Shown here one piece after another: positions 1 to 49,604 of a DNA stretch of 49,604 bases (position 1 is the first letter of the stretch; every line of letters begins with the position of its first letter). The notes under the pieces were generated by a model. It was not told the DNA's origin. It saw only the letters and a program-made list of their open reading frames with translations, and ran no database searches. The translations under genes were made by a program, and so were the position numbers. The DNA comes from Arenimonas donghaensis DSM 18148 = HO3-R19. GTDB lineage: Bacteria; Pseudomonadota; Gammaproteobacteria; Xanthomonadales; Xanthomonadaceae. The stretch spans positions 1 to 49,604 of the forward strand of contig NZ_AVCJ01000013.1 in assembly GCF_000743535.1 (NCBI RefSeq). Direction: 5' to 3'.

Positions 1-2101
1 GGCCGAGCCCGAGGCCGCACCGCTGGCGCCCGGCGCCATCGTCATCCACGAGCGCAAGCCGCGCGCCAAGCCGGCCGCGCCGCCGCCGCCGAGCCCCAAG
101 GCCGCCACGCCCGCGGGCAAGGCCGCGCCCAAGCACAAGGTGCGTGGGTCGCATGCCATGGTCGACAACGAAGGTGACGAAGGCCAGGGCGCGCGTTTCG
201 CGGCCGGCCAGCTGCACCTGTCCGAATCCGAGCGTGCCCGTCGCGGCGCCGCCGGCAACCGCAAGAAGTCGCGTACCCGTGGCGCCGAGCCGGCGCGCAC
301 CGGTGGCGGCCAGCACGGTTTCTCCCGCCCGACCGCGCCGATCGTGCGCGAGGTCTTCATCGGCGATTCGATTTCGGTGACCGACCTGGCCCAGAAGCTG
401 GCCATGAAGGGCGGCGAAGTGGTTCGCGCGCTGTTCAAGATGGGCGTGATGGCCACCATCAACCAGGTGCTCGACCACGACACCGCGGTGCTGGTGGTCG
501 AGGAACTGGGACATCGCGCCAGCAAGTCGGCCGAGGACGACGCCGAGACCGCGCTGACCGCGCTGCAGGTGGAAGTGCAGGGCGAGAAGAAGCCGCGTCC
601 GCCGGTGGTCACCATCATGGGCCACGTCGACCACGGCAAGACCTCGCTGCTCGACTACATCCGCCGCACCAAGGTCGCCACCGGCGAAGCCGGCGGCATC
701 ACCCAGCACATCGGTGCCTACCACGTCGAAACCGACAAGGGCGTCATCAGCTTCCTGGACACCCCGGGCCACTCGGCGTTCACCTCGATGCGCGCACGCG
801 GCGCCAAGCTCACCGACATCGTCGTGCTGGTGGTCGCCGCCGACGACGGCGTCATGCCGCAGACCGTCGAGGCCGTGCAGCACGCCCGCGCCGCCAACGT
901 GCCGCTGCTGATCGCGGTCAACAAGATCGACAAGCCCGAGGCCAACCCGGACAACGTCAAGCAGGGCCTGGTCAAGCTGGAAGTCGTGCCCGAGGAATGG
1001 GGCGGCGACGTCCAGTTCGTCAACGTCTCGGCCAAGACCGGCGAAGGCGTGGACGCGCTGCTCGAAGCGATTTCGCTGCAGGCCGAGGTGATGGAGCTGC
1101 AGGCCGTGTACGACTCCCGCGCCACCGGCGTGGTGATCGAATCGGCCCTGGACAAGGGCCGCGGCCCGGTGGCCACGGTGCTGGTGCAGCAGGGCACCCT
1201 GAAGAAGGGTGATTTCCTGGTCTGCGGCACGCACTACGGTCGCGTCCGTGCCCTGTTCGACGAAGCCGGCAAGCAGGTGGATTCGGCGCAGCCGTCGATC
1301 CCGGTGCAGGTGCTGGGCCTGTCGGGCGTGCCCGACGCCGGCGACGACTTCGTGGTCGTGGCCGACGAGCGCCTGGCCAAGGAAGTGGCCCAGGAGCGCG
1401 ACGCCAAGCGCCGTGAATCGCGCCTGGTGGCCGCCGCCGGCAGCCGCATGGAAGACATCATGGCCCAGATGGGCCAGGACAAGGACCAGGCCACCCTGAA
1501 CCTGCTGGTCAAGGCGGACGTGCAGGGCTCGGTCGAGGCCCTGCGCCAGGCCCTGGTGGCGCTGTCGAACGACATGATCAAGATCAACGTGATCAGCTCG
1601 GGCGTCGGCGGCATCACCGAGTCCGACGCCACCCTGGCGGCGACCTCGAAGGCCGTGATCATCGGCTTCAACGTCCGCGCAGACGCCAGCGCCCGCAAGG
1701 TCATCGAGACCACCGGCCTGGACCTGCGCTACTTCTCGATCATCTACGACGTCATCGACCAGGTGAAGCAGGTCGCGTCCGGCCTGCTGGGCATGGAGAT
1801 CCGCGAGGAGATCATCGGCATCGCCGAGGTCCGCGACGTCTTCCGCAGCTCGAAGTTCGGCGCCGTCGCCGGTTCGCTGGTGACCGAGGGCGTGGTCAAG
1901 AAGAGCAAACCGATCCGCGTGCTGCGCGATTCGGTGGTGGTCTTCGAAGGCGAGCTCGAGTCGCTGCGCCGCTTCAAGGACAACGTCGAAGAGGTCAAGT
2001 CCGGCGTCGAGTGCGGCATCGCCGTGAAGGCCTACAACGACGTCAAGCCGGGCGACCAGATCGAGTGCTTCGAACGCATCGAGGTCCAGCGCACCCTCTA
2101 A
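1..2101 (+). CDS. infB: Translation initiation factor IF-2 (5' end cut by window edge)
   Basis: IF-2 is the GTPase that brings initiator tRNA to the 30S subunit and promotes subunit joining. The reading frame is open to the first base, so the N-terminus lies outside the window; an in-frame GTG at 140 sits inside the Pro/Ala/Lys-rich linker and is not the true start. The G domain is clear: G1 GHVDHGKT (620-643), DTPGH (758-772) and NKID (920-931), followed by SAK, domain II and the C-terminal fMet-tRNA-binding domain ending in EVQRTL. rbfA follows after 14 bases and truB after it, the usual operon order in gammaproteobacteria. Identity is certain; only the start is missing. Confidence 0.98.
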
Positions 2102-2115
2102 GGGAGGCATGAACC

Positions 2116-2478
2116 ATGGCCACCAAGAGCTTCCATCGTACCGACCGGGTTTCGGCGCAGCTGCGCCGGGACCTGGGCCAGATCGTGCACCAGGCGGTGC
2201 GTGAACACGGGCTGCCGTCGGTGTCGGTGTCCGACGTCGAGGTCACCCGCGACCTGGCCCATGCCAAGGTCTTCGTCACCGCGCTGCTGGCCGAACAGGG
2301 CCCGGTGGCGGTGGCGGCGCTCAAGGAACTGGCGCCCGAACTGCGCCATCGCCTGGCCCAGGCGGTGCGCATGCGCCACGTGCCCGAGCTGCATTTCCAC
2401 TACGACGATTCGGTGGACAAGGGCGAGCGCATCGAACAGCTGCTGCGCGACAACCCCGTCCCGCCCGCCGAAGACTGA
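2116..2478 (+). CDS. rbfA: 30S ribosome-binding factor A
   Basis: 120-residue KH-fold protein that binds the 30S subunit and helps late 16S rRNA maturation, including in the cold. The N-terminus ([19 protein letters not shown]) and the [18 protein letters not shown] strand region are typical of RbfA, and the length fits the family. The start is the ATG at 2116, 9 bases after an AGGGAGG ribosome-binding site that overlaps the infB stop; another ATG at 2108 is out of frame. It lies between infB and truB and is presumably co-transcribed and translationally close to both. Confidence 0.96.
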
Positions 2479-2488
2479 GGTCCGGCGG

Positions 2489-3409
2489 ATGGGCCGCATG
2501 GTGTTCCGGCCGCTGGACGGCCTGCTGCTGCTCGACAAGCCGGCCGGCCTGAGCTCGAACCAGGCGCTGCAGCAGGCGCGGCGCCTGTTCCGGGCCGAGA
2601 AGGGTGGCCACACCGGCGCGCTCGACCCCCTGGCCACTGGCCTGCTGCCCCTGTGTTTCGGCGAGGCGACCAAGATCGCCGGCCTGCTGCTGGGCGGTCG
2701 CAAGGCCTACGAGGCCGAGGTCGGCCTGGGCCGGACCACCGATACCGACGATGCCGATGGCGAGGTCCTGCGCGACCGGCCGGTGCCGGCCCTGGACCGG
2801 GCCCGGGTGGAAGCGGCCCTGGCACCGCTGACCGGCCGGATCCGGCAGCGGCCGCCGATCTTTTCGGCACTCAAGCAAGGTGGCGAGCCGCTTTACGCCA
2901 AGGCCCGGCGCGGCGAGGCCATCGAGGTGCCCGAACGCGAGGTCGAGGTTGAATCGATCCGGCTGATCGAGCTCGACGGCGACCGCCTGCGGCTGGCGGT
3001 GACCTGCGGCTCGGGCACTTACATCCGCAGCCTGGCCCGCGACCTGGGCGAAGCCCTGGGCTGCGGCGCCCACGTGACGGCGCTGCGCCGGACCTGGGTG
3101 GAGCCCTTTCTGGAACCCCGGATGCACACCCTCGAGGCCCTTGAGGCGGTGGCCGCACAAGCCGGCGAGCCCGGGCTGGATGCGCTGCTGCTGCCGGTCG
3201 AGGCCGGCCTGGCGGGCTTCGAGCCGGTGTCGCTGGACGCCGACCAGGCCCGGCGCCTGGGGCACGGCCAGCCGGTGCCGGTCGCAGGGGAGGTTGCGAC
3301 AAACCTGAACCTGCAGGGCCCGGACGGGCGATCCCTGGGCCTGGGCCGCCGGGACGAAGCCGGCCAGGTCTGGCCCCAGCGGCTGTTTCGGTGGGCCAGC
3401 GCCTGCTGA
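2489..3409 (+). CDS. truB: tRNA pseudouridine(55) synthase
   Basis: TruB makes pseudouridine 55 in the T-loop of elongator tRNAs. The catalytic motif [13 protein letters not shown] is at residues 39-51 with the catalytic Asp at 46, preceded by the usual N-terminus [14 protein letters not shown]. The [15 protein letters not shown] motif and a C-terminal PUA-like part ([17 protein letters not shown]) are present. The frame is open further upstream, but the ATG at 2489, ten bases past the rbfA stop, gives a 306-residue protein of normal family length, so the longer version overlapping rbfA is rejected. Third gene of the infB operon. Confidence 0.96.
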
Positions 3410-3457
3410 GGGGCCTTGGCGGCCAGGCCGGACCCCCGTGCCTTCACGCCTTACGCC

Positions 3458-3486
3458 TTGTCCGGACAGCCCCAGTCCGTTAAACT
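3458..3486 (+). promoter_or_regulatory. Predicted sigma70 promoter of rpsO
   Basis: A TTGTCC box (3458-3463) and a TAAACT box (3481-3486) are separated by exactly 17 bases, a good match to the -35/-10 consensus. It lies between truB and rpsO, so rpsO can be transcribed independently of the infB operon. The expected start near 3493 leaves an untranslated leader of about 97 bases, long enough for the S15 autoregulatory structure known in this gene's mRNA in other bacteria; I did not resolve that fold. Confidence 0.65.
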
Positions 3487-3589
3487 TTTGCGGCTTTTTC
3501 GCAAAGCAATTCCCCCAACCGGCGGGCCATCGCGGTGCGTCGCCAACGGCGACGTTCCTGCGGGCTGCGCATCACCAAAGAGAAAACCA

Positions 3590-3850
3590 ATGTCCATTGA
3601 TTCCGCCAAGGTCATCGAAGAATTCAAGCGTGCCCCGAACGACACCGGTTCCCCGGAAGTCCAGGTGGCGCTGCTGTCCGCCCGCATCGACCAGCTGTCC
3701 GACCATTTCAAGGCCCACAAGCAGGACCACCACTCCCGCCGCGGCCTGCTCAAGATGGTCAACCAGCGTCGCAGCCTGCTGGGCTACCTCAAGAAGAAAG
3801 ACGTCGCGCGTTACCAGACGCTGATCGAGCGCTTGGGCCTGCGTCGCTAA
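3590..3850 (+). CDS. rpsO: 30S ribosomal protein S15
   Basis: 86-residue primary 16S rRNA-binding protein that nucleates assembly of the platform of the small subunit. The full family signature is visible: [49 protein letters not shown] and the C-terminal IERLGLRR. The ATG at 3590 gives the standard length; the frame is open further upstream to about 3416 but that stretch contains the promoter. It is followed by a hairpin and then pnp, the conserved rpsO-pnp order. Confidence 0.98.
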
Positions 3851-3863
3851 AACAGGCAAGTAC

Positions 3864-3889
3864 CACACGGCGCAGAAATGCGCCGTGTG
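3864..3889 (+). terminator. rpsO-pnp intercistronic hairpin (attenuating terminator or processing site)
   Basis: A perfect 11-bp stem (CACACGGCGCA / TGCGCCGTGTG) closes on a GAAA tetraloop just after the rpsO stop. Only a short T run (ATTTTC) follows, so termination may be partial. In E. coli the rpsO-pnp gap carries both a weak terminator and an RNase III site that controls pnp; the same role here is inference. Confidence 0.75.
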
Positions 3890-3987
3890 CATTTTCGGGG
3901 AACGGAAACGTCCGGGATCGGAAATGCGCCAACCGCGGGGCAGGGTGCCCCCCGGGGATGAATCCAGAGATAAAGGAAGTGATAAAC

Positions 3988-6084
3988 GTGGCGAAAGTAA
4001 CCAAGACGTTCCAGTACGGGCAGCACCAGGTCACGCTTGAGACGGGCGAAGTCGCCCGCCAGGCCGGCGGCTCGGTCATCGTGAAGATGAACGACACCGT
4101 CGTGCTGGTGACCGCGGTCGGCAACAAGAACGCGCGCGAGGGCATGGACTTCTTCCCGCTCACCGTCGACTACATCGAGAAGTTCTACGCCGGTGGCCGC
4201 ATCCCGGGTGGTTTCTTCAAGCGCGAAGGTCGCCAGACCGAGCGCGAGACCCTGGTTTCCCGCCTGATCGATCGTCCGATCCGCCCGCTGTTCCCGGAAC
4301 ACTTCCGCAATGAAGTGCAGGTCATCGCCACCGTGATGTCCATGAACCCGGAAGTGCACGGCGACATCCCGGCCCTGATCGGCGCGTCCGCCGCGCTGGC
4401 CCTGTCGGGCATCCCGTTCGCGGGCCCTATCGGCGCCGCCAAGGTTGGCTACGTCGACGGCAAGTACGTGCTGAACCCGACCATTTCCGAGCTCAAGACC
4501 TCGGACCTGGAACTGGTGGTCGCCGGTACCGCCAACGCCGTGCTGATGGTCGAGTCCGAAGCCAAGGAGCTGAGCGAAGAGGTCATGCTGGGCGCCGTCG
4601 TGTTCGGCCACGAGCAGATGCAGGTCGCCATCAAGGCGATCAACGAGCTGGTCGCCGAAGTCGGCGTCAAGCACTGGGATTGGAAGGCTCCGGAAAAGCA
4701 GCAGGCCCCGATCGACGCCATCAAGGCCGCCATCGGCGACAAGCTGGCCGCCGCTTTCCAGGTGCGCGACAAGCTCGAGCGCAAGGAAGCGATCTCCGCC
4801 CTCAAGAAGCAGGTGCTGGAGTCGCTGAAGGACCAGGCCGAGGCCAATGGCTGGAACATGGCCGACCTCGCCAAGGAGTTCTCCGAGTTCGAGTACAGCA
4901 CCATGCGTGAGTCGGTGCTCAAGACCAAGGTCCGCATCGACGGCCGTGCGCTCGACACCGTGCGCCCGATCTCGGTGCAGACCGGCATCCTGCCGCGCAC
5001 CCATGGCTCGTCGCTGTTCACCCGCGGTGAAACCCAGGCGATCGTGGTCGCCACCCTCGGCACCGCCCGCGACGGCCAGATCATCGACGCCGTGGAAGGC
5101 GAGTCCAAGGACCACTTCCTGTTCCACTACAACTTCCCCCCGTACTCGGTCGGTGAAGCCGGCCGCATGATGGGCCCGAAGCGTCGCGAGATCGGCCACG
5201 GCCGCCTTGCCCGTCGCGGCGTCCAGGCCGTGATGCCGTCGATGGAATCGTTCCCGTACACCATTCGCGTGGTGTCCGAGATCACCGAATCCAACGGCTC
5301 CTCGTCGATGGCCTCGGTCTGCGGTTCCTCGCTGGCCCTGATGGACGCCGGCGTGCCGATCAAGGCGCCGGTGGCCGGTATCGCCATGGGCCTGGTCAAG
5401 GAAGGCGCCGACTACGTCGTGCTGTCGGACATCCTGGGTGACGAAGACCACCTGGGCGACATGGACTTCAAGGTCGCCGGTACCGAAAACGGCGTGTCCG
5501 CGCTGCAGATGGACATCAAGATCGACGGCATCACCAAGGAGATCATGGAGACCGCGCTGGCCCAGGCCAAGCAGGGTCGCCTGCACATCCTCGGCGAGAT
5601 GGCCAAGGCCATCACCGCGCCGCGCTCGGAGCTGTCCGAGTTCGCGCCGCGCCTGCTGACCATCAAGATCCATCCGGACAAGATCCGCGAAGTGATCGGC
5701 AAGGGTGGCGCCACCATCCAGGGCATCACCAAGGAAACCGGCACCCAGATCGACATCCAGGACGACGGCACCATCGTCATCGCCTCGGTCAACGCCGCCG
5801 CTGCCCAGGCCGCGAAGGAGCGCATCGAGCAGATCACCTCCGACGTCGAGCCGGGCCGCATCTACGAAGGCAAGGTCGCCAAGATCATGGACTTCGGTGC
5901 GTTCGTCACCATCGCCCCGGGCAAGGACGGCCTGGTGCACGTGTCGCAGATCTCCAACGAGCGCGTCGAGAAGGTTTCCGACAAGCTCAAGGAAGGCGAC
6001 ATGGTCAAGGTGAAGGTGCTGGAAGTGGACAAGCAGGGCCGCATCCGCCTGTCCATCAAGGCCATCGAAGAAGGCGAGGGCTGA
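3988..6084 (+). CDS. pnp: Polyribonucleotide nucleotidyltransferase (PNPase)
   Basis: 3'-5' phosphorolytic exoribonuclease of the RNA degradosome. Two RNase PH-like halves are visible, N-terminal [19 protein letters not shown] with [14 protein letters not shown] and a second core with the [14 protein letters not shown] and [14 protein letters not shown] motifs. A KH domain follows at about residues 555-613 ([16 protein letters not shown]) and an S1 domain at about 622-692. The start is taken as GTG 3988, about 9 bases after an AAGGAAG site, giving 698 residues; an upstream ATG at 3958 would add ten residues not typical of the family. A strong terminator follows. Confidence 0.97.
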
Positions 6085-6113
6085 GCCCCGCTAACCGACG
6101 TTAGCTGAATGAG

Positions 6114-6142
6114 AAAGCGGGCTTCGGCCCGCTTTTTCTTTT
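6114..6142 (+). terminator. Rho-independent terminator after pnp
   Basis: A perfect 9-bp stem AAAGCGGGC / GCCCGCTTT closed by a TTCG tetraloop is followed by TTCTTTT. It ends the rpsO-pnp unit. An ATG at 6109 in the frame of the next gene overlaps this hairpin, which argues against that upstream start. Confidence 0.92.
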
Positions 6143-6222
6143 GCCGACCGCGAATTCTTCGCGTGTCGGCGGTGGCTGCATTCGGTATCTTTGCCGGGAG
6201 CCGCTCCTTAGGAAAATGTTGG

Positions 6223-9200
6223 ATGCGAATTGATTCTTGCCGCGGGTACCGCGGCTTGGCCGCGACGCTACTCATCCTTGGCCTCGCCTGCTCCCACGTG
6301 GCATTCGCCCAGGTCATCAACGCGTTTTCCGGCGGTGGCGTCGGTGACGGCGCGCCGGTGGCCACGGCCGCCTGGCAGGGAAACAAAATGCTGGGGGACG
6401 GCACTGGTGCGATTTTCATTTCCCAGAGCGCGGGCGACCGCATCCGCCGCGTATCCCCGGCCGGAATCGTCTCGACCTGGGCAGGCCCGGTCAATGCCTG
6501 GTACCACGGTGCGCATCCGCCGCAGTTTGGAGTGGACCTGTCGTCGCCGAGCCGGCTGAGCACCGACGGTGCCGGCACCATTCACGTCTATGAAAGCGGG
6601 CCGCGCCGTATCCGGGAAATCGCAGCCAATGGCAGCGTGCGCCTGCGCGCCGACGCCGCAGCCCTGGGCAACCGCTTCAACGTGCGGGGCCTGGCGAGTG
6701 ATTCGTCGGGCAATCTTTTCCTCTCGGCCGACAACGCGGTCTGGCGACTCGACCAGGCGGGGGTATTCACTGCGGTGGCCGGTACGGGTACGGCGGGCTA
6801 TTCAGGTGATGGTGGTCCCGCCACTTCCGCCATGGTGTCCAGCCCCAGCGCCCTGGTCCGCGCCTCCGACGGCACGCTGTACGTGGCTGATTATGGCAAT
6901 GACCGCGTCCGGCGCATCACCCCGGCCGGCGTCATCTCGACCCTGGCCCAGGTGCCCTCGCCGGAGGAATTGCTGCTGGCACCGAACGGCGACCTGTACG
7001 TCGCGGGTCGCGACTACCGTGTCCGCCGCATCACGCCGGCGGGCGTCGTTACCGTGGTCGCTGGCAACGGGGAAAGCACCGGCGGCTACAGCGGCAACGG
7101 CGGACCGGCCGTCAATGCAGTGCTTTCCTTCATCCACTCGCTGGCTTTCACTGCTTCCGGCGACCTGCTGATTGCACATGCTCCCGCGGTCATTCGTCGC
7201 GTGGACGCTGGCGGAACCATCCATCCCTGGTCGGGTGAGCTGCTTGGCGACGGCCTTGCCCGCTTCGAAACATCGTTCAACCAGCCTACTGCCCTGGCCG
7301 TCGATGGCCAGGGCAATATCTTGCTCGCCCACCACAACCGCATCCGCAGGGTGGCACCCGACGGCGTGACCAGCACGGTGGCCGGCCGCAGTGGCGTGGG
7401 ATCCTCCGGCGACGGCGGCCCGGCGCTGGATGCGCTGTTCCGCACCATCGAGGCCATGGTCGTGGATGCGGCCGGCAACATCTACTTTTCGGAAACCAGC
7501 AGCGCCGTCGTCCGGGTCGTGCGAACCAACGGCACGGTCGAGCGGTTTGCCGGCAACGGTTCGTTTTCCGTATCTGGTGACGGCGGACCCGCAGTGGACG
7601 CCGGCGTGCCCTGGCCCAAGGGGCTGGCGGTAGACGGGCAGGGCCGGCTTTACATCGCCAGTCGGCGCAGCGTACGTCGCGTCGAGCTCGACGGCAGCAT
7701 CACCACGTATGCAGGCGGGCTGCAGTCCGGCTTTGCCGGCGATGGTGGGCCGGCCACGCAGGCCTTGTTCTGCTATCCCACCGAGCTGTCATTCGCGGTT
7801 GGTGCGCTGTTCATTGCCGACTCTTGCAACAATCGCATCCGCCGCGTCGATGCAGCAGGCATCGTAACGACCGTCGCCGGCAACGGCAGTGGCGGGCGGC
7901 CGGGCGAAGGCGGGCTGGCCCTGGAAAGTCCCTTCACGCTGTATGGCGCCATGGCGATTGCCAGGGACGGCAGCATATTTGTGGCCCAGCCTGAGGACCG
8001 ACGCATCTACAGGATCGATGTCGATGGCGTGGTACGGCTCGCGGCCGGCAATGGCCAGCCGGGCTACGGCGGCGACGGCGGCCATGCGGACCAAGCTGGC
8101 TTCAATTATATCGGTCCGATGACCGTGGATTCGTCCGGTGCACTTTTCATCGGTGACCAGGGCATCAACCTGCTGCGCAAGGTGACCGGGTTCACCCAGC
8201 AGCCGACGCTGCCGGTGATTTCCATTGCGGATGCCGCCGTACTTGAAGGCGATACCGGCACGTCTATCGCCCGTTTCGTCGTCAGCCTCGATCGTGCGTC
8301 GTCGGGTCCGGTTGGCTTCCGTGTGCGTACGCAGTCGGGCACCGCCCTCGTGGGCACCGACCTGATCGCGCCTGATGGCGGCGATCGTGTGATTGGCGTC
8401 GGGCAGCTTTCGGTCGAAGTCGAGGTCGAGGTGATTGGCGACACGCTTGAAGAATCGGAAGAGACCTTCCAGCTGGTGCTTGAGTCCGTCACCGGCGCGC
8501 AGCTCGGCAGAAGCGCGGCCACGGGCACGATTGCCGACAACGACAACGCCACCGGCGGCCCGCCGGGTGGCCTGGGTGCGCCGCTTGCGCGCGCCGACCG
8601 CCGGGTGGTGGCGATCAATGCACCGGCGTTCCTGGTCGAGGTGCTGCACAACGACGACTTCGACCCGGCCAACCTGGGTGCTTCACCGGTGACGGTGGTG
8701 GGAAGCGCACAGGGTGGGCAGGCCATGGTCGTGGGTGACGCCGTGCGCTTCACTCCGCAGCCCGGATTCGCAGGCGAAGGGGGTTTCCGCTACCGACTCT
8801 GCGACACACAGTCTCGCTGCACCGAGGCGGCGGTGGCGATCGTGCTGCGGCCGATCCCGCGGCGCGACCTTGAGGTCCTGTCCCGTTCGGGTCGCTTCAC
8901 GCAGCCGCTGCAGAACCTGCCGGCGATGCCCGCCGCCGTGTTCAGGACCACGCAACTGGCGGCAGGAAAGACCTTCGGGATGTCCCCGAGTGTCGACGAT
9001 GCACCGGCCAGTCCCTGGAACTCGACCGTCGGAAGGACCTACCAGTTTTTCTTCCTGGACCGGGACGATGGCGCACAGGACGTGCCGCACATCGTGCATG
9101 TGGACATGCTGCAATCCACGGGCGGCGAAAAGCTCGACCTTTACCTGGGCCTGGACGTCAATGGCGACGGCTGGCCGCAGGAGGACGAGGTGCTCTGCAT

Positions 9201-10620
9201 GGACGCGCAGTCGCCAAGCCCGCGCTGTGACGCGCTGATGCCCGCGCCATTGACGGACATCAGCCGCTATTGGGTGATGGTCCACAATCGCAACCCGGTC
9301 CCGGCCCGCGCGGAACTGGTGACCTACGACGTGCCCCTGCTGCCGTCCGATGGCAGCCTGGTCGCCACGGGTCCGGGCAAGGTGCCGGCGAATGAAGCCT
9401 TCGACCTGTTGCTGTCCTGGCGTGACCTGAGTTTGCTCGAGGGTGAGCGCCGACTGGGTTATGTCTGGCTGGAGACCTCGCCTGGCGTAGCGGCCGGCGG
9501 CTTCCCGGTGCGCCTGCATCGCACTGGCAATGTCGAAGAGCCCGTCCTGCTGACGCCGGGGCTGCCCACCACGGTGCGTCTGGCGCCGGGACGCAGCCAT
9601 CGCCGCATCTTCCTGGACGTGCCGGTGGGCAGCACCCGCCTGGAGGTCGATGCCAGCGCGCCGAATAACCAGTTCACCATGCAGCTGGTGCACGCAGGCG
9701 CCGACAACGATGCCGCCGACACCTCGGTGCCGGAATCGCCACAAGCGGGCACCGCGCTCGCACGTCCCAAGCGTGGTCCGGCCGTTCAGGCCGTGCCGCA
9801 GCCGGGTCGCTGGTACGTGGTGGCAAACAATGCGGGTGTGGCGCCGGGTGAGATGACGTTCACCGCCAACGTTGAAGGGGCCGCGCCGAAGGTGCGTCCG
9901 GGCAGCTACTTCAACAGCGCACGACCCGGCCATGGATTGTTCCTGTATCCGGCTGGCGACCAGTGGGCGGGCCTGTGGTACGCCTATGCCAACGACGGTG
10001 GGCCGACCTGGTATTACCTCCAGGGCCTGGCCCCCGGTGCCAACGGCGTCTGGACCGGCGAGCTCTACCGCGCTGCCTGGAACGGCAGTTCCAACAGACT
10101 GGTGGACGTGGGCGTGGTCACGGTGGCGCCGACTGGCCCGGATGCCTTCACTTTCAGCTACACCCTCGATGGCTTGTCGGGCAGCGAGCCGATGGCATCG
10201 CTCGGCCGCGGCTGCCCGACGTCTGCCGGACTGCCGCAGGACCTCAGCTCGCATTGGTTCGACCCGACGCGCGCCGGTACCGGTTTCAGTGTGCAGATGT
10301 GGCAGGACTACGAGTACTTCGCAGCCTTCATCTACGACGCCCGCGGCGTACCACGTTTCCTGGCGGCCGAGCGCAGCGGTTTTGGTGGTGCCGAATCGAC
10401 GCTGGCGCTGCAGCAGCTGCGCGGCAGCTGCCCGACCTGTACGTTCACGCCGAGCCAACGCAGCAACGTGGGTACGCTGCTGCGCCGGGTGTCTGGTGGC
10501 AGCCTCGACGTCATCGAGCTGGATCTGGAGTTCACCCATGGCGTGCCTGGCCTGTGGAGCAGCATCGACAACCTTGAATTGCTGGGCGGCACGGGCACCA
10601 CGCAGGGCTGCGTGCCTTGA
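6223..10620 (+). CDS. Secreted NHL beta-propeller / Calx-beta multidomain protein (paralogue 1)
   Basis: A 1465-residue exported protein of unknown role. The start ATG 6223 has an AGGAAAA site upstream and gives a signal peptide (GLAATLLILGLACSHVAFAQ). Residues about 30-650 carry eight or more NHL-type blades of the form AGNG..G.SGDGGPA..A....P..LAVD..G.LYIAD..N.RIRRV. Then come a Calx-beta domain (about 664-775), an Ig/cadherin-like domain with FLVEVLHNDDFDP (about 793-875), a PPC-like part with DLYLGLDVNGDG (about residue 973) and a C-terminal module starting near 1046 (LVATGPGK) that ends in TTQGCVP. The last ~500 residues are homologous to the ends of the next gene and of the protease at 43045. 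Likely a cell-surface or extracellular binding protein; no catalytic motif was seen. Confidence 0.85.
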   Translation: MRIDSCRGYRGLAATLLILGLACSHVAFAQVINAFSGGGVGDGAPVATAAWQGNKMLGDGTGAIFISQSAGDRIRRVSPAGIVSTWAGPVNAWYHGAHPPQFGVDLSSPSRLSTDGAGTIHVYESGPRRIREIAANGSVRLRADAAALGNRFNVRGLASDSSGNLFLSADNAVWRLDQAGVFTAVAGTGTAGYSGDGGPATSAMVSSPSALVRASDGTLYVADYGNDRVRRITPAGVISTLAQVPSPEELLLAPNGDLYVAGRDYRVRRITPAGVVTVVAGNGESTGGYSGNGGPAVNAVLSFIHSLAFTASGDLLIAHAPAVIRRVDAGGTIHPWSGELLGDGLARFETSFNQPTALAVDGQGNILLAHHNRIRRVAPDGVTSTVAGRSGVGSSGDGGPALDALFRTIEAMVVDAAGNIYFSETSSAVVRVVRTNGTVERFAGNGSFSVSGDGGPAVDAGVPWPKGLAVDGQGRLYIASRRSVRRVELDGSITTYAGGLQSGFAGDGGPATQALFCYPTELSFAVGALFIADSCNNRIRRVDAAGIVTTVAGNGSGGRPGEGGLALESPFTLYGAMAIARDGSIFVAQPEDRRIYRIDVDGVVRLAAGNGQPGYGGDGGHADQAGFNYIGPMTVDSSGALFIGDQGINLLRKVTGFTQQPTLPVISIADAAVLEGDTGTSIARFVVSLDRASSGPVGFRVRTQSGTALVGTDLIAPDGGDRVIGVGQLSVEVEVEVIGDTLEESEETFQLVLESVTGAQLGRSAATGTIADNDNATGGPPGGLGAPLARADRRVVAINAPAFLVEVLHNDDFDPANLGASPVTVVGSAQGGQAMVVGDAVRFTPQPGFAGEGGFRYRLCDTQSRCTEAAVAIVLRPIPRRDLEVLSRSGRFTQPLQNLPAMPAAVFRTTQLAAGKTFGMSPSVDDAPASPWNSTVGRTYQFFFLDRDDGAQDVPHIVHVDMLQSTGGEKLDLYLGLDVNGDGWPQEDEVLCMDAQSPSPRCDALMPAPLTDISRYWVMVHNRNPVPARAELVTYDVPLLPSDGSLVATGPGKVPANEAFDLLLSWRDLSLLEGERRLGYVWLETSPGVAAGGFPVRLHRTGNVEEPVLLTPGLPTTVRLAPGRSHRRIFLDVPVGSTRLEVDASAPNNQFTMQLVHAGADNDAADTSVPESPQAGTALARPKRGPAVQAVPQPGRWYVVANNAGVAPGEMTFTANVEGAAPKVRPGSYFNSARPGHGLFLYPAGDQWAGLWYAYANDGGPTWYYLQGLAPGANGVWTGELYRAAWNGSSNRLVDVGVVTVAPTGPDAFTFSYTLDGLSGSEPMASLGRGCPTSAGLPQDLSSHWFDPTRAGTGFSVQMWQDYEYFAAFIYDARGVPRFLAAERSGFGGAESTLALQQLRGSCPTCTFTPSQRSNVGTLLRRVSGGSLDVIELDLEFTHGVPGLWSSIDNLELLGGTGTTQGCVP

Positions 10621-10667
10621 CCGCGGAGACTTAATGGCGGGAACCGGAGCACGTGAGCTCGCGCAAG

Positions 10668-10706
10668 TCGTTCGTGAACCTGGCCTGCGGCCAGGGTCAC
10701 GAACGA
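10668..10706. repeat. Inverted repeat, possible terminator between the two NHL genes
   Basis: Two 17-base arms (10668-10684 and 10690-10706) pair with a single mismatch around a 5-base loop. The arms begin TCGTTCGTGA and end TCACGAACGA. No T run follows, so an intrinsic terminator is unproven. It lies 50 bases after the stop of the first NHL gene; the rest of this 172-base gap shows no convincing promoter boxes. Confidence 0.6.
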
Positions 10707-10792
10707 ACAGCGAACTGACCTGAATTCCTCAATTTCCCCGTAACTACGCCCGTTGCAATGGTCGACAACCACCACCCGGAGTTATTGCTTTG

Positions 10793-13700
10793 ATGGATAT
10801 TTCGCCCCGCCCTCTGTGGCTGCTTGCACAGGCCCTGGTTGCTTTCGCGCTGGCAGTGTTGTCCGCCGCAGCGGGTGCATCCGAGACCATCAACACCTAT
10901 GCGGGTACAGGCGCTGCCGGTCCGATCGGACCGGAAGTTCCGAGGCTTGAGGCCAACTTCGAGGGACCGACCGCCGTCGACACCCTGCACCGGGGGGCCA
11001 TGGTTGCCGATGGGGCGCGCATCCGGGCAGTAAACACGCAGACAGTCCGTACGTTTGCCGGAACGGGCACCCCAGGATTTGCAGGAGACGGCGGACCCGT
11101 CGCGGACGCCGTCATCGGCGTGCCCGGGGGCATCGCAAAGTTGCCGGCGGCCGAGGAAAGGGTTCTGACCTTTTTTACCGACCCGGCGACGCATCGGCTC
11201 CGGATGGTGGACGACCAGGGCATCATGCGTACCCTCGCGGGCAATGGCTCGGCGGGTGATACCGGCGATGGCGGAGCGGCCGCGGCTGCAACGCTCGACG
11301 CCCCGACGGCGCTGGTTTCGAACTATCCGGGTTACCCGCGTTCGCTTTTCCTGAGCACCGGCAACCGGGTCCGGCTGGTCCGCCTGGATCCGATTTCGGC
11401 GGCACCGCCTGCCGGTGTCATCCTGGCGTTCGCCGGCACCGGTGAAGCGGGCTTTTCCGGCGACGGTGGCCCGGCGGCCAGTGCTCGCCTGAACTCGCCA
11501 GGCGCCCTGGCGGCGGCTCCCGACGGCAGCGTCTACATCGCCGATAACGGAAACTTCCGGATACGCCGGGTGGACCCGCAGGGAATCATCACCACGGTGG
11601 CGGGCACCGGCGTGGAAGGCGATGCCGGCTTGGGCGGTCCCGCTACGCAGGCCCAGTTGAGTGTCGTCACGGCCCTGGCGCTTGACCAGCAGGGTCGTCT
11701 CTACATCGCACAGGCGCAGCACCACCGTATCCTGCGCATCGGCGGCGACGGCCAGCTCGAGTCGTTCATCGGCACCGGAACGGCAGGATTCTCGGGCGAT
11801 GGCGGCCCCGTGGGTGCCGCCCAGCTCAACCAACCCTCGGGCCTGGGCGTGGACGTCGACAACCGGCTCTGGATCGCGGACAAAGGCAACCGCCGCATCC
11901 GGATCACCAGCCCCCTGATCGCTGACGGCGCGACGGTGCCCGAAGCGCCGGGCAAACCCCGGGCGTCTTCAGCGAATACCGCGATCAGGGTCGAAGTCGA
12001 GCCGCCGGCCGACGGCGGCATGCCCATCCTCGAATACATCTATGAAGCGACGCCGGCCGACGTTCCACCGCAGGCCAGTGCCTACCCTCGGCTGACCGTT
12101 TCCGGACTCGAAAACGGCCGCACGTATACCTTCACCGTGCGCGCACGTAATGCCGTTGGCCTGGGCCCGCGCTCCCCGGCTTCGAACCAGGCCGTCCCCC
12201 TGCTTTCGATGCCCGAGCTGTCGGCGCCGGACGTCCAGGTGTGGGAAGGCAACAGCGGCGGGTCCGTGGCGCAGATGCGCTTCCTCCTCGACAGCCCTGC
12301 CGTGATTCCCGTGGAATTCTCGGTGCGCAGCAATGGTGGCAGTGCGACGCCGGGCGTCGACTACGCGCCCATCCCGCTCACGCCCCTGCGCATCGAGGTC
12401 GGTCAGACCGAAGTGAGCCTGCCGGTGACGGTTTTTGGTGACACCGCGGTGGAACAGGACGAAACCATCGAGTTCGACTGGGACTTCGGCATCAGTGGCG
12501 CCTATAGGGAAACACCGCGCCAGCGTCGCTGGACGCTGGTCGTGCGTGACGACGACATCGCCACGCCGGTCGAGATCGCAGTGCGCAACGACCGCCTCGT
12601 GCTCAGGGAGAACAGTCCGGCAACGGCCGTGCCTGTGCTGGAGAACGATGAGTTCGACCTGGCGCGCCTGGCCGGAGGAAGCCTGGTCGTGGCTGCACCG
12701 CCCGTAAAGGGTTCGGCCACCGTCGACAACGGCGGAACGCCGGGTAGTGCAGGGGATGACGTGCTGCGTTACCAGCCGCATCCCGACACCGCAGGTGAAG
12801 ACCAGTTCTCCTACCGTGTCTGTCTTTCCGGCGGTGTTTGCAGGGAGGCCACGGTAACCGTGATGATCCGGCCGCACCTGGACCACGAACTCTATTTCGT
12901 AGGCAATGCTGGCTTCAAAGACCTTGAGTTGATCGGCCTGCGCGCCATGCCGTCAGCCACGTATTCGACGACGGCGCTGGTCGGGCCGGTCTTCATCCAG
13001 GACGCCCTGTCCGTGGATCCGAGCAGCGAGACCCCCTGGGACGGCGGCGAAAGCCGTCGCGTGCACCTGCGCACCTTGCCGGAGAGCGACACACCCGACG
13101 CGCGTGAATGGAAAGTACTGGTGGAATCCGGCGACGCCGGCGAAGGCACCGCCGTCGACCTGTACCTGGGGCTGGACGAAAACGGGGATGGCCAGGCTTC
13201 GCCGGATGAACTGCGCTGCACGTCAGCGACGGACGCGAATGTCGAACGCTGCGAGCTCGCGCTCAGCCAGTCGCCAGGCGAGCGGCCTGCCTACTGGGTG
13301 ATGGTGCACAACCGCGGCGTTTCAACGGCATCCACGCGCACCGACATATTTGAAGTTCCGATGTCCGGGTCCATTGGCAAGCTGGTCGCGACCGGCCCGG
13401 GCCGCGCGGACGCGGGCGAAGCCTCGACCCTTCGCGTGGCCTGGCACGACGGTACCCTGCTGGCGGGCGGATACCGGGTTGGCTACGTGGCACTGTCGGC
13501 AGCCGACGGCCAGCCAATGGGCAGCTTCCCGATCCGCATCCACGACTACGACCTCCCTGTCGAAGCCGTCGTGCTGCGCAGCGGCGAGCCCTACACCCTG
13601 GCGCTACGCCCTGGGCAAAGGCATGAATCGATCATCATCGACGTGCCCCTGGGCGCCACCCGGATGACGGTGCAATCGGCAAGTACCCAGAACGTCGACC

Positions 13701-14656
13701 TGTACCTGGCGCCGGCCCCCGGCAGCGGCGGTGGCCCCGACTCCCTGGTGGCGCCCGTGGCCAATGCCGCCACCCACAGCGCGACCGGGCCGACCGGCAA
13801 CGAAGTAATTGAAGTCAGCGGTGCTGCGTTGACACCCGGCAGGTGGTACCTGATCCCGCGCAACGCCGCCGCGGCGCCCGCGAGGATTGAACTCACTGCC
13901 GTGGTCGAAGGGAATGTGCCGGCGGTCAGGCCGGGCAGCTACTTCAATGCCGATCGTTCGGGCCATGGCCTGTTCCTGTATCCGGCAGGGAACCAATGGG
14001 CCGGCCTTTGGTACACCTATCTCGAGGACGGCGTTGGTACCTGGTATTACCTGCAGGCGCCCGCGCCGGGCATCGAAGGCCTTTGGACCAGCGCGATCTA
14101 TCGCGCGTCCTGGAACGGGATGCGTAATGTGCTCACCCAGATCGGTCACGCCACGGTGACGCCCACCGGATCGGACGGTTTTCTCTTCAGCTATACGCTA
14201 GACGGCAAGACCGGTTCGGAACCAATGGCGCCGCTGGGGCGGGGCTGTCCGACACTGGGCGGGTTGCCGGTAGACGCAAGCTCACACTGGTTCAACCCGG
14301 ACAGCGCGGGCACGGGCTATAGCGTCCAGTTCTTCGAGAATTACGAGTTCCATGCGGCGTTCATCTACGACGAACGCGGACAGCCGCGTTTCGTCACGGC
14401 CGAGCGCAACGCCTTTGGGGGCGCCAACGCCAACCTGGTGGCGCAGCAGCTCACGGGTTTCTGCCCGACCTGTCCGCGCCTGGCGCCACCCGAGCGGTTT
14501 GACGTCGGCGTGCTCGGCCGCACGATCAGCCAGGGCAAGCTCGATCGCATCTCGCTGGATCTGCTGTTCGAGGCGGGTGTCGATGGCGCCTGGAGCATCG
14601 ACGAGCCGGTGCAGCTGCTCGGCGGCCCCGGTACCACGCAAGGTTGTGCGCCCTGA
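10793..14656 (+). CDS. Secreted NHL beta-propeller / FN3 / Calx-beta protein (paralogue 2)
   Basis: A 1287-residue exported protein, tandem paralogue of the preceding gene. ATG 10793 follows a TTG and has GGAG 11 bases upstream. The signal peptide is LLAQALVAFALAVLSAAAGAS. Six NHL-type repeats (about residues 25-380, e.g. AGTGEAGFSGDGGPAASA) suggest one six-bladed propeller. They are followed by a fibronectin type III domain (about 382-472, NGRTYTFTVRARNAVGLGP), a Calx-beta domain (about 475-590), an Ig/cadherin-like domain (about 592-700) and the shared C-terminal module from DLYLGLDENGDG (about 789) to TTQGCAP. It differs from paralogue 1 by the inserted FN3 and the shorter propeller. Function unknown; adhesion or ligand binding is inference. 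Confidence 0.85.
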   Translation: MDISPRPLWLLAQALVAFALAVLSAAAGASETINTYAGTGAAGPIGPEVPRLEANFEGPTAVDTLHRGAMVADGARIRAVNTQTVRTFAGTGTPGFAGDGGPVADAVIGVPGGIAKLPAAEERVLTFFTDPATHRLRMVDDQGIMRTLAGNGSAGDTGDGGAAAAATLDAPTALVSNYPGYPRSLFLSTGNRVRLVRLDPISAAPPAGVILAFAGTGEAGFSGDGGPAASARLNSPGALAAAPDGSVYIADNGNFRIRRVDPQGIITTVAGTGVEGDAGLGGPATQAQLSVVTALALDQQGRLYIAQAQHHRILRIGGDGQLESFIGTGTAGFSGDGGPVGAAQLNQPSGLGVDVDNRLWIADKGNRRIRITSPLIADGATVPEAPGKPRASSANTAIRVEVEPPADGGMPILEYIYEATPADVPPQASAYPRLTVSGLENGRTYTFTVRARNAVGLGPRSPASNQAVPLLSMPELSAPDVQVWEGNSGGSVAQMRFLLDSPAVIPVEFSVRSNGGSATPGVDYAPIPLTPLRIEVGQTEVSLPVTVFGDTAVEQDETIEFDWDFGISGAYRETPRQRRWTLVVRDDDIATPVEIAVRNDRLVLRENSPATAVPVLENDEFDLARLAGGSLVVAAPPVKGSATVDNGGTPGSAGDDVLRYQPHPDTAGEDQFSYRVCLSGGVCREATVTVMIRPHLDHELYFVGNAGFKDLELIGLRAMPSATYSTTALVGPVFIQDALSVDPSSETPWDGGESRRVHLRTLPESDTPDAREWKVLVESGDAGEGTAVDLYLGLDENGDGQASPDELRCTSATDANVERCELALSQSPGERPAYWVMVHNRGVSTASTRTDIFEVPMSGSIGKLVATGPGRADAGEASTLRVAWHDGTLLAGGYRVGYVALSAADGQPMGSFPIRIHDYDLPVEAVVLRSGEPYTLALRPGQRHESIIIDVPLGATRMTVQSASTQNVDLYLAPAPGSGGGPDSLVAPVANAATHSATGPTGNEVIEVSGAALTPGRWYLIPRNAAAAPARIELTAVVEGNVPAVRPGSYFNADRSGHGLFLYPAGNQWAGLWYTYLEDGVGTWYYLQAPAPGIEGLWTSAIYRASWNGMRNVLTQIGHATVTPTGSDGFLFSYTLDGKTGSEPMAPLGRGCPTLGGLPVDASSHWFNPDSAGTGYSVQFFENYEFHAAFIYDERGQPRFVTAERNAFGGANANLVAQQLTGFCPTCPRLAPPERFDVGVLGRTISQGKLDRISLDLLFEAGVDGAWSIDEPVQLLGGPGTTQGCAP

Positions 14657-14678
14657 CGGGTGACGGCAGGATAGGCCG

Positions 14679-15290
14679 ATGAAACGTCATTTCTCGATGA
14701 TCCGCGATTTCCACCTGGCCGACTGGTTCACCCTGGCCAATGCCTTCTGCGGCACGGGCGCGATCTTCGCCGCCATGCGCTTCCTGCAGGACGGGCGGGT
14801 GGGCGACCTGCTGTGGGGCATGGCGCTGGTGCCGCTGGCTTTCGTGTTCGATGCACTCGACGGCTGGGTGGCGCGCCAGCGCCACGGCGCGTCGCTGCTG
14901 GGGCGTGAACTGGACTCGCTGTCGGACGTCATTTCCTTCGGCGTGGCGCCGGCGGCGCTGGCCTATGCCTGCGGCATGCAGGGCGGCTGGGACTGGCTGG
15001 TGCTGTCGTACTTCGTCGGCTGCGGCGTCAGCCGGCTGGCGCGTTTCAACGTCACGGTCGAAGAACTCTCCGAGGGCGCCGCCAAGGTGCGGTTCTTCGA
15101 GGGCACGCCCATCCCGACCTCCGTGGTGCTGGTCGGTCTGCTGGCCGTCGCGGCCTGGCAGGGCGCCATCGGCGAGAGCCTGTGGTTCGGCCAGCTCGAC
15201 CTGGGCTGGCAGCTGCATCCGCTGGTGCTGCTGTTCGCCGTCTCGGGTTCGCTGATGATCAGCAAGACGATTCGGATTCCCAAGCCCTGA
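14679..15290 (+). CDS. pssA: CDP-diacylglycerol-serine O-phosphatidyltransferase-like membrane enzyme
   Basis: A 203-residue integral membrane CDP-alcohol phosphatidyltransferase. The full signature DGx2ARx8Gx3Dx3D is present as D61 G62, A65 R66, G75, D79 and D83. The N-terminal WFTLANAFCGTGAIFAAM and the later VSRLARFNV and FFEGTPIPTSVVLV stretches fit the PssA type II subfamily, which makes phosphatidylserine, the precursor of phosphatidylethanolamine. The family motif alone does not separate PssA from related enzymes, but the overall pattern favours serine as acceptor. It starts 22 bases after the NHL gene and converges on the DUF6868 gene. Confidence 0.85.
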   Translation: MKRHFSMIRDFHLADWFTLANAFCGTGAIFAAMRFLQDGRVGDLLWGMALVPLAFVFDALDGWVARQRHGASLLGRELDSLSDVISFGVAPAALAYACGMQGGWDWLVLSYFVGCGVSRLARFNVTVEELSEGAAKVRFFEGTPIPTSVVLVGLLAVAAWQGAIGESLWFGQLDLGWQLHPLVLLFAVSGSLMISKTIRIPKP

Positions 15291-15305
15291 GCCAAACCAT
15301 CCCTG

Positions 15306-15548
15306 TTATTTGATCAACTGGATCGCGATCAGCGGCGTCAGGTTGAAGACGATGATCAACAGCTTGTAGGCGGCCATGGCGCCGTAGTGCACGGCATCGA
15401 ACACCTCGTCGGAAAGCGTGAACCAGCGCCGGTGCAGCCGGCGCACCGGTGCCCGGAACCAGACCAGGGCCGCCAGCCAAACCAGCAAGATGCCGTAATT
15501 GATCGCGAGCGACCACAGCAACAGTTCGGTGATGGGATCGTTTTTCAT
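15306..15548 (-). CDS. Small two-helix membrane protein, DUF6868-like
   Basis: An 80-residue protein with two hydrophobic segments (about 8-29 and 55-79) around a basic loop with FRAPVRRLHRRWFTLSDEVFDAVHYGAMAAYK. The RLH.RWF...E.FDA.HY..MA.YK pattern matches, from memory, a family of small uncharacterised membrane proteins (DUF6868). The ATG at 15548 is preceded on its own strand by a GAGGGAAG ribosome-binding site. It is convergent with pssA (15 bases between stops). No function is known. Confidence 0.75.
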   Translation of the reverse strand: MKNDPITELLLWSLAINYGILLVWLAALVWFRAPVRRLHRRWFTLSDEVFDAVHYGAMAAYKLLIIVFNLTPLIAIQLIK

Positions 15549-15706
15549 GGCGCTTCCCTCGGTTCGAATTGTGACAAGCTTAATTGGTGCCGGGTGGATG
15601 TGCTCGATTCCGCCGTTCGCCAAGCCCATGATCGCCAACGTTTCTTGTCTGGAAAGGCCGTGTTTCCAGGCTTTTCGCGTTTCATCCCTGGGTTGCTGCT
15701 TCGTCA

Positions 15707-15735
15707 TTGTGGTGCTCTCGCGCGGGGCGTAGCTT
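15707..15735 (+). promoter_or_regulatory. Predicted promoter of the NTF2-like protein gene
   Basis: TTGTGG (15707-15712) and TAGCTT (15730-15735) are 17 bases apart, 40-odd bases before the ATG at 15778. The start would be near 15742. The rest of the 229-base gap 15549-15777 holds a 7-bp hairpin (CTGGAAA / TTTCCAG) and otherwise nothing I can name. Confidence 0.45.
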
Positions 15736-15777
15736 GGCCCGCAACGGGGCATTCCGTCCCCGCAGGGAGGGAGAACC

Positions 15778-16575
15778 ATGGATAAGCGCATCATCGCGGC
15801 CAGCCTCGCACTGGCGATGGCCGGCCAGGCCGAGGCGGCTTGCACCGCCGCCCAGAAGGCCGAACTCGAAGCACTGGATCGCAGCTGGTCCGAAGCGGCC
15901 CGCAAAGGCGACAAGAAGGCGCTCGACGCCATCTACAGCGACCACTTCCACGACCTTGCCCCGGGACGGCCACAGGACAAGAAGTCGGCGATCGCGTCGG
16001 TTACCGCAGGCGCGGGCGGGGGCGATCCGATCGTGCAGGACTTCTACAACATCCACTGTCACGGCGACACCGCAGTGATCACCCATCGCGTCGGCGGCAC
16101 CTGGGAAGACGGCGACCAGTCGGGGAACTGGTACGCCCGCAGCATCCACCATCTCGTGCGCGAAGGCGGCAAGTGGCGGGTACTCGCCAATGCCGGACAC
16201 CCGTTGGACGATGCCGGTGTCGTCACCTACCTGGACCTGGAATGGAACATCGCCGACATGGCGGGCGACAAGTCCTGGTACGAGCGCAACCTGGCTGCGG
16301 ACTACGTGGGCGTCAGCAGTCGCAATGGCGAACTGCAGGACAAGAAGTCCGCCGTCGCGGAGATCGGCAAGTACAAGGTGAGCCAGGCCGACAGCACGGA
16401 CGTGGACGTCCAGGTCAATGACGACACCGCCCGCGTCACCGGCATTTACCACTACGCCGGGACGGACGACAAAGGCCAGGCGTTCAAGCGCAGCATCCGC
16501 TACATCGACACCTGGGTCCGGCGTGATGGGCGCTGGCAGGTGTGGAGCTCGCAGGGGACCCAGATCGCGGATTGA
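15778..16575 (+). CDS. Secreted protein with two NTF2-like (DUF4440/SnoaL) domains
   Basis: 265 residues with a short signal peptide (MDKRIIAASLALAMAGQAEAA) after a strong GGGAGGGAGAACC ribosome-binding site. Two NTF2-like domains lie in tandem: about residues 22-135 (LDRSWSEAARKGDKKALDAIY .. W.VLANAGHP) and about 145-263 (LEWNIADMAGDKSWYERNLAADYVGVSS .. TWVRRDGRWQVWSSQ). Both keep the repeated QDKKSA element, pointing to an internal duplication. The fold often binds small ligands; no catalytic residues can be assigned. Probably periplasmic. Confidence 0.8.
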   Translation: MDKRIIAASLALAMAGQAEAACTAAQKAELEALDRSWSEAARKGDKKALDAIYSDHFHDLAPGRPQDKKSAIASVTAGAGGGDPIVQDFYNIHCHGDTAVITHRVGGTWEDGDQSGNWYARSIHHLVREGGKWRVLANAGHPLDDAGVVTYLDLEWNIADMAGDKSWYERNLAADYVGVSSRNGELQDKKSAVAEIGKYKVSQADSTDVDVQVNDDTARVTGIYHYAGTDDKGQAFKRSIRYIDTWVRRDGRWQVWSSQGTQIAD

Positions 16576-16662
16576 CCGTCCCGGGTTTGATCCTGGTTTT
16601 ACCTTGCCCCGGCATCCTGCTTCTCGACCGCCAACCGGGCGGCAGGATGTCGGAGCAGACTC

Positions 16663-17712
16663 ATGTGGAAATGGATACGTTGGACGGCCGGCATCATCGC
16701 CGGCCTGGTGGTGGTGCTGGGGATTTCCGGCTGGGCGTACGTCCAGAGCCTGGACCTGGACGCCGAGCCGCGAGGCAACCGCGACGCTACCGCGGCGGAC
16801 CTGGCCTTCGTCCGCGATGCCGGCCCCGCGCAGCGCGGGCGCGTGCTTGCCGTGCTCAGCAGCACGGCGCGATTCGACCAGGACCGGCGCAAGGGCGGCT
16901 ACGAGCTTACCGAAATCTCGCGCGCGTATTGGGTGTTCCAGGCCAATGGTTATGAGGTGGACCTTGCCAGCCCCGCCGGTGGCAGGCCGCCACAAACCCT
17001 GGACGATGGGCTGGTCGACGCCGATTACGCGTTCCTCAACGACCCCGCCGTCGAAGCCAAGCTGGCCGATACGATCCCGCTGGCTCGCGTGGATTCGTCC
17101 CGTTACGACGCCGTCTACTTCGTCGGCGGCAAGGGCGCGATGTTCGATTTTCCCGGCAACCCGGACATCGCGCGCATCGTTCGCGACATCGCGCCCAGGG
17201 GCGTGATCGGTGCGGTCTGCCATGGCCCCGCGGCGCTGCTGGACATCGAGCTGCCGGACGGGCGCCCCTTGCTGAGCGGCAAGCGGGTCACCGGGTTCAG
17301 CAATGCCGAGGAACTCTTCCTGATCGAACAGGCGCGCAACGTCTTTCCCTTCATGCTGCAGGATGCACTGGCGGGGCAGGCGGGTGCCTTCGTGGAGGGG
17401 CCAATGTACCTGGACAACACCGTGGTCGATGGCAACCTGGTCACCGGCCAGAATCCCTGGTCCACCTGGTCGGTCGCCGAGGCCATGGTGCGGGCCCTGG
17501 GCCACGAACCGGTGGCCCGCGAGGCCACGACCGAAGAGGTCAGCGTCGACCTGCTTGCGACCTACCACGCCCAGGGCCTGGCGCCGGCCCTTGCCCGCAA
17601 GCGGCAAGGACCGCGGGCCGGCAAGCACATGCTGCTGATGCACGCACTGGTGTCGGCGATGCAGTGGCGCCTGCGCGAGGCCTGGGAGATACAGCATCTG
17701 GCCAGGAACTAG
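16663..17712 (+). CDS. Membrane-anchored DJ-1/PfpI (Hsp31-like) family protein
   Basis: 349 residues. One N-terminal transmembrane segment (about 8-28, IAGLVVVLGISGWAYV) is followed by a DJ-1/PfpI domain placed outside the cytoplasm. The nucleophile elbow AVCHGPAALL has Cys186-His187, and GYELTEISRAYWVFQANGYEVDLASPAGG and VVDGNLVTGQNPWST are characteristic of the Hsp31/glyoxalase-III-type branch. The usual GGHG stretch reads GGKG here (155-158). Members act as protein deglycases, chaperones or glyoxalases; which one applies is not decidable from sequence. It lies 87 bases after the NTF2-like gene and 36 before the response regulator. Confidence 0.82.
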   Translation: MWKWIRWTAGIIAGLVVVLGISGWAYVQSLDLDAEPRGNRDATAADLAFVRDAGPAQRGRVLAVLSSTARFDQDRRKGGYELTEISRAYWVFQANGYEVDLASPAGGRPPQTLDDGLVDADYAFLNDPAVEAKLADTIPLARVDSSRYDAVYFVGGKGAMFDFPGNPDIARIVRDIAPRGVIGAVCHGPAALLDIELPDGRPLLSGKRVTGFSNAEELFLIEQARNVFPFMLQDALAGQAGAFVEGPMYLDNTVVDGNLVTGQNPWSTWSVAEAMVRALGHEPVAREATTEEVSVDLLATYHAQGLAPALARKRQGPRAGKHMLLMHALVSAMQWRLREAWEIQHLARN

Positions 17713-17748
17713 GCGATTATTGGCCTATCGACGGAGGAGGCAGGCAAG

Positions 17749-18438
17749 GTGAGGGCGGGGCAGATCAAGGTGCTGTTGGTCGAGGACGACCTGGACGTGG
17801 CCGCCGGCATCGGCGACTACCTGGAAGCCAACGGGCTCGAGGTGGACTTCGCCGCCAACGCGTCCGAAGCACGGGCGCAGGTGGCCCGCTCGCCTTTCGA
17901 CCTGCTGGTGCTGGACGTGAACCTGCCGGGGCAGGACGGGGTTTCCCTGTGCCGCGAACTCAAGCGCGACCACGGCCTGGCCACGCCGGCCATCTTCCTG
18001 ACCGCCCGGGGCGGTCTCCAGGACAAGCTCGACGGATTTGCCGCCGGCGCGGTGGACTACATGGTCAAGCCATTCGCGCCGGCGGAGCTGCTCGTGCGCA
18101 TCCGCGCGATCTGCGCCCACGTCTCCGGCCCGTCCGGCGTGATGCTGGATGTCGACGGTTTCCGGCTCGATGTCCATGGCGGCTTGCTCAGTCGTGGTGA
18201 TCGCCAGCTCCAGCTGCATTCGACCGGCCTGGCCATCCTGCAACGGCTGATGCAGGCGCATCCACGCACGGTGGGCAAGCAGGTGCTTTGCCAGGGCCTG
18301 TGGGGCGACCAGACGCCTGAAAGCGATCCCTTGCGGGCACATATCTACCAGCTGCGCCAGGCGATGCTCGACTGTTTCGGCGAGGCGCCACTGACCACCG
18401 TGCGGGGTATCGGTTACCGTTTCGGGTCCGGGTCATGA
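17749..18438 (+). CDS. OmpR-family response regulator
   Basis: 229 residues: a receiver domain with the acidic pair E12-D13/D14, phospho-acceptor Asp56 (LLVLDVNLPG), Thr85 and Lys107 (MVKPFAP), followed by a winged-helix DNA-binding domain (about 130-226, ending [16 protein letters not shown]). The start codon is GTG 17749 just after GGAGGAGGCAAG. Its stop overlaps the ATG of the histidine kinase by four bases, so the two are translationally coupled partners. Targets unknown. Confidence 0.92.
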   Translation: MRAGQIKVLLVEDDLDVAAGIGDYLEANGLEVDFAANASEARAQVARSPFDLLVLDVNLPGQDGVSLCRELKRDHGLATPAIFLTARGGLQDKLDGFAAGAVDYMVKPFAPAELLVRIRAICAHVSGPSGVMLDVDGFRLDVHGGLLSRGDRQLQLHSTGLAILQRLMQAHPRTVGKQVLCQGLWGDQTPESDPLRAHIYQLRQAMLDCFGEAPLTTVRGIGYRFGSGS

Positions 18439-19664
18439 GCGCAAAGCGCAGCCTCGGCCAGGTGCTGGCACGACAATGGATCGCGTTCGCCCTGGTGCTG
18501 GCGACGTGTTTCGCGGCGATGGGCCTGGTGCTGCTCTACATCCTGGAAGATGGCTTCATCGACGACAGGCTCGCCGGCGTCGCGGCGGGCATCGTCCGAC
18601 TCGACGCGGCGCGGTTGCCCGAGCGCTTCGAAGCGTTTTCGCCGCAGCAGGCCCCTGCCGGGCTGGCGCGGGACATGCGGGGATCCCGGCCAGGAAGCAT
18701 CCGCGAGTTCCGGCTGGACGACGGCCGCTACGTGCACGTCCTGGCGGGTCGCAGTCCCGCCGGGGACGATTATTTTCTGGTCTACGACGTCAGCGACCAG
18801 TTGCGGGTGAACCAGGCGCTGGCCGCGGCCTGGCCCTGGCTGTTGGCGATGGCGGCGGCCCTGGTGCTGATTTCATGGCTGCTGTCGCGCGCGCTGGTGG
18901 TGCGGATCGCGCGCCGCGCCCGCGGACTGATCGCGCAGATAGGCGCAAGCACGGACCCGGACGCGCTCAAGGCCTTTGCCGCCCGGGAGGAAATCGCCGA
19001 ATTCAGCCAGATGGCACGCTGGGCGGCCGACTCCTGGAGTGCACGTCTGCAGGCGCTTGCCCTGGAGCGCGAGACCCTGGGTTTCCTGGGGCATGAGCTG
19101 CGCACGCCGCTTCAGTCCGCGCGCACCAGCCTGGCCTTGCTGCAGGACGATCCCGGCAACCAGGGCGCCTGGACCCGGTTGCAGCGTGCCCAGGACCGAC
19201 TGCTTCGGGCCAGCCAGAGCGTGCTTTGGCTGGCCAGTGATGCCGAGCCACCGGCAGATGCCCGTTGTGGCGTGCGCAAGGTGCTCGACGGCCTGGTGGA
19301 GGAGTTCGCTCCGCTTGCACAGGGGCGCGGCCAGACGCTGGAACTGGCCTGCGCAGGCGATCTTCATTGGGCATTGCCCGGCGAGGTTGCCGAGACCGTG
19401 GTGGCCAACGGCCTGCTCAATGCCATCCAGCACGGCGGGGCTGGCCGCATCAGCTTGCAAGCCAATCCCACTGGCCTGGTGATCGAAAACCCACGGCCCG
19501 CCGAGGCATCCACGTCGGGCTTCGGCCTGGGGCTTTCGCTGTCGGCGCGTTTGCTAGCGCGTTTCGGCTGGACGCTGGAACGCACAGAGCCCGATGGCCG
19601 GGTTCGGCTCCACGTGCAGTCACCCCCGATCGGGCGGGGGCCTGAGTGTGCGACCGCTGGATGA
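18435..19664 (+). CDS. Sensor histidine kinase, partner of the OmpR-type regulator
   Basis: 409 residues. Two transmembrane helices (about 15-37 and 132-151) flank a short periplasmic sensor of about 95 residues. A HisKA domain follows with the phospho-acceptor His220 in [11 protein letters not shown]. The ATPase domain has an N box ([10 protein letters not shown], Asn329) and a G2 loop GFGLGLS (362-368), but the usual DxGxG loop is replaced by IENPRP (350-355). That glycine-free D box is unusual and could lower ATP affinity; related kinases with the same substitution may exist. ATGA overlap with the regulator. No obvious ligand. Confidence 0.88.
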
Positions 19665-19666
19665 CC

Positions 19667-19694
19667 GGCTCCCGCGGCTGAAGCCGCGGGAGCC
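19667..19694. repeat. REP-like palindrome
   Basis: A perfect 12-bp stem GGCTCCCGCGGC / GCCGCGGGAGCC with a TGAA loop (TTCA on the other strand), between the convergent histidine kinase and collagen-like genes. It shares the GGAG..stem-TTCA-stem design of two other palindromes in this window (28833-28911 and 31705-31752) and of REP elements common in Pseudomonas and Xanthomonadales. It may serve as a bidirectional terminator. Confidence 0.75.
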
Positions 19695-19727
19695 TTTGGC
19701 TATGCGGGCGATTGCCCGGTGGCAGGG

Positions 19728-20579
19728 CTACGAACGCGAGGGAAAGACACCGTTCGTGCAGATGAAGTACGTCAGCCCGTTGGGCGCGGCATCGCGCAGG
19801 TCGGGCAGGCCAAACGTGGTGCGACCATCGCCGCCGTGGGTGGTGCCCAGCAGCGCGAACAAGGCCGAATTCGACGAGATCGCCAGCAGTTGGCCCTCGG
19901 CTTTTACGCCGGAGGCGACAGAACCGGCGGTAAGCATCACCTCGCCCAGGACGCAGTCGTATTCGCGACCGCTGGCGGCCCAGTGGGTGTTCACACCAAA
20001 GCGCAGGTCAGGCGTGATCGGTCCGGCGGGGCCCTGCGGACCCTGTGGACCCTGTGGACCCGCGGGACCGGTGGCTCCGGCGGGGCCGGTGGCACCGTCG
20101 GCGCCCGCCGGGCCGGACGGACCCATCGGACCGATCGGTCCCATCGGGCCGGGCGTACCCGGGATGCCGGCCGGGCCAGGAACGCCCATCGGTCCCATCG
20201 GGCCCATGGCACCCATCGGACCGGGAACACCCATCGGACCCATCGGGCCAGGTGCGCCCATCGGACCCGTCGCACCGGTCGCGCCGGTTGCACCCACCGG
20301 CCCCTGCGGGCCGACCGCGCCAGCCGGGCCCTGGGGCCCCTGTGAACCCCAGGAAACGAGCGAGGTTCCCCAGCGGCAATTGACGAAGCTGCCCTTCTTG
20401 ATGCTCAGCACGAGCAGACTGTCCGAATCCTGTGCGCAGGCATAGAACGTATCCGGATCCGGCGGATTGGCCGGCGGCGGCGGCGGGAACCACTGAGCGG
20501 AGGCGGTGGCAGGCAACATTAGGGCCGCAGCGGCGAACAGTCCCGCCAGGCGGCGCGACGAAGATGCATTAACAATCAT
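19728..20579 (-). CDS. Secreted collagen-like protein with phage tail-collar C-terminal domain
   Basis: 283 residues. A signal peptide (cleavage probably after ATASAQ, about residue 29) is followed by a proline-rich stretch and a small N-terminal region containing two Cys. Then come 37 uninterrupted Gly-X-Y triplets (residues 78-188) and a C-terminal domain that matches the phage tail-collar fold ([48 protein letters not shown]). Bacterial Gly-X-Y proteins form trimeric triple helices, and tail-collar domains trimerise, so the C-terminus probably registers the helix. The ATG at 20579 follows an AGGGGAA site. Only one GntP-type gene lies upstream on the same strand, 98 bases away; whether they are co-transcribed is unclear. 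Likely extracellular or surface fibre. Confidence 0.88.
20016..20348 (-). repeat. Gly-X-Y triplet tract (37 repeats)
   Basis: This coding tract gives 37 consecutive Gly-X-Y triplets, rich in GPM, GPA, GAT and GPQ, with no interruption. Sub-blocks such as [15 protein letters not shown] recur, suggesting growth by slippage or unequal recombination. Its length is therefore expected to vary between strains. Confidence 0.9.
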
Positions 20580-20677
20580 TTGATTCCCCTGATTCTTGAC
20601 GGATGCAGCACTTCCCTATTACGCAATAAGGCGTGCCATGTGGACACCCGCCGGGAATCCGGCGCTGCTGGATGGAA

Positions 20678-22075
20678 CTACACCCAGCCCGTGGCGTAGA
20701 ACACACTGATGATGAAAAACACCGCCAGCGTCTTGATGATCGTGATGGCGAAAATGTCCTTGTAGGCCTGGCGGTGCGTGAGACCGGTGACCGCGAGCAG
20801 GGTTATAACCGCGCCATTGTGCGGCAGGGTGTCCATGCCGCCGCTGGCCATCGAGGCAACGCGATGCAGCACCTCCATCGGGATGTTGGCGGCGTTGGCG
20901 TTGGCGATGAAGGTTTCCGACATCGCCGCCAGCGCGATCGACATGCCCCCCGAGGCGGAGCCGGTGATGCCCGCCAGTGCGGTCACCGTGATCGCTTCGT
21001 TGACCAGCGGGTTGGGAATCGAACCCAGGGCCCCGGCAACGACGAGGAAGCCGGGCAGGGCGGCGATGACCGCGCCGAAGCCGTATTCGGACGCCGTGTT
21101 CATCGAGGCCAGCAAGGCGCCGCCGATCGCCGGTTGGGTGCTTTCCGCGAAGTGCGTGCTCACGGCCTTCCAGGCCAGCACCACGACCGCCACGATGCCG
21201 GTCAGCAGCGCCGCCTCGACCGCCCAGATCGCGGCGATCCGCGAGACTTCCTGCACCACCGGCTCGGCATTGCCGATCACCGACGGGTCGAAGGCGTGGC
21301 TCTCGCCGTAGTAGCGCGGGATCAGCACGGTGTAGAGCTTGTTGGTGACGCCCACCAGCACCAGCGGCAGCAGCGCGATCCACGGGTTGGCCAGCTTGTG
21401 GCCGGCGAAGGGCGCCGGCTCGTTCCGGAGTTCGGTGCCGTAGCCTTCGCCGGCGCGACGCGCGACGCGACGGCGCCACTCGAGGTAACTGATGCCCAGG
21501 GCGAGGATGAACAGGCCGCCGAGCGTGCCCAGCACCGGCGCGGCCCAGGTGTCCGTCCCGAAGAAGCCGGTGGGGATGATGTTCTGGATCTGCGGCGTTC
21601 CGGGCAGCGCATCCATCGTGAAGGTGAAGGCGCCCAGCGCGATCGTGCCGGGGATCAGGCGCTTTGGGATGTCGGCCTGGCGGAAGAGCTCGGCCGCGAA
21701 CGGATAAACCGCGAACACCACCACGAACAGCGAAACGCCGCCATAGGTGAGCACGGCGCAGACCGCGACGATGGAGAGCATCGCCCGGTCGGGGCCGAAG
21801 AGCCGGATCGTCGCCGCGACGATGGACTTGGAGAAGCCCGAGATCTCGATCAGCTTGCCGAAGATGGCGCCCAGCAGGAACACCGGGAAATAGAGCTTGA
21901 GGAAGCCCACCATCTTGTCCATGAACAGGCCGGTGAACATCGGCGCGACCAGCGATGGGTCGGTCAGCAGCACCGCACCCAGGGCCGCGACCGGCGCGAA
22001 CAGGATGACGCTGTAGCCGCGGTAGGCCACGAACATCAGGAAACTCAGCGCCGCCAGCACGATCAGGAAAGACAT
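20678..22075 (-). CDS. GntP-family permease, probably for 3-hydroxybutyrate
   Basis: 465 residues and about twelve hydrophobic segments. The overall pattern (FLLGAIFGKLIEISGFSKSI, AVCAVLTYGGVSLFVVVFAVYPFA, SASGGMSIALAAMSETFI, LPHNGAVITLLAVTGLTHRQAYKDIF) is that of the GntP/citrate-type H+ symporter superfamily. Homologues are often found beside 3-hydroxybutyrate dehydrogenase genes, and here the divergent neighbour is a TonB receptor in a PHB/3HB locus. Import of 3-hydroxybutyrate across the inner membrane is therefore the favoured role, but the substrate is inferred from context. It shares the intergenic palindrome at 22137-22150 with the receptor gene; no good -10 box is visible in its own direction. 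Confidence 0.82.
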   Translation of the reverse strand: MSFLIVLAALSFLMFVAYRGYSVILFAPVAALGAVLLTDPSLVAPMFTGLFMDKMVGFLKLYFPVFLLGAIFGKLIEISGFSKSIVAATIRLFGPDRAMLSIVAVCAVLTYGGVSLFVVVFAVYPFAAELFRQADIPKRLIPGTIALGAFTFTMDALPGTPQIQNIIPTGFFGTDTWAAPVLGTLGGLFILALGISYLEWRRRVARRAGEGYGTELRNEPAPFAGHKLANPWIALLPLVLVGVTNKLYTVLIPRYYGESHAFDPSVIGNAEPVVQEVSRIAAIWAVEAALLTGIVAVVVLAWKAVSTHFAESTQPAIGGALLASMNTASEYGFGAVIAALPGFLVVAGALGSIPNPLVNEAITVTALAGITGSASGGMSIALAAMSETFIANANAANIPMEVLHRVASMASGGMDTLPHNGAVITLLAVTGLTHRQAYKDIFAITIIKTLAVFFIISVFYATGWV

Positions 22076-22132
22076 GCCCTAGAACCCCCGGAAAACCAGA
22101 CTCCGAGTGTCCGCAGGCAAACCCGTCGCCAC

Positions 22133-22180
22133 CACTTGTACCAAGGTACAGGTGTCGCCCGGCCGGCCCGGTCGTAGTCT
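22133..22180 (+). promoter_or_regulatory. Predicted operator and promoter of the TonB-receptor operon
   Basis: The palindrome TGTACCAAGGTACA (22137-22150) is extended by CAC/GTG arms (22133-22135 and 22152-22154). A -10-like TAGTCT lies at 22175-22180, 31.5 bases from the palindrome centre, which places the palindrome near -43 as expected for an activator touching RNA polymerase. There is no recognisable -35. The same core, GTACC-NN-GGTAC, with the same spacing occurs before bdhA at 30809-30820. Binding by the LuxR-type regulator at 31781 is inference. Confidence 0.7.
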
Positions 22181-22231
22181 GCGGGGCATCCGGCCGTCCG
22201 GCCGTTCGCCAAGTCGTTCGAAGGGGAAACC

Positions 22232-24436
22232 ATGAAGCGCAAGCAACTGAGCCTGGCCATCGGCCTCACATTGTCCCTGGCGGCGCTGCAAGCGCAGGCC
22301 CAGGAGACCACGCCGGCGCCGGCCAGCGACGAGGCCGTGACCCTCGACGCCATCCAGGTCACCGCGCGCAAGCGCGAGGAGACCCTGCAGGAAGTGCCCG
22401 TGGCCGTGACCGCCTTCACCCCCGAGACGATCGACAAGCTCAATATCCGCGACATCGGTGACCTTGATGCCCAGGTCCCGAACCTGACGATCTACGCCGC
22501 GCGTGGCTCCAGCAGCACGGTCACCGCGTACATCCGCGGCGTCGGCCAGTCCGATCCGCTCTGGGGCGTCGACCCGGGCGTGGGCATCTACCTCGACGAC
22601 GTCTACATCGCCCGCCCGCAGGGCGCCCTGCTCGATGTGTTCGACGTCGACCGCGTGGAAGTATTGCGTGGCCCGCAGGGCACGCTCTATGGCAAGAACA
22701 CCATCGGCGGTGCCATCAAGTACATCTCCCGTGGCCTCCCGACTGAAACCGAAGGCACCGTCGCGGTCACGGTCGGCAGCTTCAACCAGATGGACGTGAA
22801 GGCCGCCATCGGTGGTTCCTTCGGCGGCAATGACGCCCTGCGCGGCCGCCTGTCGGTCGCCAGCCTGAGCCGCGACGGCTACGGCAAGAACATCGTCACG
22901 GGCCAGGACGTCAGCGACAAGGAAGTGTTGGCCCTGCGTGGCCAGCTCGGCGCCTACGTCACCGAGGACTTCAACCTGCAGTTCGCCTTCGACTGGCTCG
23001 ACGACCAGTCGGGCGTGCGTGGCGCGCAGATGTTGGCGCCCAACCGCTTCGTGCCGACCGCGCCGCCGATGGCCGACCGCTACGACGTGCGCAATGGCAT
23101 GCCAAATATCAACGACACCTCCATGCAGGGCATTTCGGCCACCGCCAACTGGCGGATCAACGACGACTGGGGCTTCAAGTTCGTCACCGCCAAGCGTGAA
23201 TCGGACACCGAAACCAATATCGATTTCGACCTGACCCAGGCGCCCATCGCCGACGTCAAGGCCTTCTACAGCGACGAGCAGGTGAGCCACGAACTGCAGC
23301 TCAACTACGATGCCGGTGGCCGTGCCCGCGGCGTCATGGGCCTGTACCTGTTCGACGGCGAGGCCGGTGGCCAGGTCCTGAACAACTTCTTCGGACTCCT
23401 CTTCGGCGACACCCAGGGCACGGTCTACACCGAGTCCGTGGCGATCTACGGCGACTGGACCTTCGACATCAGCGACCGCCTGCACCTGGACCTGGGTGCG
23501 CGCTGGACCGACGAGGACAAGCGCGCCGACGTGTTCAACCGCGGCTACAGCGACGGCACCTACACCAGGCCGACGACGGTGGTCGCGGACTTCGACAAGA
23601 CCATCAACTTCAGCAACCTCTCGCCCAAGATCTCGCTGGGCTACCAGGCCACCGACGACATCCTCGTCTACGGCCTGGCGACCCGCGGCTTCAAGTCCGG
23701 CGGTTACAACATCCGGGCCCAGGCCACCGCGGTGCCCCGTTCGGCTGAGCCCTTCGATGACGAGGTCGTGGACAGCTACGAGGTCGGCGCCAAGATGGCC
23801 TTCCTCGACCAGCGCCTGTTCCTGAACCTCTCGGCCTTCCACAACAAGTACGAAGACATCCAGCTGTCGGTGTTCACCAGCTACGACAGCAACAACGACG
23901 GCACCAACGATGCCTTCTTCGGCGACTTCACCAACGCCGGCTCCGGCACGGTCAATGGCGTCGAGGTCGAGTACCAGTGGCTGCCGACCCGCAACTGGCT
24001 GATCAGCGGCAACATGGCGTTCCTGGACGCGAAGTACGACGAGTTCATCTACACCGGCCTGAACATCGCCGACGAGCAGGAGTTCACCAACGCGCCGGAG
24101 TTCTCGGGTGCCATAAACATCGAGTACCGCAGCGACCTGGCCAATGGCGGCGATATCTCCGCGCGAGTCGGCTACAGCTACCAGGATGACGTGGTCGCGA
24201 CCACCGAAATCATCCGTTCCGGTGCCGTGCCGATCACCCAGGACGGGTACGGCCTGGTCAATGCCGGCGTGATCTGGAACACCGGCGGTCCGTGGTCCTT
24301 CTCGCTCCAGGGCACGAACCTGACGGACAAGGAATACCGGACCACCGGCTACAACATCAACGCGGCGCTGGGCGTGCTTACCGGCTTCTACGGCCCGCCG
24401 CGCCAGTTCAGCCTGTCGGCGCGTTACGAGTTCTGA
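22232..24436 (+). CDS. TonB-dependent outer-membrane receptor
   Basis: 734 residues with a signal peptide (MKRKQLSLAIGLTLSLAALQAQA), a plug domain (about 40-155: ITARKREETLQ-type start, VPVAVTAFTPETIDKL, VEVLRGPQGTLYGKNTIGGAI) and a 22-stranded-type barrel ending in the typical terminal Phe (SARYEF). The plug pattern belongs to the large group of receptors for carbohydrates and other organic ligands in Xanthomonadales and sphingomonads rather than classical siderophore receptors. Next to a PHB depolymerase, it may take up soluble 3HB oligomers; this is inference. Its stop overlaps the next start (TGATG) and a terminator hairpin follows 29 bases later. Confidence 0.93.
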   Translation: MKRKQLSLAIGLTLSLAALQAQAQETTPAPASDEAVTLDAIQVTARKREETLQEVPVAVTAFTPETIDKLNIRDIGDLDAQVPNLTIYAARGSSSTVTAYIRGVGQSDPLWGVDPGVGIYLDDVYIARPQGALLDVFDVDRVEVLRGPQGTLYGKNTIGGAIKYISRGLPTETEGTVAVTVGSFNQMDVKAAIGGSFGGNDALRGRLSVASLSRDGYGKNIVTGQDVSDKEVLALRGQLGAYVTEDFNLQFAFDWLDDQSGVRGAQMLAPNRFVPTAPPMADRYDVRNGMPNINDTSMQGISATANWRINDDWGFKFVTAKRESDTETNIDFDLTQAPIADVKAFYSDEQVSHELQLNYDAGGRARGVMGLYLFDGEAGGQVLNNFFGLLFGDTQGTVYTESVAIYGDWTFDISDRLHLDLGARWTDEDKRADVFNRGYSDGTYTRPTTVVADFDKTINFSNLSPKISLGYQATDDILVYGLATRGFKSGGYNIRAQATAVPRSAEPFDDEVVDSYEVGAKMAFLDQRLFLNLSAFHNKYEDIQLSVFTSYDSNNDGTNDAFFGDFTNAGSGTVNGVEVEYQWLPTRNWLISGNMAFLDAKYDEFIYTGLNIADEQEFTNAPEFSGAINIEYRSDLANGGDISARVGYSYQDDVVATTEIIRSGAVPITQDGYGLVNAGVIWNTGGPWSFSLQGTNLTDKEYRTTGYNINAALGVLTGFYGPPRQFSLSARYEF

Positions 24437-25494
24437 TGACAAGCTTTCCCCGGGAACTTTCCCAACGGGCCGCGCAAGCGGCCCGTGTTTTTATTCCGAC
24501 GGTTGCGCTGCTGGCGCTGGCTGCCTGCAGCGCCGAACCGCCGCCGCCCTTGCCGGCGATCGCGGTGGACCCTGCGCGGGTGGCCGTGGCGGGTGTTTCG
24601 TCCGGTGCGATCATGGCGACCCAGGCCCACTTCGCCTGGTCTGACCGCCTGCGCGGCGCCGCCATGGTGGCCGGCACGCCCTATGGCTGCGCCGGCGGCT
24701 CGCTGGAAACCGCCCTGGGCCCGTGCATGCAGGCGCGGCCCTACCTGCCTGATCCCGACCGCCTCGCCGGGGCCGTGCGGGCGCGGGCCGAAGCCGGCGT
24801 GCTGGCCCCGCTCGCGGGCCTGCGTGGCGACACGGTTTATGTCCTGCACGGACGCGACGATGCCACGGTCGCGCCGGCGCTGGCCGGGTCGGTGGCCGGC
24901 GTCTATGAAGCACTGTCCGGGGAGGTTGGCGGCATCCGGATCGTGGCCGACACCACGCGCGGGTTCCCGCACCTGCTGCCCACCCTGGACCGCGGCGTCG
25001 ACTGCGCGGTGGGCGGCGAGCCGTGGCTGGGTAACTGCGGCTTCGACGCGGCCGGGGAGATCATGGCCCACCTGTTCGGCGAGCCGCCAACCCCGGCCCG
25101 TCCCGCGGCCGACGGCGAACTGCGGCGTTTCGACCAGGCGCCGTTCGCACCCGCGGGCGTGGATCCGATGCTGGCCGGCGTCGGCTACCTCTACCTGCCC
25201 AAGGCCTGCGCAGCCGGCGAAACCTGCGGGGTGATGGTCGCTTTCCATGGCTGCCAGCAAAACGCCGACAAGATCGGCGAGGTCTTCGTGCGCGACGCCG
25301 GCTTCAACCGCTGGGCCGACGTGCACCGCGTGGCCGTGCTGTATCCTCAGGTTCGATCAAGCTACCTGCCGCTCAATCCAAAGGCATGCTGGGACTGGTG
25401 GGGATATACGGGCGAAAACTACGACACCCGCGACGGCGCCCAGCTGCGCTGGCTTGGCGCCGCGTTGACGGCGCTGGGCGCGCCCATGCCGTGA
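24436..25494 (+). CDS. Lipoprotein poly(3-hydroxybutyrate) depolymerase, type II catalytic domain
   Basis: 352 residues. The signal peptide ends in a lipobox (LLALAAC, lipidated Cys31). The PHB-depolymerase esterase pattern is clear: lipase box GVSSG with Ser55, Asp141/142 in LHGRDD, His179 in GFPHLLP, and a downstream oxyanion-hole motif AFHGCQQ (His271). The order Ser-Asp-His-oxyanion is that of type II (circularly permuted) depolymerase domains. The protein stops right after the catalytic domain, without the linker or substrate-binding domain of secreted enzymes. The only plausible in-frame start is ATG 24436, overlapping the receptor stop, although the n-region codons form a terminator hairpin. 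Probably outer-membrane bound and active on PHB or its oligomers. Confidence 0.85.
   Translation: MTSFPRELSQRAAQAARVFIPTVALLALAACSAEPPPPLPAIAVDPARVAVAGVSSGAIMATQAHFAWSDRLRGAAMVAGTPYGCAGGSLETALGPCMQARPYLPDPDRLAGAVRARAEAGVLAPLAGLRGDTVYVLHGRDDATVAPALAGSVAGVYEALSGEVGGIRIVADTTRGFPHLLPTLDRGVDCAVGGEPWLGNCGFDAAGEIMAHLFGEPPTPARPAADGELRRFDQAPFAPAGVDPMLAGVGYLYLPKACAAGETCGVMVAFHGCQQNADKIGEVFVRDAGFNRWADVHRVAVLYPQVRSSYLPLNPKACWDWWGYTGENYDTRDGAQLRWLGAALTALGAPMP
24465..24492 (+). terminator. Terminator-like hairpin inside the depolymerase 5' coding region
   Basis: A perfect 9-bp stem ACGGGCCGC / GCGGCCCGT with a GCAA tetraloop, then GTTTTTA. This is a textbook intrinsic terminator 29 bases after the receptor stop, yet it lies within the first 20 codons of the downstream gene. 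It probably makes receptor transcripts more abundant than depolymerase and kinase transcripts, with ribosomes entering at the TGATG overlap able to melt it. Confidence 0.8.
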
Positions 25495-25507
25495 ACCGGA
25501 CGCGGTC

Positions 25508-28500
25508 GTGCTGACCGACGTCCTGGTCATCGGCGCCGGCCTGCTGTGGCTGGGGCTGTTGTTCGGCACGGCGCTGCTGGCCGAGCGCCGTCCCGGCCTG
25601 CTGGCGAAACAGTGGCCGGTGGTCTACAGCCTGTCGCTGGCGGTGTACTGCACGTCCTGGACCTTCTACGGCACGGTCACCCAGGCCCAGCGTTCGGGCT
25701 GGGCGATCCCGCCGACCTTCCTGGGCACCATCCTGCTTTACGTGCTGGGCTTTGGCTTCCTGCTCAAGCTGCTGCGACTGGCCCGCGAGCACAATTCCAC
25801 GTCGCTGGCCGACCTGATCGCCACGCGCCTGGGCCGCAACTCCTGGCTGGCGGCCGTGGTCACCTTCGTGGCGGTGATGGGCATCGTTCCCTACATCGCT
25901 CTGCAGCTCAAGGCGGTGGCGATGAGCTACGGCCTGCTCACCCGGGCCTCCGAACTGGCGCCGCCGCCGTGGCAGGACAGCGCGCTTTACGTGGCGCTGG
26001 CGATGGGCCTGTTCGCGATGCTGTTCGGCACCCGGCGGGTGTCGGCCGCCGAACACAACCGCGGCCTGGTGCTGGCGATGGCGGTGGAATCACTGCTCAA
26101 GCTGGGCGCGATGCTCGCCCTGGGCGTCTTCGTGGTGTTTGGCCTGGACCTGCCGGACGTCGACCTGCCGCCGCCGCCCGCCGACGGCGCCAGCGGCTTC
26201 CCGGCGCTGGTGTTGCTGGGCGCGCTGGCCATGTTCACGCTGCCGCACCAGTTCCACGTCGGCATCGTCGAGTGTCGCCAGGAACGCGAACTGCGGACCG
26301 CCCGCTGGCTGTTCCCGCTGTACATGCTGGTCATCGCGCTGCCGATCCTGCCCCTGGCGCGCGCCGGCGATGCGCTGCTGGCTCCCATGGGCGTGCCCTC
26401 GGACCTGTACGTGCTGGCACTGCCGCTGGCCGAAGGCCACGAGGCACTCGCGTTGCTGGCCTTCCTGGGGGGGCTCAGCGCCGCCACCGGCATGGTCATC
26501 CTGGCGACGCTGGCATTGAGCGTGATGATCGGCAACCACTGGCTGGCGCCGCTGCTGGTGCGCGGACCCTGGTCGGGCGGGGCGGGCGAAGGGGCCGACC
26601 TGCGCGGGGCCGTGCTCAACCAGCGTCGCGTGGGCATCCTGGCGGTCGTGCTGCTGGCCTGGGTTTACAGTCGCCTGATCGCCGGCTCGGATGCGTTGGC
26701 CGACATCGGCGCGCTGTCGTTTTCGGCGCTGGCGACCCTGGCGCCGGCGGTGGCGTTCGCCGTCTGGCGCCCGCAGACGCCGGCCCGGGCGGTGCTCGCC
26801 GGCCTGGTGGTGGCGGTGGCGATCTGGAGCTGGGTGCTGCTGGTGCCGGCCTTCGCCGAAGCCGGCGGCGAGTCCGCGCCGTGGCTGCGGCAGGGACCCT
26901 TTGGCTGGGCCTGGCTGGCCCCCGAGGGCATGTTCGGACTGGGCGAGTGGAGCCGGATCGGCCGCGCGACCCTGCTCAGCCTCGCGGCCGGCGCGCTGGT
27001 TCCCTGGATGCTGGCTTCGCGCCTGGACGTGGCCACGCCGGACCGCGGCGGTGCGCTGTCGCGCGAGGCGCTGCGCGAAGTGGCGGTGCGGTTCCTGCCG
27101 GTGGACCGGGTCGACGCGGTGCTGGCCGGGGCCGCGGCCGGGCAGGCGGTGCCGTCCCAGTTGCAGCAACGCATCGAGCGCGAACTGGCGGCGGTGCTCG
27201 GCGCGGCTTCGGCCCGGCTGCTGCTCGATGCCGCGCGCCGTGCCCAGGGAACCGATCTCGATACCGTCGCCACCATCGTGGGCGAAGCCTCGCAGGCGCT
27301 GCGTTTCAACCAGCGCGTGCTCGAGGCCGCGCTGGAAAACATGAGCCAGGGCATCTCGGTGGTGGACGCCGAACTGCGCCTGGTGGCGTGGAACCGGCGT
27401 TACGCCGAGCTCTTCGACTACCCGCCGGAACTGCTCCAGGTCGGCGTGCCGGTCGCGGAACTGGTCGCGCACAACGTCGACCGCGGCCTGGCCGGCGATG
27501 GCCCGCCGGAACGGGAGGTCGCCAAGCGCCTGCGCCACATGCGCGCGGGCACGCCCTACGTCGCCGAAAGGCACTTCGGCGGCATCGTCGTCGAGATCCG
27601 CGGCAACCCCATGCCCGGCGGTGGGTTCGTGGCCACGTTCACCGACGTCACCGACTTCCGCCGCAGCGAAGCCGAGCTCAAGTCGGTCGCCGAGACGCTC
27701 GAACAACGCGTGGCCGAACGCACCGCGCAGCTTGCCGGCGCCAAGGCCGAGGCCGAGCGCGCCAATCGCGGCAAGTCGCGTTTCCTGGCGGCGGTCAGCC
27801 ACGACCTGGCCCAGCCGCTGAACGCGGCGCACCTGTTCGTGCACGCCCTGGCGCCGCGCCTGGCGGCCACCGAGCACGAGGAGGCCCTGGCCAACATCGA
27901 TGGCGCCCTGGTGTCCGCCGAGGGCCTGCTGTCGGGCCTCCTGGACATCTCGCGGCTTGATGCCGGCGGCATGGAGCCCAAACCCGAGGTTTTCCGCGTC
28001 GACGAACTGCTGCAGCACCTGGCCGCCGAGTTCGGCGTGCTGGCGGCGCAGAAGGGGCTGGCGCTGGACCGCGTGCCTTCGAGCGCCTGGGTCTTCACCG
28101 ACCCCCAGCTGTTGCGCCGGGTGCTGCAGAACTTCCTGGGCAACGCGGTGCGCTACACGGCGCGCGGCCGCATCGTGCTGGGCTGCCGGCGGCGCGGCGA
28201 ATCCCTGGTCATCGAAGTCTGGGATACCGGCCCGGGCATCGCCGAAGCGGACCAGGCGGTCATCTTCGAGGAATTCCGGCGCCTGGACAAAGGCGGGCAG
28301 GGGCTGGGCATCGGGCTGGCGATCGCCGAACGCGTGGCACGCCTGCTCGGACTGCCGCTGAAACTGCGCTCCTGGCCCGGCCATGGCACCGTGTTCTCGA
28401 TCCAGGTGCCGCGGGCGGCGCCGGCACCGGCCGACACGACGGCAGCGCCGGAGCCGACGCCGGAGCCGCCGCGCAGCCGCGTGCTGGTGGTGGACAACGA

Positions 28501-28837
28501 CCCGGACGTGCTGCGCGGCATGCAGGCCTTGCTGGGCGGCTGGGGCTGCGACGTGATGGCGGCGCGCGATGGCGACGACGCGGTCGCGCTCGCGGCGGAG
28601 CACGGCCCACCCGACTTGCTGTTGCTCGACTTCCATCTCGATGGCGGCCAGACCGGCCTGATGCTGCGCGATCGGCTGGCCAGCGTCATGCCCGCGCGTC
28701 CCTGCGTGATCATCACCGCCGACCACGGCCCGGACGTGCGCGACGCCATTGCCGCGGCCGGCTGCGTGCTGCTGCACAAGCCGCTCAAGCCGCTGGCGTT
28801 GAAGTCGGTGATGTCCCGCCTCTTGCAGAACGTGTAG
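25508..28837 (+). CDS. Hybrid sensor histidine kinase with SSS transporter-like N-terminus (CrbS/MxtR-like)
   Basis: 1109 residues, GTG start 13 bases after the depolymerase stop. About 560 N-terminal residues form a multi-pass sodium:solute-symporter-like domain (YSLSLAVYCTSWTFYGTVTQAQRSG is typical). A PAS domain follows (about 615-720, LENMSQGISVVDAELRLVAWN), a coiled coil, then HisKA with His765 in FLAAVSHDLAQPLNAAHL, an HATPase domain with DTGPGI and GLGIGLAIAERV, and a receiver domain (about 992-1105) with Asp1041. This is the architecture of CrbS/MxtR, which pairs with a LuxR-type regulator to control acetate metabolism in Vibrio and Pseudomonas. Here the partner is probably the NarL-type regulator at 31781 and the signal 3-hydroxybutyrate or a related acid (inference). 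The stop codon lies within a REP element. Confidence 0.92.
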   Translation: MLTDVLVIGAGLLWLGLLFGTALLAERRPGLLAKQWPVVYSLSLAVYCTSWTFYGTVTQAQRSGWAIPPTFLGTILLYVLGFGFLLKLLRLAREHNSTSLADLIATRLGRNSWLAAVVTFVAVMGIVPYIALQLKAVAMSYGLLTRASELAPPPWQDSALYVALAMGLFAMLFGTRRVSAAEHNRGLVLAMAVESLLKLGAMLALGVFVVFGLDLPDVDLPPPPADGASGFPALVLLGALAMFTLPHQFHVGIVECRQERELRTARWLFPLYMLVIALPILPLARAGDALLAPMGVPSDLYVLALPLAEGHEALALLAFLGGLSAATGMVILATLALSVMIGNHWLAPLLVRGPWSGGAGEGADLRGAVLNQRRVGILAVVLLAWVYSRLIAGSDALADIGALSFSALATLAPAVAFAVWRPQTPARAVLAGLVVAVAIWSWVLLVPAFAEAGGESAPWLRQGPFGWAWLAPEGMFGLGEWSRIGRATLLSLAAGALVPWMLASRLDVATPDRGGALSREALREVAVRFLPVDRVDAVLAGAAAGQAVPSQLQQRIERELAAVLGAASARLLLDAARRAQGTDLDTVATIVGEASQALRFNQRVLEAALENMSQGISVVDAELRLVAWNRRYAELFDYPPELLQVGVPVAELVAHNVDRGLAGDGPPEREVAKRLRHMRAGTPYVAERHFGGIVVEIRGNPMPGGGFVATFTDVTDFRRSEAELKSVAETLEQRVAERTAQLAGAKAEAERANRGKSRFLAAVSHDLAQPLNAAHLFVHALAPRLAATEHEEALANIDGALVSAEGLLSGLLDISRLDAGGMEPKPEVFRVDELLQHLAAEFGVLAAQKGLALDRVPSSAWVFTDPQLLRRVLQNFLGNAVRYTARGRIVLGCRRRGESLVIEVWDTGPGIAEADQAVIFEEFRRLDKGGQGLGIGLAIAERVARLLGLPLKLRSWPGHGTVFSIQVPRAAPAPADTTAAPEPTPEPPRSRVLVVDNDPDVLRGMQALLGGWGCDVMAARDGDDAVALAAEHGPPDLLLLDFHLDGGQTGLMLRDRLASVMPARPCVIITADHGPDVRDAIAAAGCVLLHKPLKPLALKSVMSRLLQNV

Positions 28838-28911
28838 GAGCGCCTTCAGGCGCGAATCCCATCTTTGCCAAGGGCAAGGCCGAAGGATTCGCGCCTGAAG
28901 GCGCTCCTACA
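28833..28911. repeat. REPIN-like pair of inverted REP palindromes
   Basis: Two 27-base arms (28833-28859 and 28885-28911) are perfect reverse complements separated by 25 bases. Each arm is itself a hairpin with core GCGCCTTCAGGCGC preceded by GTAGGA. It overlaps the kinase stop codon (28835-28837) and ends 10 bases before the convergent hydrolase stop. The spacer holds a small hairpin (TTGCC / GGCAA). No RAYT transposase is in the window. Confidence 0.85.
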
Positions 28912-28921
28912 GGGCGCGGGG

Positions 28922-30772
28922 CTAGGGCATCGCGCCCAGGTTTTCCCTGGCGAGCGGCGCCAGCTTCCCGTCCTCGAACGAACGCGGCGTGGTCGCGATG
29001 TCGGCATCCGCCGGCAGCGCCACCCCGGCCGCGAGGTGCTGCCAGGCGGCGTCGAGGGCACGGTAGCCGTAGGGCATCATCGGCACGTAGCGTTTGCCCA
29101 GCACCGGCAGACCGAGGAAGGCGTCGAAGTGCTGCGCGTTCTGTACGCGCCAGTAGCGCAGGTCGGCGCCCCCGGCTTTGGCCCAGCGCGCGTAGGCGCC
29201 GCCGCTGAAGGGTTCGGGCACCAAGCCGTCGTCGGCGCCATGCACGACGATGATCGGCAAGCCCAGGCGCGGCACGCCCGCGCGCGTTGCCTCGACGCCG
29301 GCACGCACGGCGCTGCCGGGTTCGGTCCACAGCGCACGCAGGCACTGGTTGCCGCCCAGGGCCGGATCCGCAGTGGTGTCCATGCCGCCCACCAGGGCGA
29401 CGCCGGCGCCGGGCGGGATGCCGCTGGCATCGGACCACCACGCGGCGCGCTCGGCCGGCGTCGGCGCGCGCAGCTGGCCATCGGCGCCGAGCGCGGCGAA
29501 GGAAAAACCACAAGGCATGTCGGCCGGGCCGGTGCGTGCATAGGCCGAAGCGTAGGTGGCATTCACCGCGCGCCACAGGTCGAAGTTGCTGCTGATCACG
29601 CCGGCGGCGATGCCGGCGTCGGTCCAGCCGCCGTCGAGCAGGTGCTGGCGTGCCTGTTCGGCCTGGGCGGCGGCATCGCCGGCATCGAGCAGGCCGCGGG
29701 CCTGGAGCATCGTGCAGCGCGCCAGGCCGGCCGCCGAAGGCTGGCCCTGCGGACGGGCCAGCACGTTGTCGTCGAAGGCGCCGGCATTGAGCGCGCAGGA
29801 CATCCACAGCGCCGCATCGGTCGAATAGTCGTAAAGCGCGCGCCCGCCGTTGCCGGGCAGCACGTTGGGCGAGATCGCCACCACCGCATCGATGCCGGTG
29901 CCGGGCAGTTCGGCCGCGCGCAGCACCGCGCCGCCGCCGTTGGAGACGCCGACCGCGATCACGCGGGTATTGGCGTGGGTCCAGGGGCCGTCGTCGGGAT
30001 GCGCGAGCGCCAGCACCTGGAAGGCAAAACGCGTCGCCTGCCCGACGTGACGGCCCCAGTCGGCCTCGGGATTGTCACCCGAGTGCGCGTGCTTGACCGC
30101 GATCGGCGCGACGCCATCGACGGTGTCCCGCGGCGCGACCTCGAATTCCACCGCCTCGCCCGGACCGGCCAGCCGGCCGTCCAGCGCGAAGCCGCGGCCG
30201 TCGCCGGTGTCGACGTAGCCGGTGCCCGCGCCCTTGTCGGTGTAGGCCACCGCGCAGCCCCGGGGCAGACCCCAGGCGCCGGCGAGGGCGATGGCGCCGT
30301 AGATGCCGCGCGAACCGGACGAGGCCGTGACGACGATGCAGCGCGCATCGGTGTCGAAGTCGTCGGGCAGTTGCACCATCACCCGGTGCGGCTGGCGACG
30401 GCCCGGCAGGGTGGCCAGGGCGTGGTACTCGCGGCCGGTGACCGGCGCCAGCGAGCCATAAAATTCACCGTAGCCACCGCCCGGCGCCAGGTCGGCGATG
30501 CCGCGCCAGTTGGTCCAGACGGCGCGCCGGCGCAGCTCCTGCGCGGTCGGCGCGGCCGGGTCGGCAAAGCCGGGTGGCGTGGCGCTTCGCAGGCCTTGGG
30601 CGCCCAGTCCCGCGGTCAGCAGGTCGTCGTCGCCGCGATGGGTGTGCAGCGCGATGCCGGCCTCGAGGTCCAGTGCCCCCGGGCCGACGCCGCCACCGAC
30701 ACCGGCACAGGCGGACAGGGCCAGCGCGAGCGCGGCGATCGGCAGGGGGCGCGACAATCGGTGCATGTTCAT
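28922..30772 (-). CDS. Lipoprotein D-(-)-3-hydroxybutyrate oligomer hydrolase
   Basis: 616 residues, close to the family length. The signal peptide ends in a lipobox (ALALSAC, Cys22), so the enzyme is probably membrane-anchored on the periplasmic or outer face. The 3HB-oligomer hydrolase family pattern is visible: N-terminal LRRRAVWTNWRGIADLAPGGGYG, LPDDFDTDARCIVVTASSGSRGIYGAI, CAVAYTDKGAGTGYVD, the nucleophile elbow GVSNG with Ser277, and a late GLPIIVVHGADDGLVP plus VQNAQHFDAFLGLP carrying the likely Asp and His. It releases 3-hydroxybutyrate monomers from oligomers made by the depolymerase. The start is ATG 30772 (an alternative is ATG 30766); the -10 box lies only six bases upstream, so the mRNA may be leaderless. 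Divergent from bdhA across a shared palindrome. Confidence 0.88.
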   Translation of the reverse strand: MNMHRLSRPLPIAALALALSACAGVGGGVGPGALDLEAGIALHTHRGDDDLLTAGLGAQGLRSATPPGFADPAAPTAQELRRRAVWTNWRGIADLAPGGGYGEFYGSLAPVTGREYHALATLPGRRQPHRVMVQLPDDFDTDARCIVVTASSGSRGIYGAIALAGAWGLPRGCAVAYTDKGAGTGYVDTGDGRGFALDGRLAGPGEAVEFEVAPRDTVDGVAPIAVKHAHSGDNPEADWGRHVGQATRFAFQVLALAHPDDGPWTHANTRVIAVGVSNGGGAVLRAAELPGTGIDAVVAISPNVLPGNGGRALYDYSTDAALWMSCALNAGAFDDNVLARPQGQPSAAGLARCTMLQARGLLDAGDAAAQAEQARQHLLDGGWTDAGIAAGVISSNFDLWRAVNATYASAYARTGPADMPCGFSFAALGADGQLRAPTPAERAAWWSDASGIPPGAGVALVGGMDTTADPALGGNQCLRALWTEPGSAVRAGVEATRAGVPRLGLPIIVVHGADDGLVPEPFSGGAYARWAKAGGADLRYWRVQNAQHFDAFLGLPVLGKRYVPMMPYGYRALDAAWQHLAAGVALPADADIATTPRSFEDGKLAPLARENLGAMP

Positions 30773-30778
30773 GGCCAG

Positions 30779-30850
30779 ACCTTAGCAATGGGCGTGTCGG
30801 CCGGCATCGTACCTTGGTACGACGCGGGGTCGCGGGGTCGCTGCTAGTCT
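30779..30850. promoter_or_regulatory. Bidirectional operator/promoter between oligomer hydrolase and bdhA
   Basis: The 16-bp palindrome TCGTACCTTGGTACGA (30807-30822) sits in the divergent gap. On the plus strand an extended -10, TGCTAGTCT (30842-30850), starts its hexamer 30.5 bases from the palindrome centre. On the minus strand an extended -10, TGCTAAGGT (30787 down to 30779), starts its hexamer at the same 30.5 bases on the other side. One symmetric site could thus activate both genes. The core GTACC-NN-GGTAC repeats the motif before the TonB receptor (22138-22149). Confidence 0.72.
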
Positions 30851-30882
30851 GGCGACAGGCTTTCAACTGCCAGGAATTGCAC

Positions 30883-31692
30883 ATGGGCGAACGTTTCCTC
30901 GAGGGCCGCACGGCCCTGGTCACCGGCTCCACCTCCGGCATCGGGCTGGCCATCGCCCAGGCGCTGGGAAGCGCCGGTGCCAGCGTGGCGGTCAACGGCC
31001 TGGGCAGCCACGAACAGGTCGAAGCCGCCGTCGCCTCGGTCTGCAGCGCCGGCGCGCCGAAGGCGACGTTCCTGGCCGCCGACCTGGCCAACGCCGACGC
31101 CGTGGAAGCGATGATGCGTGCGCTCGACGACTGGGGCCCGGCCGACATCGTCGTCAACTGCGCCGGCGTGCAGCACACCGCGCCGATCGGCGAAATGCCC
31201 GCCGCCACCTGGGACAAGCTGATCGCCATCAACCTCAGCGCGGCCTTCCACACCATGCGCCTGGCATTGCCGGGCATGGTCGGGCGTGGCTTCGGGCGCG
31301 TGGTCAACATCGCGTCGGTGCACGGGCTGGTGGCGTCGGTGAACAAGTCGCCCTACGTGGCCAGCAAGTTCGGCCTGGTCGGGCTGAGCAAGGTCGCGGC
31401 GCTCGAAACGGCGGGTGCGGGCAGCCGCGACAGCGGCGGCGTCACCATCAACTGCGTTTGCCCCGGCTGGGTGGAAACGCCCCTGATCGAGCCGCAGATC
31501 GCGGCGCGCGCACAAGCCAACGGCGGTGACCGCGACGCCGGCATCCGGGCTCTGCTGGCCGAAAAACAGCCCAGCGGCCGCATGTCGCTGCCGGCCGACA
31601 TCGCCGCGACCGTGCTGTTCCTGTGCCGCCAGGAAGCCCACAACATCACCGGCACCGCGATCCCGGTCGACGGCGGCTGGTCGTCCCAGTAG
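30883..31692 (+). CDS. bdhA: 3-hydroxybutyrate dehydrogenase (short-chain dehydrogenase)
   Basis: 269-residue SDR enzyme. It has the NAD-binding TGSTSGIG (14-21), VNCAG (91-95), and the catalytic residues Asn117, Ser145, Tyr158 and Lys162. The SVHGLVASVNKSPYVASKFGLVGLSKVAALE stretch and the CVCPGWVETPLIEPQI substrate-loop region match the D-3-hydroxybutyrate dehydrogenase subfamily, which oxidises 3HB to acetoacetate with NAD. ATG 30883 has a CAGGAA site 7 bases upstream. Cytoplasmic end point of the PHB route encoded around it. Confidence 0.92.
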   Translation: MGERFLEGRTALVTGSTSGIGLAIAQALGSAGASVAVNGLGSHEQVEAAVASVCSAGAPKATFLAADLANADAVEAMMRALDDWGPADIVVNCAGVQHTAPIGEMPAATWDKLIAINLSAAFHTMRLALPGMVGRGFGRVVNIASVHGLVASVNKSPYVASKFGLVGLSKVAALETAGAGSRDSGGVTINCVCPGWVETPLIEPQIAARAQANGGDRDAGIRALLAEKQPSGRMSLPADIAATVLFLCRQEAHNITGTAIPVDGGWSSQ

Positions 31693-31704
31693 CCACGCTT
31701 CCTT

Positions 31705-31752
31705 TGGGAGGGACTTCAGCCCCGAAGAGCTTCGGGACTGAAGTCCCTCCCA
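31705..31752. repeat. REP-like long inverted repeat
   Basis: Two 23-base arms (31705-31727 and 31730-31752) pair with a single G:T-type mismatch around two bases. Each arm contains a GGGACTTCAG(T/C)CCC hairpin after TGGGA. It follows bdhA by 12 bases and ends 15 bases before the -10 of the response regulator, so it may insulate the two. Confidence 0.82.
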
Positions 31753-31767
31753 CAGCGAACGCCGGGA

Positions 31768-31773
31768 TAGACT
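31768..31773 (+). promoter_or_regulatory. Predicted -10 box of the LuxR-type regulator gene
   Basis: TAGACT ends seven bases before the GTG start at 31781, and no ribosome-binding site precedes the GTG. This spacing suggests a leaderless transcript. No GTACC-NN-GGTAC palindrome is present here, so the regulator gene does not look autoregulated through that site. Confidence 0.45.
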
Positions 31774-31780
31774 TTCGCCC

Positions 31781-32440
31781 GTGACCCGCCTGCTGATCGC
31801 CGACGACCACCCGCTCTACCGCCTGGCGCTGACCCAGGCGGTGCGCGGCGTGCTGCCGGAAGCGGACATCACCGAGGCCGAAGACCTGCCCGGCGTGCAG
31901 GCGGCGCTGGCCGCGCATCCGGACATCGACCTGGTCCTGCTGGACCTGCACATGCCCGGCAGCCACGGACTGGTCGGCCTGGCGTCGCTGCGTGCCGAAT
32001 ACCCGGGCGTCGCGGTGGCGATGATTTCGGCGCACGAAGACCCGGCCACCATCCGGCGCGCGCTGGCCTACGGCGCCGCCGGCTACCTGACCAAACGCGC
32101 CGACCTGGGCGAACTGCAGGCTGGCCTGCGCGCGGTGCTGGCCTGCGAACAATGGCTGCCGCCGTCCCTGCGCGAGGCCGTGGCCAGCGCGCCCTCCGAA
32201 CCCGGCGACCGCGAGACGGCCGCGCGCCTGGCGACGCTGAGCCCGCAGCAGTTCAAGGTCCTCACTCGCGTCGCCGAGGGCCGGCTGAACAAGCAGATCG
32301 CCGACGAGCTGGGCATCCAGGAGCGCACGGTCAAGGCCCACATGAGCGCCATCTTCGAAAAGCTCGGCGTGCGCAACCGCACCCAGGCCGGCGTGTTGCT
32401 GGGCAGTCTGTCGCTGTCCGACCCGGCCCGCGAGGCCTGA
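31781..32440 (+). CDS. NarL/LuxR-family response regulator (CrbR/ErdR-like)
   Basis: 219 residues. A receiver domain has the acidic residues D8-D9, phospho-acceptor Asp55 (DLVLLDLHMPGSHG) and the lysine in GYLTKRADL. A LuxR-type helix-turn-helix follows (about 150-210: LSPQQFKVLTRVAEGRLNKQIADELGIQERTVKAHMSAIFEKLGV in three overlapping blocks). No kinase gene is adjacent; the nearest orphan-looking kinase is the SSS-hybrid kinase at 25508, and such hybrid kinases pair with NarL-type regulators in the CrbS/R system. It is the best candidate to bind the twin palindromes of this locus. The stop codon abuts the stop of the next, convergent gene with no gap. Confidence 0.9.
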   Translation: MTRLLIADDHPLYRLALTQAVRGVLPEADITEAEDLPGVQAALAAHPDIDLVLLDLHMPGSHGLVGLASLRAEYPGVAVAMISAHEDPATIRRALAYGAAGYLTKRADLGELQAGLRAVLACEQWLPPSLREAVASAPSEPGDRETAARLATLSPQQFKVLTRVAEGRLNKQIADELGIQERTVKAHMSAIFEKLGVRNRTQAGVLLGSLSLSDPAREA

Positions 32441-33754
32441 TCAGTACCAGTAGGGGATGCGCCAGGTCGGCGGCAATTCGCCCTTTTTCGGCGGCGTTTG
32501 CGGCGTGAGTACGATGTTCAGCTCGTGGCGGCCGCGGCGCTGCCCGGAAAGCGGGACCATGTAGAGCAAGCCCCGCAGGTCGCGACGGGCGTCGGAATAA
32601 AGCTCGGCGCGCAGGTCAAGCGGCTCGCCGTCGAGGCTTACCGCAAGACCGGCGGACAAGCAGTCCCGGCGTGCTTCGCGCTGCGCCTCGCGCGCCGCCG
32701 CGTCGGCGTCCGCAGCCTGCCGCTCCGTGCAGTTTTCCAGCAGGTGGCCATGCACCGAAGGCACGAACGGCACCACCAGCGGCAGGTAGCTGCCGCGGGC
32801 CACCATGTCGGGCACGTAGGGACCCTGCGGCGACTCGCCGACTTCGTGCAGGCTGGCGTAGCGGTCATGGCGTACCGATTGTTCGCCCGACGATTCCAGG
32901 GTGGGAAAGGCGTCGTAATGTCCCCAGCCCAGGTCGTCGTCCAGGACGTTCATGCTGGCGATGCTCGCCACGGTGGCGAAGGTGACGATGCCGCCGACGA
33001 TCCAGTTTCCGCGGTCTTCGCCAACGTTGGTGGTGTATAGGGTCACCAGCGGCGCGGATTCGCGGCCCAGTCCGAAGCGCGAGAAGGCGGCGAGCACGCC
33101 CCGGATCGCCCGGTAGGGCCAGCCACCCGGGGACAGCCGGTGACCCAGGTAGCGGTCGGCCATCAGCACCAGCAGGTAGGGAAACAGCGACAGCGAGAAC
33201 ACGTACATGACCCAGGTACTGGCCTGGTCAGCCTGGCCGGCGAGCGCGGCCAGTCCCAGCGACACCAGCAGCAGGGCCGATCCCACGAAGGTGATGGTGA
33301 CCATCATCCGCGCCAGGCCAATGCCCATGCCGAAGACCACCGAGGCCCGGTTGTCGGCCGCTTCGATCTGCTCCGGCATCGGCACCCAGCGGCTCAGCAG
33401 CAGGTCGCGTCCCACGGGGCCACCACGGAGGCGGTCTGGCTTGAGCCCACCGGGATAAACCGAGTCCATCCCCACCAGCGCGACCCAGTAGGCGCGCATG
33501 AAAAGGTGCAGTACGAACGCCACGCAAAGCAGGATGACCCCGCATTGGAAATAAACCAGGCCCAGCCCCAGCACCTGCTGCCAAAGCGGACCCAGCCGGG
33601 GCAGCAGGTAGCCGCCCCATTCGGGCAGGGCACCGGCGAACTGCACCAGGGCGAAGACCGTCGCGCCTGAGAGCAGCAGTTCAATCTCCCAGGTCGGCGT
33701 GGTGCGGCCGGACAGGTGATTGACGGGGGCCGGGTGCGCGGATTTTTCGGTCAT
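32441..33754 (-). CDS. Uncharacterised multi-pass membrane protein
   Basis: 437 residues when started at ATG 33754 (MTEKSAHPAPVNHL); the frame is open further upstream but that part overlaps the start of the divergent gene and looks like non-coding shadow. About five hydrophobic segments lie in the first 300 residues (e.g. LGLGLVYFQCGVILLCVAFVL and SALLLVSLGLAALAG), then a soluble, charged C-terminal region with two Cys (NCTERQAA..RRDCLSAG) and a Pro-rich end. I do not recognise the family. The gene is convergent with the response regulator with zero bases between stops. Confidence 0.75.
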   Translation of the reverse strand: MTEKSAHPAPVNHLSGRTTPTWEIELLLSGATVFALVQFAGALPEWGGYLLPRLGPLWQQVLGLGLVYFQCGVILLCVAFVLHLFMRAYWVALVGMDSVYPGGLKPDRLRGGPVGRDLLLSRWVPMPEQIEAADNRASVVFGMGIGLARMMVTITFVGSALLLVSLGLAALAGQADQASTWVMYVFSLSLFPYLLVLMADRYLGHRLSPGGWPYRAIRGVLAAFSRFGLGRESAPLVTLYTTNVGEDRGNWIVGGIVTFATVASIASMNVLDDDLGWGHYDAFPTLESSGEQSVRHDRYASLHEVGESPQGPYVPDMVARGSYLPLVVPFVPSVHGHLLENCTERQAADADAAAREAQREARRDCLSAGLAVSLDGEPLDLRAELYSDARRDLRGLLYMVPLSGQRRGRHELNIVLTPQTPPKKGELPPTWRIPYWY

Positions 33755-33819
33755 GGGTCGATTCGGGCGACGGGGGTGGCTCAGCCTGTCAGACGCTTCC
33801 GGGGGCGGCAAGCTGACAG

Positions 33820-33828
33820 TGCTAGGCT
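33820..33828 (+). promoter_or_regulatory. Extended -10 promoter before the HExxH protein
   Basis: TGCTAGGCT is an extended -10 that ends seven bases before ATG 33836. No ribosome-binding site is visible, so a leaderless mRNA is plausible. Confidence 0.5.
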
Positions 33829-33835
33829 CACGGCC

Positions 33836-34297
33836 ATGCCAGCCTTGCTCAGAACCTGCGGCCGTTTCCTGGTGGCGCTGGCCGGCGCGGCATGGGCCAG
33901 CCCGATGAGCCTGGCCGGTCTCGTGGCGGGTTTGGCCGCATTGCCGTTTGGCGCCCGCCTGCACGGCTCCGACGGTGCCCTGGTCTTCAACCGCTTTCCC
34001 TGGGGCCCCGGCGGTGCCCTGGCGCTTGGCAACGTGGTCCTGCACACGGGCGAGACGCTCGACGCCAGGGTGCGCACCTACGCCGCCGTGGCCGCCGGCC
34101 TGGACAGGCCGCGCGTGCGCCTGGGCGACCACGAGCGGGCCCACGTCTACCAGGCGATGGTGCTGGGACCGCTGTTCCTGCCGCTGTACCTGGCCTGTGG
34201 CGGCATCAGCCACCGCAACCGCTTCGAGCAGGCGGCCGATCGTTATGCCCGGACCGGGCGTGGCTGGTGGCCCTGGCCGCGCCCGGCCGGACCTTGA
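33836..34297 (+). CDS. Small membrane protein with HExxH motif
   Basis: 153 residues with hydrophobic segments near the N-terminus (about 10-38) and around 106-122. A zinc-protease-like HERAH sequence is at 99-103 and a possible third ligand Glu131 in FEQAADRYA, 28 residues on, a gluzincin-like arrangement. The surrounding LGDHERAHVYQAMVLGPLFLP is hydrophobic, so the motif would lie at the membrane. The protein is too short for a classical metalloprotease domain and activity is unproven. Related small conserved proteins with HE..H..Q exist in proteobacteria; I cannot name the family. Confidence 0.72.
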   Translation: MPALLRTCGRFLVALAGAAWASPMSLAGLVAGLAALPFGARLHGSDGALVFNRFPWGPGGALALGNVVLHTGETLDARVRTYAAVAAGLDRPRVRLGDHERAHVYQAMVLGPLFLPLYLACGGISHRNRFEQAADRYARTGRGWWPWPRPAGP

Positions 34298-34307
34298 GCG
34301 GGCGCAC

Positions 34308-34316
34308 TGTTAAACT
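34308..34316 (+). promoter_or_regulatory. Extended -10 promoter of the cysteine dioxygenase gene
   Basis: TGTTAAACT is an extended -10, placing the start near 34323 and leaving a leader of about 26 bases with an AAGG ribosome-binding site before ATG 34349. No -35 box stands at the right distance. Confidence 0.5.
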
Positions 34317-34348
34317 CCCTTCACGTCCCACACACCAAGGTGCCGCCC

Positions 34349-34927
34349 ATGCAGGCCCTCGATTTCCCCGGTTGCCAGGAGCTGTTCGCGATGATCGATC
34401 GCGCGGTGTCCAGCGATTGCCAGCACGAGACCACCGACTGCATCCGCAACGGCCTGGCCGAACTGATCCGGACCCGGGCGGTGCAGATGCCGCCTTGCGT
34501 GCTCGAGCCGGTCGCCGACCACTACGCGCGCCGCGAGCTCTATCGCTGCGAGAAGTCCGGCTACAGCGTCGTCGCCATGACCTGGGGCCCGGGCCAGGGC
34601 ACGCCCGTGCACGATCATTCCGGGGTCTGGTGCGTGGAAGGCGTCTGGCAGGGACAGCTCGAGATCACCCAGTTCGAACTGCGCGAACAGGACGGCGACC
34701 GCGTGCGCTTCGAGCCGGTGGCCACCCACCTGGCCGGCGTCGGCTCGGCCGGCAGCCTGATCCCGCCGCACGAATACCACGCCATCCGCAATCCCAGCGC
34801 CGACGCGGTGTCGATCTCCCTGCACATCTACAAGCAGGCGCTGACCTGCTGTTCGATGTTCCAGCCAGAAGCCGACGGCTGGTATCGCAAGGCGGCCCGC
34901 CAGCTGGGCCTGGACGAAGCGGCGTAG
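34349..34927 (+). CDS. Cysteine dioxygenase (cupin)
   Basis: 192 residues of the type I cysteine dioxygenase family, oxidising cysteine to cysteine sulfinate with non-haem Fe(II). The iron ligands are visible as His88 and His90 (VHDHSGVW) and probably His144 (IPPHEYHAI). The Ser-His-Tyr triad appears as S157-H159-Y161 (SLHIY), and Tyr59/Arg61 (HYARREL) correspond to the substrate-binding pair of Arg-type enzymes. Cys95 keeps the HDHx4C spacing of eukaryotic enzymes that form a Cys-Tyr cross-link, whereas most bacterial members have Gly there. ATG 34349 is chosen over GTG 34340 because it follows AAGG at good spacing. Confidence 0.87.
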   Translation: MQALDFPGCQELFAMIDRAVSSDCQHETTDCIRNGLAELIRTRAVQMPPCVLEPVADHYARRELYRCEKSGYSVVAMTWGPGQGTPVHDHSGVWCVEGVWQGQLEITQFELREQDGDRVRFEPVATHLAGVGSAGSLIPPHEYHAIRNPSADAVSISLHIYKQALTCCSMFQPEADGWYRKAARQLGLDEAA

Positions 34928-34944
34928 GCGGGCCCGGCCTGGGC

Positions 34945-34950
34945 TATAAT
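34945..34950 (+). promoter_or_regulatory. -10 box of tRNA-Leu
   Basis: A consensus TATAAT stands 14 bases before the tRNA, giving a start near 34957. The -35 position, inside the end of the dioxygenase gene, is a poor match. Confidence 0.65.
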
Positions 34951-34964
34951 CGCGCCGCCCACGT

Positions 34965-35050
34965 GCCGGTGTGGCGGAATGGTAGACGCGGGGGACTCAA
35001 AATCCCTTGCCAGCGATGGCGTGTAGGTTCGAGTCCTATCACCGGTACCA
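34965..35050 (+). tRNA. tRNA-Leu (anticodon CAA)
   Basis: An 86-base type II tRNA. The acceptor stem GCCGGTG pairs with CACCGGT (first pair G:T) and is followed by A and an encoded CCA. The anticodon stem closes CTCAAAA with anticodon CAA at 34998-35000, reading UUG. A long variable arm (TGCCAGCGATGGCGT) and the T arm with GGTTCGAGTCC are present. Confidence 0.97.
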
Positions 35051-35093
35051 AAAGCAGGCGCGGACCCGGCAAGGTCCGGCGCCGACAAGACCG

Positions 35094-35126
35094 AAGGCGT
35101 GGAGCCATCCACGCCTTTTTTCTTTT
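35094..35126 (+). terminator. Rho-independent terminator of tRNA-Leu
   Basis: A perfect 10-bp stem AAGGCGTGGA / TCCACGCCTT with a GCCA loop is followed by TTTTCTTTT. It separates the tRNA from the convergent metX gene. Confidence 0.92.
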
Positions 35127-36239
35127 CTAGAGTTTGCCCAGGAACCCGCCGATCGCGGGCCCGAAACGCTCGATGTCGACCAGGAAGGCATCGTGGCCCT
35201 GCGGGGACTCGAGCGCGACGAACTCCGAATCGGCACCGCCGGCGCGCAGGCCGTCGGCGACCTGTTCCTGCTGCTGCAGCGGGAACAGGATGTCGGTGTG
35301 GACGCCGATGGCCATCGCACGCTCGAGCTTGATCGATGCCAGCGCCTTCATGACGTCGCCGCCGCCGTATTCGGCGGCGTCGAACCAGTCCATCGAACGG
35401 CTCAGGTACAGGTAGCAGTTCGGATCGAAGGTGCGCACGAAGCGGCGGGCATGGCCCTCGAGGTAGCGTTCGACCTCGAACTCCAGGCCGAACGGGTCGT
35501 CTTCGCGGCACTCACTGTCCAGGCGAACGCGGCCGAACCGGCCGTCCCATTCCATGGCCGAGCGATAGGTGACCACGCCCAGCTTGCGCGCGATGCGCAT
35601 GCCGTTTTCCGGATAGGCGTGTTCGTCGTAATGGCCCTGGTTCCAGTTCGGGTCCAGGCGGATCGCCTCGCGCTGCAGCGAGCGGATGGCGATCGAGAAG
35701 GGCAGGGCGCGGGCGCTTCCCGACACATTGATGTGCGAACGCGCGATGCCGGGGAACTGCAGCAGCAAGGCGAGCGCGCTCATGCCGCCCATGGAGTTGC
35801 CGATGACGCAGGCCAGCTGCCCGATGCCCAGCCCCTGCACCAGGTGCTGCGCCGCGCGGGCGCCGTCCTCGATCGACAGGTCAGGGAAGTCGAGCCGGTA
35901 GGGCTGGCCGCTGGCCGGGTTGACCGAGGCCGCGCCGGTGCTGCCCTTGCAGCTGCCCAGCGGGTTGATGCAGACCACGAACCAGCGATGGGTGTCGATG
36001 GGCTTGCCGGGCCCGAGCATGGCCTCCCACCAGCCCGGCTCGCCGTTGCCTGCGTTGGCCGCTGCATGGGCGTTGGGCGACAGGCCGGGCAGGATGAGGA
36101 TGGCGTTGTCGCGTGCCGGGGAAAGCGTGCCCCAGGTTTCATAGGCCAGCACGGCGTCGCTGATGGCGCCGCCGCGCTTGAACGGGAAGGGACTGGGCAG
36201 CGCGATGAATTGGGTGGCCGGCGGGATCGATTCGCTCAT
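35127..36239 (-). CDS. metX: MetX-type O-acyltransferase, probably serine O-succinyltransferase
   Basis: 370-residue alpha/beta-hydrolase-fold acyltransferase. The nucleophile elbow is GNSMGG (Ser149), with Asp316 in VHTDILFP and His349 in GHDAF. The family normally makes O-acetylhomoserine, but members from Xanthomonas and relatives were shown to succinylate serine for cysteine synthesis. The NPLGSCKGSTGAASVNP loop (92-108) resembles that group rather than the NVLGGCxGSTGPxS of homoserine acetyltransferases; the assignment is from memory of the family. ATG 36239 overlaps the ccmI stop by four bases (ATGA), so metX is the translationally coupled last gene of the ccm operon. Substrate needs biochemical proof. 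Confidence 0.85.
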   Translation of the reverse strand: MSESIPPATQFIALPSPFPFKRGGAISDAVLAYETWGTLSPARDNAILILPGLSPNAHAAANAGNGEPGWWEAMLGPGKPIDTHRWFVVCINPLGSCKGSTGAASVNPASGQPYRLDFPDLSIEDGARAAQHLVQGLGIGQLACVIGNSMGGMSALALLLQFPGIARSHINVSGSARALPFSIAIRSLQREAIRLDPNWNQGHYDEHAYPENGMRIARKLGVVTYRSAMEWDGRFGRVRLDSECREDDPFGLEFEVERYLEGHARRFVRTFDPNCYLYLSRSMDWFDAAEYGGGDVMKALASIKLERAMAIGVHTDILFPLQQQEQVADGLRAGGADSEFVALESPQGHDAFLVDIERFGPAIGGFLGKL

Positions 36240-37234
36240 TGCAGCACTTTAGCAATCACCAGCGTTGCCTCGCCGCCATCGGCGACGTCGAGCTCCAGGC
36301 CTTCGGCCTCGAGGTCGCCAGGCGCGGCCCCGGCATCGCCCGAGCGCGAGATCCGCGCCATCAGGCGCACCCGCGCCTGCGCCGAGAGCTTCTGGGCCGG
36401 CATCAGGCCATCGGCGTCGGACAGGGTGACGGTCAGCGGGAAATCCGCGACCGGCAGTCGCTTCACCGCCACCGGCAGGCCGCCTTCAAGCGTGCGGGCG
36501 AAGACATACAGCGTGTCGCCGGGCGCGACCTTCCCGGCGAGCTGCGGCGCCAGATCGACCGTGATCGCCAGGGTCGGGCCACTGGCGAGGGCCGGTTCGA
36601 CCTCCAGCGGCGGCAGGCCGGCCTGTTCGCGCGCCGTGTCCAGCTGCGGTCGCAGCGCAGCCGCGGTGGCTTGATCGACCAGCGGCAACAGCCGGCCCCA
36701 GGTCTCGGCGGCTTGCGCAGCCTGGCCCGACTGCAATTGCTGGGCGCCGAGATAGAACAGGGCGCGCTGGTGGTCGGGGCGAAGCGCGACGGCTCGCTGC
36801 AGCAGGGCGACGGCGTCGGCCGGGAAGCGTCCGCCGGGCGCGGCGCGCATGCGGGCATCGGCCAGCTCGACCATCAGGTCGGGCTCTTCCGGCAGCAGCG
36901 CCTGGGCCTTGCCCAGGGCCTCGGCGGCGCCGGCCCAATCGCCCTGGGCGGCACGGCTGCGGCCGAGCAGCACCCAGCCTTCGACGCTGCCGGGCTCTTC
37001 GGCCAGGCGGTGTTCGAGCTGGGCGATGGCTTCTTCCAGGGTCTCGGGGGCTTTCACCTGTGCCGGGTCCAGCGCATCGGGCGAACCCAGCATCGCGTAC
37101 AGTCCGGCGGTTCCGACGCCGAGGGCCAGCGCCAGGACCAGGGCGCTTCGGCGCGCGCCGCGCCACAGCGGCCGCAGCGCGAGTGCCAGCAGCAGGGCCA
37201 GCAGCACCAGGGAGGCAAGAACGAAGCTGGTCAT
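36236..37234 (-). CDS. ccmI: Cytochrome c maturation protein CcmI (CycH), TPR protein
   Basis: 332 residues. Two N-terminal transmembrane segments (about 3-20 and 30-47) precede a periplasmic part with TPR repeats (about 65-200, e.g. EGWVLLGRSRAAQGDWAGAAEALGKAQALLPEEP) and a C-terminal beta-rich domain (ITVDLAPQLAGKVAPGDTLYVFART). CcmI binds the C-terminus of apocytochrome c and presents it to CcmF/H. The start is ATG 37234 with CAGGAA upstream; ATG 37243 inside ccmH is an alternative. Ends in the ATGA overlap with metX. Confidence 0.88.
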   Translation of the reverse strand: MTSFVLASLVLLALLLALALRPLWRGARRSALVLALALGVGTAGLYAMLGSPDALDPAQVKAPETLEEAIAQLEHRLAEEPGSVEGWVLLGRSRAAQGDWAGAAEALGKAQALLPEEPDLMVELADARMRAAPGGRFPADAVALLQRAVALRPDHQRALFYLGAQQLQSGQAAQAAETWGRLLPLVDQATAAALRPQLDTAREQAGLPPLEVEPALASGPTLAITVDLAPQLAGKVAPGDTLYVFARTLEGGLPVAVKRLPVADFPLTVTLSDADGLMPAQKLSAQARVRLMARISRSGDAGAAPGDLEAEGLELDVADGGEATLVIAKVLQ

Positions 37235-37236
37235 GG

Positions 37237-37662
37237 TCACCATTCCTGCCCGTCTTCGGCGGGCGGCTGCACCGGGGCCTGGCCCGAGCGCCTGCGAACC
37301 ACCACCGCCACCACAATCGCGCCGCCGACCAGGATCAGGCCCGGCCCGAACCAGAGCAGCCAGGTGGCGGGTCGCACCGGCGGGTTGTAGAGCACGAATT
37401 CGCTGTATCGCGCCACCAGGTAGTCCTTGATCTCGCGGTCGGTCTTGCCTTCGCGCATCAATTCGAGAACCTGCATGCGAAGGTCCTGGGCGATTTGTGC
37501 ATTGGAGTCGGCCAGGGACTGGTTCTGGCACATCACGCAGCGCAACTCGGCGGAGAGTTCGCGGAAGCGGGCTTCTTCGGCGGCATCGCGGAATTCGATG
37601 GGCTCGAAGGCGGCGGCCAGCGCGGAAAACGCCAGCAGCAGGAACAGCAGGCAGGTCTTCAT
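37237..37662 (-). CDS. ccmH: Cytochrome c maturation thioredoxin-like subunit CcmH (CycL)
   Basis: 141 residues: signal peptide, the redox motif LRCVMCQNQSLADSNA with Cys42 and Cys45, and a C-terminal transmembrane helix (about 101-123). CcmH reduces or resolves the haem-binding cysteines of apocytochrome c in the periplasm. This is the short form, with the TPR part supplied by separate ccmI. Its start overlaps the ccmG stop by ATGA. Confidence 0.93.
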   Translation of the reverse strand: MKTCLLFLLLAFSALAAAFEPIEFRDAAEEARFRELSAELRCVMCQNQSLADSNAQIAQDLRMQVLELMREGKTDREIKDYLVARYSEFVLYNPPVRPATWLLWFGPGLILVGGAIVVAVVVRRRSGQAPVQPPAEDGQEW

Positions 37663-38192
37663 GGCAAGGACTCCAGCGCCGGCAGCAGCTGCGTCTGCAC
37701 GACGTCGGGGGTCAGCGGACCGACGAATTTCCAGCGGATCACGCCCTGGGCGTCGACCAGGAACGATTCCGGCGCACCGTAGATGCCCCAGTCCAGCGCC
37801 GCGCGTCCTTCGACGTCGGTGATGACCAGGGCATACGGGTTGCCGAACTGCGCCAGCCAGCGGCGGGCGTCATCGGCCTCGTCCTTGTAGTCGTAGCCGA
37901 TCACGCGGATGCGGCCGGACTTGGCCAGTTCGGTGATCACCGGGTGTTCGTCGCGGCAGGCCGGGCACCAGCTGCCCCAGACATTGAGCAGGTAGGGTTC
38001 GCCCAGCAGGTCGGCGCGGGAGACGATGCGTCCGGGTTCGTCGAGCACCGGCAGCGCGAAATCGGGCGCCGGCTTTCCCACCAGCGGCGAGGGGATCGCG
38101 CTGGTGTCCTTGCCCGAGTTCATCATCACGCCGACGCCCAGCAGCAGTGCGAGCGCGACAAAGGCCAGCAGGGGCAGCAGCCGCTTGATCAT
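37659..38192 (-). CDS. ccmG: Thiol:disulfide oxidoreductase CcmG/DsbE
   Basis: 177 residues: an N-terminal membrane anchor (about 5-24) and a thioredoxin-fold domain with WGSWCPAC (Cys76, Cys79) and the family's acidic NVWGSWCPACRDEHP surroundings. It delivers electrons to CcmH/apocytochrome c. ATG 38192 overlaps the ccmF stop; the longer open frame upstream overlaps ccmF and is rejected. Confidence 0.94.
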   Translation of the reverse strand: MIKRLLPLLAFVALALLLGVGVMMNSGKDTSAIPSPLVGKPAPDFALPVLDEPGRIVSRADLLGEPYLLNVWGSWCPACRDEHPVITELAKSGRIRVIGYDYKDEADDARRWLAQFGNPYALVITDVEGRAALDWGIYGAPESFLVDAQGVIRWKFVGPLTPDVVQTQLLPALESLP

Positions 38193-40126
38193 GCCGGGAC
38201 TCCCGCGGCGAGTGGACGGCGGAAGCGGCGGTCGAAGACGACCACGAAGCCGCCCAGCGCCATGAACAGCGAACCGAGCCAGATCAGCCGGATCCAGGGT
38301 TTCACGTACAGGCGCAGCGCCCAACCACCGGTTTGGTTGACCGGTTCGCCCAGGGCCACGTAGAGGTCGCGGCTCAGGCCGCCGTCGAGCGCGGCTTCGG
38401 TCATCACCTGGCCGCCCGCGGCGTAGGCCCGCTTCTCCGGGTGCATCACCGCGATCTGCTTGCCGTCCCGGGACACGACGACGGTGCCGCGGTCAGCGAC
38501 ATAGTTCGGACCTTGCTGCTTTTCGACGCCACGGAAGCTGAAGTCAAAACCACGCAACTCGAAGCTCTGGCCCGGGAGCGCGGCGACGTCGCGTTCGATG
38601 CTGGTCGATTCGGTGATGAACACGCCAGCCACGAAAACGCCGATGCCCGCGTGCGCCAGCAGCATGCCCACCATCTCGGCGGTGAAGCGCGCGCCCCGGG
38701 ACGTGGACTTGAGCCGCTGCCAGGCGAAGCGGGCAGTGCCGGCGAGGATCCAGGTGGCGCCCAGCAGGCCAAAGGCCGTCTTCACGGTGCCGTGCGGAAA
38801 GCTGAAGAAGGCGACCAGCCCGACCACCAGCGCCAGTGCGGCCCAGGGCGCCAGCCAGCGCAGCGGCTGCGAGAGGTCCTCGCGCTGCCAGCGCATCAAC
38901 GGTCCGAACGGCACCAAGGCCACCAGCGGCGCCATCAGCAGGACGAACAGCAGCCCGAAATAGGGCGGGCCCACCGAGATCTTGCCCAGGTCGAGGGCCT
39001 CGGCCAGCAGCGGGTAGAGCGTGCCGAGCAGGATCATCGCCGCCGCCGCCGTCAGCAGCAGGTTGTTGGCCAGCAGGAAGGTTTCGCGCGAGGACGCGGC
39101 GAAGGGCTTGCCGGTTTCCAGCTTCGGCGCGCGCAGCGCGTACAGCAGCAGCGAACCGCCGATGACGATCACCAGGAAGGCGAGGATGAACATGCCGCGC
39201 TCGGGGTCCGAGGCGAAGGCGTGCACGCTCGTGAGCACGCCCGAGCGCACCAGGAAGGTGCCCAGCAGGGACAGCGAAAACGCGGCGATCGCCAGCAGCA
39301 GGGTCCAGCCGCGGAAGCTTCCGCGCTTTTCGGTGACCGCCTGCGAGTGCAGCAGCGCGGCGCCGACCAGCCAGGGCATGAAGCTGGCGTTCTCGACCGG
39401 ATCCCAGAACCACCAGCCGCCCCAGCCCAGTTCGTAATAGGCCCAGAAGCTGCCCAGGGCGATGCCCAGGGTCAGGAAGGCCCAGGCCACGTTGGTCCAG
39501 GGCCGGCTCCAGCGCACCCACTGCGCATCCACCTTGCCGTCGATCAGCGCCGCCACCGCGAAGGCGAAAGCCACGGCGAAGCCGACGTAGCCCATGTAAA
39601 GCAGGGGCGGGTGGAAGATCATGCCCGGGTCCTGCAGCAGCGGGTTCATGTCCCGCCCCTCGACGGCCGCCGGCAGCAAGCGTTCGAAGGGGTTGGATGT
39701 GAACAGGGTGAAGGCCAGGAAGCCCAGGGCCACCATGCCCATCACCGCCAGCACCCGGGCGACCACGGCCGCCGGCAGGGCTTTGGAAAAGAGGGCGACC
39801 AGGGCGGTCCAGCCGACCAGGAACAGCAGCCACAGCAGCAGCGAACCTTCGTGCGCGCTCCAGACGGCGGTGAACTGGTACTCGCGCGGCAGCAGCGAGT
39901 TCGAATTCTGGGCGACGTAGGCCACCGAAAAGTCGTGCACCAGGAACGCCCAGGTCAGCAGCGCGTAGGCCACGGCCACGGCCGCCAGCAGCGCATAGGC
40001 CAGGGGGCGGGCGCTGGCCATCCAGGCTGCGTGGCCGCGATGGGCACCCAGCAGCGGCAGCACCGACAGTGCCAGCGAAAGCATCAGGGCCAGCGCGAGG
40101 CTGACCAGGCCGAGTTCGGGCAGCAC
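38189..40126 (-). CDS. ccmF: Haem lyase subunit CcmF
   Basis: 645 residues with about 14-15 transmembrane helices and the haem-handling WWD signature WGGWWFWDPVENASFMPW near residue 232. Conserved FLVRSGVLTSVHAFASDP and a C-terminal periplasmic domain are also present. CcmF attaches haem to apocytochrome c with CcmH and CcmI. The start codon is GTG 40126, directly after the ccmE stop, with GGGAGG seven bases upstream. Confidence 0.96.
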   Translation of the reverse strand: MLPELGLVSLALALMLSLALSVLPLLGAHRGHAAWMASARPLAYALLAAVAVAYALLTWAFLVHDFSVAYVAQNSNSLLPREYQFTAVWSAHEGSLLLWLLFLVGWTALVALFSKALPAAVVARVLAVMGMVALGFLAFTLFTSNPFERLLPAAVEGRDMNPLLQDPGMIFHPPLLYMGYVGFAVAFAFAVAALIDGKVDAQWVRWSRPWTNVAWAFLTLGIALGSFWAYYELGWGGWWFWDPVENASFMPWLVGAALLHSQAVTEKRGSFRGWTLLLAIAAFSLSLLGTFLVRSGVLTSVHAFASDPERGMFILAFLVIVIGGSLLLYALRAPKLETGKPFAASSRETFLLANNLLLTAAAAMILLGTLYPLLAEALDLGKISVGPPYFGLLFVLLMAPLVALVPFGPLMRWQREDLSQPLRWLAPWAALALVVGLVAFFSFPHGTVKTAFGLLGATWILAGTARFAWQRLKSTSRGARFTAEMVGMLLAHAGIGVFVAGVFITESTSIERDVAALPGQSFELRGFDFSFRGVEKQQGPNYVADRGTVVVSRDGKQIAVMHPEKRAYAAGGQVMTEAALDGGLSRDLYVALGEPVNQTGGWALRLYVKPWIRLIWLGSLFMALGGFVVVFDRRFRRPLAAGVPA

Positions 40127-40606
40127 TCAGTAGCCTCCCTGTGCGGCGCCGTCGGTCCTGGTGTCGTCGACCTTGTGCTTTTCGTGGGCCTTGCCCATGG
40201 CTTCGGCGACCTCGCGGGGCATGTATTGCTCGTCGTGCTTGGCCAGCACCTGGGTGGCGTGGAATTCATCGCCGACGCGGCGGCCGGTGGCGATGACCGC
40301 CTGGTTCTCGCGGAACAGGTCGGGCAGGATGCCCTCGAAGCGCGCGGTCATCACGGCGTCGCCGTCGGTGACGCCGAAGCTGACCTTCAGGGTGCCGTCC
40401 TCGCGGACCAGGCTGTCCTTGGCGACCATGCCGCCAAGGCGGAACACCGCCTGGTCGGCGGCTTCGCCGGCGTAGACCTGGCTGGGCGTGTACAGGTAGG
40501 TGATGTTCTCGCGCAGGGCCAGGGTGACCAGGCTGGCGGCGACCGCCGAGGCCGCGACCAGGCCCAGGACCAGCCAAAGCCGGCGCTTTCGGGTGGGATG
40601 CATCAT
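40127..40606 (-). CDS. ccmE: Periplasmic haem chaperone CcmE
   Basis: 159 residues: one N-terminal transmembrane helix (about 10-30) and an OB-fold domain with the covalent haem-binding His124 and Tyr128 in the AKHDEQYMP motif. It receives haem from the CcmABCD complex and hands it to CcmF. Starts with two consecutive ATGs, the first overlapping the ccmD stop. Confidence 0.95.
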   Translation of the reverse strand: MMHPTRKRRLWLVLGLVAASAVAASLVTLALRENITYLYTPSQVYAGEAADQAVFRLGGMVAKDSLVREDGTLKVSFGVTDGDAVMTARFEGILPDLFRENQAVIATGRRVGDEFHATQVLAKHDEQYMPREVAEAMGKAHEKHKVDDTRTDGAAQGGY

Positions 40607-40761
40607 GGTGCTTGGTTTCCTTGGCGGGCGGCCTCGCGGCGGGCGCGCTGGCCGATGGCGCGGCGGATGCGATGGATGCGCCAGCGTGGCGCGGTGAAAT
40701 CCCAGGCCAGGTAGGCGGCGAACACGGCGTAGGCGCCGACGACGTACTCGAGGTAGCTCAT
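40603..40761 (-). CDS. ccmD: Haem exporter small subunit CcmD
   Basis: A 52-residue protein, with one transmembrane helix (about 4-22, YVVGAYAVFAAYLAWDF) and a basic cytoplasmic tail (HRIRRAIGQRARREAARQG), as expected for CcmD. It helps release holo-CcmE from CcmABC. The start ATG 40761 overlaps the ccmC stop, and the stop overlaps the ccmE start. Confidence 0.9.
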   Translation of the reverse strand: MSYLEYVVGAYAVFAAYLAWDFTAPRWRIHRIRRAIGQRARREAARQGNQAP

Positions 40762-41507
40762 CGGCCCGCCTCCACGCTGGCGCGCGCCCAGTCCTTGCCG
40801 GCCTCGCGCTCGAGGTTGTCGGCGCGTGCCCGCTGCAACAGCGACCCGATGAACCAGAACTTGGTGGCGAAGACCATCACCCACAGCGGCCAGGCCATGG
40901 AAGCGTCCATGGTCGATTCACCGAACAGCTTGATGGTCGCGCCCTGGTGCAGGGAGTTCCACCACTCCACCGAATACCGGATGACCGGCAGCAGGGCCAC
41001 GCCGACGATGGCGAGGAAGCTCGCCGCGCGCGCCGCGGCGCGCCGGTCCTCGATGGCCGAATACAGGCCGATGACGCCCAGGTACATGAACAGCAGCACG
41101 AGCTCCGAGGTCAGCCTCGGATCCCAGTCCCACCAGGTGCCCCACATCGGCTTGCCCCAGATCGAACCGGTGGCCAGGGTGACGGCGGTGAACAGGGCGC
41201 CGACCGGCGCGCAGGCCATGGCCAGGATTTCGGCCAGCTTGATGCGCCAGACCAGGGCGATCGCGGCGTAGACGGCCATCAGGCCGTAGACGAACAGGCT
41301 CATCCAGGCCGCCGGCACGTGGATGTAGAGGATGCGGAAACTGTCGCCCTGCTGGTAGTCGGCCGGGACCACCAGCAGCGCGCCGTAAAGGCCGACCGCC
41401 ATGCCCAGCAGGCCCAGTCCGAAACCCCAGGGCGTCCAGCGCGCGGCGAAGCGGTCGAAGATCGGGGGGGATCCGAGTTGGTGGAACCAGAGCAGGACGG
41501 GATTCAC
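40758..41507 (-). CDS. ccmC: Haem transporter/handling subunit CcmC
   Basis: 249 residues, six transmembrane helices, the WWD motif WGTWWDWDPRLTSEL (about 122-136) and the flanking periplasmic His63 (YIHVPAAW) and His187 (SLHQGATI) that ligate haem. CcmC loads haem onto CcmE. The start codon is GTG 41507, ten bases after the ccmB stop. Confidence 0.95.
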   Translation of the reverse strand: MNPVLLWFHQLGSPPIFDRFAARWTPWGFGLGLLGMAVGLYGALLVVPADYQQGDSFRILYIHVPAAWMSLFVYGLMAVYAAIALVWRIKLAEILAMACAPVGALFTAVTLATGSIWGKPMWGTWWDWDPRLTSELVLLFMYLGVIGLYSAIEDRRAAARAASFLAIVGVALLPVIRYSVEWWNSLHQGATIKLFGESTMDASMAWPLWVMVFATKFWFIGSLLQRARADNLEREAGKDWARASVEAGR

Positions 41508-41517
41508 GTTGGCGGCT

Positions 41518-42204
41518 TCAGGTCAGGGCGATACGGATCGCCGCGGCGGCGGCGAGCGGGGCGAGCACGAGGGCGAGGACCAGGCCGGCGGCCATCAGCA
41601 GCAGGGCGCCGGCCCAGGGCAGGCCCTGCGCGGCGGCCATCACGCTGCCTGCCCCGAACACCAGCACGGGCAGGAAAAGCGGCAGGGCCAGCAGGGCCAA
41701 AAGCATACCAGAGCGTCGTATGCCGACCGTCAGCGCCGCCACCACCGCGCCCATCAGGCTCAGCAGCGGCGTGCCCAACGCAAGCGAGACCAGCAAGACC
41801 GGCAGGAGTTCCCCGGGCAGGTACAGCAGTTCGGCCAGTACCGGGCTCAGCAGCACCAGGGGCAGGGCGGTGGTGACCCAGTGCACCAGCACCCGTACGA
41901 AGATCAGCCAGGCCAGCGGCACCGGCGCCAGCAGCATCTGTTCGAGGCTGCCGTCCTCGAGGTCGCCGCGGTAAAGCGAATCGAGCGAAAGCAGGCCGGC
42001 CAGCAGCACGGCCACCCACAGCACGCCGGGCGCGATGCGCGCGAGCTGCACCGGGTCCGCACCCAGCGCCATCGGGAACAGGGCCACCACCATCACCGCG
42101 AACAGCAGCGGTTGGGCGGCGTCGCCGCGTCGGCGCCAGACCAGGCGCAGGTCGCGGCGGGCCTGTGCGCGTGCCGCCGCCAGCAGCGAGGGCGTGGTGC
42201 TCAT
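41518..42204 (-). CDS. ccmB: Haem exporter permease CcmB
   Basis: 228 residues, six hydrophobic segments, with the family's [25 protein letters not shown] start and [18 protein letters not shown] stretch. It is the permease of the CcmAB ABC unit. ATG 42204 overlaps the ccmA stop (ATGA). Confidence 0.94.
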
Positions 42205-42866
42205 GCGGGCCTCCGGGCGGCACGCAGTTCCAGCGTGCGCACGGGCACCGGTGGCGCGGCATAAGCACCGTGGGTGGTGAGCAGGACCGCGCCGCCGCCG
42301 GCGAGGTGGGCCTGGATCAGCCGGTTCACCAGGGCGATGCCGTCGAGGTCGAGGTTGGCGTAAGGCTCGTCGAGCAGCCACAGCGGCGCCGACTGCAGCC
42401 GCAGGCGGGCCAGGCCCAGGCGCTTGTTCTGGCCGGCGGAAAGGCGACGGGCCGGGGTGTCTTCATAACCGGCCAGGCCGACGTCGGCGAGGGCCTGTTC
42501 GAGGTCCAGCTGGCCCGGCGCGCCGGCCAGGGCGCGTGCGAATTCAAGGTTCTCCAGCGTCGTCAGCTCCGCCTTGTGCCCCGGCAGGTGCCCCAGGTAG
42601 GCGCTGCCGCGGGCCAGGTGGTCGCGGTCGACGACCTGGCCGCGAAGCCGCACGTCGCCGGCGTCCGCGGCGAGCAGGCCGGCCAGGACGCGCAGCAGGG
42701 TGGTCTTGCCGGCGCCGTTGCCGCCCAGGACCAGCAGCGCCTCGCCCTGGACGAGCGCGAAATCGAGCGGCCCGAAGACGGGTTCGTCGTTGCGCGCGAA
42801 ACACAGCCCGCGGGCTTGCAGCAGCGGGACGTCGGCGGACGGGGAAGGAATCATCGCGGGCGGCAT
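42201..42866 (-). CDS. ccmA: Haem exporter ATP-binding protein CcmA
   Basis: 221-residue ABC ATPase with Walker A GGNGAGKT (48-55), signature LSAGQ, Walker B LWLLDEP and the H-loop TTHGA. It powers release of holo-CcmE. First gene of the ccmABCDEFGHI-metX operon. ATG 42866 is used; ATG 42854 is possible, since neither has a strong ribosome-binding site. The 178-base gap to the divergent protease has no clear minus-strand promoter. Confidence 0.94.
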
Positions 42867-42984
42867 GCTACCGGCTAGCCCGGAGCCGCGCCATGATGCG
42901 GATCAAGCCCGTCGGGAGGGGCAACGGTTACGGGATGCCCGGCCGACGGTTCAGGCTGGTGAAAATGACTGTCGTTGTCTTGTT

Positions 42985-43013
42985 TTGATATTCACACCCC
43001 TGTGCTGGACAAT
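42985..43013 (+). promoter_or_regulatory. Predicted promoter of the subtilisin-like protease
   Basis: TTGATA (42985-42990) and GACAAT (43008-43013) are 17 bases apart and would start transcription near 43020, with a GCAGGA ribosome-binding site before ATG 43045. Confidence 0.55.
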
Positions 43014-43044
43014 CGGGGACTCGTTCATCCGCAGGACATAATTC

Positions 43045-46000
43045 ATGCGCGCCAGCCCCCTGATGCTCGCCATCGCACTCGGCCTCGGCCTTCCCCTGGC
43101 CACCCCGGACGCCAGCGCGCGCTCGACGGCCGCGACCCAGGCCAAGGTCAGCGCCCAGAGCTCCTGGATCGTCGTGTTCGAAGAAGCCCCTGCGGCAAGC
43201 TTCCGCGGCTTCAAGCCCGGCGACACCCGCCGCCCGAAGCTGGCGGCCACCAGCCCGCAGGCCACCGGCGCCAGCAAGTACGATGCGCGCAGCGCCGCGG
43301 CCCGTGACTACGTGGATTACCTGGCGGACCTGCGCGAGGCACGCCTGGCCGACTTCTCGGCCCGCCTCGGTCGCCAGCTCGAACCGACCTACACCTACGC
43401 GCATGCCACTAATGGCGTGGCCCTGTCGCTGACCCAGGCGGAAGCGGACGAGCTTCGGAGCCAGCCCGGCGTCGCCAGCGTCAGCCGCGACTTCGAGCGT
43501 CGCCTGATGACCTCGCATGGTCCGCAGTGGATCAATGCCGACGAGATCTGGAGCGGGGCCGTCACCGGCAATGCGCACCGGGGCGAGGGCGTGGTGGTCG
43601 GCGTCATTGACTCGGGCATCAACCGCAGCCACGTCGCCTTTGCCGGCGGCAGCCATACCAACCCGCTGGGCGGGTTCCGCGGTTATTGCATTTCCACGCC
43701 CGCGGCCTGCAACAACAAGCTCATCGGCCTGTATGACTTCACCGCCAGCAACAACGGCCTGTCCGATCCCATCGACGAGGACGGGCACGGCACCCACGTG
43801 GCGGCGACCGCGGTGGGCAATTCCTTCGGGGCTGCGCCTTACTCCGGCGTCGCGCCGCGGGCCAACCTGATCGTCTATCGTGCCTGCGTCGACACCTGTC
43901 CCGTCAGCGCCACCATCCGCGCCATCGACCAGGCGGTCGCGGACGGCGTCGATGTCGTGAACTACTCGATCGGTGGCGGCATCGAAGATCCCTGGACCTA
44001 CGTGGGTGCCGCCCCGTACGACGACGCCGAAGCGTTTCTCGCCCTGCGCGAGGCCGGCATCATCGCGGCCGTCGCCGCCGGCAACGACGGTCCCGACGCC
44101 GGTACCGTCAGCAACCCGGGCAATTCACCCTGGACGTTCGGCGTCGCCGCCGCGTCCCACGACCGCAACGGCGTCCAGAACGCCGACGTGCTCGCCGGCT
44201 TCAGCGGCCGGGGCCCGGTGGTGCCGTTCAGCGTGATCAAGCCCGACATCACCGCGCCCGGCGTTTCGATCATCTCCGCTGGCCGCACGGGCACGACGTC
44301 GATCGCCCAGCTCAGTGGCACATCGATGGCCACCCCGCACGTGGCCGGCGCCGCGGCCCTGGTCAAGTCCACCAACCTGGCGCTGACCGCCGACCAGGTG
44401 ATGTCCTCCCTGCACCTCACGGCCCGTCCCTCGATCAAGACCGGGCCGCAGGCGCAGCTGCCGCCGGCCACGCCGCACCAGCAGGGCTCGGGCATGGTGG
44501 ACGTCGCCAAGGCGGCGCGCGCCGGGCTGTACCTGGAGGTGCCGGCCGGCGCTTTCCGCAACGCCCGCGCGAGCATCTTCACCGGTGGCGCCGAGAACCT
44601 GAACCTGCCGACCATGGCGCATGGCGGCTGCTTCGTTGATTGCGTGCTGACCCGTACATTCAAGGCCATGCCCGGTGCCGCCGGCACCACCTACAGCGTG
44701 CAGGCCAGCCTGTCCGCTGGCGCGACCATCACGCCCAGCGTCGCCAACTTCGCCGCCAGCGACGCCGGCACCGCCATCAACTTCAACATCACCGTCCAGG
44801 ACAGTTCGCTGGTGGGCGAATGGGTCTATGGCGAGGTGCTCCTGACCAATACCAGTGGCAACGGACGCCCCAACCTGCGCCTGCCGGTCGCGGTCTATTT
44901 CTCGCCGCTGTCGGACGAGTCGGGCGCACCTGCCGAGATCGTGATCAACGCGGCCCACGAACGCGGCTTCGCCGACGTCGACCTGCACTCGCTGCTGCCC
45001 CTGCCCAACGCCCGCTTCGTCGCGACCGACCTGGTCGCGGCCAACGTGCAGGTCCGCAACATCCCGGTTGATCCGACCAACGACGACGCATTCGACAACG
45101 TCGCGCAGAACTTCAGCGAGACCTTCTCCGTGCCGGCCGGTTCGGGCCAGGTGTTCCAGGTCCGGGTGTCCACCACCGCGCCGCAGCCGGACATCGATCT
45201 CTATGTCGGTCGCGACAACAACGCCAACGGCCTGCCGGACGAGAACGAACTGCTGTGCGCCTCGCAGTCGGCCGATTCCGACGAAACCTGCTCCTTCGAA
45301 GTGTTCGGCGCTGGCGCCGCCCAGCAGTTCTGGGTGATGGTCCAGAACTGGTCCGGTTCGGGCAACAACGTGCGCATCAGCCGCGCCGTGGTGCCCAAGT
45401 CGGCCGGTGCCGGCGAAGAGCTGGTGGCCACGGGCCCGGGCAACACCGGCACCAACGACGGCTTCACCGTGCGCCTGGGCTACGACGACCCGACCATGGG
45501 CAATGGCCAGGAACGCCACGGCTACCTGGCGATCCAGAGCCAGCCGGGCGACACCATCCTGGAGATTCCGGTGCGCATCCAGCGCAACGGCACGGCGCCG
45601 TCGCCTTACGCCCTGTCCGACGGCCAGCCGCGTGCGGTGACGCTGGCGGCGGGCGTGGCGCATGAAACCCTCGTCTTCGACGTGCCGGCCAATGCCACTT
45701 CGGTGACCTTCCAGACCCAGGGCAGCGGGTCGGTGTCGCTGTACGCGGCGCACGTGCCCAACCCGACCGGTCCGGTCATCCAGCCGGCCCCGGCGCGTGG
45801 CGCCCCCGGCGTGCTGTCCTCCACCGGCGCCGGTGCCAACCAGACCATCACGGTCAGCGGCGGCAACCTGCAGCCGGGTCGCTGGTACGTCACCCCGGTC
45901 AACACCGGCGGTGATTCGACCCTGGTGGACGTGACCGCCAGCATCAACACCAGCGGCGCGGCGCTCAAGGTCAAGGGCGGCTCCTACTACGCCCCGGGCC

Positions 46001-46689
46001 GCGGCGGCCACGGCATCTTCATGTACCCGGCCGGCGCCGAGCAGGCGGTGCTCTGGTACACCTACTTCCAGGACGGCACGCCCACCTGGTACTACATGCA
46101 GGCGCCGCAGCCGGGCAATGACGGGACCTGGACCACGCCGATCTTCCGCGCGGCCTGGAACGGCAACGCCAACCACCTGGTCGAAGTCGGCGAAGCGGTG
46201 ATGAGCGCCACGACCGACAGCAAGTTCAGCTTCGCCTACAACCTCGACGGGTTCACCGGCGTCGAATCGATGGACGCCTTCCTGGTGGGCTGCCCGACGA
46301 TCGGTGGCCTGCCGGTGGACGCCAGCGGCAACTGGTTCGACCCGGCGCGGGCGGGCAGCGGCTACAGCGTGCAGCTGCACCCGAACTACGAGTTCTTCGC
46401 GGCCTTCATCTACGACGACCTGGGCGTGCCCCGCTTCCTGGCGGCCGAACGGGGCGGCGCCTTCAATGCCGGTGCCGGCACGATCCAGCTCGACCAGCTG
46501 CTGGGCTTCCCGCCGCTGGGCGCCCATGCCGCGCCGGTGCGTTCGCCGGTGGGTACGCTGGGCCGCCAGTTCACCGCCAATGCCCTGACCGGCATCACGG
46601 TGAACGCGACCTTCGGCAACAGCGTGTCAGGCACCTGGAACGTCAATGACACCGTGGTGCCGCTGGGCGGTACGCAGGGCTGCCCGTGA
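43045..46689 (+). CDS. Secreted subtilisin-like serine protease (S8) with shared C-terminal module
   Basis: 1214 residues. After the signal peptide comes an inhibitor-I9-like propeptide (about 38-150, SWIVVFEE..NGVALSLTQAEADELRSQPGVASV). The S8 domain follows, with Asp189 (GVIDSGIN), His248 (GHGTHVAA), the oxyanion Asn in AAGNDG and Ser427 (GTSMATPHVAG). Beyond it lie a beta-sandwich region, a PPC-like domain with DIDLYVGRDNNANG (about 718) and the C-terminal module from LVATGPGN (about 793) to TQGCP. The last ~500 residues are homologous to the ends of the NHL proteins at 6223 and 10793. Exported, probably by type II secretion, and autoprocessed. The aminotransferase gene follows after 13 bases. 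Confidence 0.93.
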   Translation: MRASPLMLAIALGLGLPLATPDASARSTAATQAKVSAQSSWIVVFEEAPAASFRGFKPGDTRRPKLAATSPQATGASKYDARSAAARDYVDYLADLREARLADFSARLGRQLEPTYTYAHATNGVALSLTQAEADELRSQPGVASVSRDFERRLMTSHGPQWINADEIWSGAVTGNAHRGEGVVVGVIDSGINRSHVAFAGGSHTNPLGGFRGYCISTPAACNNKLIGLYDFTASNNGLSDPIDEDGHGTHVAATAVGNSFGAAPYSGVAPRANLIVYRACVDTCPVSATIRAIDQAVADGVDVVNYSIGGGIEDPWTYVGAAPYDDAEAFLALREAGIIAAVAAGNDGPDAGTVSNPGNSPWTFGVAAASHDRNGVQNADVLAGFSGRGPVVPFSVIKPDITAPGVSIISAGRTGTTSIAQLSGTSMATPHVAGAAALVKSTNLALTADQVMSSLHLTARPSIKTGPQAQLPPATPHQQGSGMVDVAKAARAGLYLEVPAGAFRNARASIFTGGAENLNLPTMAHGGCFVDCVLTRTFKAMPGAAGTTYSVQASLSAGATITPSVANFAASDAGTAINFNITVQDSSLVGEWVYGEVLLTNTSGNGRPNLRLPVAVYFSPLSDESGAPAEIVINAAHERGFADVDLHSLLPLPNARFVATDLVAANVQVRNIPVDPTNDDAFDNVAQNFSETFSVPAGSGQVFQVRVSTTAPQPDIDLYVGRDNNANGLPDENELLCASQSADSDETCSFEVFGAGAAQQFWVMVQNWSGSGNNVRISRAVVPKSAGAGEELVATGPGNTGTNDGFTVRLGYDDPTMGNGQERHGYLAIQSQPGDTILEIPVRIQRNGTAPSPYALSDGQPRAVTLAAGVAHETLVFDVPANATSVTFQTQGSGSVSLYAAHVPNPTGPVIQPAPARGAPGVLSSTGAGANQTITVSGGNLQPGRWYVTPVNTGGDSTLVDVTASINTSGAALKVKGGSYYAPGRGGHGIFMYPAGAEQAVLWYTYFQDGTPTWYYMQAPQPGNDGTWTTPIFRAAWNGNANHLVEVGEAVMSATTDSKFSFAYNLDGFTGVESMDAFLVGCPTIGGLPVDASGNWFDPARAGSGYSVQLHPNYEFFAAFIYDDLGVPRFLAAERGGAFNAGAGTIQLDQLLGFPPLGAHAAPVRSPVGTLGRQFTANALTGITVNATFGNSVSGTWNVNDTVVPLGGTQGCP

Positions 46690-46702
46690 CCGGGAAGCCC
46701 TG

Positions 46703-47851
46703 ATGCGCCTGGAGACCAAGCTACCCAAGGTAGGCACCACCATCTTCACCGTCATGTCCCAGCTGGCGCTGGAGCACAAGGCGGTGAACCTGGGCCAGGG
46801 CTTCCCGGACTTCGCGGTGCCGCAGCGCCTGGTGGACGCCCTGGCCCGGGCCATGGCCGAGGGCCGGAACCAATACGCGCCGATGCACGGCATCCCGGCG
46901 CTGCGCCAGGCCATCGCCGCCAAGACGCAGCGCTGCTACGGCCGCAAGGTGGACGCCGACAGCGAGGTCACGGTCACCAGCGGCGCCAGCGAGGCGATCT
47001 TCGATGCCGTGCTGGCCGTGGTGCGGCCGGGCGAAGAGGTGATCGTGCTCGACCCGTGCTACGACTGCTACGAGCCGGCCATCGACCTGGCCGGCGCGGT
47101 CGCGGTGCATGTGCCGCTTGATCCGCAGGACTTCAGCGTGGATTGGCAGCGGGTACGCGAGGCGATCACGCCGCGCACGCGCATGCTGATGGTCAACAGC
47201 CCGCACAATCCGTCGGGCGCGATGTTCGGCGCTTCGGACATGCAGGCCCTGGCCGACATCCTGCGCGACACGTCCATCGTCCTGCTTTCCGACGAGGTCT
47301 ACGAACACATCGTTTTCGACGGGGCGCGCCACGAAAGCGTGCTTCGCCATCCCGAGCTGGCCGAGCGCGCCTTCGTGGTTTCGAGCTTTGGCAAGACCTA
47401 CCACTGCACCGGCTGGAAGGTCGGCTACGCGGTGGCGCCGCCGGCGCTGACGGCCGAGTTCCGCAAGGTGCATCAATACAACACCTTCTGCACCTTTGCC
47501 CCCGCCCAGTTCGCCTTCGCCGACATGATCGAGAACGAGCCGTCGCATTACGAAGAGCTGGGCGCGTTCTACCAGTCCAAGCGCGACCGCTTCCGCGAAC
47601 AGCTGCTGGAAACCCGGCTCGAGCCGCTGCCGGTCCCGGGCGGCTATTTCCAGCTGGTCGATTATTCGAAGGTCAGCGACTTGCCGGATGCGGAATTTTG
47701 CCGCTGGCTGACGGTGGAGAAGGGCGTGGCGGCGATCCCGCTGTCGCCGTTCTACGCCAGGCCGCCGGAAGGCCAGCGCCTGGCGCGTCTTTGTTTCGCC
47801 AAGGAGCCGGCCACGCTCGACGCCGCCATTGAACGGCTTTCGGCGATCTGA
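46703..47851 (+). CDS. PLP-dependent aminotransferase, YbdL/KAT-like (methionine/glutamine transaminase)
   Basis: 382-residue fold-type I class I/II aminotransferase. The PLP lysine is Lys231 in SSFGKTYHCTGWKVG, with NSPHNPSG and LSDEVYEHIVFDG. The N-terminal LPKVGTTIFTVMSQLALEHKAVNLGQGFPDF is typical of the YbdL/kynurenine aminotransferase group, which transaminates methionine, glutamine and aromatic amino acids. ATG 46703 follows GGGAAG. The omega-amidase gene starts two bases after its stop; this pair converts ketomethylthiobutyrate back to methionine with glutamine as donor and removes the ketoglutaramate formed, as in methionine salvage. Confidence 0.87.
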   Translation: MRLETKLPKVGTTIFTVMSQLALEHKAVNLGQGFPDFAVPQRLVDALARAMAEGRNQYAPMHGIPALRQAIAAKTQRCYGRKVDADSEVTVTSGASEAIFDAVLAVVRPGEEVIVLDPCYDCYEPAIDLAGAVAVHVPLDPQDFSVDWQRVREAITPRTRMLMVNSPHNPSGAMFGASDMQALADILRDTSIVLLSDEVYEHIVFDGARHESVLRHPELAERAFVVSSFGKTYHCTGWKVGYAVAPPALTAEFRKVHQYNTFCTFAPAQFAFADMIENEPSHYEELGAFYQSKRDRFREQLLETRLEPLPVPGGYFQLVDYSKVSDLPDAEFCRWLTVEKGVAAIPLSPFYARPPEGQRLARLCFAKEPATLDAAIERLSAI

Positions 47852-47853
47852 GC

Positions 47854-48654
47854 ATGGACGACCTCCGGATATCCCTGGTCCAGGGTGACACCCGCTGGCA
47901 CGATCCGGCGGGCAATCGAAGCTACTACGCCGAGCTCATCGCTCCGCTGGCCGGCCAGACCGACCTGGTGCTGCTGCCTGAAACCTTCACGTCGGGGTTC
48001 AGCAACGAAGCCCTGGCCGACGCCGAAACCATGGACGGGCCCACCGTCGCCTGGCTGCGCGAACAGGCACGCAGCCTCGACGCGGTGGTCACCGGCAGCG
48101 TGCAGATCCGCGAGGGCGAGGGGGTCTACAACCGCATGCTGTGGGCGACGCCCGACGGGCAGCTGCAGCACTACGACAAGCGCCACCTGTTCCGCATGGC
48201 GCGCGAACACGAGCGTTACGCCGCCGGCCGCCGGCCGGTCACCGTCGAGCTGAAGGGCTGGCGGGTGCGTCCGCTGGTCTGCTACGACCTGCGTTTCCCG
48301 GTGTTCATCCGCAACCGTTTCGACGCCGAGGCGCCGGGACGTTTCGATTACGACCTGCTGCTGTTCGTCGCCAACTGGCCGGCGCCGCGTCGTCACGCCT
48401 GGCGCACGCTGCTGATGGCACGGGCGATCGAGAACCTGGCTTGTGTCGCTGCGGTCAATCGCGTCGGCAGCGACGGCAACGGCATCGCCTACGCCGGCGA
48501 CAGCGCCGTGCACGACTTCCTGGGCATGCCGCTGCTGGAGCTGGGCGACCAGCCGCAGGTCGCGACCGCCGTGCTGTCCGCGGCGCGCCTGGCTGAACAT
48601 CGCGAACGATTCCCGGCCCAGCTCGACGCCGACCGGTTCCAACTGATCGACTGA
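47854..48654 (+). CDS. Omega-amidase (YafV/Nit2-like carbon-nitrogen hydrolase)
   Basis: 266 residues of the nitrilase superfamily, with the catalytic triad Glu43 (LLPETFTSGFS), Lys109 (HYDKRHLF) and Cys143 (LVCYDLRFPVF). The motif surroundings match YafV/Nit2, enzymes that hydrolyse 2-oxoglutaramate and 2-oxosuccinamate. Two bases separate it from the aminotransferase gene, supporting a transaminase/omega-amidase couple. Cytoplasmic. Confidence 0.9.
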   Translation: MDDLRISLVQGDTRWHDPAGNRSYYAELIAPLAGQTDLVLLPETFTSGFSNEALADAETMDGPTVAWLREQARSLDAVVTGSVQIREGEGVYNRMLWATPDGQLQHYDKRHLFRMAREHERYAAGRRPVTVELKGWRVRPLVCYDLRFPVFIRNRFDAEAPGRFDYDLLLFVANWPAPRRHAWRTLLMARAIENLACVAAVNRVGSDGNGIAYAGDSAVHDFLGMPLLELGDQPQVATAVLSAARLAEHRERFPAQLDADRFQLID

Positions 48655-48655
48655 A

Positions 48656-49414
48656 TCAGCGGCGCGCGGCCACCATCACGCGTTTGCCGAAGCGCAGCTG
48701 TTCGTAGCCGTCGGCGGGTACGTCGAGCACCCGGGCTTCGCGGAATCCGACCTTGCGCAGCACCCAAAGCAGCGCCTCGAGGCTGGGCACCAGGCAGATG
48801 CCGGTGGTGGAGGTTTCGGGGCCATGGGTTTCGTCGGTCTCGTCGACGATGGCGAAGTTGCCCACCATCGGTTTGACGAAGGTGTGGTGGCCGTAATCGA
48901 GCGGCCCGGAAAGGTTCGGGGCGACCTGGGTTTCCACCAGGCACAGGCCGTTTTCGGCGGTCAGCGCATGCGCCGTGCGGAGCGCACCGACCGGGTTTTC
49001 CAGGTGGTAGATCAGGCCCAGGCAAAGCACCAGGTCGGCGCGGCCGGCGCTGGCCGCGTCCAGCGCGTGCACGTCGGCCTGGTCGAAGCGCAGCTCGCGA
49101 CCGCATCCGGCGGCCGCCAGGCGGGCGTTTTCGACGTGGTCGGCGCGGGCATCGAAGCCGCGCACGCTGCCAAAACCCAGGTCCTGCAGCTGGTGCGCGA
49201 ACCAGCCTTCGTGGCAGGCCAGGTCGATCGCCGACAGGTCCGCACGCGGGCGATCGCCGAAGTGCGCCTGCACGGCCGCGCCCAGCATCGCCAGGCGGGT
49301 CGTGTGCACCGGCGCCACTTCCGGGGGTGGATAGGTCGCTACCGTGCGCCCGGACACCAGGCGGAACGGATAGAACCATTCACGGTCCAGGCAGCGCGCT
49401 TCGACGTCGGTCAT
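48656..49414 (-). CDS. Class I SAM-dependent methyltransferase
   Basis: 252 residues. Motif I reads AIDLACHEGWFAHQLQDLG (about 63-81), followed by the acidic post-I strand GFDARADHVENARLAA, QADVHAL and DLVLCLGLIYHLENPVGALR. The DLxCxEGxF form and YHLENP resemble the CmoB/DUF1698-like branch, but the protein lacks enough family-specific signature to claim a tRNA substrate. It is convergent with the omega-amidase gene (one base between stops). Substrate unknown. Confidence 0.82.
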   Translation of the reverse strand: MTDVEARCLDREWFYPFRLVSGRTVATYPPPEVAPVHTTRLAMLGAAVQAHFGDRPRADLSAIDLACHEGWFAHQLQDLGFGSVRGFDARADHVENARLAAAGCGRELRFDQADVHALDAASAGRADLVLCLGLIYHLENPVGALRTAHALTAENGLCLVETQVAPNLSGPLDYGHHTFVKPMVGNFAIVDETDETHGPETSTTGICLVPSLEALLWVLRKVGFREARVLDVPADGYEQLRFGKRVMVAARR

Positions 49415-49417
49415 GGC

Positions 49418-49604
49418 TCAGTCGTCCGAGGGCAGGCCTTCGGGGCGCTTGGGCTTGAAGCCGCGCTGGCCACCGCCCGGGCGCTGGCCACCGCCACCGC
49501 CGCCGGGACGTCGCGGGCCGCCGGGCTTCTTCGGGCCGCCGTAGGGGCTCGATCCGGGCTTGCCGCCGGCGGGCTTGCCGCCGCCGCCAGGGCGGGCGCC
49601 GTGG
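49418..49604 (-). CDS. C-terminal Gly/Pro/Lys/Arg-rich tail of a protein cut by the window edge
   Basis: The minus-strand frame ending at TGA 49418-49420 is open to the window edge and gives 61 residues made of Gly, Pro, Lys, Arg and Gln blocks (GGPKKPGGPRRPGGGG, GGGQRGFKPKRPEGLPSDD). Such basic Gly-rich tails end RNA-binding proteins such as RluB-type pseudouridine synthases or DEAD-box helicases in Xanthomonadales; the sequence here cannot decide. The stop is three bases upstream of the methyltransferase ATG, so both may share a transcript. Confidence 0.65.
   Translation of the reverse strand, partial: HGARPGGGGKPAGGKPGSSPYGGPKKPGGPRRPGGGGGGQRPGGGQRGFKPKRPEGLPSDD

Follow-up and report, generated by a model that had tools for sequence, protein, structure and literature searches.

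The known systems nearest to the one reported here are built around an SLC5-STAC sensor kinase. In CrbS/CrbR (MxtR/ErdR), the acetate system of Pseudomonas and Vibrio, an SLC5-STAC hybrid kinase is paired with a LuxR/NarL-type regulator, according to the accessible parts of PMC5715377 and PMC8402216. CrbR, whose targets are acs and actP, activates from an imperfect palindrome that immediately precedes the RpoD promoter; this ACTU motif, at −52 to −36 of acs, is required for activation (PMC5715377, same parts). The accessible portions of PMC9100948 describe RpuS/RpuR, the pyruvate system of Sinorhizobium, in which an SLC5-STAC kinase likewise controls a small-acid uptake gene and RpuR depends on an imperfect direct repeat located between −80 and −43. 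Targets of ErdR and RpuR are described in PMC8402216, PMC9927353 and PMC9100948, and a term search for hydroxybutyrate found no occurrence in the available text of these papers and of PMC5715377. No description of a PHB/3HB regulon of the kind proposed below was found in the open-licence full-text literature, a scope that takes in few subscription journals.

Here we analyse a window of 49,604 bases, one contig (C13) of an Arenimonas genome of 2.98 Mb in 51 contigs. The window carries a SLC5-STAC hybrid kinase, a NarL-type regulator and two near-identical palindromes, each placed between divergent genes. We consider it probable that the palindromes are operators of the locus-encoded regulator, which would activate PHB and 3-hydroxybutyrate (3HB) genes from about −42.

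Results

A PHB and 3HB utilisation locus

The features of the locus are as follows.

20678..22075, minus strand: GntP-type permease, probable 3-hydroxybutyrate importer, assigned through homologues only
22137..22150, no strand: palindrome 1, TGTACCAAGGTACA, predicted operator in the permease/TonB-receptor intergenic region
22175..22180, plus strand: −10-like TAGTCT for the TonB operon, 31.5 bases from the palindrome 1 centre
22232..24436, plus strand: TonB-dependent receptor (PF00593, PF07715)
24436..25494, plus strand: PHB depolymerase, probably exported (PF10503, E 3.2e-6, a modest Pfam score)
25508..28837, plus strand: SLC5-STAC hybrid histidine kinase, 1109 aa (PAS_7, HisKA, HATPase, receiver)
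28922..30772, minus strand: 3HB-oligomer hydrolase (PF10605, E 3.5e-127)
30779..30784, minus strand: −10-like TAAGGT for the hydrolase gene, with TGC in front of it; its TA is 30.5 bases from the palindrome 2 centre
30807..30822, no strand: palindrome 2, TCGTACCTTGGTACGA, predicted operator in the hydrolase/bdhA intergenic region
30845..30850, plus strand: −10-like TAGTCT of bdhA, 30.5 bases from the centre of palindrome 2
30883..31692, plus strand: bdhA, 3-hydroxybutyrate dehydrogenase (NF009093, 278 bits where 258 are needed)
31781..32440, plus strand: NarL-type response regulator, predicted binder (PF00072 and PF00196, both over cut-off)

The depolymerase, the oligomer hydrolase, the 3HB dehydrogenase and, via its homologues, the permease make this a PHB/3HB utilisation locus. 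The first 266 residues of the depolymerase match NF050059 with E 7.3e-50 and 170 bits, under the cut-off of 280. The dehydrogenase, whose start codon is our choice, scores 283.6 bits against TIGR01963 (cut-off 307). The permease itself matches no Pfam or NCBIfam family; its homologues in Alteromonadales are 32–35% identical, and two of them match PF02447. As read from the sequences, the gene set would describe extracellular cleavage of PHB, uptake and hydrolysis of oligomers, and import and oxidation of the monomer, the TonB receptor being the putative oligomer importer and the permease the putative monomer importer. The preliminary description had not named the depolymerase encoded within the TonB operon, nor the permease beside palindrome 1, nor an unlinked site upstream of scoAB (below).

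Pfam does not report an SSF domain in the kinase. A profile built from seven kinase N-termini (A3) matches one solved chain, PDB 10ED, over positions 5–550 with E 1.6e-94, a match that spans the N-terminus as a whole, SLC5 and STAC together. 10ED is the SLC5-STAC structure of CbrA, the sensor of the histidine system CbrA/CbrB, in which K196 occupies the Na2 site, according to the accessible parts of PMC13022988. Lys198 of the window's kinase is the counterpart of CbrA Lys196 and is invariant in both kinase alignments, of 11 and 7 sequences; 11 of 11 kinase homologues contain PAS, HisKA, HATPase and receiver domains. CbrB is NtrC-type, not NarL-type, and the ligand of CbrA presumably differs from that of the window's kinase. 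Because the N-terminal profile matches 10ED and Lys198 aligns with K196, the earlier label of an SSS-hybrid kinase at 25508 stands, and by sequence the kinase is a member of the SLC5-STAC two-component systems.

Two exact palindromes in one genome

Both palindromes are exact at their positions, and palindrome 1 lengthens imperfectly to CACTTGTACCAAGGTACAGGTG. The shared pattern GTACCNNGGTAC had been seen nowhere else by eye, and a search of the whole 2.98 Mb genome bore this out: there are two exact copies, both at the locus and both intergenic, so that a random spread through coding regions is not what is found. Base composition gives a rough genome-wide expectation of ~3 copies, which makes copy number alone unremarkable; the reversed pattern, our control, has 3. 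At up to two mismatches the 49,604-base window holds 8 matches, of which two are exact, against 11.7 expected, and loose copies are therefore not enriched there. What carries weight is that both copies fall within a single locus, in two of its intergenic regions, and that both are conserved. Among matches to a looser motif in the same genome, we dropped two in contig C15, which lie inside a 23S rRNA gene, and the two in contigs C1 and C8, which lie within open frames read as coding. Across the family, the strict 12-mer is present in 80 of 149 genomes, with many copies at unrelated places, and the reversed control is commoner (~120/149, counted from the table); the strict 12-mer is thus a poor family-wide marker. 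The usable marker is the relaxed element at a fixed place.

The sites are conserved upstream of orthologous genes

The exact pair is present in five of the six same-genus genomes, the window's own included (G000, G128, G147, G076 and G042), 8.56–8.79 kb apart, each copy in the intergenic region corresponding to its place in the window. In the sixth, G103, palindrome 1 is exact and palindrome 2 deviates at one base, and the locus of Arenimonas oryziterrae (L209) has one mismatch at each site. A hydrolase match was found in 107 of 148 family genomes; 60 such loci and the window make up the 61 regions examined, which are mostly best hydrolase matches and no random draw. Upstream of the hydrolase the 12-mer occurs at 0, 1, 2 and 3 mismatches in 9, 33, 17 and 2 of the 61 regions, compared with 0.15, 0.7, 4.25 and 32.85 per 61 for random windows of the same loci. 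The element lies within two mismatches in 59 of 61, a count that, like the others here, takes no account of shared ancestry. From the column counts of the 61 regions, its consensus in the hydrolase direction is TNGTACSAANGTACGATG; the weight matrix used below was trained on the same 61.

The permease/TonB-receptor site was found in all 26 other regions examined, nine of them from Alteromonadales; the palindrome is kept before orthologous genes at both sites. Four genomes of other genera have GGCATTGTCC[GA]AAGGTACAG on the TonB side, each with TAGTCT at the same distance. The element is present, with 0 to 3 mismatches, in all 13 named Lysobacterales regions; in Dyella its form is CACTGTACCAAGGTACAAGTG. 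The nine Alteromonadales regions (Pseudidiomarina, Aliidiomarina, Idiomarina, Lacimicrobium and Alteromonas, with L275 left out) all contain palindromes such as ATAGTACTAACGTACAG, where permease and receptor are merely 32–41% identical to those of the window, and in all nine a homologous regulator adjoins the palindrome-bearing pair.

Promoter geometry

TAGTCT had been described at a matching distance from both palindromes, and measurement puts its first base 31.5 and 30.5 bases from the respective centres. Counting both strands, the hexamer has just these two copies in the window, where ~2.6 are expected by chance. The shared box holds at both window sites and is not invariant: the bdhA side of the same-genus relatives has TAGGGT, and on the TonB side TAGTCT occurs in the four loci of other genera and in 3 of the 13 named Lysobacterales regions. 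On the hydrolase side, the TA of TGCTAAGGT lies 30.5 bases from the centre of palindrome 2, as proposed, and a −10 TA at exactly this distance is found in 52 of the 61 regions. Opposite the hydrolase, TA at 30.5 or 31.5 bases is found in just 29 of 61, which makes the bdhA-side promoter less uniform; at many of the 61 loci the first gene on that side is the regulator and not bdhA. TA at 31.5 bases on the TonB side is seen in 8 of the 13 Lysobacterales regions, and Pseudidiomarina piscicola has TAGGGT 31.5 bases from the palindrome centre by hand count.

The fixed −10 spacing, together with the conservation, argues for the predicted placement of an activator near −42. A consensus scan of 22000–32600 for sigma-70 promoters with a −35 found none (0.4 expected), which would be loosely in line with activator-dependent promoters. 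No −10 was seen at the right distance on the permease side of palindrome 1, and control of the permease is doubtful for that reason.

A third site upstream of scoAB

A relaxed pattern search of the window's genome found ATCGTACTTTAGGAC in contig C49, centred 67 bases ahead of the start codon (ATG) of scoAB, which encodes subunits A and B of 3-oxoacid CoA-transferase (TIGR02429 and TIGR02428, both over cut-off). This enzyme catalyses the next step of 3-hydroxybutyrate breakdown. In relatives, 21 of 30 scoA upstream regions score at least 0, where 1.3 to 1.8 are expected. Among genomes with the regulator, 37 of 45 have a scoA element that passes the weight matrix, compared with 8 of 37 among those without it (Fisher p 3.7e-8, uncorrected for kinship); G066 and G109 were excluded for having a cut or shortened regulator, and both fail at scoA. 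At odds with the proposed model, four of the eight (G023, G031, G054 and G146) have the element and no ErdR-type regulator at E<=1e-45.

Co-occurrence of site and regulator

Where a hydrolase gene is present and no regulator was found, the site is present in one of nine cases, a tally that omits G007 (the contig ends there) and G059 (a 46-residue match only). Three of the nine are family genomes with neither linked-type regulator nor site (G028, G060 and G073). Five more, from outside the family (L202, L203, L205, L206 and L207), lack the site and have no regulator in the locus stretch, which is where it was sought. The exception, G120, has a hydrolase site (score 20.9) and no linked-type regulator found in a draft that is 76% complete; its genus mates G022 and G067 possess one. 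In G067 and G022 the regulator lies elsewhere in the genome and the hydrolase site is still present, which indicates that the association is not mere linkage; in G114 and G088 (loci L072 and L073) the regulator is also unlinked and the site is degenerate. The two hydrolase loci outside the family that have a regulator both have the site (L201, score 29.6; L204, score 7.7). Among the named loci with both genes, 23 of 24 have the site, 18 by the 12-mer and five by the weight matrix, L231 being the sole one without.

A regulator and a predicted operator distinct from CrbR

With a receiver and a LuxR-type HTH, the regulator belongs to the NarL/FixJ response regulators. Its closest named record is from Arenimonas metalli CF5-1 (L208; 92% identical), and the next best regulator within the window's genome is 36% identical. 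Against the ErdR model NF041830 it scores 213.8 bits, under the cut-off of 390. In a tree of 45 regulators, midpoint-rooted and with several long branches, it falls in a clade of 16, mostly from Lysobacterales, and the nine Alteromonadales regulators form another. It lies outside the ErdR group of that tree (support 86/92), so named for its Pseudomonas proteins, which holds regulators of Pseudomonas, Acinetobacter, Shewanella and alphaproteobacteria and the second regulator of some Lysobacteraceae.

The operators can be compared in register. Twenty ACTU sites and the window-type element have ACC-WW-NGT in common, and the place of ACTU at acs is the one predicted for the window-type sites; the half-sites differ, position +5 being A in 58 of 61 window-type elements and C in 19 of 20 ACTU sites. 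The half-site here is GTAC, whereas that of CrbR is GAC, and the palindromes are not of the GACY-N2-RGTC type of the ACTU operator. The sites also differ from the direct repeat of RpuR in being palindromes. Judged by sequence, the window system would work like CrbS/R but is not a member of it by clade, model score or operator, and its predicted targets are PHB/3HB genes, those of CrbR being acs and actP.

Within Arenimonas, the three genomes that encode two ErdR-type regulators (G147, G042 and G076) also show an ACTU-like palindrome upstream of acs (scores 20.1, 18.5 and 17.5). Three others (G000, G128 and G103) have one such regulator and no ACTU-like acs site (5.6, 0.5 and 3.3). Loss of the paralogue accompanies loss of its operator at acs, the pattern to be expected were each palindrome the property of one regulator. 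At acs of the window's genome neither motif is found (best scores −2.2 and 5.6). Upstream of acs in G103 there is a window-type site, GTTCCTTGGTAC, exactly 31.5 bases before TAATCT; G000 and G128 have no window-type site at that spacing before acs. In this one case, acs looks to have passed to the other regulator.

Discussion

The preliminary description had named the NarL-type regulator at 31781 as the predicted binder. Conservation before orthologous genes, the fixed −10 spacing, the near-absence of the site where no regulator is found and the different palindrome of the paralogue all support this assignment. Chance palindromes are scarcely credible: about three copies are estimated for a genome of this size and composition and the window shows no excess of loose copies, but chance does not account for deep conservation at one place and a fixed distance to the −10. 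It is unlikely, though less so, that another, unlinked transcription factor, perhaps a repressor sensing 3HB or acetoacetate, owns the palindromes and that the two-component pair is merely co-resident. The scoA element in four genomes without any ErdR-type regulator found would fit such a factor, as would the hydrolase site retained in G120, but the hydrolase site is nearly always missing without the regulator (1/9) and stays in G067 and G022 though the regulator is unlinked there. A position near −42, moreover, suits an activator, as with CrbR, and the half-sites are similar to the CrbR motif, while the paralogue goes with different ones.

If the regulator does bind, the system could still be CrbS/R itself and the locus part of the known acetate regulon, a reading to which we give rather less credence than to an unlinked factor. 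Since the window's genome has no second close ErdR-type regulator, its regulator might also serve acetate genes, and G103, with a single such regulator, has the window-type site upstream of acs. Against this, the regulator is not in the ErdR clade and falls under the ErdR model cut-off, neither motif is present at acs of the window's genome, and relatives keep both paralogues with different operators.

Under the interpretation that we prefer, with the palindromes as operators of the locus-encoded regulator, the SLC5-STAC kinase at 25508 would sense 3-hydroxybutyrate or a related small acid and phosphorylate the regulator at 31781. A dimer of the regulator would bind GTACC-(AA/TT)-GGTAC, the centre of which would be about 42 bases upstream of the transcription start, and recruit RNA polymerase to promoters with a −10 and no recognisable −35. 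It would thereby turn on the operon of TonB receptor, depolymerase and kinase, the 3HB-oligomer hydrolase and bdhA, perhaps also its own gene behind bdhA, and scoAB through a weaker, unlinked site. Together the products would convert external PHB or its oligomers to acetoacetyl-CoA.

More broadly, we lean towards the view that an ancient, separate subfamily of SLC5-STAC transceptors and regulators responds to 3-hydroxybutyrate and, in Lysobacterales and Alteromonadales, controls the TonB-dependent scavenging of PHB oligomers. The regulator of this subfamily would be a paralogue of CrbR, with a small change of half-site (GTAC versus GAC) keeping the two regulons apart in one cell; after loss of CrbR its target promoters could lose their site or carry the other one, as at acs of G103. 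The locus offers a concrete regulon, open to testing, by which bacteria would use PHB and its oligomers. It comprises a predicted operator, regulator and sensor, together with candidates for every step of transport and catalysis, among them a candidate TonB receptor for a bioplastic breakdown product. If the proposal is true, it would add another substrate class for transporter-kinase sensors and provide a natural paralogue pair in which to study how NarL-type regulators discriminate between operators.

Promoter spacing around the hydrolase

TA spacing was tallied in 61 regions upstream of the 3HB-oligomer hydrolase gene, comprising that of the window and the hydrolase loci L032-L091. On the flank of the palindrome distal to the hydrolase gene, a TA lies 30.5-31.5 bases from the palindrome centre in 29 counts and 41.5-42.5 bases from it in 18. 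The two distance classes are separated by about one helical turn.

Repeats and a neighbouring gene

The kinase and hydrolase genes converge on a long inverted repeat that occupies the gap between them (28836-28912, GGAGCGCCTTCAGGCGCGAATCC ... GGATTCGCGCCTGAAGGCGCTCC). Because this genome carries a closely similar repeat at L289 as well, ahead of acs, the inverted repeat looks like a dispersed element. A second hairpin-like repeat is present in the gap between bdhA and the regulator gene (31704-31755, GGGAGGGACTTCAGCCCCGAAG ... CTTCGGGACTGAAGTCCCTCCCAC). One further gene adjoins the PHB/3HB locus:

19728-20579, protein with collagen triple-helix repeats (PF01391) and a phage tail collar domain (PF07484)

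acs promoters in Arenimonas

The acs promoters of three Arenimonas genomes (L290, L291, L292) carry TAGAC-centred palindromes, which are probably sites of the second, CrbR-type regulator. In the Arenimonas relative G103, a genome without the CrbR-type paralogue, the region upstream of acs (L293) contains a site of the palindrome 1 type, followed by TAATCT at a distance of exactly 31.5 bases. Possibly, acs has been taken over by the 3HB regulator in G103.
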